The translations under genes were made by a program, and so were the position numbers. The notes under the pieces were generated by a model that was given only the letters and a program-made list of their open reading frames with translations, was not told the origin of the DNA and ran no database searches. DNA of 46,063 nt from Candidatus Moraniibacteriota bacterium (GTDB lineage: Bacteria > Patescibacteriota > Minisyncoccia > Moranbacterales > UBA2206). This document shows, in pieces, positions 1-46,063 of this stretch. The first letter of the stretch is position 1, and each line of letters opens with the position of its first letter. Where the stretch lies: positions 1 to 46,063 of the forward strand of contig JAUXSK010000031.1 in assembly GCA_030679995.1 (NCBI GenBank), given 5' to 3'.

Positions 1-28
1 TTATAGTAGATGGCGGGTGAGTTATCAA

Positions 29-166
29 AATTTTTAAAATCCAAAATTCAAAGCATCAAATTCCAAATAAATTACAATAATCAAAATTCAAAAAGTTTAT
101 AATTTTGAAAATTGCAATTTTGAATTTATTTGTGATTTGTAATTTTGGGTTTTGAAATTAATTTCT
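29..166. repeat. AT-rich imperfect inverted element, copy 1
   Basis: This gene-free AT-rich stretch has a left half rich in AAAATCCAAAATTCAAA-like words and a right half rich in the complementary TTTGAATTT and AATTTTGGGTTTT words, so it can fold on itself as a long imperfect hairpin. Similar elements lie near 4553, 14183, 25557 and 31275. It ends at the start codon of the next gene. The first bases of the window before it show nothing recognisable. Confidence 0.6.
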
Positions 167-1738
167 ATGTACGACGTCATAATAAAAAACGGCACCTTGA
201 TCGATGGCACTGGAGCGCCGATGTATCGCGCGGATATCGGTATCAAGGACGATAAAATAGCTAAAATCGGGGATCTGCAGAATGAAAAGAGCGAAATCGG
301 AATCGATGCGGCTGACCGTCTGGTGTGTCCCGGCTTTGTGGACGTGAACAACCATAGTGATACCTATTGGCAGATTTTTTCCAATCCGGATTTGGAGAGT
401 TTAGTACATCAAGGAATCACGACTATCGTGGGCGGCAATTGCGGTTCATCTTTGGCGCCACTCTTGGGAGCGAAAGCGATCGTGTCCGTGCAGAAATGGC
501 TGAGTGTCAATAATACGAGTTTGGATTGGTTGGATATGCGGGAATTTCTGGCTGTCGTGGAAAAGAAAAAATTATCCGTTAATTTTGCCACGCTGGTCGG
601 GCAGGCGACTTTGCGCCGAAGCATCTTGGGGGATGAGATGCGGAATCTCAATTTCAGGGAAGTGGATTTCTTGGCGGGAAAGTTGGCGGACGCGATGAAA
701 GAAGGTGCCTTGGGGATGTCGTCCGGACTGGTCTATACCCACGCGAGAAGCACGACTAAGGATGAAATCATCCGTCTGGCGGAAAAGATCGGAAAACACG
801 ACGGGGTATATGTGACCCATATGCGTGATGAAAATGCCGGCTTTTTGGATTCAGTCGAGGAATCGATTGAAATCGCCCGCCTGACGAAGGTCAAGTTGCA
901 CATATCACATCTTAAAGTTATGGGAGAAGGGAACTGGTCTCTGATGGGGGATGCCCTGGATATGATTTCCCGGGCGCGCGAAACCGGCCTGGATGTGACT
1001 TTCGATGTCTATCCATATACCAATACCGGTTCGGTCCTATACACGTTGTTGCCGTCTTGGGCGACTGATGGGGGCAAAAAAATGATGCTCAACCGCTTGA
1101 AAAATCCGGCAATCCGTGCTAAGGTTGTGGCGGAAATGAAAGCGTCCGCAATCGATTATTCCAAGATAGAAATAGCCAGTTCCCCGCTGAATAAAACGCT
1201 GGCCCGGAGGAAGATCGCGGAAATCGCCGTTTCCCAAGAAAAATCGATAGAAGACGCCATAGTGGATATTTTAATCGCTTCAGATGGCCAAGTCATCATT
1301 TCAATGGATGTTTTGAGCGGCGAAAATATCGAAAAGGCGATTGTCCATCCGGCCGCGGTCATCTCGACCAACGGTTCCGGTTATCGCGATAACCATGGCC
1401 AGACGGGCGAGGTGGTGCACCCGCGAAGCTTTGGGACTTTTCCGCGGGTCCTGGCTAAATATGTCTTGGGCAAAAGGCTTTTGCACTGGGAAGAAGCGAT
1501 CGCGAAAATGACTTCGTTGCCGGCGCGGAAATTCGGCATCAAAAAGCGCGGCGAGTTGAAGGAAGGCTATTTCGCCGATATTACGATTATAAACCGGGAC
1601 GAAATACAAGATCTGGCTACGCCGGAAAATCCATACCAATATAATAGGGGCATCGATTTGGTTTTGGTGAATGGACATATCGCGTTGCAAGACGGAGTTT
1701 ATACCGGCAGCCGATCAGGCGAGGTTATCAGAAGATAA
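167..1738 (+). CDS. D-aminoacylase-like amidohydrolase with altered metal ligands
   Basis: This 523-residue protein has the layout of the N-acyl-D-amino-acid deacylase branch of the amidohydrolase superfamily, zinc enzymes that hydrolyse acylated D-amino acids. Visible family marks are GFVDVNNHSD (residues 57-65), GGNCGSS with Cys92, VTHMRDE with His218, HISHLK with His248, and VHPRSFGTFPRVL (about 418-429). Two positions differ from the usual family: the first His of the HxH metal motif is Asn61, and the catalytic Asp of the usual SDG motif is Asn402 in STNGSG. Activity may therefore be altered or lost. I chose ATG 167 over an in-frame TTG at 152, because the extra codons lie inside the upstream AT-rich element. 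No SD is seen. murD follows 24 nt downstream, so a link to D-amino-acid or cell-wall metabolism is possible but is inference. Confidence 0.8.
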   Translation: MYDVIIKNGTLIDGTGAPMYRADIGIKDDKIAKIGDLQNEKSEIGIDAADRLVCPGFVDVNNHSDTYWQIFSNPDLESLVHQGITTIVGGNCGSSLAPLLGAKAIVSVQKWLSVNNTSLDWLDMREFLAVVEKKKLSVNFATLVGQATLRRSILGDEMRNLNFREVDFLAGKLADAMKEGALGMSSGLVYTHARSTTKDEIIRLAEKIGKHDGVYVTHMRDENAGFLDSVEESIEIARLTKVKLHISHLKVMGEGNWSLMGDALDMISRARETGLDVTFDVYPYTNTGSVLYTLLPSWATDGGKKMMLNRLKNPAIRAKVVAEMKASAIDYSKIEIASSPLNKTLARRKIAEIAVSQEKSIEDAIVDILIASDGQVIISMDVLSGENIEKAIVHPAAVISTNGSGYRDNHGQTGEVVHPRSFGTFPRVLAKYVLGKRLLHWEEAIAKMTSLPARKFGIKKRGELKEGYFADITIINRDEIQDLATPENPYQYNRGIDLVLVNGHIALQDGVYTGSRSGEVIRR

Positions 1739-1762
1739 ATTTTAAGGCGGATAATATCCAAT

Positions 1763-3163
1763 ATGCTGATTGAAGATTTTAGGGATAAGCGGATAACCGT
1801 GATGGGATTGGGATTGAATGGCGGCGGCGTTGGAATTGCGCGCTTTTTGTCGTCGGTTGGCGCAAAGGTGGTTATGACTGATCTTAAATCAAAGGAAAAA
1901 TTGGAACCATCTTTGGCGGAATTGGAAGATCTGGAAAATATCGAATTCGTTCTTGGCCGGCACAGGATGGAAGATTTTATGGAAGCGGATATGGTCATCA
2001 AAAATCCCAGCGTTCCATGGGATAATGGCTATGTTTCGGCGGCTTTGGAAAAAAATGTCCCGGTGGAAATGGATTCCAGTTTGTTTTTTAAATTGTGCAA
2101 GAATCCGATAATCGGCGTGACGGGCACGCGGGGAAAAACCACGACTTCAAGTTTGATTTATGAAATTTTAAAAGCAGCCGGTAAAAAGCCGGTCAAAGTT
2201 GGCATCGGGCAAGTTTCGGTGCTGGACAAACTGAATGGGCTAGAAGATGATAATATCGTAGTTTTTGAATTATCCAGTTGGCGCTTAAGCGCGCTGGGCC
2301 ATCATAAATTGAGTCCGCAAATCGCCGTTATTACGAATATATACCCGGACCACCTGAATTATTATAGGTCAATGAGCGGGTACATCGCCGATAAGAAAAA
2401 TATTTTTTTGAGCCAATCGGAAAATGATGTCTGTGTTTTGAATTATGATGATGGCGTGGTCCGTGGTTTCGGGAAAGAAACGGCAGCAATAGCTATTATG
2501 TTTTCTGTCCGCGAAAAATTAAAAGGACCTTCGGTTTTTATCGATCGCGGACATATTCACATAGATGACGGAGAGGTAAGTAGTAGTGGCGCTTTTCCCG
2601 TGTTGGAAATATCTGACATAAGGTTGAAGGGCAGCCATAATCTGTCCAATATCCTGGCGGCTGTCGCGGTTTCCCATCGGATGGGAATCGGTATGGACGT
2701 TATCGGAAAAGCTGTTTGCGGATTCGCAGGTTTGCCGTATCGTTTGGAATTTGTGCGTGAAGTCGATGGAGTAAGTTATTATGACGATACGACCGCCACT
2801 TCACCCGAAGGGGCGATTGCCGGTATTAATTCTTTTTCGGAAAAAATAGTTTTGATCGCTGGCGGATCGGACAAAAATTTGGATATGGCGAATTTGGCAA
2901 AAGAAATTTGTGAAAAAACAAAAGCCGTAGTTTTCTTGAAGGGCGCGGCGACGGACAAAATAATCATCGCGATGAAGGATAACGGTTATGCGCAAGATTT
3001 TATTGTCACTAATTCAATGGAGGAGGCGGTATTTGAAGCGCGTAAATCGGCTGTTCCAGGGGAGGTAGTTTTACTTTCCCCCGGTTCAGCCAGCTTTGGG
3101 CTTTTTAGGAATGAATTTGACCGGGGTGATAAATTCAAGGAGTCGGTGTGGAATTTAAGATAA
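1763..3163 (+). CDS. murD: UDP-N-acetylmuramoyl-L-alanine--D-glutamate ligase
   Basis: MurD is the cytoplasmic ATP-dependent ligase that adds D-glutamate to UDP-MurNAc-L-Ala during peptidoglycan synthesis. The 466-residue protein has the normal length and all three Mur-ligase domains. The N-terminal Rossmann-like domain begins with VMGLGLNGGG, the central ATPase domain carries GVTGTRGKTTTSS, TNIYPDHLNYY and a KGSHNLSNILAA stretch, and the C-terminal domain has DDTTATSPEGAIAG and LLSPGSASFGLF...RGDKFKE. The P-loop reads GTRGKTT rather than the more common GTNGKTT. No SD precedes the ATG. The next gene, murI, starts directly after the stop and supplies the D-glutamate, so the pair forms a functional unit. 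Confidence 0.95.
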   Translation: MLIEDFRDKRITVMGLGLNGGGVGIARFLSSVGAKVVMTDLKSKEKLEPSLAELEDLENIEFVLGRHRMEDFMEADMVIKNPSVPWDNGYVSAALEKNVPVEMDSSLFFKLCKNPIIGVTGTRGKTTTSSLIYEILKAAGKKPVKVGIGQVSVLDKLNGLEDDNIVVFELSSWRLSALGHHKLSPQIAVITNIYPDHLNYYRSMSGYIADKKNIFLSQSENDVCVLNYDDGVVRGFGKETAAIAIMFSVREKLKGPSVFIDRGHIHIDDGEVSSSGAFPVLEISDIRLKGSHNLSNILAAVAVSHRMGIGMDVIGKAVCGFAGLPYRLEFVREVDGVSYYDDTTATSPEGAIAGINSFSEKIVLIAGGSDKNLDMANLAKEICEKTKAVVFLKGAATDKIIIAMKDNGYAQDFIVTNSMEEAVFEARKSAVPGEVVLLSPGSASFGLFRNEFDRGDKFKESVWNLR

Positions 3164-4012
3164 ATGAAGAAAGTTAGGATGATAAAACCAGCTGGAAAAA
3201 TCGGTGTTTTTGATTCCGGTCTCGGCGGTTTGGCTGTTTTGCGGGAAGTGACCGAACTTATGCCGGAATATGAGTATCTGTATCTGGGTGATAATTTGCG
3301 GGCGCCGTATGGCGACAAATCGCAAGAGCAAATATTCAGGCACACTCTGTCTGGCGTGAGATGGCTTTTTGATAATGGCGCTGAAATCACAATATTGGCT
3401 TGCAATACCGCTTCCGCCAACGCTTTGCGAAAGATCCAGCGAGAAATCCTGCCGCTGGAATATCCGGATAAGCGGGTATTGGGCATCATCATTCCGACTG
3501 TTGAAAGTATGGAGAGTTTCAGCAGCTCCGGCCACGTGGGGATACTTGCGACGGAAGCGACGGTGGCATCAGAGGTTTTTGAGACGGAAATGGAAAAACA
3601 TAATCCGGGTATGCGGACAGTTTGCCAATCCGGAGGAATGCTGGTCGACTTGATAGAGCGGGATAGGGATTTGAAAATGCTTATCGCGGAAATTGAAAAT
3701 GTCATAGGTAAATTGCTTGATAGGGACGGATTGATCGATGCGGTTATTTTGGGTTGTACCCACTATGCTTTGATTGCCGGGCAAATAGAACGGATTTTGC
3801 CAAAAAACATAAAAGTCATAGAGCAGGGAGGCATAGTTGCCGCGAAATTGGCGGATTACATAGACAGGCATTATGAAATCCGCAGAATATTAAAAAATAA
3901 ATTCTCCGTAAGTTTCCACACTACGTCCGGCAGTGAAAACGTGAAGAAGCTTATGGCGCGATTTTACGGAGCGGATATCCAGGTTTCGACGGTGGAATAT
4001 GAAGTGCTGTGA
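3164..4012 (+). CDS. murI: Glutamate racemase
   Basis: MurI interconverts L- and D-glutamate in a cofactor-independent two-base reaction and feeds D-Glu to MurD. The 282-residue protein shows GVFDSGLGGL (about 14-23, with Asp17), LGDNLRAPYGDKS, the first catalytic cysteine Cys80 in ILACNTASA, PTVES, ILATEATVAS and the second catalytic cysteine Cys198 in LGCTHYAL. Its ATG follows the murD stop with no gap, so translational coupling is likely. A second in-frame ATG five codons later would also give a full enzyme. No SD is visible, and nothing in the sequence looks truncated. Confidence 0.95.
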   Translation: MKKVRMIKPAGKIGVFDSGLGGLAVLREVTELMPEYEYLYLGDNLRAPYGDKSQEQIFRHTLSGVRWLFDNGAEITILACNTASANALRKIQREILPLEYPDKRVLGIIIPTVESMESFSSSGHVGILATEATVASEVFETEMEKHNPGMRTVCQSGGMLVDLIERDRDLKMLIAEIENVIGKLLDRDGLIDAVILGCTHYALIAGQIERILPKNIKVIEQGGIVAAKLADYIDRHYEIRRILKNKFSVSFHTTSGSENVKKLMARFYGADIQVSTVEYEVL

Positions 4013-4021
4013 TTCCGAGGT

Positions 4022-4429
4022 ATGTTTTTTTTGAAACTAAAATTTAGCCATATGGGCAGGATGAAAAAAGTCGCCAGTAGAAAAAAAATTAATCAGGTGC
4101 CGGTCAAAAAAGAATCCAAACCAATTTTGTTCCTTAGATGGTCTGCGGCCGTTTTGGCGGGATTGCTTTTTCTTTTTATCGGTGAGATCTTTTCGGAAAA
4201 TTTCCAATGGAGCCATTTCTTGCCCGCTTTGATGCCGGGCAGCGCGTACCTTTTGATGGCTTATGCGGCTTGGCGGGATGCCCGGATCGGCGGGATGCTT
4301 TTTATTATCGCCGGTACGGGACTGGTTTTAGTGGATATCGCGCAAGATAGGGATGTCCTAGGGATGCATATATTAGCTTTGATTACTTTTATTTTAGGTT
4401 GCTTGTTTCTAATTTTCCGAAAAAGATAG
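4022..4429 (+). CDS. Small multi-pass membrane protein, unknown
   Basis: I do not recognise this protein. From ATG 4022 it would be 135 residues: a basic N-terminus followed by about four hydrophobic segments (around 43-58, 65-81, 90-106 and 115-131) and a basic C-terminal FRKR tail, which suggests an integral inner-membrane protein with short loops. Later in-frame ATGs at 4052 and 4061 would trim the poorly conserved-looking start. None has a clear SD, so the start is uncertain. It lies 9 nt after murI in the same direction and is followed by a hairpin, so it is probably the last gene of the murD-murI transcript. Confidence 0.7.
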   Translation: MFFLKLKFSHMGRMKKVASRKKINQVPVKKESKPILFLRWSAAVLAGLLFLFIGEIFSENFQWSHFLPALMPGSAYLLMAYAAWRDARIGGMLFIIAGTGLVLVDIAQDRDVLGMHILALITFILGCLFLIFRKR

Positions 4430-4435
4430 CCAAAT

Positions 4436-4467
4436 AAAAAAACAATCCCATGAAAGACTGTTTTTTT
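4436..4467. terminator. Bidirectional intrinsic terminator
   Basis: An AAAAAACAATC arm and a GACTGTTTTTTT arm face each other across a CCATGAAA loop. Read on the minus strand the stem is continuous with one G-U pair; read on the plus strand it has one mismatch. It sits between the convergent small membrane protein gene and tRNA-Ile and can end both transcripts. Confidence 0.7.
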
Positions 4468-4473
4468 AATTTG

Positions 4474-4547
4474 TGGGCTTATCAAGATTCGAACTTGAGA
4501 CCTCGTCATTATCAGTGACGCGCTCTAACCAACTGAGCTATAAGCCC
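4474..4547 (-). tRNA. tRNA-Ile (GAT)
   Basis: This 74-nt tRNA on the minus strand folds fully. The acceptor GGGCTTA pairs with TAAGCCC, the D arm is GCTC/GAGC, the anticodon stem is CGTCA/TGACG with loop CTGATAA giving anticodon GAT (Ile), and the T arm is TCAAG/CTTGA with loop TTCGAAT. The discriminator base is A. CCA is not encoded and must be added after transcription. It lies downstream of tRNA-Ala, the same pair often found in rRNA spacers, but no rRNA is present here. Confidence 0.97.
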
Positions 4548-4552
4548 TTATA

Positions 4553-4676
4553 TCTGAAATTTTAAATTCAAAACTACAAATCCTAAATAAAATCAAAATC
4601 ACAACTTTAAAAACTTTCGGATTTCGACCATTGTAATTTGTTTTAAATTCGGTGCTTTGAATTTTGGATTTTTTTT
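4553..4676. repeat. AT-rich imperfect inverted element, copy 2
   Basis: This element between the two tRNA genes has a left half with AAATTCAAAACTACAAATCC and a right half with TTGTAATTTG and CTTTGAATTTTGGATTT. It resembles the other copies near 29, 14183, 25557 and 31275. Confidence 0.6.
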
Positions 4677-4679
4677 GTG

Positions 4680-4753
4680 TGGACCCTGGGGGATTCGAAC
4701 TCCCGGCCTCCTCGGTGCAAACGAGGCGCTCTAGCCAACTGAGCTAAGGGCCC
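4680..4753 (-). tRNA. tRNA-Ala (TGC)
   Basis: This 74-nt minus-strand tRNA has acceptor GGGCCCT paired with AGGGTCC (one G-U), D arm GCTC/GAGC, and anticodon stem CCTCG/CGAGG with loop TTTGCAC, giving anticodon TGC (Ala). The T arm GGGAG/CCCCC contains one A-C mismatch, which is unusual but tolerable. The discriminator is A and CCA is not encoded. It is transcribed ahead of tRNA-Ile, from which it is separated by an AT-rich element. Confidence 0.95.
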
Positions 4754-4782
4754 ATATGAAGCTATATCAGCAACTAGGATTT

Positions 4783-4810
4783 ATTATACATCAAAGAAAA
4801 ATATTGTCTA
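4783..4810 (-). promoter_or_regulatory. Promoter of the tRNA-Ala/tRNA-Ile unit
   Basis: On the minus strand a TAGACA -35 box (4805-4810) and a perfect TATAAT -10 box (4783-4788) are separated by 16 nt. The predicted start falls near 4776, about 23 nt before the mature 5' end of tRNA-Ala. Confidence 0.7.
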
Positions 4811-4887
4811 TACCTAGGCTATTTTCTAGCGGTTATTTTTTCTGGTCCTGGAAGATTGTCTTGGTTTTCCGCGTAACAATGGTCAGG

Positions 4888-4916
4888 TTGACAAATGGCT
4901 AAGGCTAAGGTAATAT
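4888..4916 (+). promoter_or_regulatory. Strong promoter of secE-nusG-rplK-rplA
   Basis: A consensus TTGACA box (4888-4893) and TAATAT (4911-4916) are separated by exactly 17 nt. The predicted start near 4923 leaves an untranslated leader of about 180 nt before secE. Confidence 0.8.
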
Positions 4917-4922
4917 TAATCC

Positions 4923-5060
4923 ATAGAAAAGCCTTGGAGGGCTTTTTAAAAAAGCTTAAAAACGCTTTTTGAAAAAAGGCTTAAATAAGGGAAAAAGTGC
5001 CAGACACTAAATTCTAATAGGGTCAAATAATATAAATTTTTTAAAAGCGAATTTCTACGG
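4923..5060 (+). promoter_or_regulatory. Hairpin-rich leader of the secE-nusG operon
   Basis: Directly after the predicted transcription start, AAAAGCC (4927-4933) pairs with GGCTTTT (4940-4946) and runs into a U-run. The next 35 nt repeat complementary AAAAAGC and GCTTTTT blocks that could pair in several mutually exclusive ways. This looks like an attenuator or an mRNA-stabilising leader. Further on, a GTGCCAGACAC word is nearly palindromic and recalls REP-type elements. The function is inference. Confidence 0.4.
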
Positions 5061-5101
5061 GATGCTCAAAGTTGTGGCTTCTCGCTTCGCTCAAGACAAA
5101 T

Positions 5102-5290
5102 ATGGCGAATAAAATAACCACATTCTTACGGGAAGCGCGGGCGGAGCTTATGAAAGTCAATTGGCCGAATCGGCGGCAGACTATGAATTATACGATTTTG
5201 GTCATTGGCATCAGCGTTGCCGGAGCGGTTTTTCTGGGAAGTCTGGATTACATATTCAGTTACTTATTAAAAACATTTATTATAAAATAA
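5102..5290 (+). CDS. secE: Preprotein translocase subunit SecE
   Basis: SecE is the small essential membrane subunit that clamps SecY in the SecYEG translocon. The 62-residue protein has the usual single-helix bacterial form: a cytoplasmic amphipathic region with FLREARAELMKVNWP (about 8-22), then one membrane helix (about 30-55). I chose ATG 5102 over an upstream in-frame TTG at 5072, because the residues from 5102 on match the family. No SD is visible. The order secE-nusG-rplK-rplA is the classical bacterial one. Confidence 0.9.
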   Translation: MANKITTFLREARAELMKVNWPNRRQTMNYTILVIGISVAGAVFLGSLDYIFSYLLKTFIIK

Positions 5291-5291
5291 T

Positions 5292-5837
5292 ATGGCGAAA
5301 CAAACCCAACATCACGGGCGGGCCTGGTATGTCATCCATACCTACAGCGGTTATGAGGACAATGTCGCTCGAAACTTGAAGCAGAGGATTGAATCGATGG
5401 ATATGCAGGATCTGATTTTCGATGCGATGGTCCCGATTGAAAAGAAAATCAAGATCAAGGCCGGCAAAAGGACGGTCGTGGAGGAAAAAATATATCCCGG
5501 ATATGTCCTGGTGGATATGATCGTAACGGATGCGTCCTGGTATGTCGTCCGTAACACCCCGAATGTTACCGGTTTCATCGGTTTGGGTACGACGCCGACT
5601 CCGGTTGATCCGGCAGAAATCGAAATGCTGAAAAAGCGGATGGGCGTGGCTGAGCCGAAATACAAGATCGATGTCAAAGTCGGGGATTCCATCAAAGTTG
5701 TGGATGGGCCGTTCAAGGACTTCGATGCGAAGGTGGACGAGGTGGATGAAGCCAAGGGCAGGGTCAAGGTACTAGTTTCAATTTTTGGAAGGGAGACTCC
5801 GGTCGAATTGGATTTCCTGCAGATACGCAAATTATAA
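5292..5837 (+). CDS. nusG: Transcription termination/antitermination protein NusG
   Basis: NusG binds RNA polymerase, increases processivity and links transcription to Rho or the ribosome. The 181-residue protein has the NGN domain (AWYVIHTYSGYEDNV at about 11-25, KIYPGYVLVDM, WYVVRNTPNVTGFIG) and a C-terminal KOW domain (about 125-175, VGDSIKVVDGPFKDFDAKV). Length and motifs are ordinary. It starts 1 nt after secE and lacks an SD, so it is probably translated by coupling. A 6-bp ACATAC/GTATGT hairpin (5860-5881) lies in the 90-nt gap before rplK. Confidence 0.96.
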   Translation: MAKQTQHHGRAWYVIHTYSGYEDNVARNLKQRIESMDMQDLIFDAMVPIEKKIKIKAGKRTVVEEKIYPGYVLVDMIVTDASWYVVRNTPNVTGFIGLGTTPTPVDPAEIEMLKKRMGVAEPKYKIDVKVGDSIKVVDGPFKDFDAKVDEVDEAKGRVKVLVSIFGRETPVELDFLQIRKL

Positions 5838-5927
5838 TTTACGATCGTGCGTCGGGATCACATACAGGCTTCTTAGTATGTAATTCCAAATGCGCGAGCT
5901 ATCAATTAAAAACTAAGAACTAACAAT

Positions 5928-6353
5928 ATGGCAAAGAAAATTAAAACCGTTATCAAATTGCAAATCGGAGCTGGCAAAGCTAATCCGGCACCTCCGGTCG
6001 GTCCGGCGCTGGGCCAGCATGGCCTTAATATCCAGGAATTCTGCACCAAATTCAATGAAGCGACTAAGGCGCAGATGGGGGATATCATCCCAGCTGAAAT
6101 CACTGTTTTTGAAGACCGGACATTCAGCTTTGTTTTAAAAACTCCTCCCGCTTCCGATTTGTTGCGGAAAGCCGCCGGCATTGAGAAAGGCGCCGGAAAT
6201 CCCTTAAAGGACAAGGTTGGAAAAATAAGCGAAGCGAAATTGCGGGAAATCGCGGAAAAGAAATTGCCGGATCTTAATGCGAATGATGTTGAAGCGGCTA
6301 TGAAAATCATCGCCGGTACGGCAAGATCGATGGGTGTGAAAATAGAGAATTAA
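5928..6353 (+). CDS. rplK: 50S ribosomal protein L11
   Basis: L11 forms the base of the ribosomal stalk and the GTPase-associated centre on 23S rRNA. The 141-residue protein is full length. The N-terminal domain holds [20 protein letters not shown] and [15 protein letters not shown]; the C-terminal RNA-binding domain holds [17 protein letters not shown] and the closing [11 protein letters not shown]. There is no SD before the ATG. Confidence 0.97.
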
Positions 6354-6411
6354 TTTTTAATTTTGTGGGAGATACAATATTTTTAAGTATCGTTCGGACC
6401 ACTGAAATATT

Positions 6412-7083
6412 ATGCGACACGGAAAAAAATACAGGGCAGCTGCGGAAAAAATCTCCAAAGATAAGGTTTATTCTTTGGAAGAAGCGGTAAAGCTGATGAA
6501 GGAAAATAAAATCGCCAAATTCGATGAGTCGGTCGAAGTGCACATCAAAACCAATGTGGATACGAAAAAGGGAGATCAACAGGTGCGTGGAACAGTTGTG
6601 CTACCGCATGGGACTGGAAAAACCAAACGCGTGGCAGTCATAACCTCAACCAGCGCGGATGAGGCCAAGGCAGCGGGTGCTGATATCGTCGGCGGAGAAG
6701 AAATGATTGAGACATTCGCTAAAAAAATCGACTTTGATGTCCTGGTCGCGACTCCGGAAATGATGCCGAAGTTGGCCAAAGTGGCTAAGGTGCTCGGGCC
6801 GAAGGGCTTGATGCCTAATCCGAAGACCGAAACGGTTACCACTAAGATCAAGGAGGCTGTGGAAGCATTAAAAAAAGGACGAGCCGCTTTCAAGAATGAC
6901 GACTCAGCTAATATCCACCAGGCGGTGGGAAAACTTTCGTTTGATGACGCGAAACTTATTGAAAATATCAAAGCTTTCATAGAAGCGGTGGAAAAAGTGA
7001 AACCAGCCGCCTTCAAAGGGAAATTGATGGCTAATATGACCATTTGCTCGACGATGGGACGGGGAATGAAAATCAGCTTGTAG
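6412..7083 (+). CDS. rplA: 50S ribosomal protein L1
   Basis: L1 binds the mobile L1 stalk of 23S rRNA and in many bacteria represses its own operon. The 223-residue protein shows GKKYRAAAEKI at the start, VRGTVVLPHGTGK, the conserved KVLGPKGLMPNPKTETVT, and a C-terminal GKLMANMTICSTMGRGMKI. Some CPR lineages lack L1, so its presence narrows the possible lineage. It is the last gene of the operon and is followed by a strong terminator. No SD is visible. Confidence 0.96.
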   Translation: MRHGKKYRAAAEKISKDKVYSLEEAVKLMKENKIAKFDESVEVHIKTNVDTKKGDQQVRGTVVLPHGTGKTKRVAVITSTSADEAKAAGADIVGGEEMIETFAKKIDFDVLVATPEMMPKLAKVAKVLGPKGLMPNPKTETVTTKIKEAVEALKKGRAAFKNDDSANIHQAVGKLSFDDAKLIENIKAFIEAVEKVKPAAFKGKLMANMTICSTMGRGMKISL

Positions 7084-7108
7084 GATTTTAAAATTAAGAC
7101 TGTTAACC

Positions 7109-7139
7109 AAAAAAAAGACGCCAAGCGCGTCTTTTTTTT
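7109..7139 (+). terminator. Terminator after rplA
   Basis: An AAAAAAGACGC arm pairs perfectly with GCGTCTTTTTT across a CAAGC loop and runs into a T-tract. It closes the secE-nusG-rplK-rplA operon. Confidence 0.9.
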
Positions 7140-7246
7140 GTTTTTAAGGAATTGTTTTTTGTGGTATTATGTGGATGTGCGGATTCGGTGGTGTGATTTT
7201 TTGTCTAAGTTTCTGATTATCGTGATTTGTCTTAAAAAAATAAATT

Positions 7247-8662
7247 ATGGGAAAAAATTTTGATGCGCATTCGTTTGGCCAGGTAATCGAAGAAAAGATG
7301 AGCGCCGAATGGGATATGATCAAGCACAAAAGAATTGAGATAAGGCAGGGGCTGAGTTTCCGTTATAATCAGCGCAAAGTCCGCAAGGAACTGGTCGCTG
7401 TGTCAGTTTTGGTGATGTTTGTTTCTATGGCAACTTTAGGCGTTTATCGCTGGCAAGGGAACGGTTTTGGGAAAGTTGGCAATGCCAGGGCGATGGCCGA
7501 ACAAAGCAATCAAGCGGTGGCTCAGGATCCGGATGGTAACATTTGGGATTTAAATGATGCTGCCAATGGGGATGATAGCGCTCGTTACGCGACGCTTCTG
7601 GTGGTTTCCAAGCAAGGGAGTCATGTGATTATCAGTCGGGAAGATATCAAAAAGGACTATCGGGAGGTGATTTTGGAATTTGACCGGAGCCTGGACGGAT
7701 TGTCGGATGGTATGGATGCGCCAGCCGCGGTTGTCGCTTTGTCGCCTGATAAGAAAACGCTAGCGTATGTTGCAAAAGACGGATTATATTTGTATGATTT
7801 GGCGAGTAAGGAAAACAAGTTACTGGTTGGGAAAGAAGAAGTGCCCGTTGTGATGCCAAGCGTCGCTTCGAAGCAGGCCTTGAAGGGAAGCGCTTATGCG
7901 TTTGATCTGGTGAAACCCCAGTGGTCTTTTGATGGCCGGTTTTTGAGTTTCGTGCAGGTTTCCATCGGCTCTCACCGGCTGTGCGTAATCGATGTCAAGT
8001 CGGCTGGCAAATTCATTCCGGTGGAAAAGCCGGGCGGCGGCGTGTTGGCTGGGCTGGAGGCGCGCTGGGCACCCGATAGCGATTTGATTGTTGATCCGGA
8101 GTCTGGAGATGGAGGCCAACTGGGAATTTTTGTCGTATCAGTGAAAAAACCAGATATCCCATTTGACTTGGGCGGGAAAATCGGAAGACGGGACGGCGGC
8201 TTTCAAGAAGCGGCAATTTCCGCGGATGGCAAAAGAGTTGTTTTCACTTTCAAAAATGAATTTACGGAAGCGCCTAGTAGCGTTTTAGCCGTTTCGAATA
8301 TTGATGGCGGCAGGTTTTCCGCGTTGGATAAAGAAGACATCAAAGTCTCTCCGTTTTTCTCACCGGGCGGCAAGTTGGTATTTTTTATAAACGAAACGGA
8401 AAAAGACTCTTCTGATCTTTTGGCAATCGATGTGGAAACCAAAGAAAGAAGGGAAGTGGGCGCCCTGCCTAAGGGTTATGATGATTGGTTTAACATCTCC
8501 TGGCTGGATGGGCGTTATCTGGCCATCTTTGGCAATTCGCATCGCCAGGCGGGCGAAGAGCAGGAATGGAAGTCAGTTTTTTTACTATTAGATGTTGAGA
8601 ACAAGCAAGTGTTGGACAAGAAAGAATTCAGAGGGGATACTATGCCAATCGATTTTTTATAA
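7247..8662 (+). CDS. Membrane-anchored beta-propeller-like protein
   Basis: This 471-residue protein has a basic, probably cytoplasmic N-terminus, one hydrophobic helix (about 49-66, LVAVSVLVMFVSMATLGV) and a large extracytoplasmic region. That region carries repeated WD40/PD40-type strands such as VVALSPDKKTLAYV, PQWSFDGRFLSFV, ARWAPDSDLIV, AAISADGKRVVFTF and VSPFFSPGGKLVFF. Such repeats are typical of TolB-like propellers, which usually act as protein-interaction platforms. No catalytic motif is seen, so the function stays open. It is a single-gene unit between the rplA terminator and the nucleotide cluster, with no SD. Confidence 0.75.
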   Translation: MGKNFDAHSFGQVIEEKMSAEWDMIKHKRIEIRQGLSFRYNQRKVRKELVAVSVLVMFVSMATLGVYRWQGNGFGKVGNARAMAEQSNQAVAQDPDGNIWDLNDAANGDDSARYATLLVVSKQGSHVIISREDIKKDYREVILEFDRSLDGLSDGMDAPAAVVALSPDKKTLAYVAKDGLYLYDLASKENKLLVGKEEVPVVMPSVASKQALKGSAYAFDLVKPQWSFDGRFLSFVQVSIGSHRLCVIDVKSAGKFIPVEKPGGGVLAGLEARWAPDSDLIVDPESGDGGQLGIFVVSVKKPDIPFDLGGKIGRRDGGFQEAAISADGKRVVFTFKNEFTEAPSSVLAVSNIDGGRFSALDKEDIKVSPFFSPGGKLVFFINETEKDSSDLLAIDVETKERREVGALPKGYDDWFNISWLDGRYLAIFGNSHRQAGEEQEWKSVFLLLDVENKQVLDKKEFRGDTMPIDFL

Positions 8663-8701
8663 TAATTTTTTCGGCTTGTGCTGGCGTAAGCGATTTTTAT
8701 A

Positions 8702-8730
8702 TTGACCGAACCGGGGATTTTTGATAGGAT
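8702..8730 (+). promoter_or_regulatory. Promoter of the dNMP-kinase-like gene
   Basis: TTGACC (8702-8707) and TAGGAT (8725-8730) are separated by 17 nt. The predicted start near 8737 lies downstream of an in-frame TTG at 8721, which supports translation from ATG 8766. Confidence 0.6.
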
Positions 8731-8765
8731 TATTTGGTGAGGCTAATTGGATAAACCCCTATGAA

Positions 8766-9323
8766 ATGGATAAATCAGGACAAATAATCATCGGTTTGGC
8801 AGGAGAGCCGGGATCGGGCAAAGATACGGTAGCTAAACATTTGAAAGACCGATATGGCGCCAAGGAAATCCGGTTTTCCGATCCTTTGTTCGACGCTTTG
8901 AGGAACTTCGTTGACGCGATATCCCGGGAAGATTTGCAATGGCTTTCTCACGCTGTCCGTGAAAGATTCGGACAGGATATTTTCGCTAAGGCTTTGGTAA
9001 AAAGGATGTCAGCTAATGATGGGGTAGTCATCTTTAACGGAATAAGATTTTGGGAAAATTATGATTTCGTAAAAAGTTTCCCCCAGAGCTTCATCATTTA
9101 TGTTACCGCGGACCAGAAATTGCGTTGGGAGCGGTCGACGAACCGGATGGAAAAATCGGATGACAACAGCAGCTTCGCTAAATTCCAGGAATTGGAAAAA
9201 TTTGAAACCGAAGCGATTATTCCGGAAATCGGCGCTAAGGCTGATTTCATGATAAAAAACGAGCAAACCTTGGAATATTTGTTGGAAGAATCTGACAAAA
9301 TTATGGAAAAAATCAGGCAATAA
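8766..9323 (+). CDS. P-loop kinase, deoxynucleoside-monophosphate-kinase-like
   Basis: This 185-residue P-loop protein has a Walker A GEPGSGKDT (residues 13-21), a FSDPLFDALR stretch, VVIFNGIRFWENYDF, and a later RWERSTNR segment that could be the arginine-bearing lid. The build resembles dephospho-CoA kinase and phage-type deoxynucleoside monophosphate kinases. Since it sits just upstream of thyA and near tmk, dut and folA, a role in phosphorylating dNMPs is the best guess, but the substrate cannot be read from sequence. I chose ATG 8766 because the promoter places the mRNA start after the TTG at 8721. It is followed by its own terminator. Confidence 0.7.
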   Translation: MDKSGQIIIGLAGEPGSGKDTVAKHLKDRYGAKEIRFSDPLFDALRNFVDAISREDLQWLSHAVRERFGQDIFAKALVKRMSANDGVVIFNGIRFWENYDFVKSFPQSFIIYVTADQKLRWERSTNRMEKSDDNSSFAKFQELEKFETEAIIPEIGAKADFMIKNEQTLEYLLEESDKIMEKIRQ

Positions 9324-9329
9324 CTATGG

Positions 9330-9353
9330 AGTCCCGCTAAGGCGGGACTTTTT
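9330..9353 (+). terminator. Terminator after the dNMP-kinase-like gene
   Basis: AGTCCCGC (9330-9337) pairs perfectly with GCGGGACT (9342-9349) across a TAAG loop, followed by a short T-run that overlaps the thyA -35 box. Confidence 0.85.
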
Positions 9354-9380
9354 GACCTATATAGCTAAAAATAGTATGAT
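9352..9380 (+). promoter_or_regulatory. Promoter of thyA
   Basis: TTGACC (9352-9357) and TATGAT (9375-9380) are spaced by 17 nt, right after the preceding terminator. The predicted start near 9387 gives a leader of about 32 nt. Confidence 0.7.
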
Positions 9381-9418
9381 GGAATAACCATAAACAATAA
9401 AATCTAGGGCATAAAAAT

Positions 9419-10396
9419 ATGATAAATGAAGAGGTTAAAAGTAAAACAGAAGGAGGCATCGATTATCTTCCATTCGGCGAGAGGGTCCCTGATTTACAAT
9501 ATCAAGAATTGCTTAAAAAAATTAAAACAACAGGAAAAGACAAGGTGCCTATCCATGCCAGACTTAATGAAAACGCCGGTTCTGGGCATCAGAATTCAAA
9601 AGAAATAACAGGGGCTATGTTGCAGTTTGAAATGAATAATGGTTTTCCTGTTTTGACGGAGCGCGATCTGAGTAAATCATTTTACGGGGCGATAGGCGAA
9701 TTGGTGGCATTTTTAAACGGACAAAGCACATTGAGCGGTCTGAAAGAATACGGTTGCCCGGAAGTTTTTTGGAGGGATTGGGTTACGAAGGAAAAATGCG
9801 CGATATTCGGGTTGCCTGAAGGCGATCTGGGTGATGGATCTTATGGGGCATCCTTGGGACGTTTCCAATCTGCAAAAGGGGAATTCGATCAAGTCAGCGC
9901 CGTCCAGAGGCAGATGGAAAAAGCGCCATTCCTAAGGACCCATGTCTTGACCACATGGAATCCGCCCCTATCGATGGGCGATGAAGAACAAGGTTTTAAA
10001 CGCAAAGTCGTCGTCGCCCCATGCCATGGCAATTTCATCCATTTTGTGCTTTTTGATGAGCAAAAAGAATTGGAGATGACGCATACCCAGCGATCGGCTG
10101 ATGTCCCAGTGGGCTTGCAATTCAATCTGATCGAGTGGTCCGCCCTTGGCCTGATGGTGGCGCATTTGTTGGGCTATAAATTTACTAAGTATACCCACTT
10201 CCTATCTAATCCCCATTATTATGATGTCCAAGCTGAATCGGTGGATAAAATTTTGGCCATTGAACCAAGGCCTTTCCCGACCGTAACACTCAGGCCAAAT
10301 AGAAAAGTAACCAGAATCCAAGATTTTCGTAAAGAGGATTTCGTGATTGAAGACTATGAACCGAAACCTTGGTTTAAGATTCCAACGCCGGTGTAG
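9419..10396 (+). CDS. thyA: Thymidylate synthase (ThyA type)
   Basis: ThyA converts dUMP to dTMP with methylenetetrahydrofolate and releases dihydrofolate. The 325-residue protein carries the catalytic Cys202 in VVAPCHGNF, a TQRSADVPVGLQFNL dUMP/phosphate-binding stretch (most relatives have RSCD), LTERDLSKSFYGAIGEL near the N-terminus and HFLSNPHYYDVQ near the C-terminus. It is longer than the 264-residue E. coli enzyme, with a longer N-terminus and an insertion around 125-170. folA in the same cluster recycles the dihydrofolate it makes. A weak AGGG lies about 10 nt before the ATG. Confidence 0.93.
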   Translation: MINEEVKSKTEGGIDYLPFGERVPDLQYQELLKKIKTTGKDKVPIHARLNENAGSGHQNSKEITGAMLQFEMNNGFPVLTERDLSKSFYGAIGELVAFLNGQSTLSGLKEYGCPEVFWRDWVTKEKCAIFGLPEGDLGDGSYGASLGRFQSAKGEFDQVSAVQRQMEKAPFLRTHVLTTWNPPLSMGDEEQGFKRKVVVAPCHGNFIHFVLFDEQKELEMTHTQRSADVPVGLQFNLIEWSALGLMVAHLLGYKFTKYTHFLSNPHYYDVQAESVDKILAIEPRPFPTVTLRPNRKVTRIQDFRKEDFVIEDYEPKPWFKIPTPV

Positions 10397-10422
10397 GTGA
10401 CATAATTTACAAATTTAGAGAT

Positions 10423-10863
10423 ATGAATAAAAGCGGATTGGATTTGAAAAATGCTCGCAAGGAGGAGCAGATTGCGGTGATGAAAAAAATTATTTCTGAC
10501 GGAGTGTGTCCTTTTTGCCATGATTTCGTTGATAAAGAAAAACCGGTTTACCATCCAAATCCTATCTTGGTAGAAACTGGTTTCTGGGTGGCGACTAGGA
10601 ACGCCTGGCCGTATGATCACACGAAAGAACACCTGATCCTCGTAATTAAGCGCCATATTTTGCTACCTGAGGAAATGACGGAAGAGGAGATTTTGGATTT
10701 GTGGAATATCATTAAAAAAACCAAACAAAAACTTAAAATAACCCATAGTACTTTTTTGATGCGTTCGGATAGCACTGGAATGACGGGGGCGACTGTCAAT
10801 CACCTGCATGCTCAGCTGGTTGTTTCTGCTGGGGAAGAGCCGGTCATTACGAGGATCGGTTAA
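10423..10863 (+). CDS. HIT-superfamily protein, HxHxQ type
   Basis: This 146-residue protein has a HIT-like fold signature. CPFC (about 29-32) could bind metal, and TVNHLHAQLVV near residue 128 gives the active-site pattern HxHxQ. Classical hydrolases of this family have HxHxH, while the HxHxQ form is known from nucleotidyl transferases and phosphorylases such as GalT and Ap4A phosphorylase. It starts 26 nt after thyA in the same direction and probably shares its transcript, so it may act on a nucleotide. The exact substrate is unknown. The ATG has no clear SD. Confidence 0.75.
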   Translation: MNKSGLDLKNARKEEQIAVMKKIISDGVCPFCHDFVDKEKPVYHPNPILVETGFWVATRNAWPYDHTKEHLILVIKRHILLPEEMTEEEILDLWNIIKKTKQKLKITHSTFLMRSDSTGMTGATVNHLHAQLVVSAGEEPVITRIG

Positions 10864-10882
10864 ATATATGCATTAGCAAACC

Positions 10883-10913
10883 AAAAAAAGAAAGTCAGTC
10901 GGCTTTCTTTTTT
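10883..10913. terminator. Bidirectional terminator
   Basis: AAAAAAGAAAGTC pairs with GGCTTTCTTTTTT (one G-U) across an AGTC loop. It separates the convergent HIT and dCMP-deaminase-like genes. Confidence 0.85.
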
Positions 10914-10920
10914 GTGTATC

Positions 10921-11766
10921 CTATTTGACTAAAACGATCTCTACGCCGGCATTTTTGAGAATATCTTCAGCGTCGGAAAGGGAATAGCCGTTTTGATAAT
11001 AAACTTTTTTGATACCAGCTTCTGCGACTAATTTGGCGCAAGTCGGGCAGGGGAAAGTGGTGACGTATAGATTAGTATCGTTCAGACTGATCCCGTCCCG
11101 GGCGGCTTTTCCAATCAGGGATGCTTCCGCGTGGATGGAATTTGAGAGGTGGTGATTTTCACCGGCATTGAAGCACATTCTTAAATCCCCATAAACAGCC
11201 ATATTTTCCTGGGTGGGGACATGGCGATTGAATGCCGAAAGTATCACTGAACCCCTTGCGTCCGTGATAATGGCGCCGATCTGCCGCCACCAATTGGCGC
11301 TCCTTTCTTTTAACTCGTCAGCTTTGCCGATGAGCTCTCTGTGGGCCTTTTCCCGTGTGATTATCCTATCACTAGCAACCTCCAGTTCCTGGGTCGATAC
11401 TGGCTTGTTCCATCTTAAAAAGACATTTTCAAATTCTACTTTTTTATCAGAAAGGAATTTTTCTGCGAACCAGCGGGATACATCTTCGTCCGGCATAACG
11501 ATGGAATATTTTTCTTCTTCCAGGGTCGCCAAATTTTCTAACGTTAACAAGTCAACTTTTTTTAAGATATTTGATTTTTGAATGAAATCACAAACAGTTT
11601 TTTGATCAATGGATCGCAGATCTCTTTTTAAGTTTTCAAATTTGTCCCATTTTTCTAGGATCGTGTCATCCAAGATATAAAGATGCTCCGGATATTTTTT
11701 GAATAATTCCAGGTATTTGATGTGGATGACTGGGACTAAGGCGATTAATATTTTTTTTCCAGACAT
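10921..11766 (-). CDS. dCMP-deaminase-family protein with extra N-terminal domain
   Basis: The C-terminal half (about 135-281) is a zinc-dependent cytidine/deoxycytidylate deaminase domain with HAEASLI (His212, Glu214) and PCPTCAK (Cys240, Cys243), the normal metal ligands and proton-shuttle glutamate. The first 130 residues form an extra domain that begins ILIALVPVIHIKYLELF and that I do not recognise; it has alternating strands and helices like a Rossmann fold. dCMP deaminase would turn dCMP into dUMP for ThyA, which fits the neighbourhood. It is the second gene of a minus-strand pair, 82 nt after the cytidylyltransferase-like gene. The start is the only good ATG and has no SD. Confidence 0.8.
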   Translation of the reverse strand: MSGKKILIALVPVIHIKYLELFKKYPEHLYILDDTILEKWDKFENLKRDLRSIDQKTVCDFIQKSNILKKVDLLTLENLATLEEEKYSIVMPDEDVSRWFAEKFLSDKKVEFENVFLRWNKPVSTQELEVASDRIITREKAHRELIGKADELKERSANWWRQIGAIITDARGSVILSAFNRHVPTQENMAVYGDLRMCFNAGENHHLSNSIHAEASLIGKAARDGISLNDTNLYVTTFPCPTCAKLVAEAGIKKVYYQNGYSLSDAEDILKNAGVEIVLVK

Positions 11767-11848
11767 TTTCGTGGCGCAAAGATTTAGCGTTGTTTGGCTG
11801 ATCCGTCGGAACCGTTCCTGAGCGGCAATAATAAAATTCCAATACCCT

Positions 11849-12433
11849 TTATTTCCTATTGTACAAGAAATTTTCTATCGATTTTTGCAATTCTTTCGCA
11901 AGATCCTCAGCTCCTTGGATGGTCAGCAGCCTGATCCGCGCGGTGGTGGATGTCGTAGATTGCGGTTCTAGGTTGACAATTTTTTTGCAGTATGGAGTGT
12001 GTTCTTCCAAAATTTCCTGGAGAAAGCTCTTGCCTTGCAAATTCGATTGCGTGGATTCCGATATGACAAAAACATCGGGTCGGATATCTCTGATCAGTTT
12101 GCCATGATCCGTTTTGGATTCCTTCATAACTATCAAATCGACATGTTTCAAATGGGAGATCATCTTGACCCGTTCCTTTTCCGGAACTATCGGGCGATTA
12201 GGACCCTTGCGATGTTTTACGACTTCATCGGTATCGACAGCTACGATCAACACATCGCCGAATTCTTTGGCTTTTTGAAGATATTGGGCGTGCCCTTCGT
12301 GGATAAGATCCCACACCCCTTGCGTCAATACGACTTTATAATTATTTTTTTTAAGAAGATCTGAGATTTCGCCTATATCTTTTGAGGGAATAAGTGCTCC
12401 ACTCCCTAAAATACTCGATATTTTAATATCCAT
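11849..12433 (-). CDS. Cytidylyltransferase-like nucleotidyltransferase
   Basis: This 194-residue protein is a nucleotidyltransferase of the HxGH class. Marks are TQGVWDLIHEGHAQYL with His45 and His48, VAVDTDEVVKHRKGPNRPI and STTSTTARI. The pattern is closest to the RfaE/HldE C-terminal domain and glycerol-3-phosphate cytidylyltransferases, which join a phosphorylated alcohol or sugar to ATP or CTP. It carries about 30 extra residues at its N-terminus. Its real substrate is unknown. It is the first gene of the pair with the deaminase-like gene and has its own promoter. Confidence 0.8.
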   Translation of the reverse strand: MDIKISSILGSGALIPSKDIGEISDLLKKNNYKVVLTQGVWDLIHEGHAQYLQKAKEFGDVLIVAVDTDEVVKHRKGPNRPIVPEKERVKMISHLKHVDLIVMKESKTDHGKLIRDIRPDVFVISESTQSNLQGKSFLQEILEEHTPYCKKIVNLEPQSTTSTTARIRLLTIQGAEDLAKELQKSIENFLYNRK

Positions 12434-12474
12434 AAGGATTGTTTCAGTTAGGCTGCTTATATGCTGGTACCTGA

Positions 12475-12502
12475 ATTATACCTGAATTATGGCATTTTGC
12501 AA
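12475..12502 (-). promoter_or_regulatory. Promoter of the nucleotidyltransferase/deaminase pair
   Basis: On the minus strand TTGCAA (12497-12502) and a perfect TATAAT (12475-12480) are separated by 16 nt. The predicted start near 12468 lies about 35 nt before the ATG. Confidence 0.7.
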
Positions 12503-12522
12503 CGATAATAAGCCTGAAAAGC

Positions 12523-12550
12523 TTGCTTGTTGGATGCCTTTTGGTATGAT
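12523..12550 (+). promoter_or_regulatory. Promoter of folA-tmk-dut
   Basis: TTGCTT (12523-12528) and TATGAT (12545-12550) are separated by 16 nt, about 35 nt before the folA ATG and divergent from the minus-strand promoter nearby. Confidence 0.6.
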
Positions 12551-12591
12551 ATCATAAATACGGGATTTAATGGGATATTGAGTTTGAATAT

Positions 12592-13068
12592 ATGATTTCA
12601 ATTATCGTAGCGGTCGGAAAAAATAACGCTATTGGACGCAATAACCAGCTGCTATGGGATATCCCGGAGGATATGGCGCATTTTAGGAGCACGACCTCCG
12701 GACATACGGTGATTATGGGGGAACGGACTTTCGCGTCCATCGGCAGGCCGTTGCCGAATAGGAAAAATATCGTCGTGACGCTCGATAAGGATTTCCGGGA
12801 TGATCGCGTGGAAGTCAGAAATTCTTTGGAAGAAGTTTTACAAGAATACAAGGACAGCGATGAGGAAGTGTTTGTAATCGGCGGCGGCATAATTTATAAA
12901 CTTTCTTTGCCGATGGCTGATAAGCTTTATTTGACGGTCGTGGAAGACGCTCCGGAAGACGCCGATACTTTCTTTCCGGATTATTCGGAATTCAAGAATA
13001 TCGTGAGTGAAAAAGCGGTCGATAATGGGAAATATAAACTGAAGTTTTTGGAATTAACCAGGCAATAA
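12592..13068 (+). CDS. folA: Dihydrofolate reductase
   Basis: FolA reduces dihydrofolate to tetrahydrofolate with NADPH and so regenerates the cofactor used up by ThyA. The 158-residue protein has the normal bacterial length. Visible motifs are VAVGKNNAIGRNNQLLW, PEDMAHF with the catalytic Asp27, VIMGERTFASIGRPLPNR (NADPH site) and VFVIGGGIIYKLSLP. It opens a tight three-gene operon in which tmk starts 1 nt after its stop. No SD is seen. Confidence 0.95.
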   Translation: MISIIVAVGKNNAIGRNNQLLWDIPEDMAHFRSTTSGHTVIMGERTFASIGRPLPNRKNIVVTLDKDFRDDRVEVRNSLEEVLQEYKDSDEEVFVIGGGIIYKLSLPMADKLYLTVVEDAPEDADTFFPDYSEFKNIVSEKAVDNGKYKLKFLELTRQ

Positions 13069-13069
13069 G

Positions 13070-13759
13070 ATGCGCGAAGGCAAATTTATCGTCATTGACG
13101 GTACTGACGGCAGTGGGAAAGCGACGCAGACGAAACTGTTGGTTTCTAAACTGAGAAAAAACAAATTCAAGGTCAAGACGATCGACTTTCCGAGATATTA
13201 TGATAATTTTTTCGGGAAATTCATCGGTGAGTGCCTGGCTGGGGAATACGGGGATTTTTTGGCGCTCAACCCGCGCATCGCTTCGATCGTTTATGCCGCC
13301 GACCGTTTTGAGTCAAGCAAAGGCATCAAGCAATGGCTGGCAAGTGGCAACATCGTCATCGCTGACCGTTATGCCAGTTCCAATCAAATCCACCAGGGCG
13401 GCAAGATCCAAGATGAAAAAGAAAGGAAAAAATTCCAGAAATGGCTGGAGGAAATGGAGTTCGGGGTTTTCGCCATTCCCAAGCCGGATGCGATCATCTA
13501 TCTGGATGTGCCGGTGGAAATCACGCAGAAACTTTTGGCGGGTGAAGATGGCAGTTATAAAAAAAGATATTTGAAAGGTCGGAAAGACGCGGCGGAAAAC
13601 GACGTCGCGCATCTGCAGGACGCCAAAGATAGCGCGATAAAAATGATAAAGAAAAACAATAATTGGCAGAAAATAATATGCGTCAAAAATGGCCAATTGA
13701 TGTCCATAGGGGAAATCGGAGATGCCATTTGGAATAAAGTCGAAAAAATTGTAAAATGA
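13070..13759 (+). CDS. tmk: Thymidylate kinase
   Basis: Tmk phosphorylates dTMP to dTDP. The 229-residue protein has P-loop DGTDGSGKATQ (about 10-20), FPRYYDNFFG, the DRY-type ADRYASSNQIHQGG and a Lys/Arg-rich lid region near KKRYLKGRKDAAEND. It is somewhat longer than typical 205-215-residue bacterial enzymes. It begins 1 nt after folA and overlaps dut by 4 nt in an ATGA junction, so the three genes are translationally coupled. Confidence 0.9.
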   Translation: MREGKFIVIDGTDGSGKATQTKLLVSKLRKNKFKVKTIDFPRYYDNFFGKFIGECLAGEYGDFLALNPRIASIVYAADRFESSKGIKQWLASGNIVIADRYASSNQIHQGGKIQDEKERKKFQKWLEEMEFGVFAIPKPDAIIYLDVPVEITQKLLAGEDGSYKKRYLKGRKDAAENDVAHLQDAKDSAIKMIKKNNNWQKIICVKNGQLMSIGEIGDAIWNKVEKIVK

Positions 13760-14178
13760 AAATATTAATCAAAAAATTAGAAGCCGGAGCTAAAATACCC
13801 CAGTACGCCATTGCGGGCGACGCCGGTATGGACCTTTTTTCTTTGGAGGATTTGGAATTGCGGTCGATGGAAAAGGCGGTTTGCCGGACCGGAATCGCGA
13901 TGCAAATCCCGGCTGGATATGCGGGTTTGATTTGGGATAAGAGCGGTATCGCCATCAAAAGCGGGATAAAGATATTGGGCGGCGTCATCGATAGCGGATA
14001 TCGCGGCGAAGTTAAAATAGGCCTGATAAACTTATCGCAAGAAATATATAAAATAAACAAGGGGGACAAGATCGCGCAAATGCTCATTCAGAAAGTGGAA
14101 AGTCCGGAAGTCATTGAAACGTCCGGATTGGATGAGACGGAAAGAGGAAACGGCGGTTTTGGAAGCACCGGAATTTAA
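13756..14178 (+). CDS. dut: Deoxyuridine 5'-triphosphate nucleotidohydrolase
   Basis: dUTPase cleaves dUTP to dUMP and pyrophosphate, which keeps uracil out of DNA and supplies ThyA. The 140-residue protein shows all five trimeric-dUTPase motifs: AGDAGMDLFS, WDKSGIAIKSG (motif II, usually PRSG), GGVIDSGYRGEV with the catalytic Asp, GDKIAQMLI, and the C-terminal arm RGNGGFGSTG. It overlaps tmk by 4 nt. No recognised terminator follows; the next 120 nt are AT-rich. Confidence 0.95.
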   Translation: MKILIKKLEAGAKIPQYAIAGDAGMDLFSLEDLELRSMEKAVCRTGIAMQIPAGYAGLIWDKSGIAIKSGIKILGGVIDSGYRGEVKIGLINLSQEIYKINKGDKIAQMLIQKVESPEVIETSGLDETERGNGGFGSTGI

Positions 14179-14182
14179 ATAT

Positions 14183-14236
14183 TTGAACATTGGATTTTTT
14201 TGGAATTTTAAATTTATAATTTGAAATTTGAGCGCG
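14183..14236. repeat. AT-rich element, short copy 3
   Basis: The gap between dut and gatB holds a shorter AT-rich self-complementary stretch with GGAATTTTAAATTTATAATT and TTTGAAATTTG words, related in composition to the longer elements elsewhere in the window. Confidence 0.4.
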
Positions 14237-14302
14237 ATAATAAAAAACACAAGGATTATTTTTTTTGCACGGACTATTTTATAAATCAATAAACTAGAGG
14301 TT

Positions 14303-15775
14303 ATGAATAGATATATTCCCGTCATCGGTATGGAAATCCATGTCGAATTGAAGACTAAATCGAAGATGTTTTGCGGCTGCAAGAACGGTTTGGGCTTGGA
14401 AATCGAGCCGAACGTGAATATTTGTCCGGTGTGCACGGCCCAGCCTGGGACTTTGCCGGTGGCCAACGGGCAGGCGGTCAGGTTCGTGCAGATGGCCGGT
14501 TTGGCGCTGGATTGCCGGATCGCGGAAAATTCCAAATTTGACCGCAAGAACTATTTTTATCCGGATATTCCCAAGGGCTATCAGATTTCGCAATATGACC
14601 AGCCGTTATGCGAGCATGGGCGCATCGAAATCGATGGAAAGACTGTCGGGATAACCCGGATCCATATGGAAGAGGATACTGGCAAGTTGGTCCATCCGAA
14701 AGGTGCCGACCATTCTTTGGTCGATTTCAACCGGGCCGGCGTGCCTTTGATGGAATTGGTAACTGAGCCGGATATTGAAAATGGCAAAGAAGCGCGCCTG
14801 TTCTGCCAGAAATTACAGCAGATTTTCCGTTATTTGGAAATTTCTGAAGCGGATATGGAGAAGGGGCATATGCGGTGCGAAGTTAATATTTCTCTGCATA
14901 AAGAAGGCGAAGAAAAATTGAGCGGCACCAAATCGGAAATTAAGAACTTGAATTCTTTTCGGACCGTAGAAAAAGCGGTTGATTATGAAATCTCCCGTCA
15001 GACGGAAATTTTGGAAAAGGGTGAAAAAGTCATCCAAGAAACGCGGGGCTGGGACGAGGCGCGCGGCGTGACTGTCGCCCAGAGAAAAAAGGAATCCGCC
15101 CATGATTACCGCTATTTTCCCGAACCGGATATCCCGCCGATGAAATTCACCTCGGAATATGTGGAAAATTTGCGCCGATATCTGCCGGAATTGCCGGATG
15201 CGAAAGCTAAGAGATTCATAGGGGAATATAATTTATCTTTGGAAAACGTGAATGTGATCACGGGCGATAAGGATTTGGCGGAATATTTCGAACAAACCGT
15301 TTCCGAATTGAAAGAAAAAAGACAAAGCGGCGAGATAAAATCAGAAGAGGAAACGCTGGTCAAATTAGCCGCGAATTATATGGTCAGCGAATTGCAAAAA
15401 CATCTGTTGAAAAATTCCCAAACCGTCAAGGATGTGAAAATAACCGCGGAAAATTATGCGGAACTGATAGGTTTTTTGGCGGACGGCAAGATAAATTCAA
15501 GCGCGGGCCAGATCGTCCTGGAAGAAATGTACGCGACCGGCGGCGATCCGTCGCAAATCATCGAAGAAAAAAATCTGGCACAGCTGGATGACACTTCGGA
15601 GCTGGGAGGCATAGTGGACGAAGTGTTGAGCAGGAACCAAAAATCGATTGAAGACTTCAAAGCCGGCAAACAGAATGCGTTGCAGTTCCTGATGGGCCAG
15701 GTGATGGCGGCCTCGAAAGGCAAGGCCAATCCGGGAATTGTTATGGAGATGTTAAGAAATAAAATAAAAATATGA
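14303..15775 (+). CDS. gatB: Asp-tRNA(Asn)/Glu-tRNA(Gln) amidotransferase subunit B
   Basis: GatB is the tRNA-binding and kinase subunit of the GatCAB enzyme, which amidates misacylated Glu-tRNA(Gln) or Asp-tRNA(Asn). The 490-residue protein has VIGMEIHVELKTKSKMFCGC at the start with zinc-type cysteines continuing in CPVCTAQPGTLPVANGQAV. It then shows KNYFYPDIPKGYQISQYDQP, IHMEEDTGK, DFNRAGVPLMELVTEPDI and MRCEVNISL, with a GatB/YqeY-type helical tail to NPGIVMEMLRNKI. gatA and gatC are not in the window. An AGAGG lies only 2 nt before the ATG, too close to be a good SD. The stop overlaps the next start. Confidence 0.96.
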   Translation: MNRYIPVIGMEIHVELKTKSKMFCGCKNGLGLEIEPNVNICPVCTAQPGTLPVANGQAVRFVQMAGLALDCRIAENSKFDRKNYFYPDIPKGYQISQYDQPLCEHGRIEIDGKTVGITRIHMEEDTGKLVHPKGADHSLVDFNRAGVPLMELVTEPDIENGKEARLFCQKLQQIFRYLEISEADMEKGHMRCEVNISLHKEGEEKLSGTKSEIKNLNSFRTVEKAVDYEISRQTEILEKGEKVIQETRGWDEARGVTVAQRKKESAHDYRYFPEPDIPPMKFTSEYVENLRRYLPELPDAKAKRFIGEYNLSLENVNVITGDKDLAEYFEQTVSELKEKRQSGEIKSEEETLVKLAANYMVSELQKHLLKNSQTVKDVKITAENYAELIGFLADGKINSSAGQIVLEEMYATGGDPSQIIEEKNLAQLDDTSELGGIVDEVLSRNQKSIEDFKAGKQNALQFLMGQVMAASKGKANPGIVMEMLRNKIKI

Positions 15776-16323
15776 TGAAAGGCGTGTTTGAAAAAAATCC
15801 CGCGATAGGAGGCGCGTTTGACGGCCTTTTGGATCCGCCAGGAAAAGATTTGGGCGCTTTAGCATCTGGCAGTCAGATTGAAGGTTCGGACGGTACTCTT
15901 CTGGCAAGGATTATGAATAATGAATCTAGTTCGAATGGAAGAGGACAGATATCTATAAAAGCCGAACAAAACAATGATGAGTCCATCCAAACATCCCATA
16001 CCGTTGAGGCGGAAAAAATCAGATCGGCAGAATATCAGAAAATGATAGAGAAAGTGCTTGATGAAATAGATCTTTTTTCCCAGCGCGTAGCCGCATTTGA
16101 AGAGCGGATAAAAATAAACGAACAGCTGCCGAATCCCATAGAAGCGGAATTTTTAAGCACTGAGTTCGCGGAATTAAGCAGGGAAATGTATATGTTCTTG
16201 AAGTCTTTGAATTTGGATGAAATAAGGGACACTAAAATCAGGCCGGCTTTCAATGCGCTTGTCGATCAATTGTTCGCGTTAAAAGACCATGTTGCTGAAG
16301 AGGTGGAAAAAGAAGCGGAATAA
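15772..16323 (+). CDS. Small mostly helical protein, unknown
   Basis: I do not recognise this 183-residue protein. The first 75 residues are Gly/Ser/Asn-rich and probably disordered. Residues of about 80-183 are charged and predicted helical or coiled coil (for example AEYQKMIEKVLDEIDLFSQR and ALKDHVAEEVEKEAE). It has no cysteine or catalytic motif and no membrane segment. Its ATG overlaps the gatB stop by 4 nt, so it is co-translated with gatB, but a functional link is only suggested by position. Confidence 0.7.
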   Translation: MMKGVFEKNPAIGGAFDGLLDPPGKDLGALASGSQIEGSDGTLLARIMNNESSSNGRGQISIKAEQNNDESIQTSHTVEAEKIRSAEYQKMIEKVLDEIDLFSQRVAAFEERIKINEQLPNPIEAEFLSTEFAELSREMYMFLKSLNLDEIRDTKIRPAFNALVDQLFALKDHVAEEVEKEAE

Positions 16324-16351
16324 TAAGGCATGAGGGCTGGAATCAGGCCGG

Positions 16352-16379
16352 GACTGAAAGTTTTAGCAGTCTTATTTTT
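16352..16379 (+). terminator. Probable terminator after the gatB unit
   Basis: GACTG (16352-16356) pairs with CAGTC (16367-16371), followed by TTATTTTTG. The stem is short. It overlaps the 3' end of the convergent miaA gene. Confidence 0.45.
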
Positions 16380-17283
16380 GTAGAAAATTAACAACTTCCT
16401 TTTCGATATCTTCGTATTTTACTCTGCCTTTCCGGCAGATAGGCAGCCAGATGATCCGGTTGTCTTTTTTAAACCAAGTTATTTGGCGTTTGGCGTAATC
16501 CTTCTCGGCCAGATAGACTTTGGCATATAATTCTTCCAAAGAGATTTTTTTTCGCAGATACTCGGGTATCCAAAAATAGCCCAAGCCGAAGCTTTGAATT
16601 TTTTTCCAGTTTAATCCTTGTTGATGGAGCCTTTTCACTTCTTCGATCATCCCGTCCCGCCATCGCCGGTCGAGGCGTTTTTTTATTTTGGCATGCAACT
16701 CGTCTTTTGGCACGTCCAGGCCGATTTGCAAGGATCGGTATTGCGGATCGGATTTTTCTGCCGGAACTTGGCCGAGGGTTTTGCAGATTTCAATGGCGCG
16801 GATGAGCCGGACTTTGTTTTTCGCGTCGATGTTTTTGGCGCGCTGCGGATCAATTTTTTGCAACCGTCCGAACAATTCTTCGGCGCTTTCGTTGCTTAAA
16901 TTGTTACGCAACACCCAATCGGGCTTCACTTCCGGGTATGTCACATTATCCACGACCGATTTGATCCAAAAGCCGGTGCCGCCGCACAGGATCGGCAATT
17001 TGCCGCGCCGTAAAATATCCAAGATGGTTTTGTCCGCTCTCTTTTTGAATTGCGCCGCGCTGAAATCGGTTCTTGGGCTTACGATATCCAACATCCAGTG
17101 TTTGATACCGGCTTGTTCCCCAGACGTGATTTTGCCGGTGCCCACATCCATCCCGCGATAAACCTGCCGGGAATCCACCGATACGATTTCGCCATCGAAT
17201 TTTTGGGCCAGCCGGACCGCCACGGCCGATTTGCCGGCGGAAGTCGGACCGAGAATTACTATGATTTTCCTTCGAGATTCCAT
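16372..17283 (-). CDS. miaA: tRNA dimethylallyltransferase
   Basis: MiaA transfers a dimethylallyl group to A37 of tRNAs reading UNN codons (i6A37). The 303-residue protein has P-loop ILGPTSAGKSAVA (about 10-22), SVDSRQVYRGMDVGTGK, the insertion-domain stretch KHWMLDIVSP and LPILCGGTGFWIKSVV, and a C-terminal KRQITWFKKD. The start lies 25 nt inside the end of miaB, so the two genes overlap and are probably coupled. MiaB acts on the product of MiaA, which fits the arrangement. Confidence 0.95.
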   Translation of the reverse strand: MESRRKIIVILGPTSAGKSAVAVRLAQKFDGEIVSVDSRQVYRGMDVGTGKITSGEQAGIKHWMLDIVSPRTDFSAAQFKKRADKTILDILRRGKLPILCGGTGFWIKSVVDNVTYPEVKPDWVLRNNLSNESAEELFGRLQKIDPQRAKNIDAKNKVRLIRAIEICKTLGQVPAEKSDPQYRSLQIGLDVPKDELHAKIKKRLDRRWRDGMIEEVKRLHQQGLNWKKIQSFGLGYFWIPEYLRKKISLEELYAKVYLAEKDYAKRQITWFKKDNRIIWLPICRKGRVKYEDIEKEVVNFLQK

Positions 17284-18566
17284 ATGTTGGCGTGGGTTAT
17301 TTTTACTTTTATGAATTTTCCGACCAGATTTTTTTTATCGGAGATTATTTTCACATTTTTCAGGGTGCGGGTTTTGCCGAAATATAAGCCGTCTTTTTCT
17401 TTATCGACCAGGACTTCAATGGCGGTATGGAGAAATTTCCGGCTGTTTTTCAAGGCGGTTTTTTTCAGAATTTCATTGAGGAACCGTTCACGCCTTTCTT
17501 TTTCCGGTTTGGAAATGGAATCTTTCATTTTCCAAGCCGCGGTGCCGGGACGGGGGGAAAACTGGCCGAAGAAAACCATATCGTAGCCGGCTTTTTCCAT
17601 TATTTCCGCCGAATCCAAAAATTGTTTTTTGGTTTCCCCGGGAAAACCGACGATGATGTCGGAAGTGATGGCGAACGGCACGCCTGGTTTGTTTTTTCGG
17701 AAAGCGGATTCTATTTTTTTGACCAGAGCTAAATATTCCTTGGCGGTATATTTGCGGTTCATCCGGCGCAAAACTTCATCATTGCCGGCTTGGATGGGTA
17801 AGTGGAAAGACTCGCAAACCTTTTTGCATTTCGCCACGGTTCCGATCATTTCATCTGTCACGTCTTTCGGATGGTTGCTGACGAAACGGATCCAGAATTT
17901 TCCCGGAAGGGAGTTGACTTTTTTAAGCAGTTTGGAAAAATTTATTTTGTCATCGGAATATGAATTAACATTTTGTCCTAATAGGGTTATTTCTTTATAT
18001 CCTTTCCCAACTAATGTATTAATTTCTGTGATTATATCTTCAGCTGGACGGGAAACTTCGCGGCCACGGGCGTATGGGACGACGCAATATGAACAGAAAT
18101 TATTACAGCCCGTCATAATCGGCACAAAAGCCTGATATGAATTGGTAAATTTGGGTTGTATGGATAAATAAGCGGCATTTTCCTTGGTTATCGTGGTATT
18201 TTTTTTGTCGAAATTTTCAATTTTCAAACAATTTTCAATGACAAAATTTTCAAACAATTTAAAATCGTTGATCGGAAAAAACAAATCGACTTTGTTTTTT
18301 AATCTTCTCTGCACGTCCTTGCGATTAGCCAGACAGCCAGTCAGGGCGATTTTGATTTCCGAGTTGTTTTTTTTGAGGTTGTGGATTTGTCCATAGACTC
18401 GATCTTCGGCCATCTGGCGCACGCCGCAGGTATTGAAAACCGCCAAATCAGCCTCTTTGATTCCGTCAGAGGGCGTATAGGCGTTATTTTCCAAAAATCC
18501 CGCAATCCGTTCGGAATCTGAAATGTTCATTTGGCAGCCAAAGGTTTTGATGAAATATCTTTGCAT
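17259..18566 (-). CDS. miaB: tRNA-2-methylthio-N6-dimethylallyladenosine synthase
   Basis: MiaB is a radical-SAM methylthiotransferase that converts i6A37 to ms2i6A37. The 435-residue protein has the N-terminal UPF0004 domain with three cluster cysteines (KTFGCQMN, FNTCGVRQ, LTGCLAN), the radical-SAM CxxxCxxC motif in GCNNFCSYCVVPYARGRE, LLGQNVNSY, PIQAGNDEVLRRMNR and a C-terminal TRAM domain ending THANIWNLEG. Length is normal. It is the upstream gene of the miaB-miaA pair. Confidence 0.96.
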   Translation of the reverse strand: MQRYFIKTFGCQMNISDSERIAGFLENNAYTPSDGIKEADLAVFNTCGVRQMAEDRVYGQIHNLKKNNSEIKIALTGCLANRKDVQRRLKNKVDLFFPINDFKLFENFVIENCLKIENFDKKNTTITKENAAYLSIQPKFTNSYQAFVPIMTGCNNFCSYCVVPYARGREVSRPAEDIITEINTLVGKGYKEITLLGQNVNSYSDDKINFSKLLKKVNSLPGKFWIRFVSNHPKDVTDEMIGTVAKCKKVCESFHLPIQAGNDEVLRRMNRKYTAKEYLALVKKIESAFRKNKPGVPFAITSDIIVGFPGETKKQFLDSAEIMEKAGYDMVFFGQFSPRPGTAAWKMKDSISKPEKERRERFLNEILKKTALKNSRKFLHTAIEVLVDKEKDGLYFGKTRTLKNVKIISDKKNLVGKFIKVKITHANIWNLEGKS

Positions 18567-18583
18567 ATAATTGAGTATATATC

Positions 18584-18612
18584 AGGATACTATATCTGAG
18601 CCGTTTTATCAA
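18584..18612 (-). promoter_or_regulatory. Possible miaB promoter
   Basis: On the minus strand TTGATA (18607-18612) and TATCCT (18584-18589) are separated by 17 nt, about 12 nt ahead of a short leader. The -10 match is only moderate. Confidence 0.35.
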
Positions 18613-18614
18613 GC

Positions 18615-18641
18615 AAAAAGGCATCCTAACGCGGATGCCTT
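18615..18641 (-). terminator. Terminator after thrS
   Basis: On the minus strand AAGGCATCC pairs with GGATGCCTT across a GCGTTA loop and ends in a run of five T. It separates thrS from miaB. Confidence 0.85.
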
Positions 18642-18658
18642 CGATATGCTCAGAAGGT

Positions 18659-20392
18659 TTATTTTTTATCGCGGATTTCGGTTGTGATTTTTTCCACGAA
18701 TTCCTCGATTTTCATAACGGTCTGATCCTTGGTGCCTCTCGGACGGACGGCTAAAGTTTGCGATTCCATTTCTTTTTCGCCAACGACCAACATATAGGGG
18801 ATTTTCTGTTTTTCGGCGTTGCGGATGCGCTTGCCTAAGCCTTCGGCAGTGGCATCGACTTCAGCGCGCACGCCGGCTGCGACCAGTTTGCTTTTGACTT
18901 CCGCGGCATAGGCGCCGAATTTTTCTTCGGAAACTGGGATAATCATCGCTTGGACAGGGGAAAGCCAGGCTGGAAGATTGCCACCAGTATGTTCAATGAA
19001 AATACCCGTGAATCTTTCTAATGAGCCAAAGATTGCAGCGTGGATCATAACGGGAATTTGCTTGCTTCCGTCAGCGGCGATATATTCCAGTTCAAATCTT
19101 TGCGGTAACTGGAAATCAAGTTGGATGGTCGCAAGTTGCCATCTGCGGCCCAGGGCATCTTTCATATCGATGTCGATCTTTGGTCCATAGAAAGCACCGT
19201 CACCTTCTTTTAATTCATAGTTGATATTTTCCTTTGCCAATGCTTGCTTCAAATCCGCTTCAGCCTTGTCCCAGGTCGGAATTTCACCCATAAAATTTTC
19301 CGGTCTGGTGGATAAGAAGAATTCAGGAGTTATCTTGAAGACCGCGTAATATTCTTTGACCATCTTGAGCAACGTTACGATTTCTTCCTCAATCTGTGTT
19401 TCCATAGCGAAGATGTGGGCGTCATCCTGTGTGATTGAACGTACTCGCAGGAGCCCGTTTAGTTGGCCAGATTTTTCATTGCGCATAACGCGTCCGATTT
19501 CAGTATAGCGGATCGGTAGTTCCTTATAGGATCTTTGTTGGGTTTGATAAATTTTGATATTAAACGGGCAATCCATCGGTTTCAAGCAATACGTTTCTTT
19601 TTCTACATCAAAATAAAACATATCATCTTTATAATGATCCCAATGCCCGGAAGTTTTCCAAAGGATATTTTTAGCAAGTTGAGGGGTCTGGATTTCCAGA
19701 TTGCCGTATTTTTTGCGGATTGATTTTCCAAATTTTTCCAGCTCGTTCCATATAATCATCCCTTTTGGATGCCAAAAGGCGGAACCGGGAGCTTCACTAT
19801 GGAAGGAGAATAAATCTAGCTCGCGCCCGAGCTTTTTATGGTCCCTTTTTTCCGCCTCCTCTATCATATGCAGGTAGGCCTTCAACTCGTCCTTACTGGC
19901 GAAAGCTACGCCGTAAATCCGTTGCATCTGCTTGTTTTTTTCATCCGCTTTCCAATAGGCGCCGGAAATTTTGGTGAGTTTGAAGGCGTCCGCTTTGATT
20001 TCACCGGTCGAGTCCAAGTGTGGTCCAGCGCACAGGTCGATGAAATGTCCGGATTTATAAACGGAAATAGCTTCGCCGGCTTTTTCCAGATCGGCGATCA
20101 ACTCGAGTTTATAAGTCTGGCCAAGCTGTTCGAATTTGCTTTTGGCGTCGGCGGCGGACAGGGTAGCCCGCTCGAAAGGGTGGTTGGCCTTGATGATTTC
20201 TTTCATCTTGTTCTCCAATATTTCCAAATCTTCCGGAATTAAGGTACGCGGCAGGTCGAAGTCGTAATAGAAGCCGTTTTCGATGGCAGGACCGGTGCCG
20301 AATTTGGCTTCCGGGAACATTTCCAGGACGGCGGCGGCCAAAACGTGCGCGGCTGAATGGCGGATCATCTCGATATCTTTTTCTTCGCTCAT
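18659..20392 (-). CDS. thrS: Threonyl-tRNA synthetase lacking the TGS domain
   Basis: ThrRS charges tRNA-Thr. The 577-residue protein starts directly in the editing-like tRNA_SAD domain (RHSAAHVLA with HxxxH at residues 12-16, and CAGPHLDSTGEIKADAFKL with the second Cys/His pair). It continues with the class II core, in which LKPMDCPFNIKI, TQDDAHIF and IHAAIFGSLERF supply the zinc Cys and two His, and ends in an anticodon-binding domain (AMIIPVSEEKFG, GLGKRIRNAEKQKIPYMLVVG). The roughly 60-residue N-terminal TGS domain found in E. coli ThrRS (642 residues) is absent, as in some other bacteria. A T-box-like leader precedes it. No SD is visible before the ATG. Confidence 0.94.
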   Translation of the reverse strand: MSEEKDIEMIRHSAAHVLAAAVLEMFPEAKFGTGPAIENGFYYDFDLPRTLIPEDLEILENKMKEIIKANHPFERATLSAADAKSKFEQLGQTYKLELIADLEKAGEAISVYKSGHFIDLCAGPHLDSTGEIKADAFKLTKISGAYWKADEKNKQMQRIYGVAFASKDELKAYLHMIEEAEKRDHKKLGRELDLFSFHSEAPGSAFWHPKGMIIWNELEKFGKSIRKKYGNLEIQTPQLAKNILWKTSGHWDHYKDDMFYFDVEKETYCLKPMDCPFNIKIYQTQQRSYKELPIRYTEIGRVMRNEKSGQLNGLLRVRSITQDDAHIFAMETQIEEEIVTLLKMVKEYYAVFKITPEFFLSTRPENFMGEIPTWDKAEADLKQALAKENINYELKEGDGAFYGPKIDIDMKDALGRRWQLATIQLDFQLPQRFELEYIAADGSKQIPVMIHAAIFGSLERFTGIFIEHTGGNLPAWLSPVQAMIIPVSEEKFGAYAAEVKSKLVAAGVRAEVDATAEGLGKRIRNAEKQKIPYMLVVGEKEMESQTLAVRPRGTKDQTVMKIEEFVEKITTEIRDKK

Positions 20393-20490
20393 ATATTTTT
20401 TTAAAAATTATTAATCAATGGAATTGTCCGCCAGAGGCGGATTTGCTTTTTGTCGCAAAATTAAAATTTCGACAAAAAACAAAAAATGCC

Positions 20491-20632
20491 AAAAAATTAT
20501 CTGACTTCGAGGTCCTGCAATCAGGACGGTTCCACTCGAATTCCCATAATTTTTGGGCACTCTTTTGGCCGGATTCGTCGGGCCTTACGGAAACTCGGCG
20601 GTCGGTAGCCGCGTCAATGTTCCATTCGGTTA
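20491..20632 (-). ncRNA. Candidate threonine T-box riboswitch, ultrashort stem I
   Basis: This minus-strand leader ahead of thrS carries a textbook T-box antiterminator. Outer helix TTCGAG/CTCGAA (20535-20540 with 20506-20511) and inner helix GTCCTG/CAGGAC (20522-20527 with 20512-20517) flank a single 7-nt bulge TGGAACC (20528-20534), matching the UGGNACC core that binds the tRNA 3' end. A competing terminator pairs CTGATT (20519-20524) with AGTCAG (20501-20506) before an ATAATTTTTT run. The first hairpin, near the predicted RNA start, has stems ATGGAA/TTCCGT and GCGG/CCGC and a 7-nt loop CTACCGA containing ACC, a Thr codon. It is much shorter than a classical stem I. Confidence 0.7.
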
Positions 20633-20639
20633 TAATCGC

Positions 20640-20668
20640 ATTGTAACTCAAAATCATTTTGACTGCAA
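20640..20668 (-). promoter_or_regulatory. Promoter of the thrS leader
   Basis: On the minus strand TTGCAG (20663-20668) and TACAAT (20640-20645) are separated by 17 nt. The predicted start near 20633 falls just before the specifier hairpin, which supports an ultrashort T-box stem I. Confidence 0.6.
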
Positions 20669-20687
20669 GCCGCAGTTGGGGTATGAT
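20659..20687 (+). promoter_or_regulatory. Promoter of the metallophosphoesterase gene
   Basis: TTGACT (20659-20664) and TATGAT (20682-20687) are separated by 17 nt. It overlaps the divergent thrS promoter, so the two may interfere. Confidence 0.7.
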
Positions 20688-20716
20688 TGGGACAGAGCTA
20701 AATAAGGAAGCTTCAT

Positions 20717-21847
20717 ATGTCTATAAATGCCGTTTTAATGATGACTGTATTGGTGGCTTTCGCGGCCATTTTGTTCGGTTGTCATTTTTTCATATATTTT
20801 TCTTTGATCAAATTTTTGGGTATCGGCAGTATGGGCGCTAAAATTTGGTTAGCCGGCATCCTGTTTATCCTAAGCATAAGTTTCATCGCATCTTCCATCT
20901 TGGCGCATTACAGTGAAAATTCCGCTACGAAAATATTATATTTTTCTTCGGGCTTATGGTTGGGAATCGGATTCAATCTGATTTTGGCTTTTGCGGCCAT
21001 TTGGATTATCACGGCAATCGCCAGCGTGTCGGGCTTCCAACTTGAATATCGGGAATATTTGTATTTAGTGGCGCTTTCAATCGTTTTCGCTATTTCTTAT
21101 TCTGGCTACGGCGTATGGAACGCCTATCATCCCAAGATTAAGAATATAACGGTCAGGGTGGATAATTTGCCGGATAGTTGGCGCGGTAAAACCGCGGTGC
21201 AATTGAGCGATGTGCATCTGGGTTTGATTTTCGGGAAAAATTTTTTGGCGGATGTCGTTCAGAAAGTCAATGCTGAAAAGCCCGACACAGTCTTTATTAC
21301 GGGAGATCTGTTTGACGGTATGGATGGGAGTTTGGAAAAATTAGTAACTCCGCTGAATGATATCAAGGCGGTCGGCGGGATTTATTTTGTGACTGGAAAC
21401 CATGAAACGTATCTGGGCGTTGCCGGCACCCTGGACGTCTTGAATAAGACTCCGGTGAAAGTCCTGGATGACGAGATGGCCGATGTATACGGGATGCAAG
21501 TCATTGGCATCAGCTATCCGCAAAGGGGCGAGTCGCGGGATATCGGAAGCGCGATAACGGATATCAAAGGATTTGACTCGAAAAAACCAAGCATCTTGTT
21601 GTATCATAATCCGGCTGAATGGCGGCAAGCCAAGGCGAGTGGCGTGAGTTTGCAATTAGCCGGCCATACGCATACGGGACAATTGTTCCCGCTGCAATTC
21701 ATCACCCGGCTGGTTTACGGAAAATATTTCTACGGTTTGCATAGGGAAGATAATTTTTCTATCTATACTTCGCCTGGCATCGGCACTTGGGGTCCGACGA
21801 TGCGGACCAATTATGGCCCGGAAATCGTAGTGATCCATTTTGAATGA
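20717..21847 (+). CDS. Membrane-anchored metallophosphoesterase
   Basis: This 376-residue protein has four hydrophobic helices in the first 140 residues and a calcineurin-type phosphoesterase domain after them. All metal motifs are present: LSDVHLG (DxH), ITGDLFDG (GDxxD), VTGNHET (GNHE), LYHNP and AGHTHTGQ (GHxH). The layout is that of YkuE/YaeI-like proteins, which hydrolyse phosphodiesters such as UDP-diacylglucosamine at the membrane. The actual substrate is unknown. An AAGGA lies about 9 nt before the ATG. It is a single-gene unit. Confidence 0.88.
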   Translation: MSINAVLMMTVLVAFAAILFGCHFFIYFSLIKFLGIGSMGAKIWLAGILFILSISFIASSILAHYSENSATKILYFSSGLWLGIGFNLILAFAAIWIITAIASVSGFQLEYREYLYLVALSIVFAISYSGYGVWNAYHPKIKNITVRVDNLPDSWRGKTAVQLSDVHLGLIFGKNFLADVVQKVNAEKPDTVFITGDLFDGMDGSLEKLVTPLNDIKAVGGIYFVTGNHETYLGVAGTLDVLNKTPVKVLDDEMADVYGMQVIGISYPQRGESRDIGSAITDIKGFDSKKPSILLYHNPAEWRQAKASGVSLQLAGHTHTGQLFPLQFITRLVYGKYFYGLHREDNFSIYTSPGIGTWGPTMRTNYGPEIVVIHFE

Positions 21848-21890
21848 CGATGCGCCATTCCCTCCTAAAAGAAAAAGGGCAAAAAACTTG

Positions 21891-21962
21891 CCTGCCGGCA
21901 GGGAAACCGCCGCCGTCGGCTTGTGCTGTCTAGATCTTGTCATTCCGGCCTTGAGCCGGAAT
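21891..21962. repeat. REP-like palindromes
   Basis: A perfect CCTGCCGGCAGG palindrome (21891-21902) is followed 39 nt later by a hairpin ATTCCGGC/GCCGGAAT (21942-21949 with 21955-21962) with loop CTTGA. The same kinds of element recur at 42508-42549. Confidence 0.6.
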
Positions 21963-22012
21963 CTACTTGCGATATAGTGAATCTATATTTTTCTCGTTGA
22001 AACATAGGGAAG

Positions 22013-22033
22013 ATCCTGAATCAAGTTCAGGAT
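22013..22033. repeat. REP-like palindrome with TCAAG loop
   Basis: ATCCTGAA pairs perfectly with TTCAGGAT across a TCAAG loop and is followed by GACAG. The loop matches the hairpins at 21942 (inverted) and 42529, while the stem differs by compensated changes. It lies 17 nt from the dnaE stop codon. Confidence 0.6.
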
Positions 22034-22050
22034 GACAGCGTCGTAGGCTT

Positions 22051-25000
22051 TTAAAAGATAGATATCTTCGCCTCAGGAATAATATTTTTCAAGTTAGTTT
22101 CAAGGTTGTCGGATTGGGTGATGCAGTAGGGCGTTTCAAGTTTTTGATTGTTTATAGCTAAATATATTTTCAAGGCGCCGGCGTCGCAACGGTCGAAATA
22201 CTGAGAGAGCTTTTTGAGCGTATCTTTGTCGGCGCTGCCCGGCAGGGTGATGATCAATTTGGTAGCGTCAGCTTTTTTCTCAACGGGTTTTTCATTGAGT
22301 TTGCGGGTGGCTAGGATGCGGCTGAACTTTTCCACTTCGGCCTGGTTGACGACGGTGACTGAGTCGCACAAAATTTTGAAATTGCCGTCCTTGTCGGAAA
22401 TTTTTCCGCTGGCAAGAACGACTTTGTCTTCTTCCCAGACGGCGCCGGTGGCGTCAAGGACTTTTGGAAAGACCAAGATTTCCATAGCGCCATCCATATC
22501 TTCGATGGTCACGAATAGCATAGTTTTCTGGGTTTTCAGGTAAATCTTATGGATTTTGGCGATGACTCCGCCGACACTGATATTTTGTCCGACGTGGCTA
22601 GCGTTTATATTTTTAATCGGTACGCCCATTTGGGCGAAATAATCTTTGTATTCGCGTGCCGGGTGGTCGCTGATGTAAAGTCCCATCAATTCCTTTTCCC
22701 AACTTAGCCGCTGTTTCTTGGTGGCTGGTTCGCATTCCAAAAGGGCGATTTGTGGCATCGCGATTTCGGAAGCGCCGAACAGGCTGAATTGCTGCGAATT
22801 TTGGTTTTTTTGGAAAGTCTTGGAATGAGTGATGATATTTTCAATAGAAGCGATGATTTGGTTTCTCTCACCGAATCCTTCCAGTGTGCCAACCTTGGCC
22901 AGGGCCTCAATCGATTTTTTGTTCAAATCTTTGGTTTGCACTCTTTCCACCAAATCAGCAAGCGATTTGAATTTGCCATTTTTTTTGCGCTCTTCCACGA
23001 TTTCATGCGCCACATTATGTCCGACATTTTTGATGGCATTGAGCCCGAAACGGATGCGTGATTTTTTAGTTTCTTCATCGACAATGACGGCGAATTCTTC
23101 GAAACTTTCGTTGATATGCGGCGCCATAACCTCAATGCCCATTTCACGGCATTCGGAAACCTCGATGGCGATGCGGTCGATATTGTCCTGGTCGGAAGTG
23201 AGGAGCGCGGCCATAAAAGGAGCGGGGAAGTGCGCTTTCAGATAGGCGGTCTGATACCCGATGAGTCCATAGCAGGCGGCGTGCGATCGGTTGAATCCAT
23301 AGCCGGCAAACGGTTCGATGTATTCGAAAACTTTTTCTCCGATCTTGCGGTCGACGCCCTGGGTGACGCAACCCTCGATGAATTTTATTTTCTGTTCATG
23401 GATCAAGGCGAAAATTTTCTTGCCCATAGCTTTCCGGAGCATATCGGCCTCACCGAGCGAAAAGCCTGCCAAGTCGCGGGCGATTTGCATCACTTGCTCT
23501 TGATAGACCGCTACGCCGTATGTTTTCCTGAGTATCGGTTCTAGTTTCGGATGCAGATAAGACATTTTTTTCTCGCCGTGTTTCCGGGCGATGAAATCGG
23601 GAATCCAATCCATCGGACCCGGACGATAAAGGGCAACCATAGCGATGATGTCCTCCAATTCCGTGGGTCTCAAGAGTTTCAAGTATCTTTTCATACCGGA
23701 ACTTTCCAATTGGAAAACGCCGGTGGTCTCGGCTCTTTGCAGGAGCTCATAGGCCTTGGTATCGTCAAGCGGAATGGCATCGATATCGATTTCGAGGTTT
23801 TCCAATTTTCGAACTATCCGTAATGTGTTCTGGATGATGGTGAGATTTTTGAGTCCCAGAAAGTCCATCTTGAGCAATCCGATCTTTTCTACGAAGCTGG
23901 ATTTAGTGGAAGAGGAATATTGGGTTACCGTGCCGCCATTTTCGCCAGCTTTGGTGATGTTTTGCAATGGCGTGTATTCGGTCACGGGATCTTTAGTGAT
24001 GACGACCCCGCAAGCGTGCATCGAGGCGTGCCGCACGACGCCTTCCAATCTCTTGGCGCTGTCGATTAATTTTTTGGCGCTGGGATCCATACCGTAGAAA
24101 TCTTTGAATTCCTTGGATTCTTCCAAGGCTTCTTCGATAGTGGAAAATTGCGGGATAAGTTTGGCGGTTTTGTCGCAAAAGTCATAGGGTATACCCAAGG
24201 CGCGTCCGGCATCGCGCACGGCGGCCCGAGCAGCCATCGTACCGAAGGTGATGATTTGCGCCACGTGGTCATTGCCGTATTTCCGGCGGACATATTGCAA
24301 GACGTCATCCCGGCGGTTATCGGCGAAATCCATATCGACATCGGGCATTGAGACCCGTTCCGGATTCAAAAACCTTTCAAATAGCAAGTCATATTTGATC
24401 GGATCAATATTGGTGATGCCGACCAGATATGATACGAAACTTCCCGCCGCGCTGCCGCGTCCCGGACCGACGACGATGCCTTCGTTTTTCGCCCAATTGA
24501 CGAAATCCTGCACGATTAAAAAGTATGAAGCGTAGCCGGTCTTTTCGATGATGTCCAATTCATACGCCATCCTTTTGCGGTGCTCGCTGTTAATGTCGCC
24601 ATCGAATCTTTTTTGCAGTCCATCTTCACACATCTTCTCCAAATATGTTTGGGCAGTGTAGCCTTCCGGTACGTCGAAATGGGGGAGCTGGGTTTCGCCC
24701 AATTTTATTTCCAAATCGCACTTATCTACGATTTCCTGGGTATTGGCGATCGCTTCCGGCACATGCGCGAAATGGGCGGCCATCTCTTCCGGACTTTTGA
24801 GATATAGTTCGAAATCCATCAAATTCATCCGGTCTTTTTCGTCCACTTTGCGGTTGGTCTGGATGCACAGCAGGATATCTTGGATTTCGGCGTCTTCTTT
24901 TTTGATGTAGTGGATATCGTTAGTCGCTACCAGCTTGATGCCGAGTTTTTTAGAAAGTTCTATCAATCCTTTATTGGCGATCGCCTGGTTAGGGAATTTC

Positions 25001-25539
25001 GGGTGATGCTGGATTTCCAGATAGAAATCGCCCTTACCGAAGATATCCTGATATTCCAGTGCTAGTTCCTCCGCGCGCTCCATGTTGCCAGCGATAATCT
25101 GGTCAGGCACTTCGCCTTGCGTGCAAGCGGATAGTCCGATCAGTCCCTCGGAATATTTACGCAGAGTTTGGCGATCGATCCGGGGCTTATAATAGAAACC
25201 TTCCAGATGGGCGATGGTGATGAGGCGCATCAGGTTTTTATAGCCTTTTTCATTTTTAGCCAGCAAAATCAAATGGTATCTTTTCTTGTCTTCAGCTGTC
25301 GGATTTTTACTGTGCAAATCATTGGAAGTCACATAAAATTCACAACCAATGATGGGCTTGATGCCACGCTCCTTGGCTTTGATGTAGAACTCAATCGCGC
25401 CGTAGAGCACGCCGTGATCGGTGATGGCCAAAGAATCCATCCCAAGTTCCTTGGCATGGTCTAAAATCTTGTCGACTTTGGCTAAACCGTCGAGTAGGGA
25501 ATAGTGGGTGTGGACGTGTAAGTGGGTAAATTTAGGCAT
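22051..25539 (-). CDS. dnaE: DNA polymerase III subunit alpha
   Basis: DnaE is the replicative DNA polymerase catalytic subunit. The 1162-residue protein has an N-terminal PHP domain (HLHVHTHYSLLDGLA, SLAITDHGVLYGAIEFY), the polymerase core with GIVVGPGRGSAAGSFVSYL and the catalytic aspartates in MPDVDMDFADNRR, a HACGVVIT stretch, a YGFNRSHAACYG fingers-region motif, helix-hairpin-helix repeats around ALAKVGTLEGFGER, and an OB-fold near the end (VGGVIAKIHKI). Length and motifs are those of the DnaE1 type. The ATG has no clear SD and follows an AT-rich element. Confidence 0.97.
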   Translation of the reverse strand: MPKFTHLHVHTHYSLLDGLAKVDKILDHAKELGMDSLAITDHGVLYGAIEFYIKAKERGIKPIIGCEFYVTSNDLHSKNPTAEDKKRYHLILLAKNEKGYKNLMRLITIAHLEGFYYKPRIDRQTLRKYSEGLIGLSACTQGEVPDQIIAGNMERAEELALEYQDIFGKGDFYLEIQHHPKFPNQAIANKGLIELSKKLGIKLVATNDIHYIKKEDAEIQDILLCIQTNRKVDEKDRMNLMDFELYLKSPEEMAAHFAHVPEAIANTQEIVDKCDLEIKLGETQLPHFDVPEGYTAQTYLEKMCEDGLQKRFDGDINSEHRKRMAYELDIIEKTGYASYFLIVQDFVNWAKNEGIVVGPGRGSAAGSFVSYLVGITNIDPIKYDLLFERFLNPERVSMPDVDMDFADNRRDDVLQYVRRKYGNDHVAQIITFGTMAARAAVRDAGRALGIPYDFCDKTAKLIPQFSTIEEALEESKEFKDFYGMDPSAKKLIDSAKRLEGVVRHASMHACGVVITKDPVTEYTPLQNITKAGENGGTVTQYSSSTKSSFVEKIGLLKMDFLGLKNLTIIQNTLRIVRKLENLEIDIDAIPLDDTKAYELLQRAETTGVFQLESSGMKRYLKLLRPTELEDIIAMVALYRPGPMDWIPDFIARKHGEKKMSYLHPKLEPILRKTYGVAVYQEQVMQIARDLAGFSLGEADMLRKAMGKKIFALIHEQKIKFIEGCVTQGVDRKIGEKVFEYIEPFAGYGFNRSHAACYGLIGYQTAYLKAHFPAPFMAALLTSDQDNIDRIAIEVSECREMGIEVMAPHINESFEEFAVIVDEETKKSRIRFGLNAIKNVGHNVAHEIVEERKKNGKFKSLADLVERVQTKDLNKKSIEALAKVGTLEGFGERNQIIASIENIITHSKTFQKNQNSQQFSLFGASEIAMPQIALLECEPATKKQRLSWEKELMGLYISDHPAREYKDYFAQMGVPIKNINASHVGQNISVGGVIAKIHKIYLKTQKTMLFVTIEDMDGAMEILVFPKVLDATGAVWEEDKVVLASGKISDKDGNFKILCDSVTVVNQAEVEKFSRILATRKLNEKPVEKKADATKLIITLPGSADKDTLKKLSQYFDRCDAGALKIYLAINNQKLETPYCITQSDNLETNLKNIIPEAKISIF

Positions 25540-25556
25540 ATGATATAGTTAACTTT

Positions 25557-25695
25557 CTAAAATCAAAAATTCAAAATTACAAATATCAAATAAATTCAAA
25601 ACTACAATTTTCAAAATTAAAAACGATTTTATATTTTAAATTTTGGTTATTGTAATTTGTTTGGAATTTGTAATTTCGGATTTGAGATTTTAAAA
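25557..25695. repeat. AT-rich imperfect inverted element, copy 4
   Basis: Upstream of dnaE, a left half with AAAAATTCAAAATTACAAAT words faces a right half with TTATTGTAATTTGTTTGGAA and AATTTGTAATTTCGGATTT. It is closely similar to the copies near 29, 4553 and 31275. Confidence 0.65.
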
Positions 25696-25727
25696 AACAA
25701 AATAAAAACCACTATATTTTAAAATAG
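25692..25727 (-). terminator. Possible terminator of micro-unit 2
   Basis: On the minus strand CTATTTT pairs with AAAATATAG (one bulged A), followed by a T-rich TGGTTTTTATTTTG stretch. The hairpin is AT-only and overlaps the micro-ORF stop codon, so this is weak. Confidence 0.35.
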
Positions 25728-25762
25728 GGTTTGTGCGTCAAAAATATTCCAAGTTTTTCCAT
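25712..25762 (-). CDS. Candidate 16-residue micro-ORF
   Basis: On the minus strand a purine-rich GGAGGAAGGA precedes an ATG by about 8 nt, and the frame runs 16 codons (starting MEKLGIFLTHKPYF) to TAG. A consensus promoter lies 74 nt upstream and a T-rich stretch follows. The peptide has no known relatives that I can name. It could instead be a leader peptide for dnaE, or a chance frame. Confidence 0.3.
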   Translation of the reverse strand: MEKLGIFLTHKPYFKI

Positions 25763-25835
25763 AAGATTATTCCTTCCTCCATAGCCCGGATTACTCGCTG
25801 GGTTTTGCAAGGGAGATAATAACAAATCCATATGA

Positions 25836-25864
25836 ATCATACCTTATCCAGTCGCGGTTGGCAA
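25836..25864 (-). promoter_or_regulatory. Promoter reading toward micro-ORF 2 and dnaE
   Basis: On the minus strand TTGCCA (25859-25864) and TATGAT (25836-25841) are separated by 17 nt. It could drive the 16-residue frame and, by read-through, dnaE. Confidence 0.65.
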
Positions 25865-25886
25865 ACCCAATCGCAGGCCGGTTCGC

Positions 25887-25936
25887 AAAAAAATAAGACC
25901 TCCGGCACCACTAAGCTTAGTTGGTACGGAAGGTCT
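25887..25936 (-). terminator. Long-stem terminator of micro-unit 1
   Basis: On the minus strand AGACCT (25931-25936) pairs with AGGTCT (25896-25901), with further pairing inward to a CTAAGCTTAG centre. Next to it comes TA and a run of seven T. It is a strong intrinsic terminator. Confidence 0.8.
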
Positions 25937-25955
25937 GGCGGACACGGGGAGTCGG

Positions 25956-26015
25956 TCAATCCTTGCGAGGGTGTACCTGGTCTACATTTTCCGCTGGAAT
26001 GTACTGTGGGGGCAT
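25956..26015 (-). CDS. Candidate 19-residue micro-ORF
   Basis: On the minus strand a perfect AGGAGG lies 4 nt before an ATG that opens 19 codons (starting MPPQYIPAENVDQV) ending in TGA. A promoter lies about 55 nt upstream and a strong long-stem terminator begins 20 nt downstream, so the whole unit of about 185 nt is self-contained. I do not recognise the peptide. It may be a small protein or a small RNA with an accidental frame. Confidence 0.4.
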   Translation of the reverse strand: MPPQYIPAENVDQVHPRKD

Positions 26016-26043
26016 ATTTCCTCCTCTAGTTCGTGTTGTATGG

Positions 26044-26073
26044 TTGTGTATGGTTGGGAAATTTTAATAATAT
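26044..26073 (+). promoter_or_regulatory. Possible promoter of the 26197 gene
   Basis: TTGTGT (26044-26049) and TAATAT (26068-26073) are separated by 18 nt. The -10 box overlaps that of the divergent micro-unit promoter. Confidence 0.3.
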
Positions 26074-26097
26074 TAACACATAACATCTCCGAATCAA
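26070..26097 (-). promoter_or_regulatory. Promoter of micro-unit 1
   Basis: On the minus strand TTGATT (26092-26097) and TAATAT (26070-26075) are separated by 16 nt, about 55 nt before the 19-residue frame. Confidence 0.6.
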
Positions 26098-26196
26098 AAC
26101 AGGCTTGCGCCAGGGCCGTCGGTATGGTAAAAGGGTAGAAGGCTTTCTTTTACAACTAGGCAATCAAATTCATTCAATTCATAAGGAGGACGGACA

Positions 26197-26727
26197 ATGG
26201 ATGTCGTCATCGGGATGGTCGGGTTTATGGGGTTTATCATGGCAGGTTCAGAGCTTCCGAGACAGTGCGGGGATATGGATTTTTTCTGGGAACGGGTGCT
26301 TTTTCCAGTTATCTCGGTGGCGCTGGTATGTATTTTTTTCGGTATAGCGCATGATTGGGAAGTGGAGTATGTGGCTATCCGGATGGTCATCGCTCTGATA
26401 GCGGCCTTTTTCATTGAGCTTTTGTGTGCCGGTTGTCTGACCAGCGTACAGGTTGAAAAAAGGCGCCGCGGGGAATTGGTGGCGGTCCGTTTGACTAAAA
26501 ATGAAGCGACGCGGATAATCATCGATTATCTCTATCCGCCAGGATCGTTGAATCGGGCACTGATCGACCAGGATGATGAAGGCGATATGGCGGAGCGATT
26601 CCAGAATATTTGCCTAAGGGATGTGGGGGATTTCCGTAAACTTCAAAAAAAACTTGGAGTTCCTCTGAATGTGGCATGGCCACATAACGTCGGGGAAATC
26701 CTGCGCCAGGCCGTGAGATATCCCTGA
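26197..26727 (+). CDS. Membrane protein with cytoplasmic tail, unknown
   Basis: I do not recognise this 176-residue protein. It has hydrophobic segments at about 3-17, 34-50 and 60-82, followed by a basic VEKRRRGE stop-transfer region and a soluble tail of about 90 residues (LTKNEATRIIIDYLYPPGS...). A strong AAGGAGGA lies 7 nt before the ATG, unlike the SD-less core genes. It is a single-gene unit closed by a strong terminator, in the cassette-like region downstream of dnaE. Confidence 0.7.
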   Translation: MDVVIGMVGFMGFIMAGSELPRQCGDMDFFWERVLFPVISVALVCIFFGIAHDWEVEYVAIRMVIALIAAFFIELLCAGCLTSVQVEKRRRGELVAVRLTKNEATRIIIDYLYPPGSLNRALIDQDDEGDMAERFQNICLRDVGDFRKLQKKLGVPLNVAWPHNVGEILRQAVRYP

Positions 26728-26742
26728 ATTTTCCGGCTTCAA

Positions 26743-26781
26743 GAGCCCTCCGCAAGATCTTTGCGGAGAGCTCGATTTTTT
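26743..26781 (+). terminator. Terminator after the 26197 gene
   Basis: GAGC pairs with GCTC and CTCCGCAA with TTGCGGAG around a GATC centre, giving a long nearly perfect stem followed by GATTTTTT. Confidence 0.9.
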
Positions 26782-26992
26782 AATGGGCGGATCCCAGGCT
26801 GGAGCGGATATGGCTAAAAATTGACTTTTGTGCAGTGGAATGCTAGGTTTTGGGGAGTGAAATTAGGTATTTCATGGGCTCTTTTACATATAAAAAATTT
26901 AACCTTAAGGGAGGTGGATAACTTAAAACGGCAGAACGAAAAATTTGCACTTATTTGTGATATTTCAAGCAATTCAACTGAAGGAGTGGATG

Positions 26993-28141
26993 ATGGAAAA
27001 GATTACGCAGAAGAAGCAGAAAAGGCATGCTCATTATGACTTGGCTTTGGCTCAGAGAGAACAAGGGACTCTTTTATGTCCTGGACCATGCCCGCATATG
27101 TTTGACAGCCGCAAGGCAAATCAAGCCGTGTACGGTCGTATTAAAAAAGGGGAGACATTCGATTACTATGATGCTCTCCTTGGTTTGACCAGGATGAAAT
27201 CCCGGCCTGAAATGAGAAAGGCGTATGCCGGACTTATGGCTGGAGCTGAGGACTACACCAAGATGATGCTTCAGATATGGGTTGAGGTGTGCGGACTTCG
27301 CACTTTTAAAGACCAGGATGGCGTCTATCAAGAGTGGGGTCCGCCAGGCGATTTTATGATGATGCGCATAGTGGATTTTGTCCGTGAGCTTGAAACGAAG
27401 CATGGTATCCGCATTGTCTATCAACATGATTGCAAGCGAGGTGATGTGGCGGGAACCCAGACTGGATATATGGGGCGGTTTCTGGATGATCTCTGGGAAA
27501 AACTCAGGATGAAATTCTCATTCTTGCCTTATGACACGATGAACATCACGCCGTATATGGGCAGTGATGTCGCTCTGTTACGGGAGAACAAGAAAAAGAA
27601 CACCATACCTCCCCGTGGATTGAAACTTATGCGGGAAAAAGGCAAAGGCGTTGTCATTGTGTGCAAGACCTCTAACGATAGCGGTCCCGAATATCAACAA
27701 GAAATTATCGCGAGTCGGGGCATGTCTCTGGAAGAGTGTGTGGCTCAAGATGTGAATGCCTGGATTGAGAAATACGGGCTTATCTATAATGGTCTTTCTC
27801 CTCTCGGCCTGGTCGTCGGTTCGACTCATCCGGCTACTGGCAGGATGCGCTCCCTTTGTCCCACGGCAACTTTGTGGGTGCCGGGTTTTGGCAATCAGGG
27901 TGGAAAATTCGAAAACATCATGCTTGAGCTCATCCGTGAAGGAGAATGGAATGGGCAGGGTGCAATTTTCGGTTCTGAAACGGCCATGATGTACGGGTAT
28001 CAAGAAAAATTCGGTGGCACCGGCAAAGTTTCTGATGCAGAAAAATGCGCTGTTGCTGCCAAGGATAAATTTCGTGAATTGGAATACACCGCATATCAGC
28101 GACCCGAGGTCATTGATGCCAGGATAAAATATCCTTTTTGA
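26993..28141 (+). CDS. pyrF: Orotidine 5'-phosphate decarboxylase, type II-like, enlarged
   Basis: PyrF decarboxylates OMP to UMP. The 382-residue protein shows the catalytic D-x-K-x-x-D in HDCKRGDVAGTQTGY (Asp146, Lys148, Asp151), NITPYMGSDVALL, VIVCKTSNDSG and VVGSTHPATGRMRSLCP...WVPGFGNQGG, all as in type II (mycobacterial-type) OMP decarboxylases. It is about 100 residues longer than usual, with insertions around 40-135. The N-terminal GLDP motif, whose Asp contacts the ribose, reads GPCP (Cys33). GAAGGAG lies 6 nt before ATG 26993; an ATG one codon earlier has poorer spacing. pyrE lies 1 kb downstream as a separate unit. Confidence 0.85.
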   Translation: MEKITQKKQKRHAHYDLALAQREQGTLLCPGPCPHMFDSRKANQAVYGRIKKGETFDYYDALLGLTRMKSRPEMRKAYAGLMAGAEDYTKMMLQIWVEVCGLRTFKDQDGVYQEWGPPGDFMMMRIVDFVRELETKHGIRIVYQHDCKRGDVAGTQTGYMGRFLDDLWEKLRMKFSFLPYDTMNITPYMGSDVALLRENKKKNTIPPRGLKLMREKGKGVVIVCKTSNDSGPEYQQEIIASRGMSLEECVAQDVNAWIEKYGLIYNGLSPLGLVVGSTHPATGRMRSLCPTATLWVPGFGNQGGKFENIMLELIREGEWNGQGAIFGSETAMMYGYQEKFGGTGKVSDAEKCAVAAKDKFRELEYTAYQRPEVIDARIKYPF

Positions 28142-28361
28142 TGTCCATCATCCCTTTTACTTTTAAAATCCAGAGGTCAGCTCGCACAACGGAGGTATGC
28201 GAGCTGACCTCTTTTTTATTTATTTTATACTTTGATAATATTTTTCCTTTAATGGAATAGAGCCGTTTTTCCCCATTTTCCACGATGGAAATATGCTTAA
28301 CCACAGGATCCATTCTTGACTTTATGATATTTAGTGTGTCCCGCACTTGTTTTTGTGTCAT
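28110..28361 (-). CDS. Possible small protein antisense to the pyrF end
   Basis: This 83-residue minus-strand frame starts at an SD-less ATG about 20 nt after a near-consensus promoter. Its first 50 residues (MTQKQVRDTLNIIKSRMDPV...) look like a normal charged helical protein, but the rest reads through the pyrF terminator hairpin and 32 nt of pyrF. It may be a real small gene whose end has been displaced, or an antisense RNA. I do not recognise it. Confidence 0.35.
   Translation of the reverse strand: MTQKQVRDTLNIIKSRMDPVVKHISIVENGEKRLYSIKGKILSKYKINKKEVSSHTSVVRADLWILKVKGMMDIKKDILSWHQ
28172..28218 (+). terminator. 15-bp terminator after pyrF
   Basis: AGAGGTCAGCTCGCA (28172-28186) pairs perfectly with TGCGAGCTGACCTCT (28198-28212) across an 11-nt loop containing GGAGG, followed by T6. 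In the opposite direction only GGATTTT follows, so it is weaker there. Confidence 0.95.
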
Positions 28362-28387
28362 ATTATTTAATTTCGTGACGATATATT

Positions 28388-28415
28388 AGTATAGGTTTTA
28401 TTATCGTTATGTCAA
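28388..28415 (-). promoter_or_regulatory. Strong minus-strand promoter facing pyrF
   Basis: On the minus strand TTGACA (28410-28415) and TATACT (28388-28393) are separated by 16 nt. It drives the 83-residue frame or an antisense RNA. Confidence 0.7.
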
Positions 28416-28467
28416 TTTCAACGGCATTTGTGATGTAAGAATTTTTCGAACAATCTGCGTGCGATAA

Positions 28468-28497
28468 TTGACTTTTGCCTAGGAAAACTGTTAGGAT
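28468..28497 (+). promoter_or_regulatory. Possible promoter of the 28581 gene
   Basis: TTGACT (28468-28473) and TAGGAT (28492-28497) are separated by 18 nt, about 85 nt before the ATG. Confidence 0.4.
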
Positions 28498-28580
28498 ACG
28501 GATAAGTTTTTGGTTGTTTCCAAATAAAATAGAAGTTGCCATAATGGCGCAATTACGCGTAATTTTTGAGGAGGAAGGGC

Positions 28581-29021
28581 ATGGCATGTGTTAATACAAA
28601 AACAATGAATCTTTTGCAGAAATATTTAAACTCTGGTCGGAAGGTCATTATAACGACGACCAGTTCAGGCAAAACATTTGTTCATCAAGAAAAATTGTAT
28701 AGGTTCTGTCCTTTCGGATACATCAATTCAAATCCGATTATAGGGATGGGCTCAGCTGTAATTGAAGTTGCGGATGCTCAAACCGGTCAAGTTCTTTTGA
28801 AAAATACGGTAATCCATCCCGAATTTGAGTGGTATGGTTATTGCATGATGTTGTGGTTGCGGTTTCGTAGTTATGGTCCCAGTGCGTTTGACTGGAGTGA
28901 TCTCTTAGAAGCGCCAAAACAGTTTATTGATTGGATGCGTTTGATTTTTTATCATCGTCCTTGTGCTCAACTGAGAAGATGGCGTGAAACTCCAGATTAT
29001 TGGGATGATGATTCTGGCTGA
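28581..29021 (+). CDS. Unknown soluble protein
   Basis: I do not recognise this 146-residue protein. It has a basic, strand-rich first half (YLNSGRKVIITTTSSGKTFV, FCPFGYINSNPIIGMGSAV) and an aromatic, Trp-rich second half (FEWYGYCMMLWLRFRSYG, QFIDWMRLIFYHRP), ending in an acidic DDDSG tail. GAGGAGG lies 6 nt before ATG 28581, which fixes the start over an upstream TTG. It is monocistronic and sits between pyrF and pyrE; no functional tie can be shown. Confidence 0.65.
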   Translation: MACVNTKTMNLLQKYLNSGRKVIITTTSSGKTFVHQEKLYRFCPFGYINSNPIIGMGSAVIEVADAQTGQVLLKNTVIHPEFEWYGYCMMLWLRFRSYGPSAFDWSDLLEAPKQFIDWMRLIFYHRPCAQLRRWRETPDYWDDDSG

Positions 29022-29136
29022 GTCTAGGATTGCAGACTGAAATTTTGGCTGCCGGGAAAAAATCCCTTGTAAGTTCAACACTTTTAACGCAGCGGCTGCC
29101 GATTTGGCGCTGCCATGAAAATAAAGGAGGAAATTT

Positions 29137-29706
29137 ATGCTGGCACCCATACTGTGCGCGGAGGCAAGATTAAAACAGATGCTCTTGAAGTTGTCATATA
29201 AGAAGGGCACATTCAAGCTCACATCAGGCAGGGAATCGGATTTTTATGTGGATGGCAAGAAAACGGTTCTGGATGGCGAGGGGTCGTTCCTTGTCGGGGC
29301 ATGCTTCTACAGCATGATACGCAATTTCTATCCCGATGCACAGGCCGTGGCCGGCGTTACGCTTGGCGCTGACCCTCTTATAACGGCGACTTCGCTTATT
29401 GCCTTTCAAAGGGGTAGGAGTCTGCCCCAAATCATTATTCGTAAAGAAGCCAAGAAGCATGGCACCGGCAATCAGTTAGAAGCGGCAGCCACGGTATCGG
29501 AAAATGCCAATGTCATACTTCTTGACGACGTCCTGACTACAGGAGGAACGCTGCTCAAGATAGGCATCCCGGCGCTGGAAAGAGCCGGATATAAGGTGTT
29601 GGCTATCCTGGTAGTCGTTGATCGCGAAGAGGGCGGACGACAAATTCTGGAGGAACGTGGGTATGGGATCCGATCGATACTCACAAGGACAGAACTACTT
29701 GCATAG
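29137..29706 (+). CDS. pyrE: Orotate phosphoribosyltransferase
   Basis: PyrE joins orotate and PRPP to form OMP, the substrate of PyrF. The 189-residue protein has FKLTSGRESDFYVDGKKTVL, VAGVTLGADPLITAT, RKEAKKHGTGN (the flexible loop that contacts PRPP) and the PRPP-binding motif VILLDDVLTTGGTLL. An AAAGGAGGA lies about 6 nt before the ATG. With pyrF it covers the last two steps to UMP; the earlier de novo genes are not in the window, so orotate may be taken up or made elsewhere. Confidence 0.93.
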   Translation: MLAPILCAEARLKQMLLKLSYKKGTFKLTSGRESDFYVDGKKTVLDGEGSFLVGACFYSMIRNFYPDAQAVAGVTLGADPLITATSLIAFQRGRSLPQIIIRKEAKKHGTGNQLEAAATVSENANVILLDDVLTTGGTLLKIGIPALERAGYKVLAILVVVDREEGGRQILEERGYGIRSILTRTELLA

Positions 29707-29725
29707 CAAGAATTGAAAATATAAA

Positions 29726-29776
29726 CCCCGCGACACAAAACCTAAAGGAGGTGAATAAATGTGTCGCGGTTTTTTT
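29726..29776 (+). terminator. Terminator after pyrE with SD-like loop
   Basis: CCGCGACACA (29728-29737) pairs perfectly with TGTGTCGCGG (29760-29769), followed by T7. The 22-nt loop contains AAAGGAGGTGA and the stem begins with an ATG, an odd arrangement discussed in the findings. Confidence 0.85.
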
Positions 29777-29802
29777 ATTTCCCAAAACATCCGATATCGA
29801 GG

Positions 29803-29808
29803 TATAAT
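29803..29808 (+). promoter_or_regulatory. rnhB -10 box, near-leaderless mRNA
   Basis: A perfect TATAAT ends 9 nt before the rnhB ATG, so the predicted mRNA would have a leader of only about 3 nt. No good -35 box is seen. Confidence 0.5.
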
Positions 29809-29817
29809 CTACTTATT

Positions 29818-30501
29818 ATGGCAAAAACCAGTGCGACATTCGATTGGGAAAAAAAACTTTTGGCCGAAGGCTATTCTTTTGTTATCGGCACGGACGAAGC
29901 CGGGCGCGGTCCTTTGTGCGGGCCGGTCGTGGCCGCCGCCGCTATTTATCGCGATTCTTCATTTGAAATACCGGAAGAAAAAAAGAAACTGATGGATTTT
30001 GTGCGCGATTCTAAAACGATTTCACCCAAAAAACGGGAAGAACTTTTTGATTTTATCTGTGAGAATTTTTATATCGGCGTCGGTTCGTGCGACCACAAAA
30101 CCATCGATGAGATAAATATCCTGGAAGCGAGCTTTTTGGCGATGAAAAAGGCGGTGACGGATTTGAAAACGAAGTTTCGCCAAGAACTGCCAAATTTCGA
30201 TAATAATATCATCCTGGTGGACGGCAACAAAAAAATTCCCAATCTGTCGCTTTTCCAGCAAACGGTGATCGGCGGAGACCGGATCGTAAAATCCATCGCG
30301 GCTGCTTCTATCATTGCTAAAGTCACGCGGGATCGGCTGATGTTGGAGGTGGACGCTAAATATCCGGAATATGGCTTCGCCAAACACAAAGGCTATGGCA
30401 CTAAACGGCATATGGAAATGCTGGAAAAATACGGGCCTTGCGAAATTCACCGCCAAACCTTCGAACCGATGCCGACCCTTGCCAAAAAACGCAAAAGATG
30501 A
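29818..30501 (+). CDS. rnhB: Ribonuclease HII
   Basis: RNase HII cuts RNA in RNA-DNA hybrids and removes misincorporated ribonucleotides. The 227-residue protein has the signature GTDEAGRGPLCGPVVAAA, LVDGNKKIP, a KVTRDRLM stretch with the third acidic region, and HKGYGTKRHMEML. ATG 29818 is chosen over an upstream in-frame ATG at 29761, which lies inside the pyrE terminator and upstream of the TATAAT box. No SD is present. Confidence 0.95.
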   Translation: MAKTSATFDWEKKLLAEGYSFVIGTDEAGRGPLCGPVVAAAAIYRDSSFEIPEEKKKLMDFVRDSKTISPKKREELFDFICENFYIGVGSCDHKTIDEINILEASFLAMKKAVTDLKTKFRQELPNFDNNIILVDGNKKIPNLSLFQQTVIGGDRIVKSIAAASIIAKVTRDRLMLEVDAKYPEYGFAKHKGYGTKRHMEMLEKYGPCEIHRQTFEPMPTLAKKRKR

Positions 30502-30537
30502 TAAACTCGTGAGTAGTTAATAAAAACTTAATCAGAG

Positions 30538-30543
30538 TATAAT
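30538..30543 (+). promoter_or_regulatory. rpmF -10 box, near-leaderless mRNA
   Basis: A perfect TATAAT ends exactly 9 nt before the rpmF ATG, the same spacing as at rnhB. The -35 region is weak. Confidence 0.5.
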
Positions 30544-30552
30544 TGTAAATTT

Positions 30553-30759
30553 ATGTCAACACAGAAACAGAGACACACCAAGGGTCGGCGGGATCGGGCG
30601 AGGGCAGAACTCAAGCTTACTTCAAAAAATCTGGTCACTTGCGGTAAATGCGGGGCTCAAATCAAAGCCCATATAACTTGTCCTAAGTGCGGATTCTACA
30701 AAGGCAAGGAAGTGGTGGATACTATGAAAAAGATCACTAAAAAAACAACCAAAAAATAA
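30553..30759 (+). CDS. rpmF: 50S ribosomal protein L32
   Basis: This 68-residue protein has the L32 zinc-ribbon layout: basic N-terminus with [16 protein letters not shown], then [20 protein letters not shown] with two CxxC pairs, and a Lys-rich tail. It lies 51 nt after rnhB and is followed after 4 nt by nusB. Confidence 0.92.
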
Positions 30760-30763
30760 TATT

Positions 30764-31273
30764 ATGGCCAATCGCCATTTAGCGCGTTCAATTGCTATGC
30801 AATCCCTCTATGAATGGGATTTCAAGGGCAAGAAAGATGAAAATCTGGACGGAATCATTAAGAAAAATGTCGAAGAATTCGCCCCCGGACTCGAGGATGA
30901 CTCTTTCGTGTACCATCTGGTGAAACAGACTATCGTTAATCGCGGAAAAATTGATCCGTTGATTGAGAAATGCGCGCCGGAATGGCCATTGGAGCAAGTG
31001 ACGGTCGTCGATCGGAATATCCTCCGTTTGGGAATCTACGAGCTCCTGTTCGGCAATTATGAGGATGTGCCGCCAAAAGTGGCGATCAATGAGGCGATTG
31101 AATTGGCGAAATCATTCGGCGGCGAATCGTCCGGCCGTTTTGTGAACGGCGTTTTGGGCACGATTTATCGCGAATTGGGCGAACCGATGAAAGATGACGA
31201 GTCCAAAAAACATAAGAAATCTGAAGAAGTTGAGGTGGTGGGTAGTGAGGATGTAAAAACCGAAGGCGTATAA
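30764..31273 (+). CDS. nusB: Transcription antitermination factor NusB
   Basis: NusB binds boxA RNA with S10 and supports rRNA transcription. The 169-residue protein has the all-helical NusB core ([60 protein letters not shown]) to about residue 143. An acidic/Lys-rich tail of about 25 residues is extra compared with typical 130-150-residue proteins. It starts 4 nt after rpmF. Confidence 0.93.
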
Positions 31274-31274
31274 T

Positions 31275-31415
31275 TATTTTTTTAAAATCCAAAATCCAAA
31301 ATTACGAATCCTAAATAAATCCAAAATCCAAATTTTCAAATGTTTAAATATTTGAATTTTGGGAATTGAAATTTATTTAGAATTTATTGCTTTGAATTTA
31401 GGATTTTTAAATTTT
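31275..31415. repeat. AT-rich imperfect inverted element, copy 5
   Basis: Between nusB and rnc, a left half with AAAATCCAAAATCCAAAATT words faces a right half with ATTTGAATTTTGGGAATTG and TTTGAATTTAGGATTTTTAA. It ends directly at the rnc start codon, as copy 1 does at the amidohydrolase gene. Confidence 0.65.
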
Positions 31416-32105
31416 GTGGTTGAAAAACTGGCGGAAAAACTCGGGATACGATTCAATAATATCGAATTGTTGCAGCAGGCGGTGACCCATCGGTCATATC
31501 TGAACGAACATAAGGATTATAAGCTGGATCATAATGAACGTCTGGAATTTTTGGGCGATGCCGTTTTGGAATTGGTGGTGACGGAATTTTTGTATGCCAA
31601 CTATCATAATCCGGAAGGCGAGCTGACCAATTGGCGCGCGGCCTTGGTGAACGGCGAGATGCTGGCCAGGATTTCCGGCAGGATCGGCGTGGAGGAATTC
31701 CTGCTGATGAGCCGGGGGGAGGCGAAGGATACCGGCAAAGCGCGGCAATATCTTTTGGCTAACGCTTTTGAAGCGATTACCGGCGCGATTTATCTGGATC
31801 AAAAAGAACTCGGCTATGAAATTGCCAAGGATTTTATATTGAAAAATATCGTCGTCGAACTGCCGGCGATCATCCAAAATAAATCCTATATGGATCCGAA
31901 AAGCCGCTTCCAGGAAGAGGCGCAGGAAAAAGTCGGCGTAACGCCTTCCTATAAGGTCATTGAGGAAAGCGGTCCGGACCACGCGCGTAAATTCGTGGTG
32001 GGAGTCTATCTGGAACATGAGTTGGTGGCCAGTGGCGAAGGGATGTCTAAGCAAGAGGCGCAACGGAACGCGGCGGCCGCCGGCTTGGAAACCAAGGGCT
32101 GGTAG
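31416..32105 (+). CDS. rnc: Ribonuclease III
   Basis: RNase III cuts double-stranded RNA in rRNA and mRNA processing. The 229-residue protein has the signature HNERLEFLGDAVLELVV, RISGRIGVEEFLLMSRGE, NAFEAITGAIYLD with the second catalytic Glu, and a C-terminal dsRBD (DPKSRFQEEAQEKVG...GMSKQEAQRNAAAAGL). I take GTG 31416 as start: the frame is open further upstream, but those codons belong to the AT-rich element. Length then matches the E. coli enzyme (226). Confidence 0.93.
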   Translation: MVEKLAEKLGIRFNNIELLQQAVTHRSYLNEHKDYKLDHNERLEFLGDAVLELVVTEFLYANYHNPEGELTNWRAALVNGEMLARISGRIGVEEFLLMSRGEAKDTGKARQYLLANAFEAITGAIYLDQKELGYEIAKDFILKNIVVELPAIIQNKSYMDPKSRFQEEAQEKVGVTPSYKVIEESGPDHARKFVVGVYLEHELVASGEGMSKQEAQRNAAAAGLETKGW

Positions 32106-32216
32106 TCTGTTGGATTGGCAGTTTTGTTTCGTGGCCGCTCAATCTTATCTAAGGTTGCGTGGCTAAGACACGAAGTGTTGTCGTTCCTAATATTCTTTTT
32201 CAAACGGAGGTCAAAT

Positions 32217-32567
32217 ATGTATAATGGAAAGGTATTGTTTGGACCGGTTCCAGCCATAGTCGTGGTTGGAAATGGAATGGAAAAAGAGATAGGCGGGAAT
32301 AAATATTTTTCTTTCCTCCAGGAAATTCCCGATGGTGATTTTGTCGAGGTGCTTGTCCTCGGCGAGATTGCAAGTTTGAAAATTTCCGCCCTGGTCGAGA
32401 TCAAGACCAGGATGGAAGGGGACAGGGAAATCGCCTTTGTTTTTGCAAGAGTCGTAAATCTAGGGGCGAACCCTATTTTCAAACTCCAGATCGGTCCATT
32501 GGGACAAGAGGTGAATTATCAAATGCCCCGAGTTGAATTAGGGGAAGCCCAAATCGGTTTTGTATGA
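32217..32567 (+). CDS. Unknown small protein of the SD-rich class
   Basis: I do not recognise this 116-residue protein. It is strand-rich and slightly acidic (VLFGPVPAIVVVGNGMEKEI, FVEVLVLGEIASLKISALVE), with no Cys, signal peptide or membrane helix. CGGAGGT lies 5 nt before ATG 32217, which fixes the start although the frame is open upstream. It is monocistronic with a long GC-rich terminator, like the genes at 26197-29706. Confidence 0.6.
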   Translation: MYNGKVLFGPVPAIVVVGNGMEKEIGGNKYFSFLQEIPDGDFVEVLVLGEIASLKISALVEIKTRMEGDREIAFVFARVVNLGANPIFKLQIGPLGQEVNYQMPRVELGEAQIGFV

Positions 32568-32588
32568 TCCAATCGGGTTTTCCCGGAT

Positions 32589-32626
32589 CCTGTGGCGCGG
32601 AAGTATGCGCGCCACAGGCTTTTTTT
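32589..32626 (+). terminator. Terminator after the 32217 gene
   Basis: CCTGTGGCGCG pairs perfectly (11 bp) with CGCGCCACAGG across a GAAGTATG loop, followed by CT7. Confidence 0.92.
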
Positions 32627-32673
32627 ATGGACGGACAATGGGTTTATCACCATTGATTTTAAAAACTGGACAT

Positions 32674-32702
32674 AAAAAGCGGTATTGCTAAACCGCTTTT
32701 TT
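32674..32702 (+). terminator. Second terminator before the 32785 gene
   Basis: AAAAAGCGGT pairs with ACCGCTTTTT across an 8-nt loop and is flanked by A- and T-runs, so it may work in both directions. Confidence 0.8.
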
Positions 32703-32784
32703 CTTTTGGAAAAAGTTTTTTTGTGCTAAAATAAAACCATATCATTCCATGCTTCAATAAATCAAAATATAAATCAAAACCAAT

Positions 32785-33093
32785 ATGCCACAAAACAATT
32801 CCAACTCGCTGGGCGAGTTCGTAAAAGACCTGATCCGGAGCCGCGGTTTGGACAATCTCGACTACGAGATAGTCGTCCAGCTCAAAGCCGACTTGCGCGA
32901 CCGGGTCGAGAGCCGGGTCAATGCCGCTATCCTGGCCAATCTGCCTCCGGAAAAAGTGGAATATTTTGAAAAACTCTTGGACCAGTCTTCCACCGAAGAA
33001 GTCCAATCTTTTTGCCAGAGGAATATCTATGGCCTGGACGAGATAATCGCCAACGAACTGGCGAAATTCCGTGCGACATATCTAAATGTATAG
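32785..33093 (+). CDS. Small helical protein, DUF5663-like
   Basis: This 102-residue protein is charged and helical (LGEFVKDLIRSRGLDNLDYE, LPPEKVEYFEKLLD, ANELAKF). It resembles short CPR proteins that I recall as DUF5663, but that match is from memory and not certain. No function is known. It precedes the 33106 gene by 12 nt and probably shares its mRNA. No SD. Confidence 0.65.
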   Translation: MPQNNSNSLGEFVKDLIRSRGLDNLDYEIVVQLKADLRDRVESRVNAAILANLPPEKVEYFEKLLDQSSTEEVQSFCQRNIYGLDEIIANELAKFRATYLNV

Positions 33094-33105
33094 GCGTGAA
33101 GAAAA

Positions 33106-33921
33106 ATGGAAGAAATTTTTTTTAAAGGCTTAGGGGGAAAAAATAAAAGCACCGCTTCGGAGCATGCGTATGCGCCAAAGGAAGGCAGGCATCTTGATGC
33201 TGACGGTATTTTCGGCGTGGAATTGGCGGGGCATAAATCAAGTTTGGAAAGATTGGATGCGGAGTTTGGCGCCAATATCGATTATGCCAAGGGCGGAATG
33301 GACACCGGATCTCAGCGCGATGCGATCAGTCGTGTCGCTGAAAAAATCGCTTCTTCCGAGAGTGGAAGCTTCGTGGGTGAAAAAGCGCTTTCTTCGGCGG
33401 TTGAGTTGATCAATTTGGTCAAAGCATCCCTTTCTTTGGGCGAGGATGTAGAGCCGCACGAAGTCGCCGGGTTGATGGCGCGGTTGGAGGCGGTTTCGCG
33501 CAATTTTGAAGGTGGTAAAAAAGAAACCCAGGATATGGCTAAAAAGGAATTTATCGACGCGGCGGCTTTGTTAGCCGAAATAGAGTCCTGCGCGGAATTT
33601 GCCGATTATCAAAAAAACGATCCGGCCGCCCCTTTCGATTTTGAGAATGCCGGTGAAAAATATCCACATCTGGATGTCATCCGGGCGAGAACCAAGGTCG
33701 GATTGCGGAGAATCGCTGAAACTAATCGTGATTTCGTGCCGGATGGAAAAAGTTTCGATGAATTTTTAGAATGCCTGCAAGGCATTGCGGGATTGAGGCG
33801 TAGCGGCGAGGACAAGATCCTTAGGCGAGATAGCCTAATATTGAAAAAGATGCGCCATAAGCCGGCGATTTTTAAGAAACTGGCGGGGCGGGTTTTGGTG
33901 GCCCAGTCAGGGTCGGAATAG
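33106..33921 (+). CDS. Unknown mostly helical protein
   Basis: I do not recognise this 271-residue protein. It is soluble, Ala/Glu/Lys-rich and mostly helical (AISRVAEKIASSES, LSSAVELINLVKASLSLG, EFIDAAALLAEIESCAEF), with a basic C-terminal third (KMRHKPAIFKKLAGRVL). It has no signal peptide or catalytic motif. It follows the 32785 gene closely. A lineage-specific structural or regulatory role is possible but not shown. Confidence 0.65.
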   Translation: MEEIFFKGLGGKNKSTASEHAYAPKEGRHLDADGIFGVELAGHKSSLERLDAEFGANIDYAKGGMDTGSQRDAISRVAEKIASSESGSFVGEKALSSAVELINLVKASLSLGEDVEPHEVAGLMARLEAVSRNFEGGKKETQDMAKKEFIDAAALLAEIESCAEFADYQKNDPAAPFDFENAGEKYPHLDVIRARTKVGLRRIAETNRDFVPDGKSFDEFLECLQGIAGLRRSGEDKILRRDSLILKKMRHKPAIFKKLAGRVLVAQSGSE

Positions 33922-33961
33922 ATATGCGCATTGGAAGCGGGCTTTATGCGTATGGATATTG

Positions 33962-33970
33962 TGATATAAT
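33962..33970 (+). promoter_or_regulatory. Extended -10 promoter of the 34043 gene
   Basis: TGA directly precedes a perfect TATAAT (33965-33970), an extended -10 box that can work without a good -35. It lies about 72 nt before the ATG. Confidence 0.55.
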
Positions 33971-34042
33971 TAAATCGGAAGCAGAAAGGCCGGCTTGATT
34001 CCTGAATTTTTAGAAATAATTTATTTTTTAATCTACAAATCT

Positions 34043-35554
34043 ATGGCTACTACCCCGGAGAACATATCACCTAGAGCGGAAAAACTGGAAAATCAGACTG
34101 CGGCCGTGCCGGTTTCTGCGAGCGCTGAAACCCAAAACTTTTCCAGCGGGCTGCCCGAGAAAAAAGGCATCGCCAGCCGGCTATATGAAGGCCTCTACAA
34201 GATTCCCGGCATAAACCGGATCGTCGGAAAAATGGAAATCGCTTACAACCAATTTTGGGCGGACAAGAATGAGAAAAAAGCCGCTCAATCCAAGGGTGAA
34301 ATGGATGTCGATGATATGCAAATCGGGGCTTTGGATAAACTGAGGGCGCAAATTGAATCCAATATCGAAAATTTCAAACAAAGGAAGATTCCCGGTGTAG
34401 AAACGTTCCAATTGGAATTGAAAAAGTTAGACCAGCAGAAGACGGATATGTTGAACAAAAAAGACAAAAAGCAATCGGAATTCGAAGCGCGGGATAATAA
34501 AGTGAAATCGTATACCAATAAACGGGACGCGATCGCCGACAGGCTTATCGGACGCTATGATGAAAAACTTCATCCGATGGAAAAGGAATTGGAGCAGTTA
34601 CAAACCTGCAAGGACCGGTTGGATCTGGAAATCGCGGCGATGGGAGCGGATCATGACGCATTGCTGATTGAGTTAACGGAAACGGAAAAACAAAAAATGG
34701 AAATGGAGGAATCTTTGAGAGTGACTAGGCGTTCTCCGCGGGAAATCAAGAAATTCGTAAAAATATTCGAGGATCAATTGACGCGTGGCCGGGAAAAAAT
34801 CCGATCGGAACGGGAAGCTATGGCCCGCCGGAAAGACGAGATAAACAAGAAAATCGCTAAAGTCGACGTGAAAGCCAATCCGTACCGCGACAAGCGGGAG
34901 GAATTCGCGCGTGTGAAAGCGGGCCGTCCGCTCAAGATGGAAGTGAAAACCAGGGAAAGAGGCAAGGTGTTTGCGGGGGAAGAAGCCGTAAGCGCGCATA
35001 CGAGAAAAGAATCCGTTGAGGATGGAATCGAGGAGTGGTCAGACGTCAAAGTGCTGGTTTCCGGCTGGAATAATAATATGAAAGGTAAATACCAGTCAAA
35101 GATGGTTATTGACCAAGCCGATTTTATGCGGGTGACCAAATTGCGGACAGATAAGCTGGATAAGAGGAATTTTAAGAAACTTCTCGGTCTGTATTACAAA
35201 CTCAAAAAAATTCAGGTGGGTATGGATTTGAACGCGGCTGTCGATGCTTTTTATGAAGAAAATGAAAATAAATCAAGGGGAGGGGCTGATGAAAAGAAAC
35301 CGAAAGGGGAGGATAATGATGAAGAGAGATTTGATCAGGAAGTAGAAAGGCGGGAAAATAAGAAGTCAAAAGGTGAAGATAAGGATGAAGAGAGATTCGA
35401 TCAGGAAGTCGCCCGCCGGCAAGCGGCAAAAAATACGGCGGCCGGGGTTGCTTCACAACAATCAGCTAAAGGGGATGATAATGATGAAGAAAGGCTTGAT
35501 CAAGAAGTCGCCCGCCGGCAAGCGGCAAAAAAGGCAGGGAATAGGACGACATAA
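34043..35554 (+). CDS. Coiled-coil protein, paralog A, with C-terminal tandem repeats
   Basis: This 503-residue protein is unknown. Residues of about 28-71 (SSGLPEKKGIASRLYEGLYK...) are nearly identical to the 36006 protein. A long coiled coil follows to about 270, then a second conserved block (KANPYRDKREEFARVKAGRP) and a paralog-specific globular part (WSDVKVLVSGWNNNMKG...). The C-terminus holds three copies of a charged unit of the type KGEDNDEERFDQEVERR. No signal peptide or membrane helix is seen. I chose ATG 34043; upstream codons look non-coding. It probably acts as a filament or scaffold protein, which is inference. Confidence 0.75.
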   Translation: MATTPENISPRAEKLENQTAAVPVSASAETQNFSSGLPEKKGIASRLYEGLYKIPGINRIVGKMEIAYNQFWADKNEKKAAQSKGEMDVDDMQIGALDKLRAQIESNIENFKQRKIPGVETFQLELKKLDQQKTDMLNKKDKKQSEFEARDNKVKSYTNKRDAIADRLIGRYDEKLHPMEKELEQLQTCKDRLDLEIAAMGADHDALLIELTETEKQKMEMEESLRVTRRSPREIKKFVKIFEDQLTRGREKIRSEREAMARRKDEINKKIAKVDVKANPYRDKREEFARVKAGRPLKMEVKTRERGKVFAGEEAVSAHTRKESVEDGIEEWSDVKVLVSGWNNNMKGKYQSKMVIDQADFMRVTKLRTDKLDKRNFKKLLGLYYKLKKIQVGMDLNAAVDAFYEENENKSRGGADEKKPKGEDNDEERFDQEVERRENKKSKGEDKDEERFDQEVARRQAAKNTAAGVASQQSAKGDDNDEERLDQEVARRQAAKKAGNRTT

Positions 35555-35653
35555 TAAATAGGATCATAAAATATTTAAAGCATGATTATTGGATTTGCTT
35601 GGAATATAAAATCAAAAAAGTATTTTTTAAATTTCTAATTAATTGCAAATAAT

Positions 35654-35929
35654 ATGAAAACAAATCAAATTGCGAACGATGGCCAGACCGCGCAAGATTT
35701 GGATGACAAGCTTAATGATTTGGTCGATAGGGTAGAAAAAATCAACCAAAAAATTGATGAGACTAGTGAAAAAACCAGGAAAGGAATAGACGCGATCGAA
35801 GCCGAGGTTGACGACTCGATAAACAAAGTGGAAAAAATTTATGCCGATTTGGATCAGATAGAAAAAGAAGCCGGCGATGAATTCGACAAACTTATCGTGG
35901 AGGAATCTGAGGATTTGGCCAGTGAATAG
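35654..35929 (+). CDS. Small acidic coiled-coil protein
   Basis: This 91-residue protein is almost wholly a heptad-rich acidic coiled coil (LDDKLNDLVDRVEKINQKID, VEKIYADLDQIEKEAGDEFD). I do not recognise it. It sits between the two paralogous coiled-coil genes and ends 12 nt before a terminator, so it may be a partner of one of them. No SD. Confidence 0.65.
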   Translation: MKTNQIANDGQTAQDLDDKLNDLVDRVEKINQKIDETSEKTRKGIDAIEAEVDDSINKVEKIYADLDQIEKEAGDEFDKLIVEESEDLASE

Positions 35930-35940
35930 GCAGCGCCTCT

Positions 35941-35967
35941 AAAAACTCCGCAATCGCGGGGTTTTTT
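35941..35967 (+). terminator. Terminator between the coiled-coil genes
   Basis: AAAAACTCCGC pairs with GCGGGGTTTTT (one G-U) across an AATC loop and continues into a T-run. Confidence 0.85.
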
Positions 35968-36005
35968 AAAAAATTTAATCAGATAATATTTAAAGACATA
36001 AAATT

Positions 36006-38369
36006 ATGGCTGTTGCGCCGGACAAAACATCATCCATTGCTGAAACCCAAAACTTTTCCAGCGGGCTGCCCGAGAAAAAAGGCATCGCCAGCCGGCTATA
36101 TGAAGGTCTATACAAGATTCCCGGCATAAACCGGATCGTCGGAAAAATGGAAATCGCTTACAACCAGTTTCGGGCAGATAAGAATGAAAAAAAATCCGCC
36201 AAATTTAAAAGCGAGATGGACGTTGATGATTTGAGTGTGAACGCACTGGATCGATCCAAGGCGCAAATAGAAGCGACCATCGAAACTTTAAAGCGGCAGG
36301 GTATGCCGGGCACGGAATCATTGCAAATAAAACTGAAAGAAATAGACCGGCAGAAAATGGAGATATTAAGCAAAAAAGACAAAAAACAATCGAAGTTCGA
36401 AGCGAAGGATAACAAGGTGAAACTATATGTCAACCACAGGGACGCAATCACCAATAGGCTTATTGGGCGTTATGATGAAAAACTTTATCCAATGGAAAAG
36501 GAATTGGAAGGGTTGCAAGCCTGCAAACGTCGGGCGGATTTGGAGGTGGCGATGATGAATGCGGAGCACGAGGCGTCATTGATTGAAATGCAGGAAATTG
36601 AGCAACAAAAAGCGCAACTCGAAGAGGCTTACAGATCAATCGGATATTCGGACAAAAAAATCAAGAAGGACGTGGCAATAAAAATATTGGCGGAACAATT
36701 AGCGCAAAACAGGAAGAGAATTGGGATGGAAAATGAAGTTATGGCAAAAAGGCAGGATGTTATAGACAGGAAAATCGCCAAAGTCGATGCAAAAGCCAAT
36801 CCGTACCGCGACAAGCGGGAGGAATTCGCGCGCGTGAAAGCGGGCCGGCCCGTAGATATGAAAGTCAAAACCAGGGAAAGAAGCCAGGTGTTTGCGGGGG
36901 AAGAAACCATAATCGGGCATACGAGACAAGAAAGGAGAGATGAACCAATGATAGGTGATGAGACGGTAGATGGCTCTGTGGAGGCGCAAAACGAATCTCA
37001 GCAACAGGCAGAGCCCCAACAGCCGACAACTTCTTCTTTAAATATGCCTCCTATAACCCCTTCGCAAAAAAATATAGAAACGACGGAGGAGGAAACAGTC
37101 TCTACGAATGATCCGCTTAGGGCGGCGGCTTGGCATACGATCAGGAAAATGGAGGATTTGAAGATGAAATATTCCGATTTGAACGGCGCGACGGAAAAAG
37201 AAAGGGAGGAAAAATTCTTGGAGTTGACGCGCCGATTGTGGAATGAATTTACGGTACACGGAATTACTAAAAACGGATCAATGGATTTAATAAGGGAGTC
37301 TGATTTGGACGGCGAAAGCTGGTTGAAACTTTTGGAGCTTGCCGGTTTTTCAATAGACAGGGATAAGGTTAATTTTATAAAATCAGGAACAACCAGAGAG
37401 AGCGGCGTAATAGGCGATACTTCCGAAAAACAAAGTGGTGTTATTGCTGAGGATAAAGGAAAAAAGCTTACCATGGATCATCATGGCCCTGAATCGGATC
37501 GGACGACTTCGGCTACGAAGTTTGCTTATGAACTATTAACAACGCTGAATCTTTTGAAAAAGGAGGATTATCTGGATAAATTTGTTGATTTTGTTACAGC
37601 TTGTGATAATCTTGAATTTTCTGCTGATACATATGGAACGGTTTATAAAAATTATGCGAAAAATCTATACGGATTGCGTCAAAAAATTAAGTTGGAGGAT
37701 ATATTGCAAATGTTTAAGGATGGCATAGATCCGGCTCAGGAAATTCCTGAGGATCGTTTGAAGAGTATGGAATATGAAGATTCTGCGAGCAAAAGCAGTG
37801 ATCCTGCGAAAATGAAGAAAAAATCTCTCTTTGAATTTTCTGAAGAATTCCGGAATAATATTGACGGGACAGATGAGACGATTAAGAAAATGGAAGATTT
37901 CGTGTTGGATACGGGAGGTAGTCGTTTTGGCAAGGTACTGATTGACACTGGCAGGATTGTAGGTAAAGGCAAGTGGATAGCGAAAGTGTATGACAATAAC
38001 CATTCTGCCCAGCTAGCTGCTTTCGCCAGTGGTTATGGAGCTTATTTAAAATGGTCGCAGAAAAACAATGGATTTGTCATTTTTACCAAGGATAAAAAAA
38101 TTGATGAGGATACAGTGCCGGGCGGATTCGGACAGGGATTTAATGTGAGGGGTCATATGTGGATGAAACCAGAGTTTGATGACGATACGCAAAAAGTAGT
38201 GCCTTTAACGGTTAAGTTGGAAGATATTTTGGCCAAATTGGCAGGCCAAAGCCCGGCTGATTTTAAGATGGATGATAAGCTAAAAAAAGCTTTTGATAAA
38301 GCGACTAAAAATAAATCAAAACCGGCATTTAAACGCAAATCTAAGCCTAAGCCCCAGCCAGCCCCGTAA
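36006..38369 (+). CDS. Coiled-coil protein, paralog B, with DHH-like C-terminal half
   Basis: This 787-residue protein shares its N-terminal 300 residues with the 34043 protein: conserved block at about 12-55, coiled coil to about 255, second block KANPYRDKREEFARVKAGRP at 263-282. After a Gln/Pro/Thr-rich linker (about 315-365) comes a different C-terminal half. It contains LTMDHHGPESDRTTSATKFAYELL (Asp491-His493) followed by DKFVDFVTACDNLEF, which recalls motif III and the following Asp of DHH-family phosphoesterases. A later GGFGQGFNVRGHMW (706-719) could match the Gly-rich DHHA1 part. The usual motif I is not visible, so it may be inactive or remote. The tail is Lys/Pro-rich. Confidence 0.7.
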   Translation: MAVAPDKTSSIAETQNFSSGLPEKKGIASRLYEGLYKIPGINRIVGKMEIAYNQFRADKNEKKSAKFKSEMDVDDLSVNALDRSKAQIEATIETLKRQGMPGTESLQIKLKEIDRQKMEILSKKDKKQSKFEAKDNKVKLYVNHRDAITNRLIGRYDEKLYPMEKELEGLQACKRRADLEVAMMNAEHEASLIEMQEIEQQKAQLEEAYRSIGYSDKKIKKDVAIKILAEQLAQNRKRIGMENEVMAKRQDVIDRKIAKVDAKANPYRDKREEFARVKAGRPVDMKVKTRERSQVFAGEETIIGHTRQERRDEPMIGDETVDGSVEAQNESQQQAEPQQPTTSSLNMPPITPSQKNIETTEEETVSTNDPLRAAAWHTIRKMEDLKMKYSDLNGATEKEREEKFLELTRRLWNEFTVHGITKNGSMDLIRESDLDGESWLKLLELAGFSIDRDKVNFIKSGTTRESGVIGDTSEKQSGVIAEDKGKKLTMDHHGPESDRTTSATKFAYELLTTLNLLKKEDYLDKFVDFVTACDNLEFSADTYGTVYKNYAKNLYGLRQKIKLEDILQMFKDGIDPAQEIPEDRLKSMEYEDSASKSSDPAKMKKKSLFEFSEEFRNNIDGTDETIKKMEDFVLDTGGSRFGKVLIDTGRIVGKGKWIAKVYDNNHSAQLAAFASGYGAYLKWSQKNNGFVIFTKDKKIDEDTVPGGFGQGFNVRGHMWMKPEFDDDTQKVVPLTVKLEDILAKLAGQSPADFKMDDKLKKAFDKATKNKSKPAFKRKSKPKPQPAP

Positions 38370-38474
38370 GCGGTGACAATGAAAAAGGTATTTTTGATTT
38401 CTCTAAAACCAAAATTTGTTGTAGAATAAACATAGGTGGATTTATCCATCCTATTTTATCGCTTGTCTATTTTA

Positions 38475-40853
38475 ATGTATCTCAAAAAGCTCGAAATTTC
38501 AGGGTTTAAATCTTTTGCCAACCGGACGATGTTGGATTTTTCGATGTCGCATGACGGCGTGCGGGGGATTACGGCGGTGGTGGGGCCTAATGGTTCCGGC
38601 AAGTCCAATATCGCTGATTCTTTGCGGTGGGTGATGGGCGAGCAGTCGATGAAAAATTTGCGCGGCAAGAAATCGGAAGATATCATCTTTGCCGGATCGG
38701 GCAAGAAAGCCAGGCTGGGCAGCGCGCAGGTGACTTTGTTTTTCGACAATGCCGACAAGCGCATCCCGTTGGAATTCGAGGAAGTTTCCATCACGCGCAA
38801 GATCTATCGCAGCGGGGAGGGGGAATATCTGATTAACGGTTCGCGGGCCAGGTTGCAGGACGTGGTGGATATTTTGGCCAAGGCGGGCATCGGCAAAGAA
38901 AGCTACTCGATCATCAACCAGGGTATGGCGGATGCCGTTTTGAACGCGACGCCGTTTGACCGCCGCTCCATTATCGAGGAGGCGGCCGGCGTGAAACAAT
39001 ATCAAATCAAGAAGGAGCGGTCGTTGCGCAAGCTGGAATCGACGCGGGAAAATTTGGACAAGGCCAAAAGTTTGGCGGAAGAAATCAAACCGCATTTGAA
39101 AATGTTGAAACGGCAGGCGGAGAAGGCCGCCCAGAGCGAAGGGGTGAGTGCGGAATTACGGGAAAAGCAGACAAGTTTGTATACGTATCTGTGGCAGAAT
39201 TTCCAACAGGAAAAAGGCAAATTCAACGAGGCTAAAGAGGAGATGGGGCGCACGATGATGAATCTCCAGCGGGAAGTGGACAGATTGGCCGACGAATTGA
39301 ACAAAGAATCTAGGGTCGATACGGTGAACACGCATCTGGCCGAACTGGAGAAACAGAAAAACGAAAAACGCGGCAAGCTCAACCAGCTGGACCGGGATTT
39401 GATCGTGACGGAAGGGCGCATCGAAATTGAAAAAGAGAAGCAGAAAAATATCGAGATGATCGAGGAGATCAAAGTCCAAAGCATCCCAGTGGATCTGCAT
39501 TATGTGAGAAAGGGCATCGAGGAAATCCGCGCGGACCAGGAAAGGTTGATCGCGCAGATAGAAAGCGCGGAGAGTATGGACGACTTGCAGGACATCAAAG
39601 AATTTGCCCGTTCAATCCAGCAGCGGCTGTTTGAATTGAAGACGGATATCGAGAGCGGTAAAAAAGAGCCTGCCGCCAGGACTGAAACCGTTGTTAAGCC
39701 GAAACCGGTCGCGGCAGCCGATTCAGCCGCGATTATCGAATACAAGGAAAAAACCATCGCTCTCCGGGCGGAAATACAAAAAATCGACGGTGAAATCAGG
39801 GAGTTGGAGAAGATGATTTCGGAGGAAATCCAGTCTGACAGGCAGAAACGCCAGCGGTTTTTCGAGGTGGAGCGGGATTTCCGCGGCAAACAGGAAACTT
39901 TGAACAAGCTGAAAGACCAATTCAATGAATCCAAAATCGCCCTGGCGCGCGTGGAGGTGCACGAGGAAGATTTGCGTGCGGATGTCTTGCGGGAATTGCG
40001 CTTGAGCGTGGAAGAATTGGCGCCGATCCGAAACGCGGACCAGTCTGCGGTTACCGGAAATGATAATGAGGCTTCGCGGATAGATCGTGGACAGTTGGAA
40101 CGGGATATCGCCAAATTGAAAATCCAGATGGAGCAGATCGGAGGCATCGACCCGCTGGTGGTGGAGGAATATGAGGAGACCAATAAACGCTTTGAATTTT
40201 TGACAAAAGAATCGGAAGACCTGGAGAATGCCATCGTGGCTTTGCGGGAAATCATCAGGGAGATGGATCAGAAAATCAGTGGCGAATTTTCCAAGACTTT
40301 CGAGGAAATCAATAAGGAATTCACTAAATATTTCCGCATCATTTTCGGCGGCGGCAACGCCAGCCTTAAAAAAGTGGAAGTGCGCAAGCGGTCGTATAAA
40401 TCGAAAAACGAAGGGGAGGACGCATCTGGCGAGGTTGAGGATGAAGCGGGCGAAGACGGAGTTGATGGGGGCAGGGAAGAAAAGCCGGAAATCGGAATTG
40501 ACATCGCCGCTTCGCCTCCAGGTAAGAAAATCAGCAATTTGTCGATGCTGTCCGGCGGGGAGCGTTCACTGACTTCGCTGGCACTACTGTTTGCTATTAT
40601 TTCCCATAATCCGCCGCCGTTCGCCGTCTTGGATGAGGTGGAAGCGGCTTTGGATGAAGCCAATTCCAAGCGTTTCGGCCGCATCATCAATGAGCTTTCC
40701 GGCAGTACGCAGTTCGTCATCATAACCCATAACCGCGAAACGATGCGCCAGGCCTCGATGCTCTATGGCGTGACGATGGGGGATGAGGGAATCTCGAAAC
40801 TGCTTTCCGTGCGTCTGGACCAAGTGGGGCAGGGCGGTCGGATCTTGCAGTAG
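38475..40853 (+). CDS. smc: Short SMC-family chromosome segregation ATPase without hinge
   Basis: SMC proteins are ATP-driven DNA-folding machines. This 792-residue protein has both ATPase halves: Walker A GPNGSGKSNIADSLRW (37-52), a Q-loop region, signature LSMLSGGERSLT (689-700), Walker B FAVLDEVEAALDEAN (716-730) and VIITHNRETM. Two coiled-coil arms (about 175-395 and 420-605) are short. Between them lies only a Lys/Pro/Ala-rich linker (about 395-420, KKEPAARTETVVKPKP), where a typical SMC of about 1180 residues has a 150-residue hinge domain. An acidic insert (641-671) also occurs near the C-terminal ATPase half. I chose ATG 38475, which begins the family motif YLKKLEISGFKSFA. Confidence 0.88.
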   Translation: MYLKKLEISGFKSFANRTMLDFSMSHDGVRGITAVVGPNGSGKSNIADSLRWVMGEQSMKNLRGKKSEDIIFAGSGKKARLGSAQVTLFFDNADKRIPLEFEEVSITRKIYRSGEGEYLINGSRARLQDVVDILAKAGIGKESYSIINQGMADAVLNATPFDRRSIIEEAAGVKQYQIKKERSLRKLESTRENLDKAKSLAEEIKPHLKMLKRQAEKAAQSEGVSAELREKQTSLYTYLWQNFQQEKGKFNEAKEEMGRTMMNLQREVDRLADELNKESRVDTVNTHLAELEKQKNEKRGKLNQLDRDLIVTEGRIEIEKEKQKNIEMIEEIKVQSIPVDLHYVRKGIEEIRADQERLIAQIESAESMDDLQDIKEFARSIQQRLFELKTDIESGKKEPAARTETVVKPKPVAAADSAAIIEYKEKTIALRAEIQKIDGEIRELEKMISEEIQSDRQKRQRFFEVERDFRGKQETLNKLKDQFNESKIALARVEVHEEDLRADVLRELRLSVEELAPIRNADQSAVTGNDNEASRIDRGQLERDIAKLKIQMEQIGGIDPLVVEEYEETNKRFEFLTKESEDLENAIVALREIIREMDQKISGEFSKTFEEINKEFTKYFRIIFGGGNASLKKVEVRKRSYKSKNEGEDASGEVEDEAGEDGVDGGREEKPEIGIDIAASPPGKKISNLSMLSGGERSLTSLALLFAIISHNPPPFAVLDEVEAALDEANSKRFGRIINELSGSTQFVIITHNRETMRQASMLYGVTMGDEGISKLLSVRLDQVGQGGRILQ

Positions 40854-40866
40854 GATCCGGGCCTGA

Positions 40867-40893
40867 TTGACAAGATCCAACGGATGGTATAAA
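40867..40893 (+). promoter_or_regulatory. Probable rpsP promoter
   Basis: A consensus TTGACA (40867-40872) is followed after only 15 nt by TATAAA (40888-40893); a 17-nt spacing would give TAAACT. It lies about 70 nt before the rpsP ATG. Confidence 0.5.
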
Positions 40894-40964
40894 CTGGCTA
40901 AGTAATCAAAAATAAGCTTTAAATTAAGGAATTAGGCAACAAGTCTATCATTCCGTACTGAATT

Positions 40965-41318
40965 ATGTTAACCATAAGATTCGCGCGAGTTGGAAAAAGA
41001 AACAAGGCTCAATTTAAAATAATGCTCCAGGAGCACACGATCGCTCCAGGCGGCCGTCATATCGAGGTTTTAGGAAGTTATAATCCGCATTCGAAGGAGG
41101 CTGTTCTGAAAGAAGACCGGATCAAATATTGGGTTTCTAAAGGCGCGCAGATGTCCGATACGGCTGCGAATCTTTTTATGAAAAAAGGCGTTATCGAAGG
41201 CACAAAGAGAAAGGTGAAGGTGCCAGCGAAAAAAGTCGAAGAAGTTGTGGCGGAAGCGGCTCCGGTTGCTGAAGCGCCCAAGGCGGAGGTACCGGCTGAA
41301 GAGGTCAAAGCTGAATAG
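40965..41318 (+). CDS. rpsP: 30S ribosomal protein S16
   Basis: S16 is a small-subunit assembly protein. The 117-residue protein has LTIRFARVGKRNKAQFKIML and GGRHIEVLGSYNPHSKE followed by RIKYWVSKGAQMSDTAANLF. It ends in an Ala/Glu/Lys/Val-rich tail of about 35 residues (after about residue 82), which makes it longer than the 80-90-residue E. coli form. No SD is visible. Confidence 0.95.
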   Translation: MLTIRFARVGKRNKAQFKIMLQEHTIAPGGRHIEVLGSYNPHSKEAVLKEDRIKYWVSKGAQMSDTAANLFMKKGVIEGTKRKVKVPAKKVEEVVAEAAPVAEAPKAEVPAEEVKAE

Positions 41319-41347
41319 TTGACTGGAAGACGTTTTTAATATAAGAT
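41319..41347 (+). promoter_or_regulatory. Promoter of rplJ-rplL
   Basis: TTGACT (41319-41324) and TAAGAT (41342-41347) are separated by 17 nt. The predicted start near 41354 coincides with the 5' side of the L10 leader. Confidence 0.65.
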
Positions 41348-41353
41348 AAATAT

Positions 41354-41437
41354 GATCCGCAGACAGCAGGCGACCCACTAAGTCCTGCCGAGGAGCAATT
41401 TTTGCTTTTTAGTCTGCGATAAAACGCGGATTTTTAA
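41354..41437 (+). ncRNA. Ribosomal protein L10 leader with attenuator
   Basis: This leader matches the widespread L10-binding element. CGCAGAC (41358-41364) pairs with GTCTGCG (41413-41419), enclosing the conserved ACAGCAGG and CCTGCCGAGG strands that form the L10-binding kink-turn. Directly after it CTGCG pairs with CGCGG across ATAAAA and is followed by ATTTTT, an intrinsic terminator that shares bases with the L10-binding stem. This fits L10-controlled feedback on rplJ-rplL. Confidence 0.85.
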
Positions 41438-41457
41438 TTTTATTTAAGTATATATCT

Positions 41458-41973
41458 ATGCAAACTAAACAGCAAAAAGAGGTTATCATAAAAGAACTGG
41501 CTGAAAAGTTGAAAAATTCGAAAGCCGTAGTCTTTTCTGATTATAAAGGCTTGAAGGTGAAGGATATGACGGTGCTTCGTCGGGACTTGCGGGCGGAAGG
41601 CGTGGATCTTAAAGTTTTGAAAAAAACCTTGATCAACATCGCCTTGAAGGACGCGGGAATCGAAATGGATGCCAAGGCCTTGGAGGGGCAGGTGGCAATC
41701 GCGATTTCCAGCAAGGATGAAGTGGCGGCGGCAAAAATCATCGCCAAACTGGCCAAGGTGAATGAGAATTTGAAAATCGTAGGCGGAATATTAGGTACCA
41801 AGGAATTGTCAATCGCGGAAGTGGACGCGCTGGCGAAACTGCCGAGCAAAGAAGAATTGTTGGCCAAATTGGTCTGGACGCTCAATGCGCCGGTTTCCGG
41901 ATTCGTCAATGTTTTGGCGGGCAATATGCGGGGATTCGTTACGGCCTTGCAAGCGATCGCGGATAAGAAATAA
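41458..41973 (+). CDS. rplJ: 50S ribosomal protein L10
   Basis: L10 anchors the L7/L12 stalk and represses its own operon through the leader just upstream. The 171-residue protein has KAVVFSDYKGLKVKDMTVLRR, the NIALKDAG region, GILGTKELSIAEVDALAKLP and a C-terminal helix for L7/L12 binding. Length is normal. No SD. Confidence 0.96.
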   Translation: MQTKQQKEVIIKELAEKLKNSKAVVFSDYKGLKVKDMTVLRRDLRAEGVDLKVLKKTLINIALKDAGIEMDAKALEGQVAIAISSKDEVAAAKIIAKLAKVNENLKIVGGILGTKELSIAEVDALAKLPSKEELLAKLVWTLNAPVSGFVNVLAGNMRGFVTALQAIADKK

Positions 41974-42015
41974 AGTTAATCAAGTAAATTTTAATAAATC
42001 ATTAAGTAAAAAAAT

Positions 42016-42420
42016 ATGACAGAAGAAAAAAAGGAAGTAGTCGTGCCGGAAAAATTCCAAAAGATCGTTTCCGAAATCGAAACTATGAGCGTTCTGGACT
42101 TGAGCGAGTTAGTGAAGGTCCTGGAGGAGAAGTTCGGCGTGAGCGCGGCTGCTCCGATGATGATGGGTGTGGCTCCTGCTGCTGAGGCTGGCGCTGCCGT
42201 TGAAGAGAAGACTGAGTTCGATGTCGAAGTGACCGCTTCAGGCGCTTCAAAAATCAACGTTATCAAGGTCGTCCGTGAAGTGACCGGATTGGGATTGAAG
42301 GAAGCCAAGGATTTGGTGGATGCCGCTCCGAAAGTCATCAAAGAAAAAGTAGCCAAGGCTGACGCTGACGCTATGAAGAAGAAATTGGAAGAAGCCGGAG
42401 CAACCGTGACTTTGAAATAA
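42016..42420 (+). CDS. rplL: 50S ribosomal protein L7/L12
   Basis: L7/L12 forms the stalk that recruits translation GTPases. The 134-residue protein has the N-terminal dimer region ([20 protein letters not shown]), an Ala/Gly hinge ([16 protein letters not shown]) and the conserved C-terminal domain ([30 protein letters not shown]). It follows rplJ by 42 nt and is closed by a terminator. Confidence 0.97.
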
Positions 42421-42437
42421 TTTCAGACTTGCAATTT

Positions 42438-42469
42438 AAAAATCCCGTTCGATAAGGACGGGATTTTTT
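42438..42469 (+). terminator. Terminator after rplL
   Basis: AAATCCCGT pairs with ACGGGATTT across a 9-nt loop and ends in T6. Confidence 0.88.
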
Positions 42470-42507
42470 GTTTTCAATCGATTAAGAATTATGGATTAAA
42501 TTAAGCA

Positions 42508-42549
42508 CCTGCCTGCCGGTAGGCAGGGATTCCGGGTCAAGCCCGGAAT
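42508..42549. repeat. REP-like palindrome pair
   Basis: CCTGCCT/AGGCAGG (42508-42514 with 42521-42527) is followed at once by ATTCCGGG/CCCGGAAT (42529-42536 with 42542-42549) with a TCAAG loop and a trailing GACA. The second hairpin belongs to the same family as 21942 and 22013. A partial GCCCGGAATGG copy follows near 42560. Confidence 0.65.
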
Positions 42550-42645
42550 GACAATGATGAGCCCGGAATGGCAATAGCGGATACAAAATGACAATGATGA
42601 GACTGAAATGATAAAGTTGTTTATTGTTAGTGTAAATTTTTTTGG

Positions 42646-42707
42646 AAAAAATAAAAGCCCTGCTGGTGTTAATCTCGATGATTCGAGATAATTTCCACCA
42701 GCCGGGC
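42646..42707 (-). terminator. Long-stem terminator of the 38-residue micro-ORF unit
   Basis: On the minus strand GCCC/GGGC, GCTGGTG/CACCAGC and ATCTCGA/TCGAGAT stack into one long interrupted stem, followed by TTTTATTTTTT. A second perfect hairpin GGGGATG/CATCCCC (42717-42736) lies between it and the micro-ORF stop. Confidence 0.9.
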
Positions 42708-42736
42708 GATTATGTTGGGGATGTCTTTTCATCCCC

Positions 42737-42853
42737 CTATTTTTTTCCATGTATGGCGCAGAACTCGTAAACGAGTTCTTTCCGGCCTGCCAGATCAATT
42801 CTGAAATAAATCGGGCTAAGCATTAGGATACGAATCGCTTCACGTTTCGACAT
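42737..42853 (-). CDS. Candidate 38-residue small protein
   Basis: On the minus strand TAGGAGGA lies 5 nt before an ATG that opens 38 codons (starting MSKREAIRILMLSPIYF) to TAG. The peptide is basic and helical with a plausible amphipathic LAGRKELVYEFCAIHG end. A strong promoter, an internal attenuator-like hairpin and a strong terminator frame it, so it looks like a genuine small gene of the cassette-like class. I do not recognise it. Confidence 0.55.
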   Translation of the reverse strand: MSKREAIRILMLSPIYFRIDLAGRKELVYEFCAIHGKK

Positions 42854-42884
42854 GGTATTCCTCCTATGTCTGTTGAATTTTGAT

Positions 42885-42925
42885 AAAAAAACAGAAGACA
42901 ATCCCCAAAAAGAAACTGTCTTCTG
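42885..42925 (-). terminator. Attenuator-like hairpin in the micro-ORF leader
   Basis: On the minus strand CAGAAGACA pairs perfectly with TGTCTTCTG across a 16-nt loop and is followed by T7. It lies between the promoter at 43027-43055 and the 38-residue frame, so most transcripts should end here unless it is controlled. Confidence 0.75.
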
Positions 42926-43026
42926 ATTTCAAAGCAACTGGCTTCGAGCGCGTTTATATTGGTTTGTTTATTTATTTTTTCCGTTATGGAATCCGACTCA
43001 ACCAAATATGCTTATCTCTTGGTGGG

Positions 43027-43055
43027 ATTATAGCACTTTTGGAGTCAAAAGTCAA
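43027..43055 (-). promoter_or_regulatory. Strong promoter of the 42737 unit
   Basis: On the minus strand TTGACT (43050-43055) and a perfect TATAAT (43027-43032) are separated by 17 nt. The predicted leader before the attenuator hairpin is about 95 nt and has no convincing frame. Confidence 0.8.
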
Positions 43056-43237
43056 TAGATTTGCGCATAAGCGGAAATCTTGGCTGTAACAAGGCTTTTT
43101 ATTGTGGAAAAAAAGCCGGCCTTTTGCAAAATCCGCCCCAAACGGCCTATTGACTTGCGCCGCGGGTATGATACCATTCACGATTACCAGGCGGGCTGGT
43201 AATTTTCAAAGAGTACTTTAAAAAAAAGGAAGAGAAG

Positions 43238-43735
43238 ATGAAACACATAATTGCAATGGCGCTGTTTGTAGTTTGTTCTTTGTTGTTTCTTTCAGCTGAA
43301 GCATCCGTTGAAAATAAGCAGTCGTTTTTTGATAGCTTCAATTTTTTGACTGACATGGAGGATAGTCAGATAAAGAGTATCGAGATTATCCCTGGAGATG
43401 ATGATCCCTACCGGATAAATTTCCTGATGAAATTCAGGCGCCCGGTGGAGCCGATCGGGTTTTGGGGATCCGATAATGACGGATCGGATATCTTTTCTCT
43501 GGATGGCGTCGTTATTTTTGGGCGGCATGATGCTGCTGATAGTGAGTTCCGGCTGGTACTCGATATGCGAATTGTCGGGGTGGATAAGACCCCATTGAAA
43601 TTGTACATCGGGTATGATGATGAGAAAAACGCGAGATATCGTGTAGAGGAAATCATCATAAAAAAAATAGATAATGATCCAGGCTCCTGGGAAGTGGAGA
43701 AAAAAGGGGAGGCTTATCTGCCCTACGGAGAATAA
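43238..43735 (+). CDS. Secreted protein, unknown
   Basis: This 165-residue protein begins with a clear signal peptide (MKHIIAMALFVVCSLLFLSA, with probable cleavage after ASA-like residues near 22). The mature part is acidic and strand-rich (IKSIEIIPGDDDPYRINFLM, EFRLVLDMRIVGVDKTPLKL) with no Cys, lipobox or catalytic motif. An AGGAAGAG lies just before the ATG. The next small gene starts 2 nt after the stop. I do not recognise the family. Confidence 0.7.
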   Translation: MKHIIAMALFVVCSLLFLSAEASVENKQSFFDSFNFLTDMEDSQIKSIEIIPGDDDPYRINFLMKFRRPVEPIGFWGSDNDGSDIFSLDGVVIFGRHDAADSEFRLVLDMRIVGVDKTPLKLYIGYDDEKNARYRVEEIIIKKIDNDPGSWEVEKKGEAYLPYGE

Positions 43736-43737
43736 AA

Positions 43738-43950
43738 ATGATATTAAAATTTTTTTTCCCAGAATTGTACTTTTATCTGAAAAGAAAGCGAGAGAAAGAA
43801 ATATTGCACCACGATGATTTTTCCCTCCCGCCGGGATTTTCGCCCTCCTATGCCAGGCATAGGCGGGCGCACAATCTGTCTGAAGGGCAGGTTTGTGAAA
43901 ATTCTGAGTGTCCGCATTGTCGGACATATCGGGATTTTATGTCCCACTAA
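43738..43950 (+). CDS. Small Cys-rich basic protein, unknown
   Basis: This 70-residue frame starts 2 nt after the secreted-protein gene, with GGAG 8 nt before the ATG. It has a hydrophobic, basic N-terminus (MILKFFFPELYFYLKRKR) and a C-terminal CENSECPHCRTY cluster that could hold a metal. A strong terminator begins right after the stop, which supports reality. The function is unknown. Confidence 0.55.
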   Translation: MILKFFFPELYFYLKRKREKEILHHDDFSLPPGFSPSYARHRRAHNLSEGQVCENSECPHCRTYRDFMSH

Positions 43951-43989
43951 TAAAAACCCCGTGCGATGCGCGTCATCGCCGGGGTTTTT
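43951..43989 (+). terminator. Terminator after the 43238-43950 pair
   Basis: AAAAACCCCG pairs with CGGGGTTTTT and an inner GCGATG pairs with CATCGC, giving a 16-bp stem with one bulge and a 5-nt loop. Confidence 0.92.
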
Positions 43990-43995
43990 CTATTG

Positions 43996-44054
43996 TAAAA
44001 AATAAAGGGTGCTGCCAAGTATGGTTTTGCAAAACCATAGTCTTGGCGGCACCC
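43996..44054 (-). terminator. Very long terminator after the 44106 gene
   Basis: On the minus strand GGGTGCCGCCAAG pairs with CTTGGCAGCACCC (one mismatch or wobble) and TGGTTTTG with CAAAACCA, followed by TTTATTTTTT. The stem is unusually long. Confidence 0.9.
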
Positions 44055-44105
44055 TTGCATGTTCCAGCGCTGTTGTGCTGCGGTTCCAAAACATACGAAG
44101 AAGCT

Positions 44106-44636
44106 CTATGCTGTTTTGCGCCGCTGTTGCTTGCGTCTTTCAAACAACAAGAGTCCATTGATGTCAACCCTGAGGTTTCCCAGCTGGGCTTCCGCGCGAA
44201 GTTCATTGATGTCAATCGTTATATTTTTCGATTGGCAAATGTTGATCATCTCATTGATTTTTTGGGGCATCTCGTTCAAGATCCCGACTCTGAGCTTATC
44301 GAATTCTTGGCGGTTTGTGAATTGTTCCACAAGCTCGTCAATGTGGGGTTGTCTCAGGTGACTGACATCCCTGGCGCCGGCGTACCAGCAATTGGCCAGT
44401 GTCCTTCGGCCTTCTATCCTCGGGAGGCCTTCAATAATCTTCATTCCCCGCCAGCACTGCACGAGACAGCGCGGCACGGTCAAGCCCCACATGAAGTTCA
44501 TTCCGTCCTCGAATACAATCCCGAGTCCTACTTGCGCGAATGAGTTTCCCTCAGTCGCGCAAACTAAAGGCGTCACTCGAAATGACTTTCCATTCACGAC
44601 TTTCAGGGACTTTTGTCCCTTACAAATCTCGATCAT
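44106..44636 (-). CDS. Unknown protein of the SD-rich class
   Basis: I do not recognise this 176-residue protein. It has a strand-rich N-terminal half (SLKVVNGKSFRVTPLVCATE, FAQVGLGIVFEDGMNFMWGL) and a helical C-terminal half (DELVEQFTNRQEFDKLRVGI, NEMPQKINEMINICQSK). AAAAGGAG lies 6 nt before ATG 44636, which fixes the start although the frame is open upstream. It is monocistronic. Confidence 0.65.
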   Translation of the reverse strand: MIEICKGQKSLKVVNGKSFRVTPLVCATEGNSFAQVGLGIVFEDGMNFMWGLTVPRCLVQCWRGMKIIEGLPRIEGRRTLANCWYAGARDVSHLRQPHIDELVEQFTNRQEFDKLRVGILNEMPQKINEMINICQSKNITIDINELRAEAQLGNLRVDINGLLLFERRKQQRRKTA

Positions 44637-44716
44637 CCTGTGCTCCTTTTGCGTTTTGTCCCGGCGAGATAAACTGCCGGTATAGTTAATTAAATGTACA
44701 AGACTGATAATTAATG

Positions 44717-44743
44717 ATAATACGGACGCCGACCTTGTGTCAA
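44717..44743 (-). promoter_or_regulatory. Probable promoter of the 44106 gene
   Basis: On the minus strand a consensus TTGACA (44738-44743) is followed after 15 nt by TATTAT (44717-44722). The short spacing lowers confidence. Confidence 0.45.
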
Positions 44744-44838
44744 TCGGCCGCAAAAGACTTTTTTATTATTTGCGGATTGGCGTTTCCGCTAGGGATAAAA
44801 ACCGTCCACCAACTCCGAAGGTTGAACTTTCGGAGAAA

Positions 44839-44871
44839 TAAAAAAAAGAGCGGGGTGTCTAGCCTCACTCT
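44839..44871 (-). terminator. Terminator after the HExxH gene
   Basis: On the minus strand AGAGTGAGG pairs with CCCCGCTCT (8 of 9, one G-U) across CTAGACA and runs into a T8 tract. Confidence 0.8.
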
Positions 44872-44894
44872 TGTCGCGCAACTTTATATTCGCT

Positions 44895-45557
44895 CTACAG
44901 ATAGATGATTTTTTCCCGTCTGCGAATTTCATCGTAGGCGATTTGGAATTGGTGGTCATCTAGGTAGCCCAGTTTTTTATTGCCGGATATCCTCCCGAGG
45001 CGGTAGATGTCATGGAAACCCAGAATCATAGCAGTCAGGTCAACTGCTATTTCATCCGCTTCCAGTGGATGGCGGATGGCGCGGAGCACGATATGCGACA
45101 GCTCATGCGTGATGCTTAGCGCAAACGTTTCGAAAGGATAGTTTTTTATCCAATCGAATATGAAGATTGCCACTTTGTAGGTTTCAAAATCCCTGGTTCC
45201 GAAGGCGGGGATATTCGAATGGCCCATCAAGAAGGCCGCCGTGGTTCCTCGTTGCACGCTATCACAAAGCTTTTTGACTTCAAGTGGGGACGGCTGAAAT
45301 CGATGCTGCCCCAACAAATCATTGCCCTTTTTGACTACCCGCATCAAACTATCTTGATCGGGACAGCCGCGCAGGCAGCCTATGACTATGGGAATGTTGA
45401 GTCCGCATAGCTGTTTTATTCTAGCTACGCATTCGGAAATCTTGTCCATAGCATAGATTTTTCTGACTGCCTCTATGTCTGAAGCGGTGATATTTTTTTG
45501 CCTTCTCAATGAAACGGAAAGCATCCTCACGTACTCAATAATCAGTTGGTCATCCAT
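44895..45557 (-). CDS. HExxH zincin-like protein
   Basis: This 220-residue soluble protein has ITHELSHIVL (His151, Glu152, His155), the HExxH zinc motif. It is followed after 10 residues by HPLEADEIAVDLTAMILGF, where Glu166 or Asp168/Asp173 could be the third ligand, as in ImmA/IrrE-like and other small metallopeptidases. The N-terminal 100 residues are helical with several Cys. No signal peptide or membrane helix is seen, so it would act inside the cell. GAGG lies about 8 nt before the ATG. Its target is unknown; no repressor or toxin partner lies next to it. Confidence 0.7.
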   Translation of the reverse strand: MDDQLIIEYVRMLSVSLRRQKNITASDIEAVRKIYAMDKISECVARIKQLCGLNIPIVIGCLRGCPDQDSLMRVVKKGNDLLGQHRFQPSPLEVKKLCDSVQRGTTAAFLMGHSNIPAFGTRDFETYKVAIFIFDWIKNYPFETFALSITHELSHIVLRAIRHPLEADEIAVDLTAMILGFHDIYRLGRISGNKKLGYLDDHQFQIAYDEIRRREKIIYL

Positions 45558-45614
45558 GTCTATACCTCAAGTGTATTGTTAAAGAGGGGAGAGTCATTTA
45601 TTTTTTTACAATAT

Positions 45615-45643
45615 ACAATAGCATGCATAAGCGTCTTTGTCAA
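45615..45643 (-). promoter_or_regulatory. Promoter of the HExxH gene
   Basis: On the minus strand a consensus TTGACA (45638-45643) and TATTGT (45615-45620) are separated by 17 nt, about 55 nt before the ATG. Confidence 0.65.
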
Positions 45644-45660
45644 AGGCGCTTAAAAACCAA

Positions 45661-46063
45661 AAACCCCCCCATAAGGGATGGCTATGGGACGAAGCTGGAA
45701 CTTATTTGACAGCAGCACAAATTCTCTGAAATGTTGAGGATTTCTTAAATTTAAGGCAAGATAGGAGTACGAGTTAAACGGCCTAGACCTTGCTTTTTAG
45801 TAGGCACGGTCGGAAACCCTAGACAATGGAAAAGGAGGTGATGAGATATTTTCATAATCAGCAATAATTCGCGGATAGTTTAAAAGACTGTATTATGGTT
45901 CTTGGGTTGACCTAGTGGGGTGCCGCACTGATGGGACAATACAGTTGCCTGTCTGCCTACTAATGAGATTTGCTATCGTTTCTCTATCCAAGAAAGGCCA
46001 AGCTCCTTCTGGATTTCTCAGGAGGCAAACGATGGGAAGATAATCGTATCTTCGGGTATCAAC
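45661..46063. other. Gene-free, highly self-complementary region, possible structured RNA
   Basis: No frame longer than 26 codons is found here. By eye I see several strong pairings: CCCATA/TATGGG (45668-45688), GACC.TGC/GCA.GGTC (45786-45811), ACTGTATT/AATACAGT (45887-45894 with 45938-45945), ATCGTTT/AAACGAT (45975-45981 with 46027-46033) enclosing CTCCT/AGGAG, and AAGATA/TATCTT (46037-46052). Nothing matches RNase P, tmRNA, SRP RNA or rRNA as I know them. The strand is unclear, and the element may continue past the window. Confidence 0.45.

Follow-up and report, generated by a model that had tools for sequence, protein, structure and literature searches.

A hinge-less condensin-type SMC protein of Patescibacteria with a putative dimerising two-helix module at the tip of its arms

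The window, a stretch of 46,063 nucleotides from Candidatus Moraniibacteriota bacterium, an ultra-small bacterium (Moranbacteria), carries an open reading frame (ORF) of 792 residues which encodes a true condensin-type SMC: the ATPase head is intact and the joint and both arms are present, but there is no hinge. In these chromosome-organising motors the hinge is regarded as an invariable end, where the two SMCs of every pair are joined and where DNA enters. On balance we lean slightly towards the reading that the protein belongs to an SMC-ScpAB condensin in which an apical two-helix hairpin (residues 336-394) and a flexible linker have replaced the hinge, the hairpins putatively pairing two subunits. 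The wider proposition, that Patescibacteria swapped the near-universal SMC hinge for an unrelated apical two-helix module which putatively dimerises SMC, is rated an even chance. The features of the gene and its locus are shown in Table 1.

Table 1. Features of the smc gene and its conserved neighbour; positions are those of the window and residue numbers those of the 792-residue protein.
Feature	Position	Strand	Evidence
smc, hinge-less condensin-type SMC, 792 aa	38475..40853	+	TIGR02168 652 bits vs cutoff 567; same form in 55/55 genomes of the order
Walker A, residues 37-44 GPNGSGKS	38583..38606	+	Invariant in 43-sequence alignment
N-terminal coiled-coil arm, residues 174-335, with head-proximal joint	38994..39479	+	AlphaFold2 helices; fold match 5xei
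Apical two-helix module, residues 336-394 (helix A 341-363, turn, helix B 368-394), at the hinge's place	39480..39656	+	AlphaFold2, conservation, homologous tips, equal arms
Disordered linker rich in Lys/Pro/Ala, residues 395-418, differing in sequence and length	39657..39728	+	pLDDT < 50; least conserved
C-terminal arm, residues 419-624, with C half of joint	39729..40346	+	AlphaFold2
Acidic disordered loop between two head strands, residues 637-671	40383..40487	+	pLDDT < 50 at 640-668; variable acidic loop in relatives
ABC signature LSGGER, residues 692-697	40548..40565	+	Invariant in 43-sequence alignment
Walker B and D-loop, residues 715-730 PFAVLDEVEAALDEAN	40617..40664	+	43-sequence alignment
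rpsP (ribosomal protein S16), conserved neighbour 3' of smc	40965..41318	+	PF00886; marks orthologous smc locus

The 792 residues are counted from an ATG, and the open frame begins at a GTG 13 codons further upstream. In an NCBIfam search the window protein exceeded the cutoff of TIGR02168, and a Pfam search matched PF02463 (SMC_N) at both protein ends, the motifs of the ABC-type head being divided between the two termini. Walker A (G37-S44), the signature (L692 SGGE) and Walker B (P715-E721) were invariant in the alignment of 43 sequences, in which identity fell as low as 35%. Matches by sequence in the PDB were Smc heads of Bacillus-group and archaeal origin; the closest PDB fold was 5xei, an Smc head with coiled coil and joint, and long antiparallel coiled-coil arms with a head-proximal joint were found both by this fold match and by AlphaFold2. 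The host genome (∼1 Mb, completeness estimate 99%) yielded a single full SMC and encodes the kleisin ScpA (∼236 aa) and the kite protein ScpB (∼182 aa), both of ordinary size. A PF06470 hinge between the arms was found neither by Pfam, even with the E threshold relaxed to 1, nor by a dedicated hinge profile or AlphaFold2, and the protein is therefore classed as a hinge-less SMC variant rather than a canonical SMC. An earlier note on this DNA had described a true SMC with both ATPase halves intact and the hinge missing; the family score, the invariant motifs and the lack of a PF06470 match or hinge fold uphold that description.

The same form is shared by the relatives, as the note had suggested checking. 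SMC was found in all 55 genomes of the order, representing 41 genera, and nearly all copies were full length at about 750-800 aa. No PF06470 match was found anywhere in any of these 55 genomes, while the same search was positive in 10 of 14 control genomes, and the possibility of a hinge encoded by a separate gene was rejected on this result.

Whole-protein AlphaFold2 (single chain, mean pLDDT 77) predicted an N-arm at residues 174-327, short helices at 342-363 and 369-393, a disordered linker (pLDDT < 50 at 393-416) and a C-arm at 419-624, with only helices and no folded hinge between 174 and 624. When a tip fragment (residues 296-484; 72 sequences, single chain) was modelled, the two helices were placed at 341-363 and 368-394 with pLDDT 85-88, disorder was seen around 400-413 and the C-arm started at 418; the pTM values of the AlphaFold models were modest (0.52 and 0.46). 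The module comprises ∼55 residues lying directly before the fast-evolving linker. Within the order it is nearly fixed or conservatively replaced at V339, D340, Y343, I351, L358, L371, I374, L385 and L388, and its hydrophobic residues are arranged mainly as a single stripe on each helix, beside which lie conserved polar or charged positions (Q355, K375, R379 and K394-K397). Conservation along the protein is lowest in the linker, where mean identity within the order is 0.33 over residues 401-420. The Lys/Pro/Ala-rich linker which the earlier note had placed at 395-420 is real and disordered, but its statement that the arms are joined by this linker instead of a hinge was incomplete, because the linker comes after a conserved apical helical hairpin.

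Arm lengths were counted from the joint as published for B. subtilis Smc (residues 188-253 and 922-1011; PMC5526789). In 98 hinge-less proteins the distance from joint to module on the N side and from module to joint on the C side differed by a mean of -0.6 aa (sd 5.7, r = 0.99), although this symmetry, like some of the homology figures below, was partly guided by tip boundaries that were set by eye near the arm midpoint outside the Moranbacteria. With arms of equal length on either side, the module forms an apical hairpin at the hinge's place rather than extending one arm; a plain continuation of the N-arm was ruled out, since the N-arm would then be ∼55 residues longer than the C-arm. Around the same apical module the hinge-less SMCs fall into some three arm-length classes (roughly 62-100, 131-146 and 207-241 residues). 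These recall the multimodal arm lengths of other SMCs (PMC5344682), and the differing arms around one module offer a natural series for the arm-length question.

Hinge-less SMCs throughout the phylum carry homologous modules at their arm tips, as sequence comparisons indicate. By eye, a helix-turn-helix of similar length preceded the linker in every hinge-less family looked at. An unselected whole-protein scan with a Moranbacteria tip profile located the tips of L068 (27.6 bits), L061 (15.4 bits) and L064, while hinge-bearing proteins scored a mean of 2.8 bits; several hinge-less families matched the tip profile weakly. When the tip of each family was compared, profile against profile, with the entire arms of the other families, the best match lay at the partner's tip in 32 of 42 comparisons, which were not mutually independent (best E 4e-5). 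A tip profile made without Moranbacteria found the tip in 53 of the 55 Moranbacteria and matched residues 338-392 in the window protein with 30 bits, against at most 10.6 bits for hinged proteins. Among 36 held-out SMCs, some of which belong to families used in the profile, the best match fell in the tip zone in 23, against 5.4 expected (p = 4e-11), none of them with a hinge. The parts of this evidence that are independent are the unselected scan, the held-out scan and, for the window protein, the boundaries given by AlphaFold. Foldseek returned nothing for the tip fold at E < 0.001, and the tip profile gave weak coiled-coil matches only, none convincing, against PDB sequences and Pfam.

ScpA and ScpB were present in all 55 genomes of the order, and ParB in 17 of the 19 relatives checked. 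The distribution across the phylum was assessed in 380 genomes spread over Patescibacteria, with a true SMC defined by E < 1e-40. ScpA was encoded in 130 of these, together with SMC in 121 (Fisher p = 6e-81), and accompanied the hinge-less SMC in 110 of 115 genomes. The best explanation is that the window SMC is the cell's only condensin-type SMC and would work with ScpA and ScpB as in ordinary bacteria. The order smc-rpsP is common to the relatives, distant ones and the hinge-bearing Magasanikbacteria among them, and the gene is therefore assigned to the orthologous smc locus and not to a paralogue. Only ribosomal genes lie 3' of smc, and the 5' ORFs are not retained among relatives. Two of the latter are large, one of 787 aa (window 36006-38369) and one of 519 aa (33995-35554); neither matched a Pfam family above cutoff, and homologues with 30-35% identity lie upstream of smc in L012 and L094 and are not generally kept beside it. 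The 787-aa ORF was ruled out as an SMC partner, as it does not adjoin smc in relatives.

The proposed mechanism retains the head, joint, arms and ScpA/ScpB, while the hinge would have been replaced by the apical two-helix hairpin followed by the flexible linker. The hairpins of two subunits may come together at the tip, forming for instance a four-helix bundle, and the paired tips, ATP-driven head engagement and the ScpA bridge would then close a ring, so that a smaller SMC motor could still entrap or extrude DNA. B. subtilis grows normally when its Smc hinge is swapped for the zinc hook of Rad50, an unrelated structure (PMC5344682). Pairing of the hairpins is plausible because they sit exactly at the hinge's place and are kept while the linker varies, and because this swap works in B. 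subtilis. We infer that the hairpin is probably a new, putative dimerisation contact; of the options offered by the earlier note, that the protein dimerises another way, acts as a monomer or uses a partner, the apical module makes the first the most likely. The pattern of one hydrophobic stripe per helix counts against pairing, as it would also be expected of a lone two-helix hairpin.

In the chief rival reading, nothing but heads, arms and ScpA keeps the pair together. The hairpin would then merely cap the coiled coil, and ATP-engaged heads, arm-arm contacts and the ScpA bridge would keep two SMCs together, which agrees with the single main stripe per helix, with the universal presence of ScpA and ScpB in the order, and with the statement that arm-arm contacts probably add to the dimerisation of hinge-less B. 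subtilis Smc (PMC5526789). However, a cap alone would not require ∼55 residues to be conserved as a module at the exact apex over three arm-length classes, and arms shorter than those of B. subtilis provide fewer arm contacts; we regard this rival as rather unlikely. The hinges of known SMCs bind DNA too, and the hairpin with the basic stretch that follows it (KGKK) could have taken over another hinge role by binding a partner protein or DNA. The conserved polar and charged residues beside the hydrophobic stripe would suit such a function, but the smc locus has no conserved extra neighbour (upstream ORFs are not kept and only ribosomal genes lie downstream), ScpA and ScpB are normal in size and the KGKK stretch is not retained in all families, which makes binding of this kind improbable.

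That a hinge is there and too diverged to detect, or that hinge-coding DNA was lost through a frameshift or assembly error, is very improbable. Diverged domains in coiled-coil proteins can escape sequence searches, but the AlphaFold2 model of residues 174-624 contains neither strands nor a folded domain, the tip resembles no part of a hinge, and the form is fixed over 41 genera; the hinge fold, frameshift and assembly error that the earlier note had named as refuting its reading are excluded on these grounds, as is a hinge remnant in the tip. Moreover, the hinge profile, built from hinge-bearing Patescibacteria relatives, divides hinge-bearing and hinge-less SMCs cleanly: it scored at least 178 bits in the full hinge-bearing relatives listed and 101 bits in B. 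velezensis Smc, but no more than about 1 bit in hinge-less SMCs. The chance that the protein is instead another ABC-type coiled-coil ATPase is negligible, for although Rad50/SbcC, RecN and the archaeal ASRP likewise have long coiled coils without a PF06470 hinge and give weak NCBIfam matches, the ASRP, Rad50 and RecN models reached at most 68 bits, each far under its own cutoff (RecN, rejected as TIGR00634, 25 bits against 408), compared with 652 bits for TIGR02168, the CxxC zinc hook that marks the Rad50/SbcC apex is ruled out in a protein with no cysteine, and co-occurrence with ScpA and the kept smc-rpsP synteny speak against a non-SMC ATPase.

A true SMC was found in 126 of the 380 Patescibacteria genomes, about 115 without a detectable hinge and 11 with one, leaving about 254 with no SMC. 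PF06470 was detected in 14 of the 380, in 11 of them within SMC-sized ORFs of 960-1079 aa. Condensin-type SMC is absent altogether from some two thirds of the sampled genomes, and SMC and ScpA are lost together. GTDB contigs showed the hinge-less form also in Uhrbacteria, Doudnabacteria, Falkowbacteria and further groups, and the hinge-bearing form in Magasanikbacteria-type genomes, whose loci (L046-L056 and L155-L169) appear to make up a hinge-bearing clade among hinge-less ones with rpsP still as neighbour. A quick tree of head domains nested the hinge-bearing Magasanikbacteria clade within the hinge-less SMCs (fewest changes, 3), and monophyly of the hinge-less form was not rejected (p-AU 0.057). 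The nested position would mean that the hinge was probably lost more than once or regained. The shared tip module would favour a single origin of the hinge-less form, and the Magasanikbacteria-type clade may have regained its hinge by recombination.

Compared with bacterial Smc-ScpAB (TIGR02168; B. subtilis Smc), the system has a like head, joint and antiparallel arms, ScpA/ScpB, ParB in most relatives checked and the smc-rpsP locus, and differs in having no PF06470 hinge, a two-helix module and linker at the apex, arms of about half the length and a longer acidic head loop. The Magasanikbacteria-type SMC, from the same phylum, with a closely related head and the rpsP neighbour, has a canonical hinge and no tip hairpin. 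Rad50/SbcC also carries a small apical device in the hinge's place, its zinc hook, but the window SMC has no CxxC or any cysteine and the head families differ. Constructs of B. subtilis Smc without a hinge or mutated in it, as far as they are described where cited in PMC5526789, similarly consist of arms and heads without a working hinge; those are laboratory made, whereas the hinge-less form here is natural and widespread. Sussfeld et al. 2025 (PMC12153180) described, from metagenomes, a cluster of SMC homologues without a hinge in marine Actinomycetes, and drew no conclusion on what these do. These have an SMC head and arms, have lost the hinge and possess no zinc hook, a combination which the window protein shares; they belong to another phylum, and their hinge is described simply as missing (PMC12153180). 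Neither ScpA or kleisin nor Patescibacteria turned up when the text of that paper was searched. A search of the open-access literature brought up no description of Patescibacteria losing the hinge, nor of an apical hairpin.

A natural, phylum-wide replacement of the hinge tests which parts loop extrusion and DNA entrapment need, and it agrees with the finding in B. subtilis that a dimerisation domain of another fold can be substituted. The small two-helix tip module may serve as an alternative means of joining the two SMCs of a pair. If true, this would add a further apex type to the SMC family, beside the hinge and the zinc hook, in most SMC-bearing members of a very large bacterial group.

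The earlier note had also remarked on an unusual acidic insert in the head, at residues 641-671, and the insert was confirmed as a region of low pLDDT. A loop longer than that of Bacillus occurs at this site in most Patescibacteria SMCs, and, because hinge-bearing ones are included, the insert is not linked to hinge loss.

Palindromic repeats were observed in frame within the smc tip linker of relatives (L014, L025, L010 and L016), while the window copy has none. These consist of a repeat of ∼40 bp, CCTGCCCGC...GCAGGCGGGG, and of GTAGAGACGCCCCATCGGGACGTCTC, with copies elsewhere (L033:2859-2900; L124:165-184), and resemble Rickettsia palindromic elements. On the minus strand of the window, downstream of rplL, a short ORF at 42496-42798 encodes the peptide VIPGLTRNPCLPAGR, which is typical of translated dispersed repeats.
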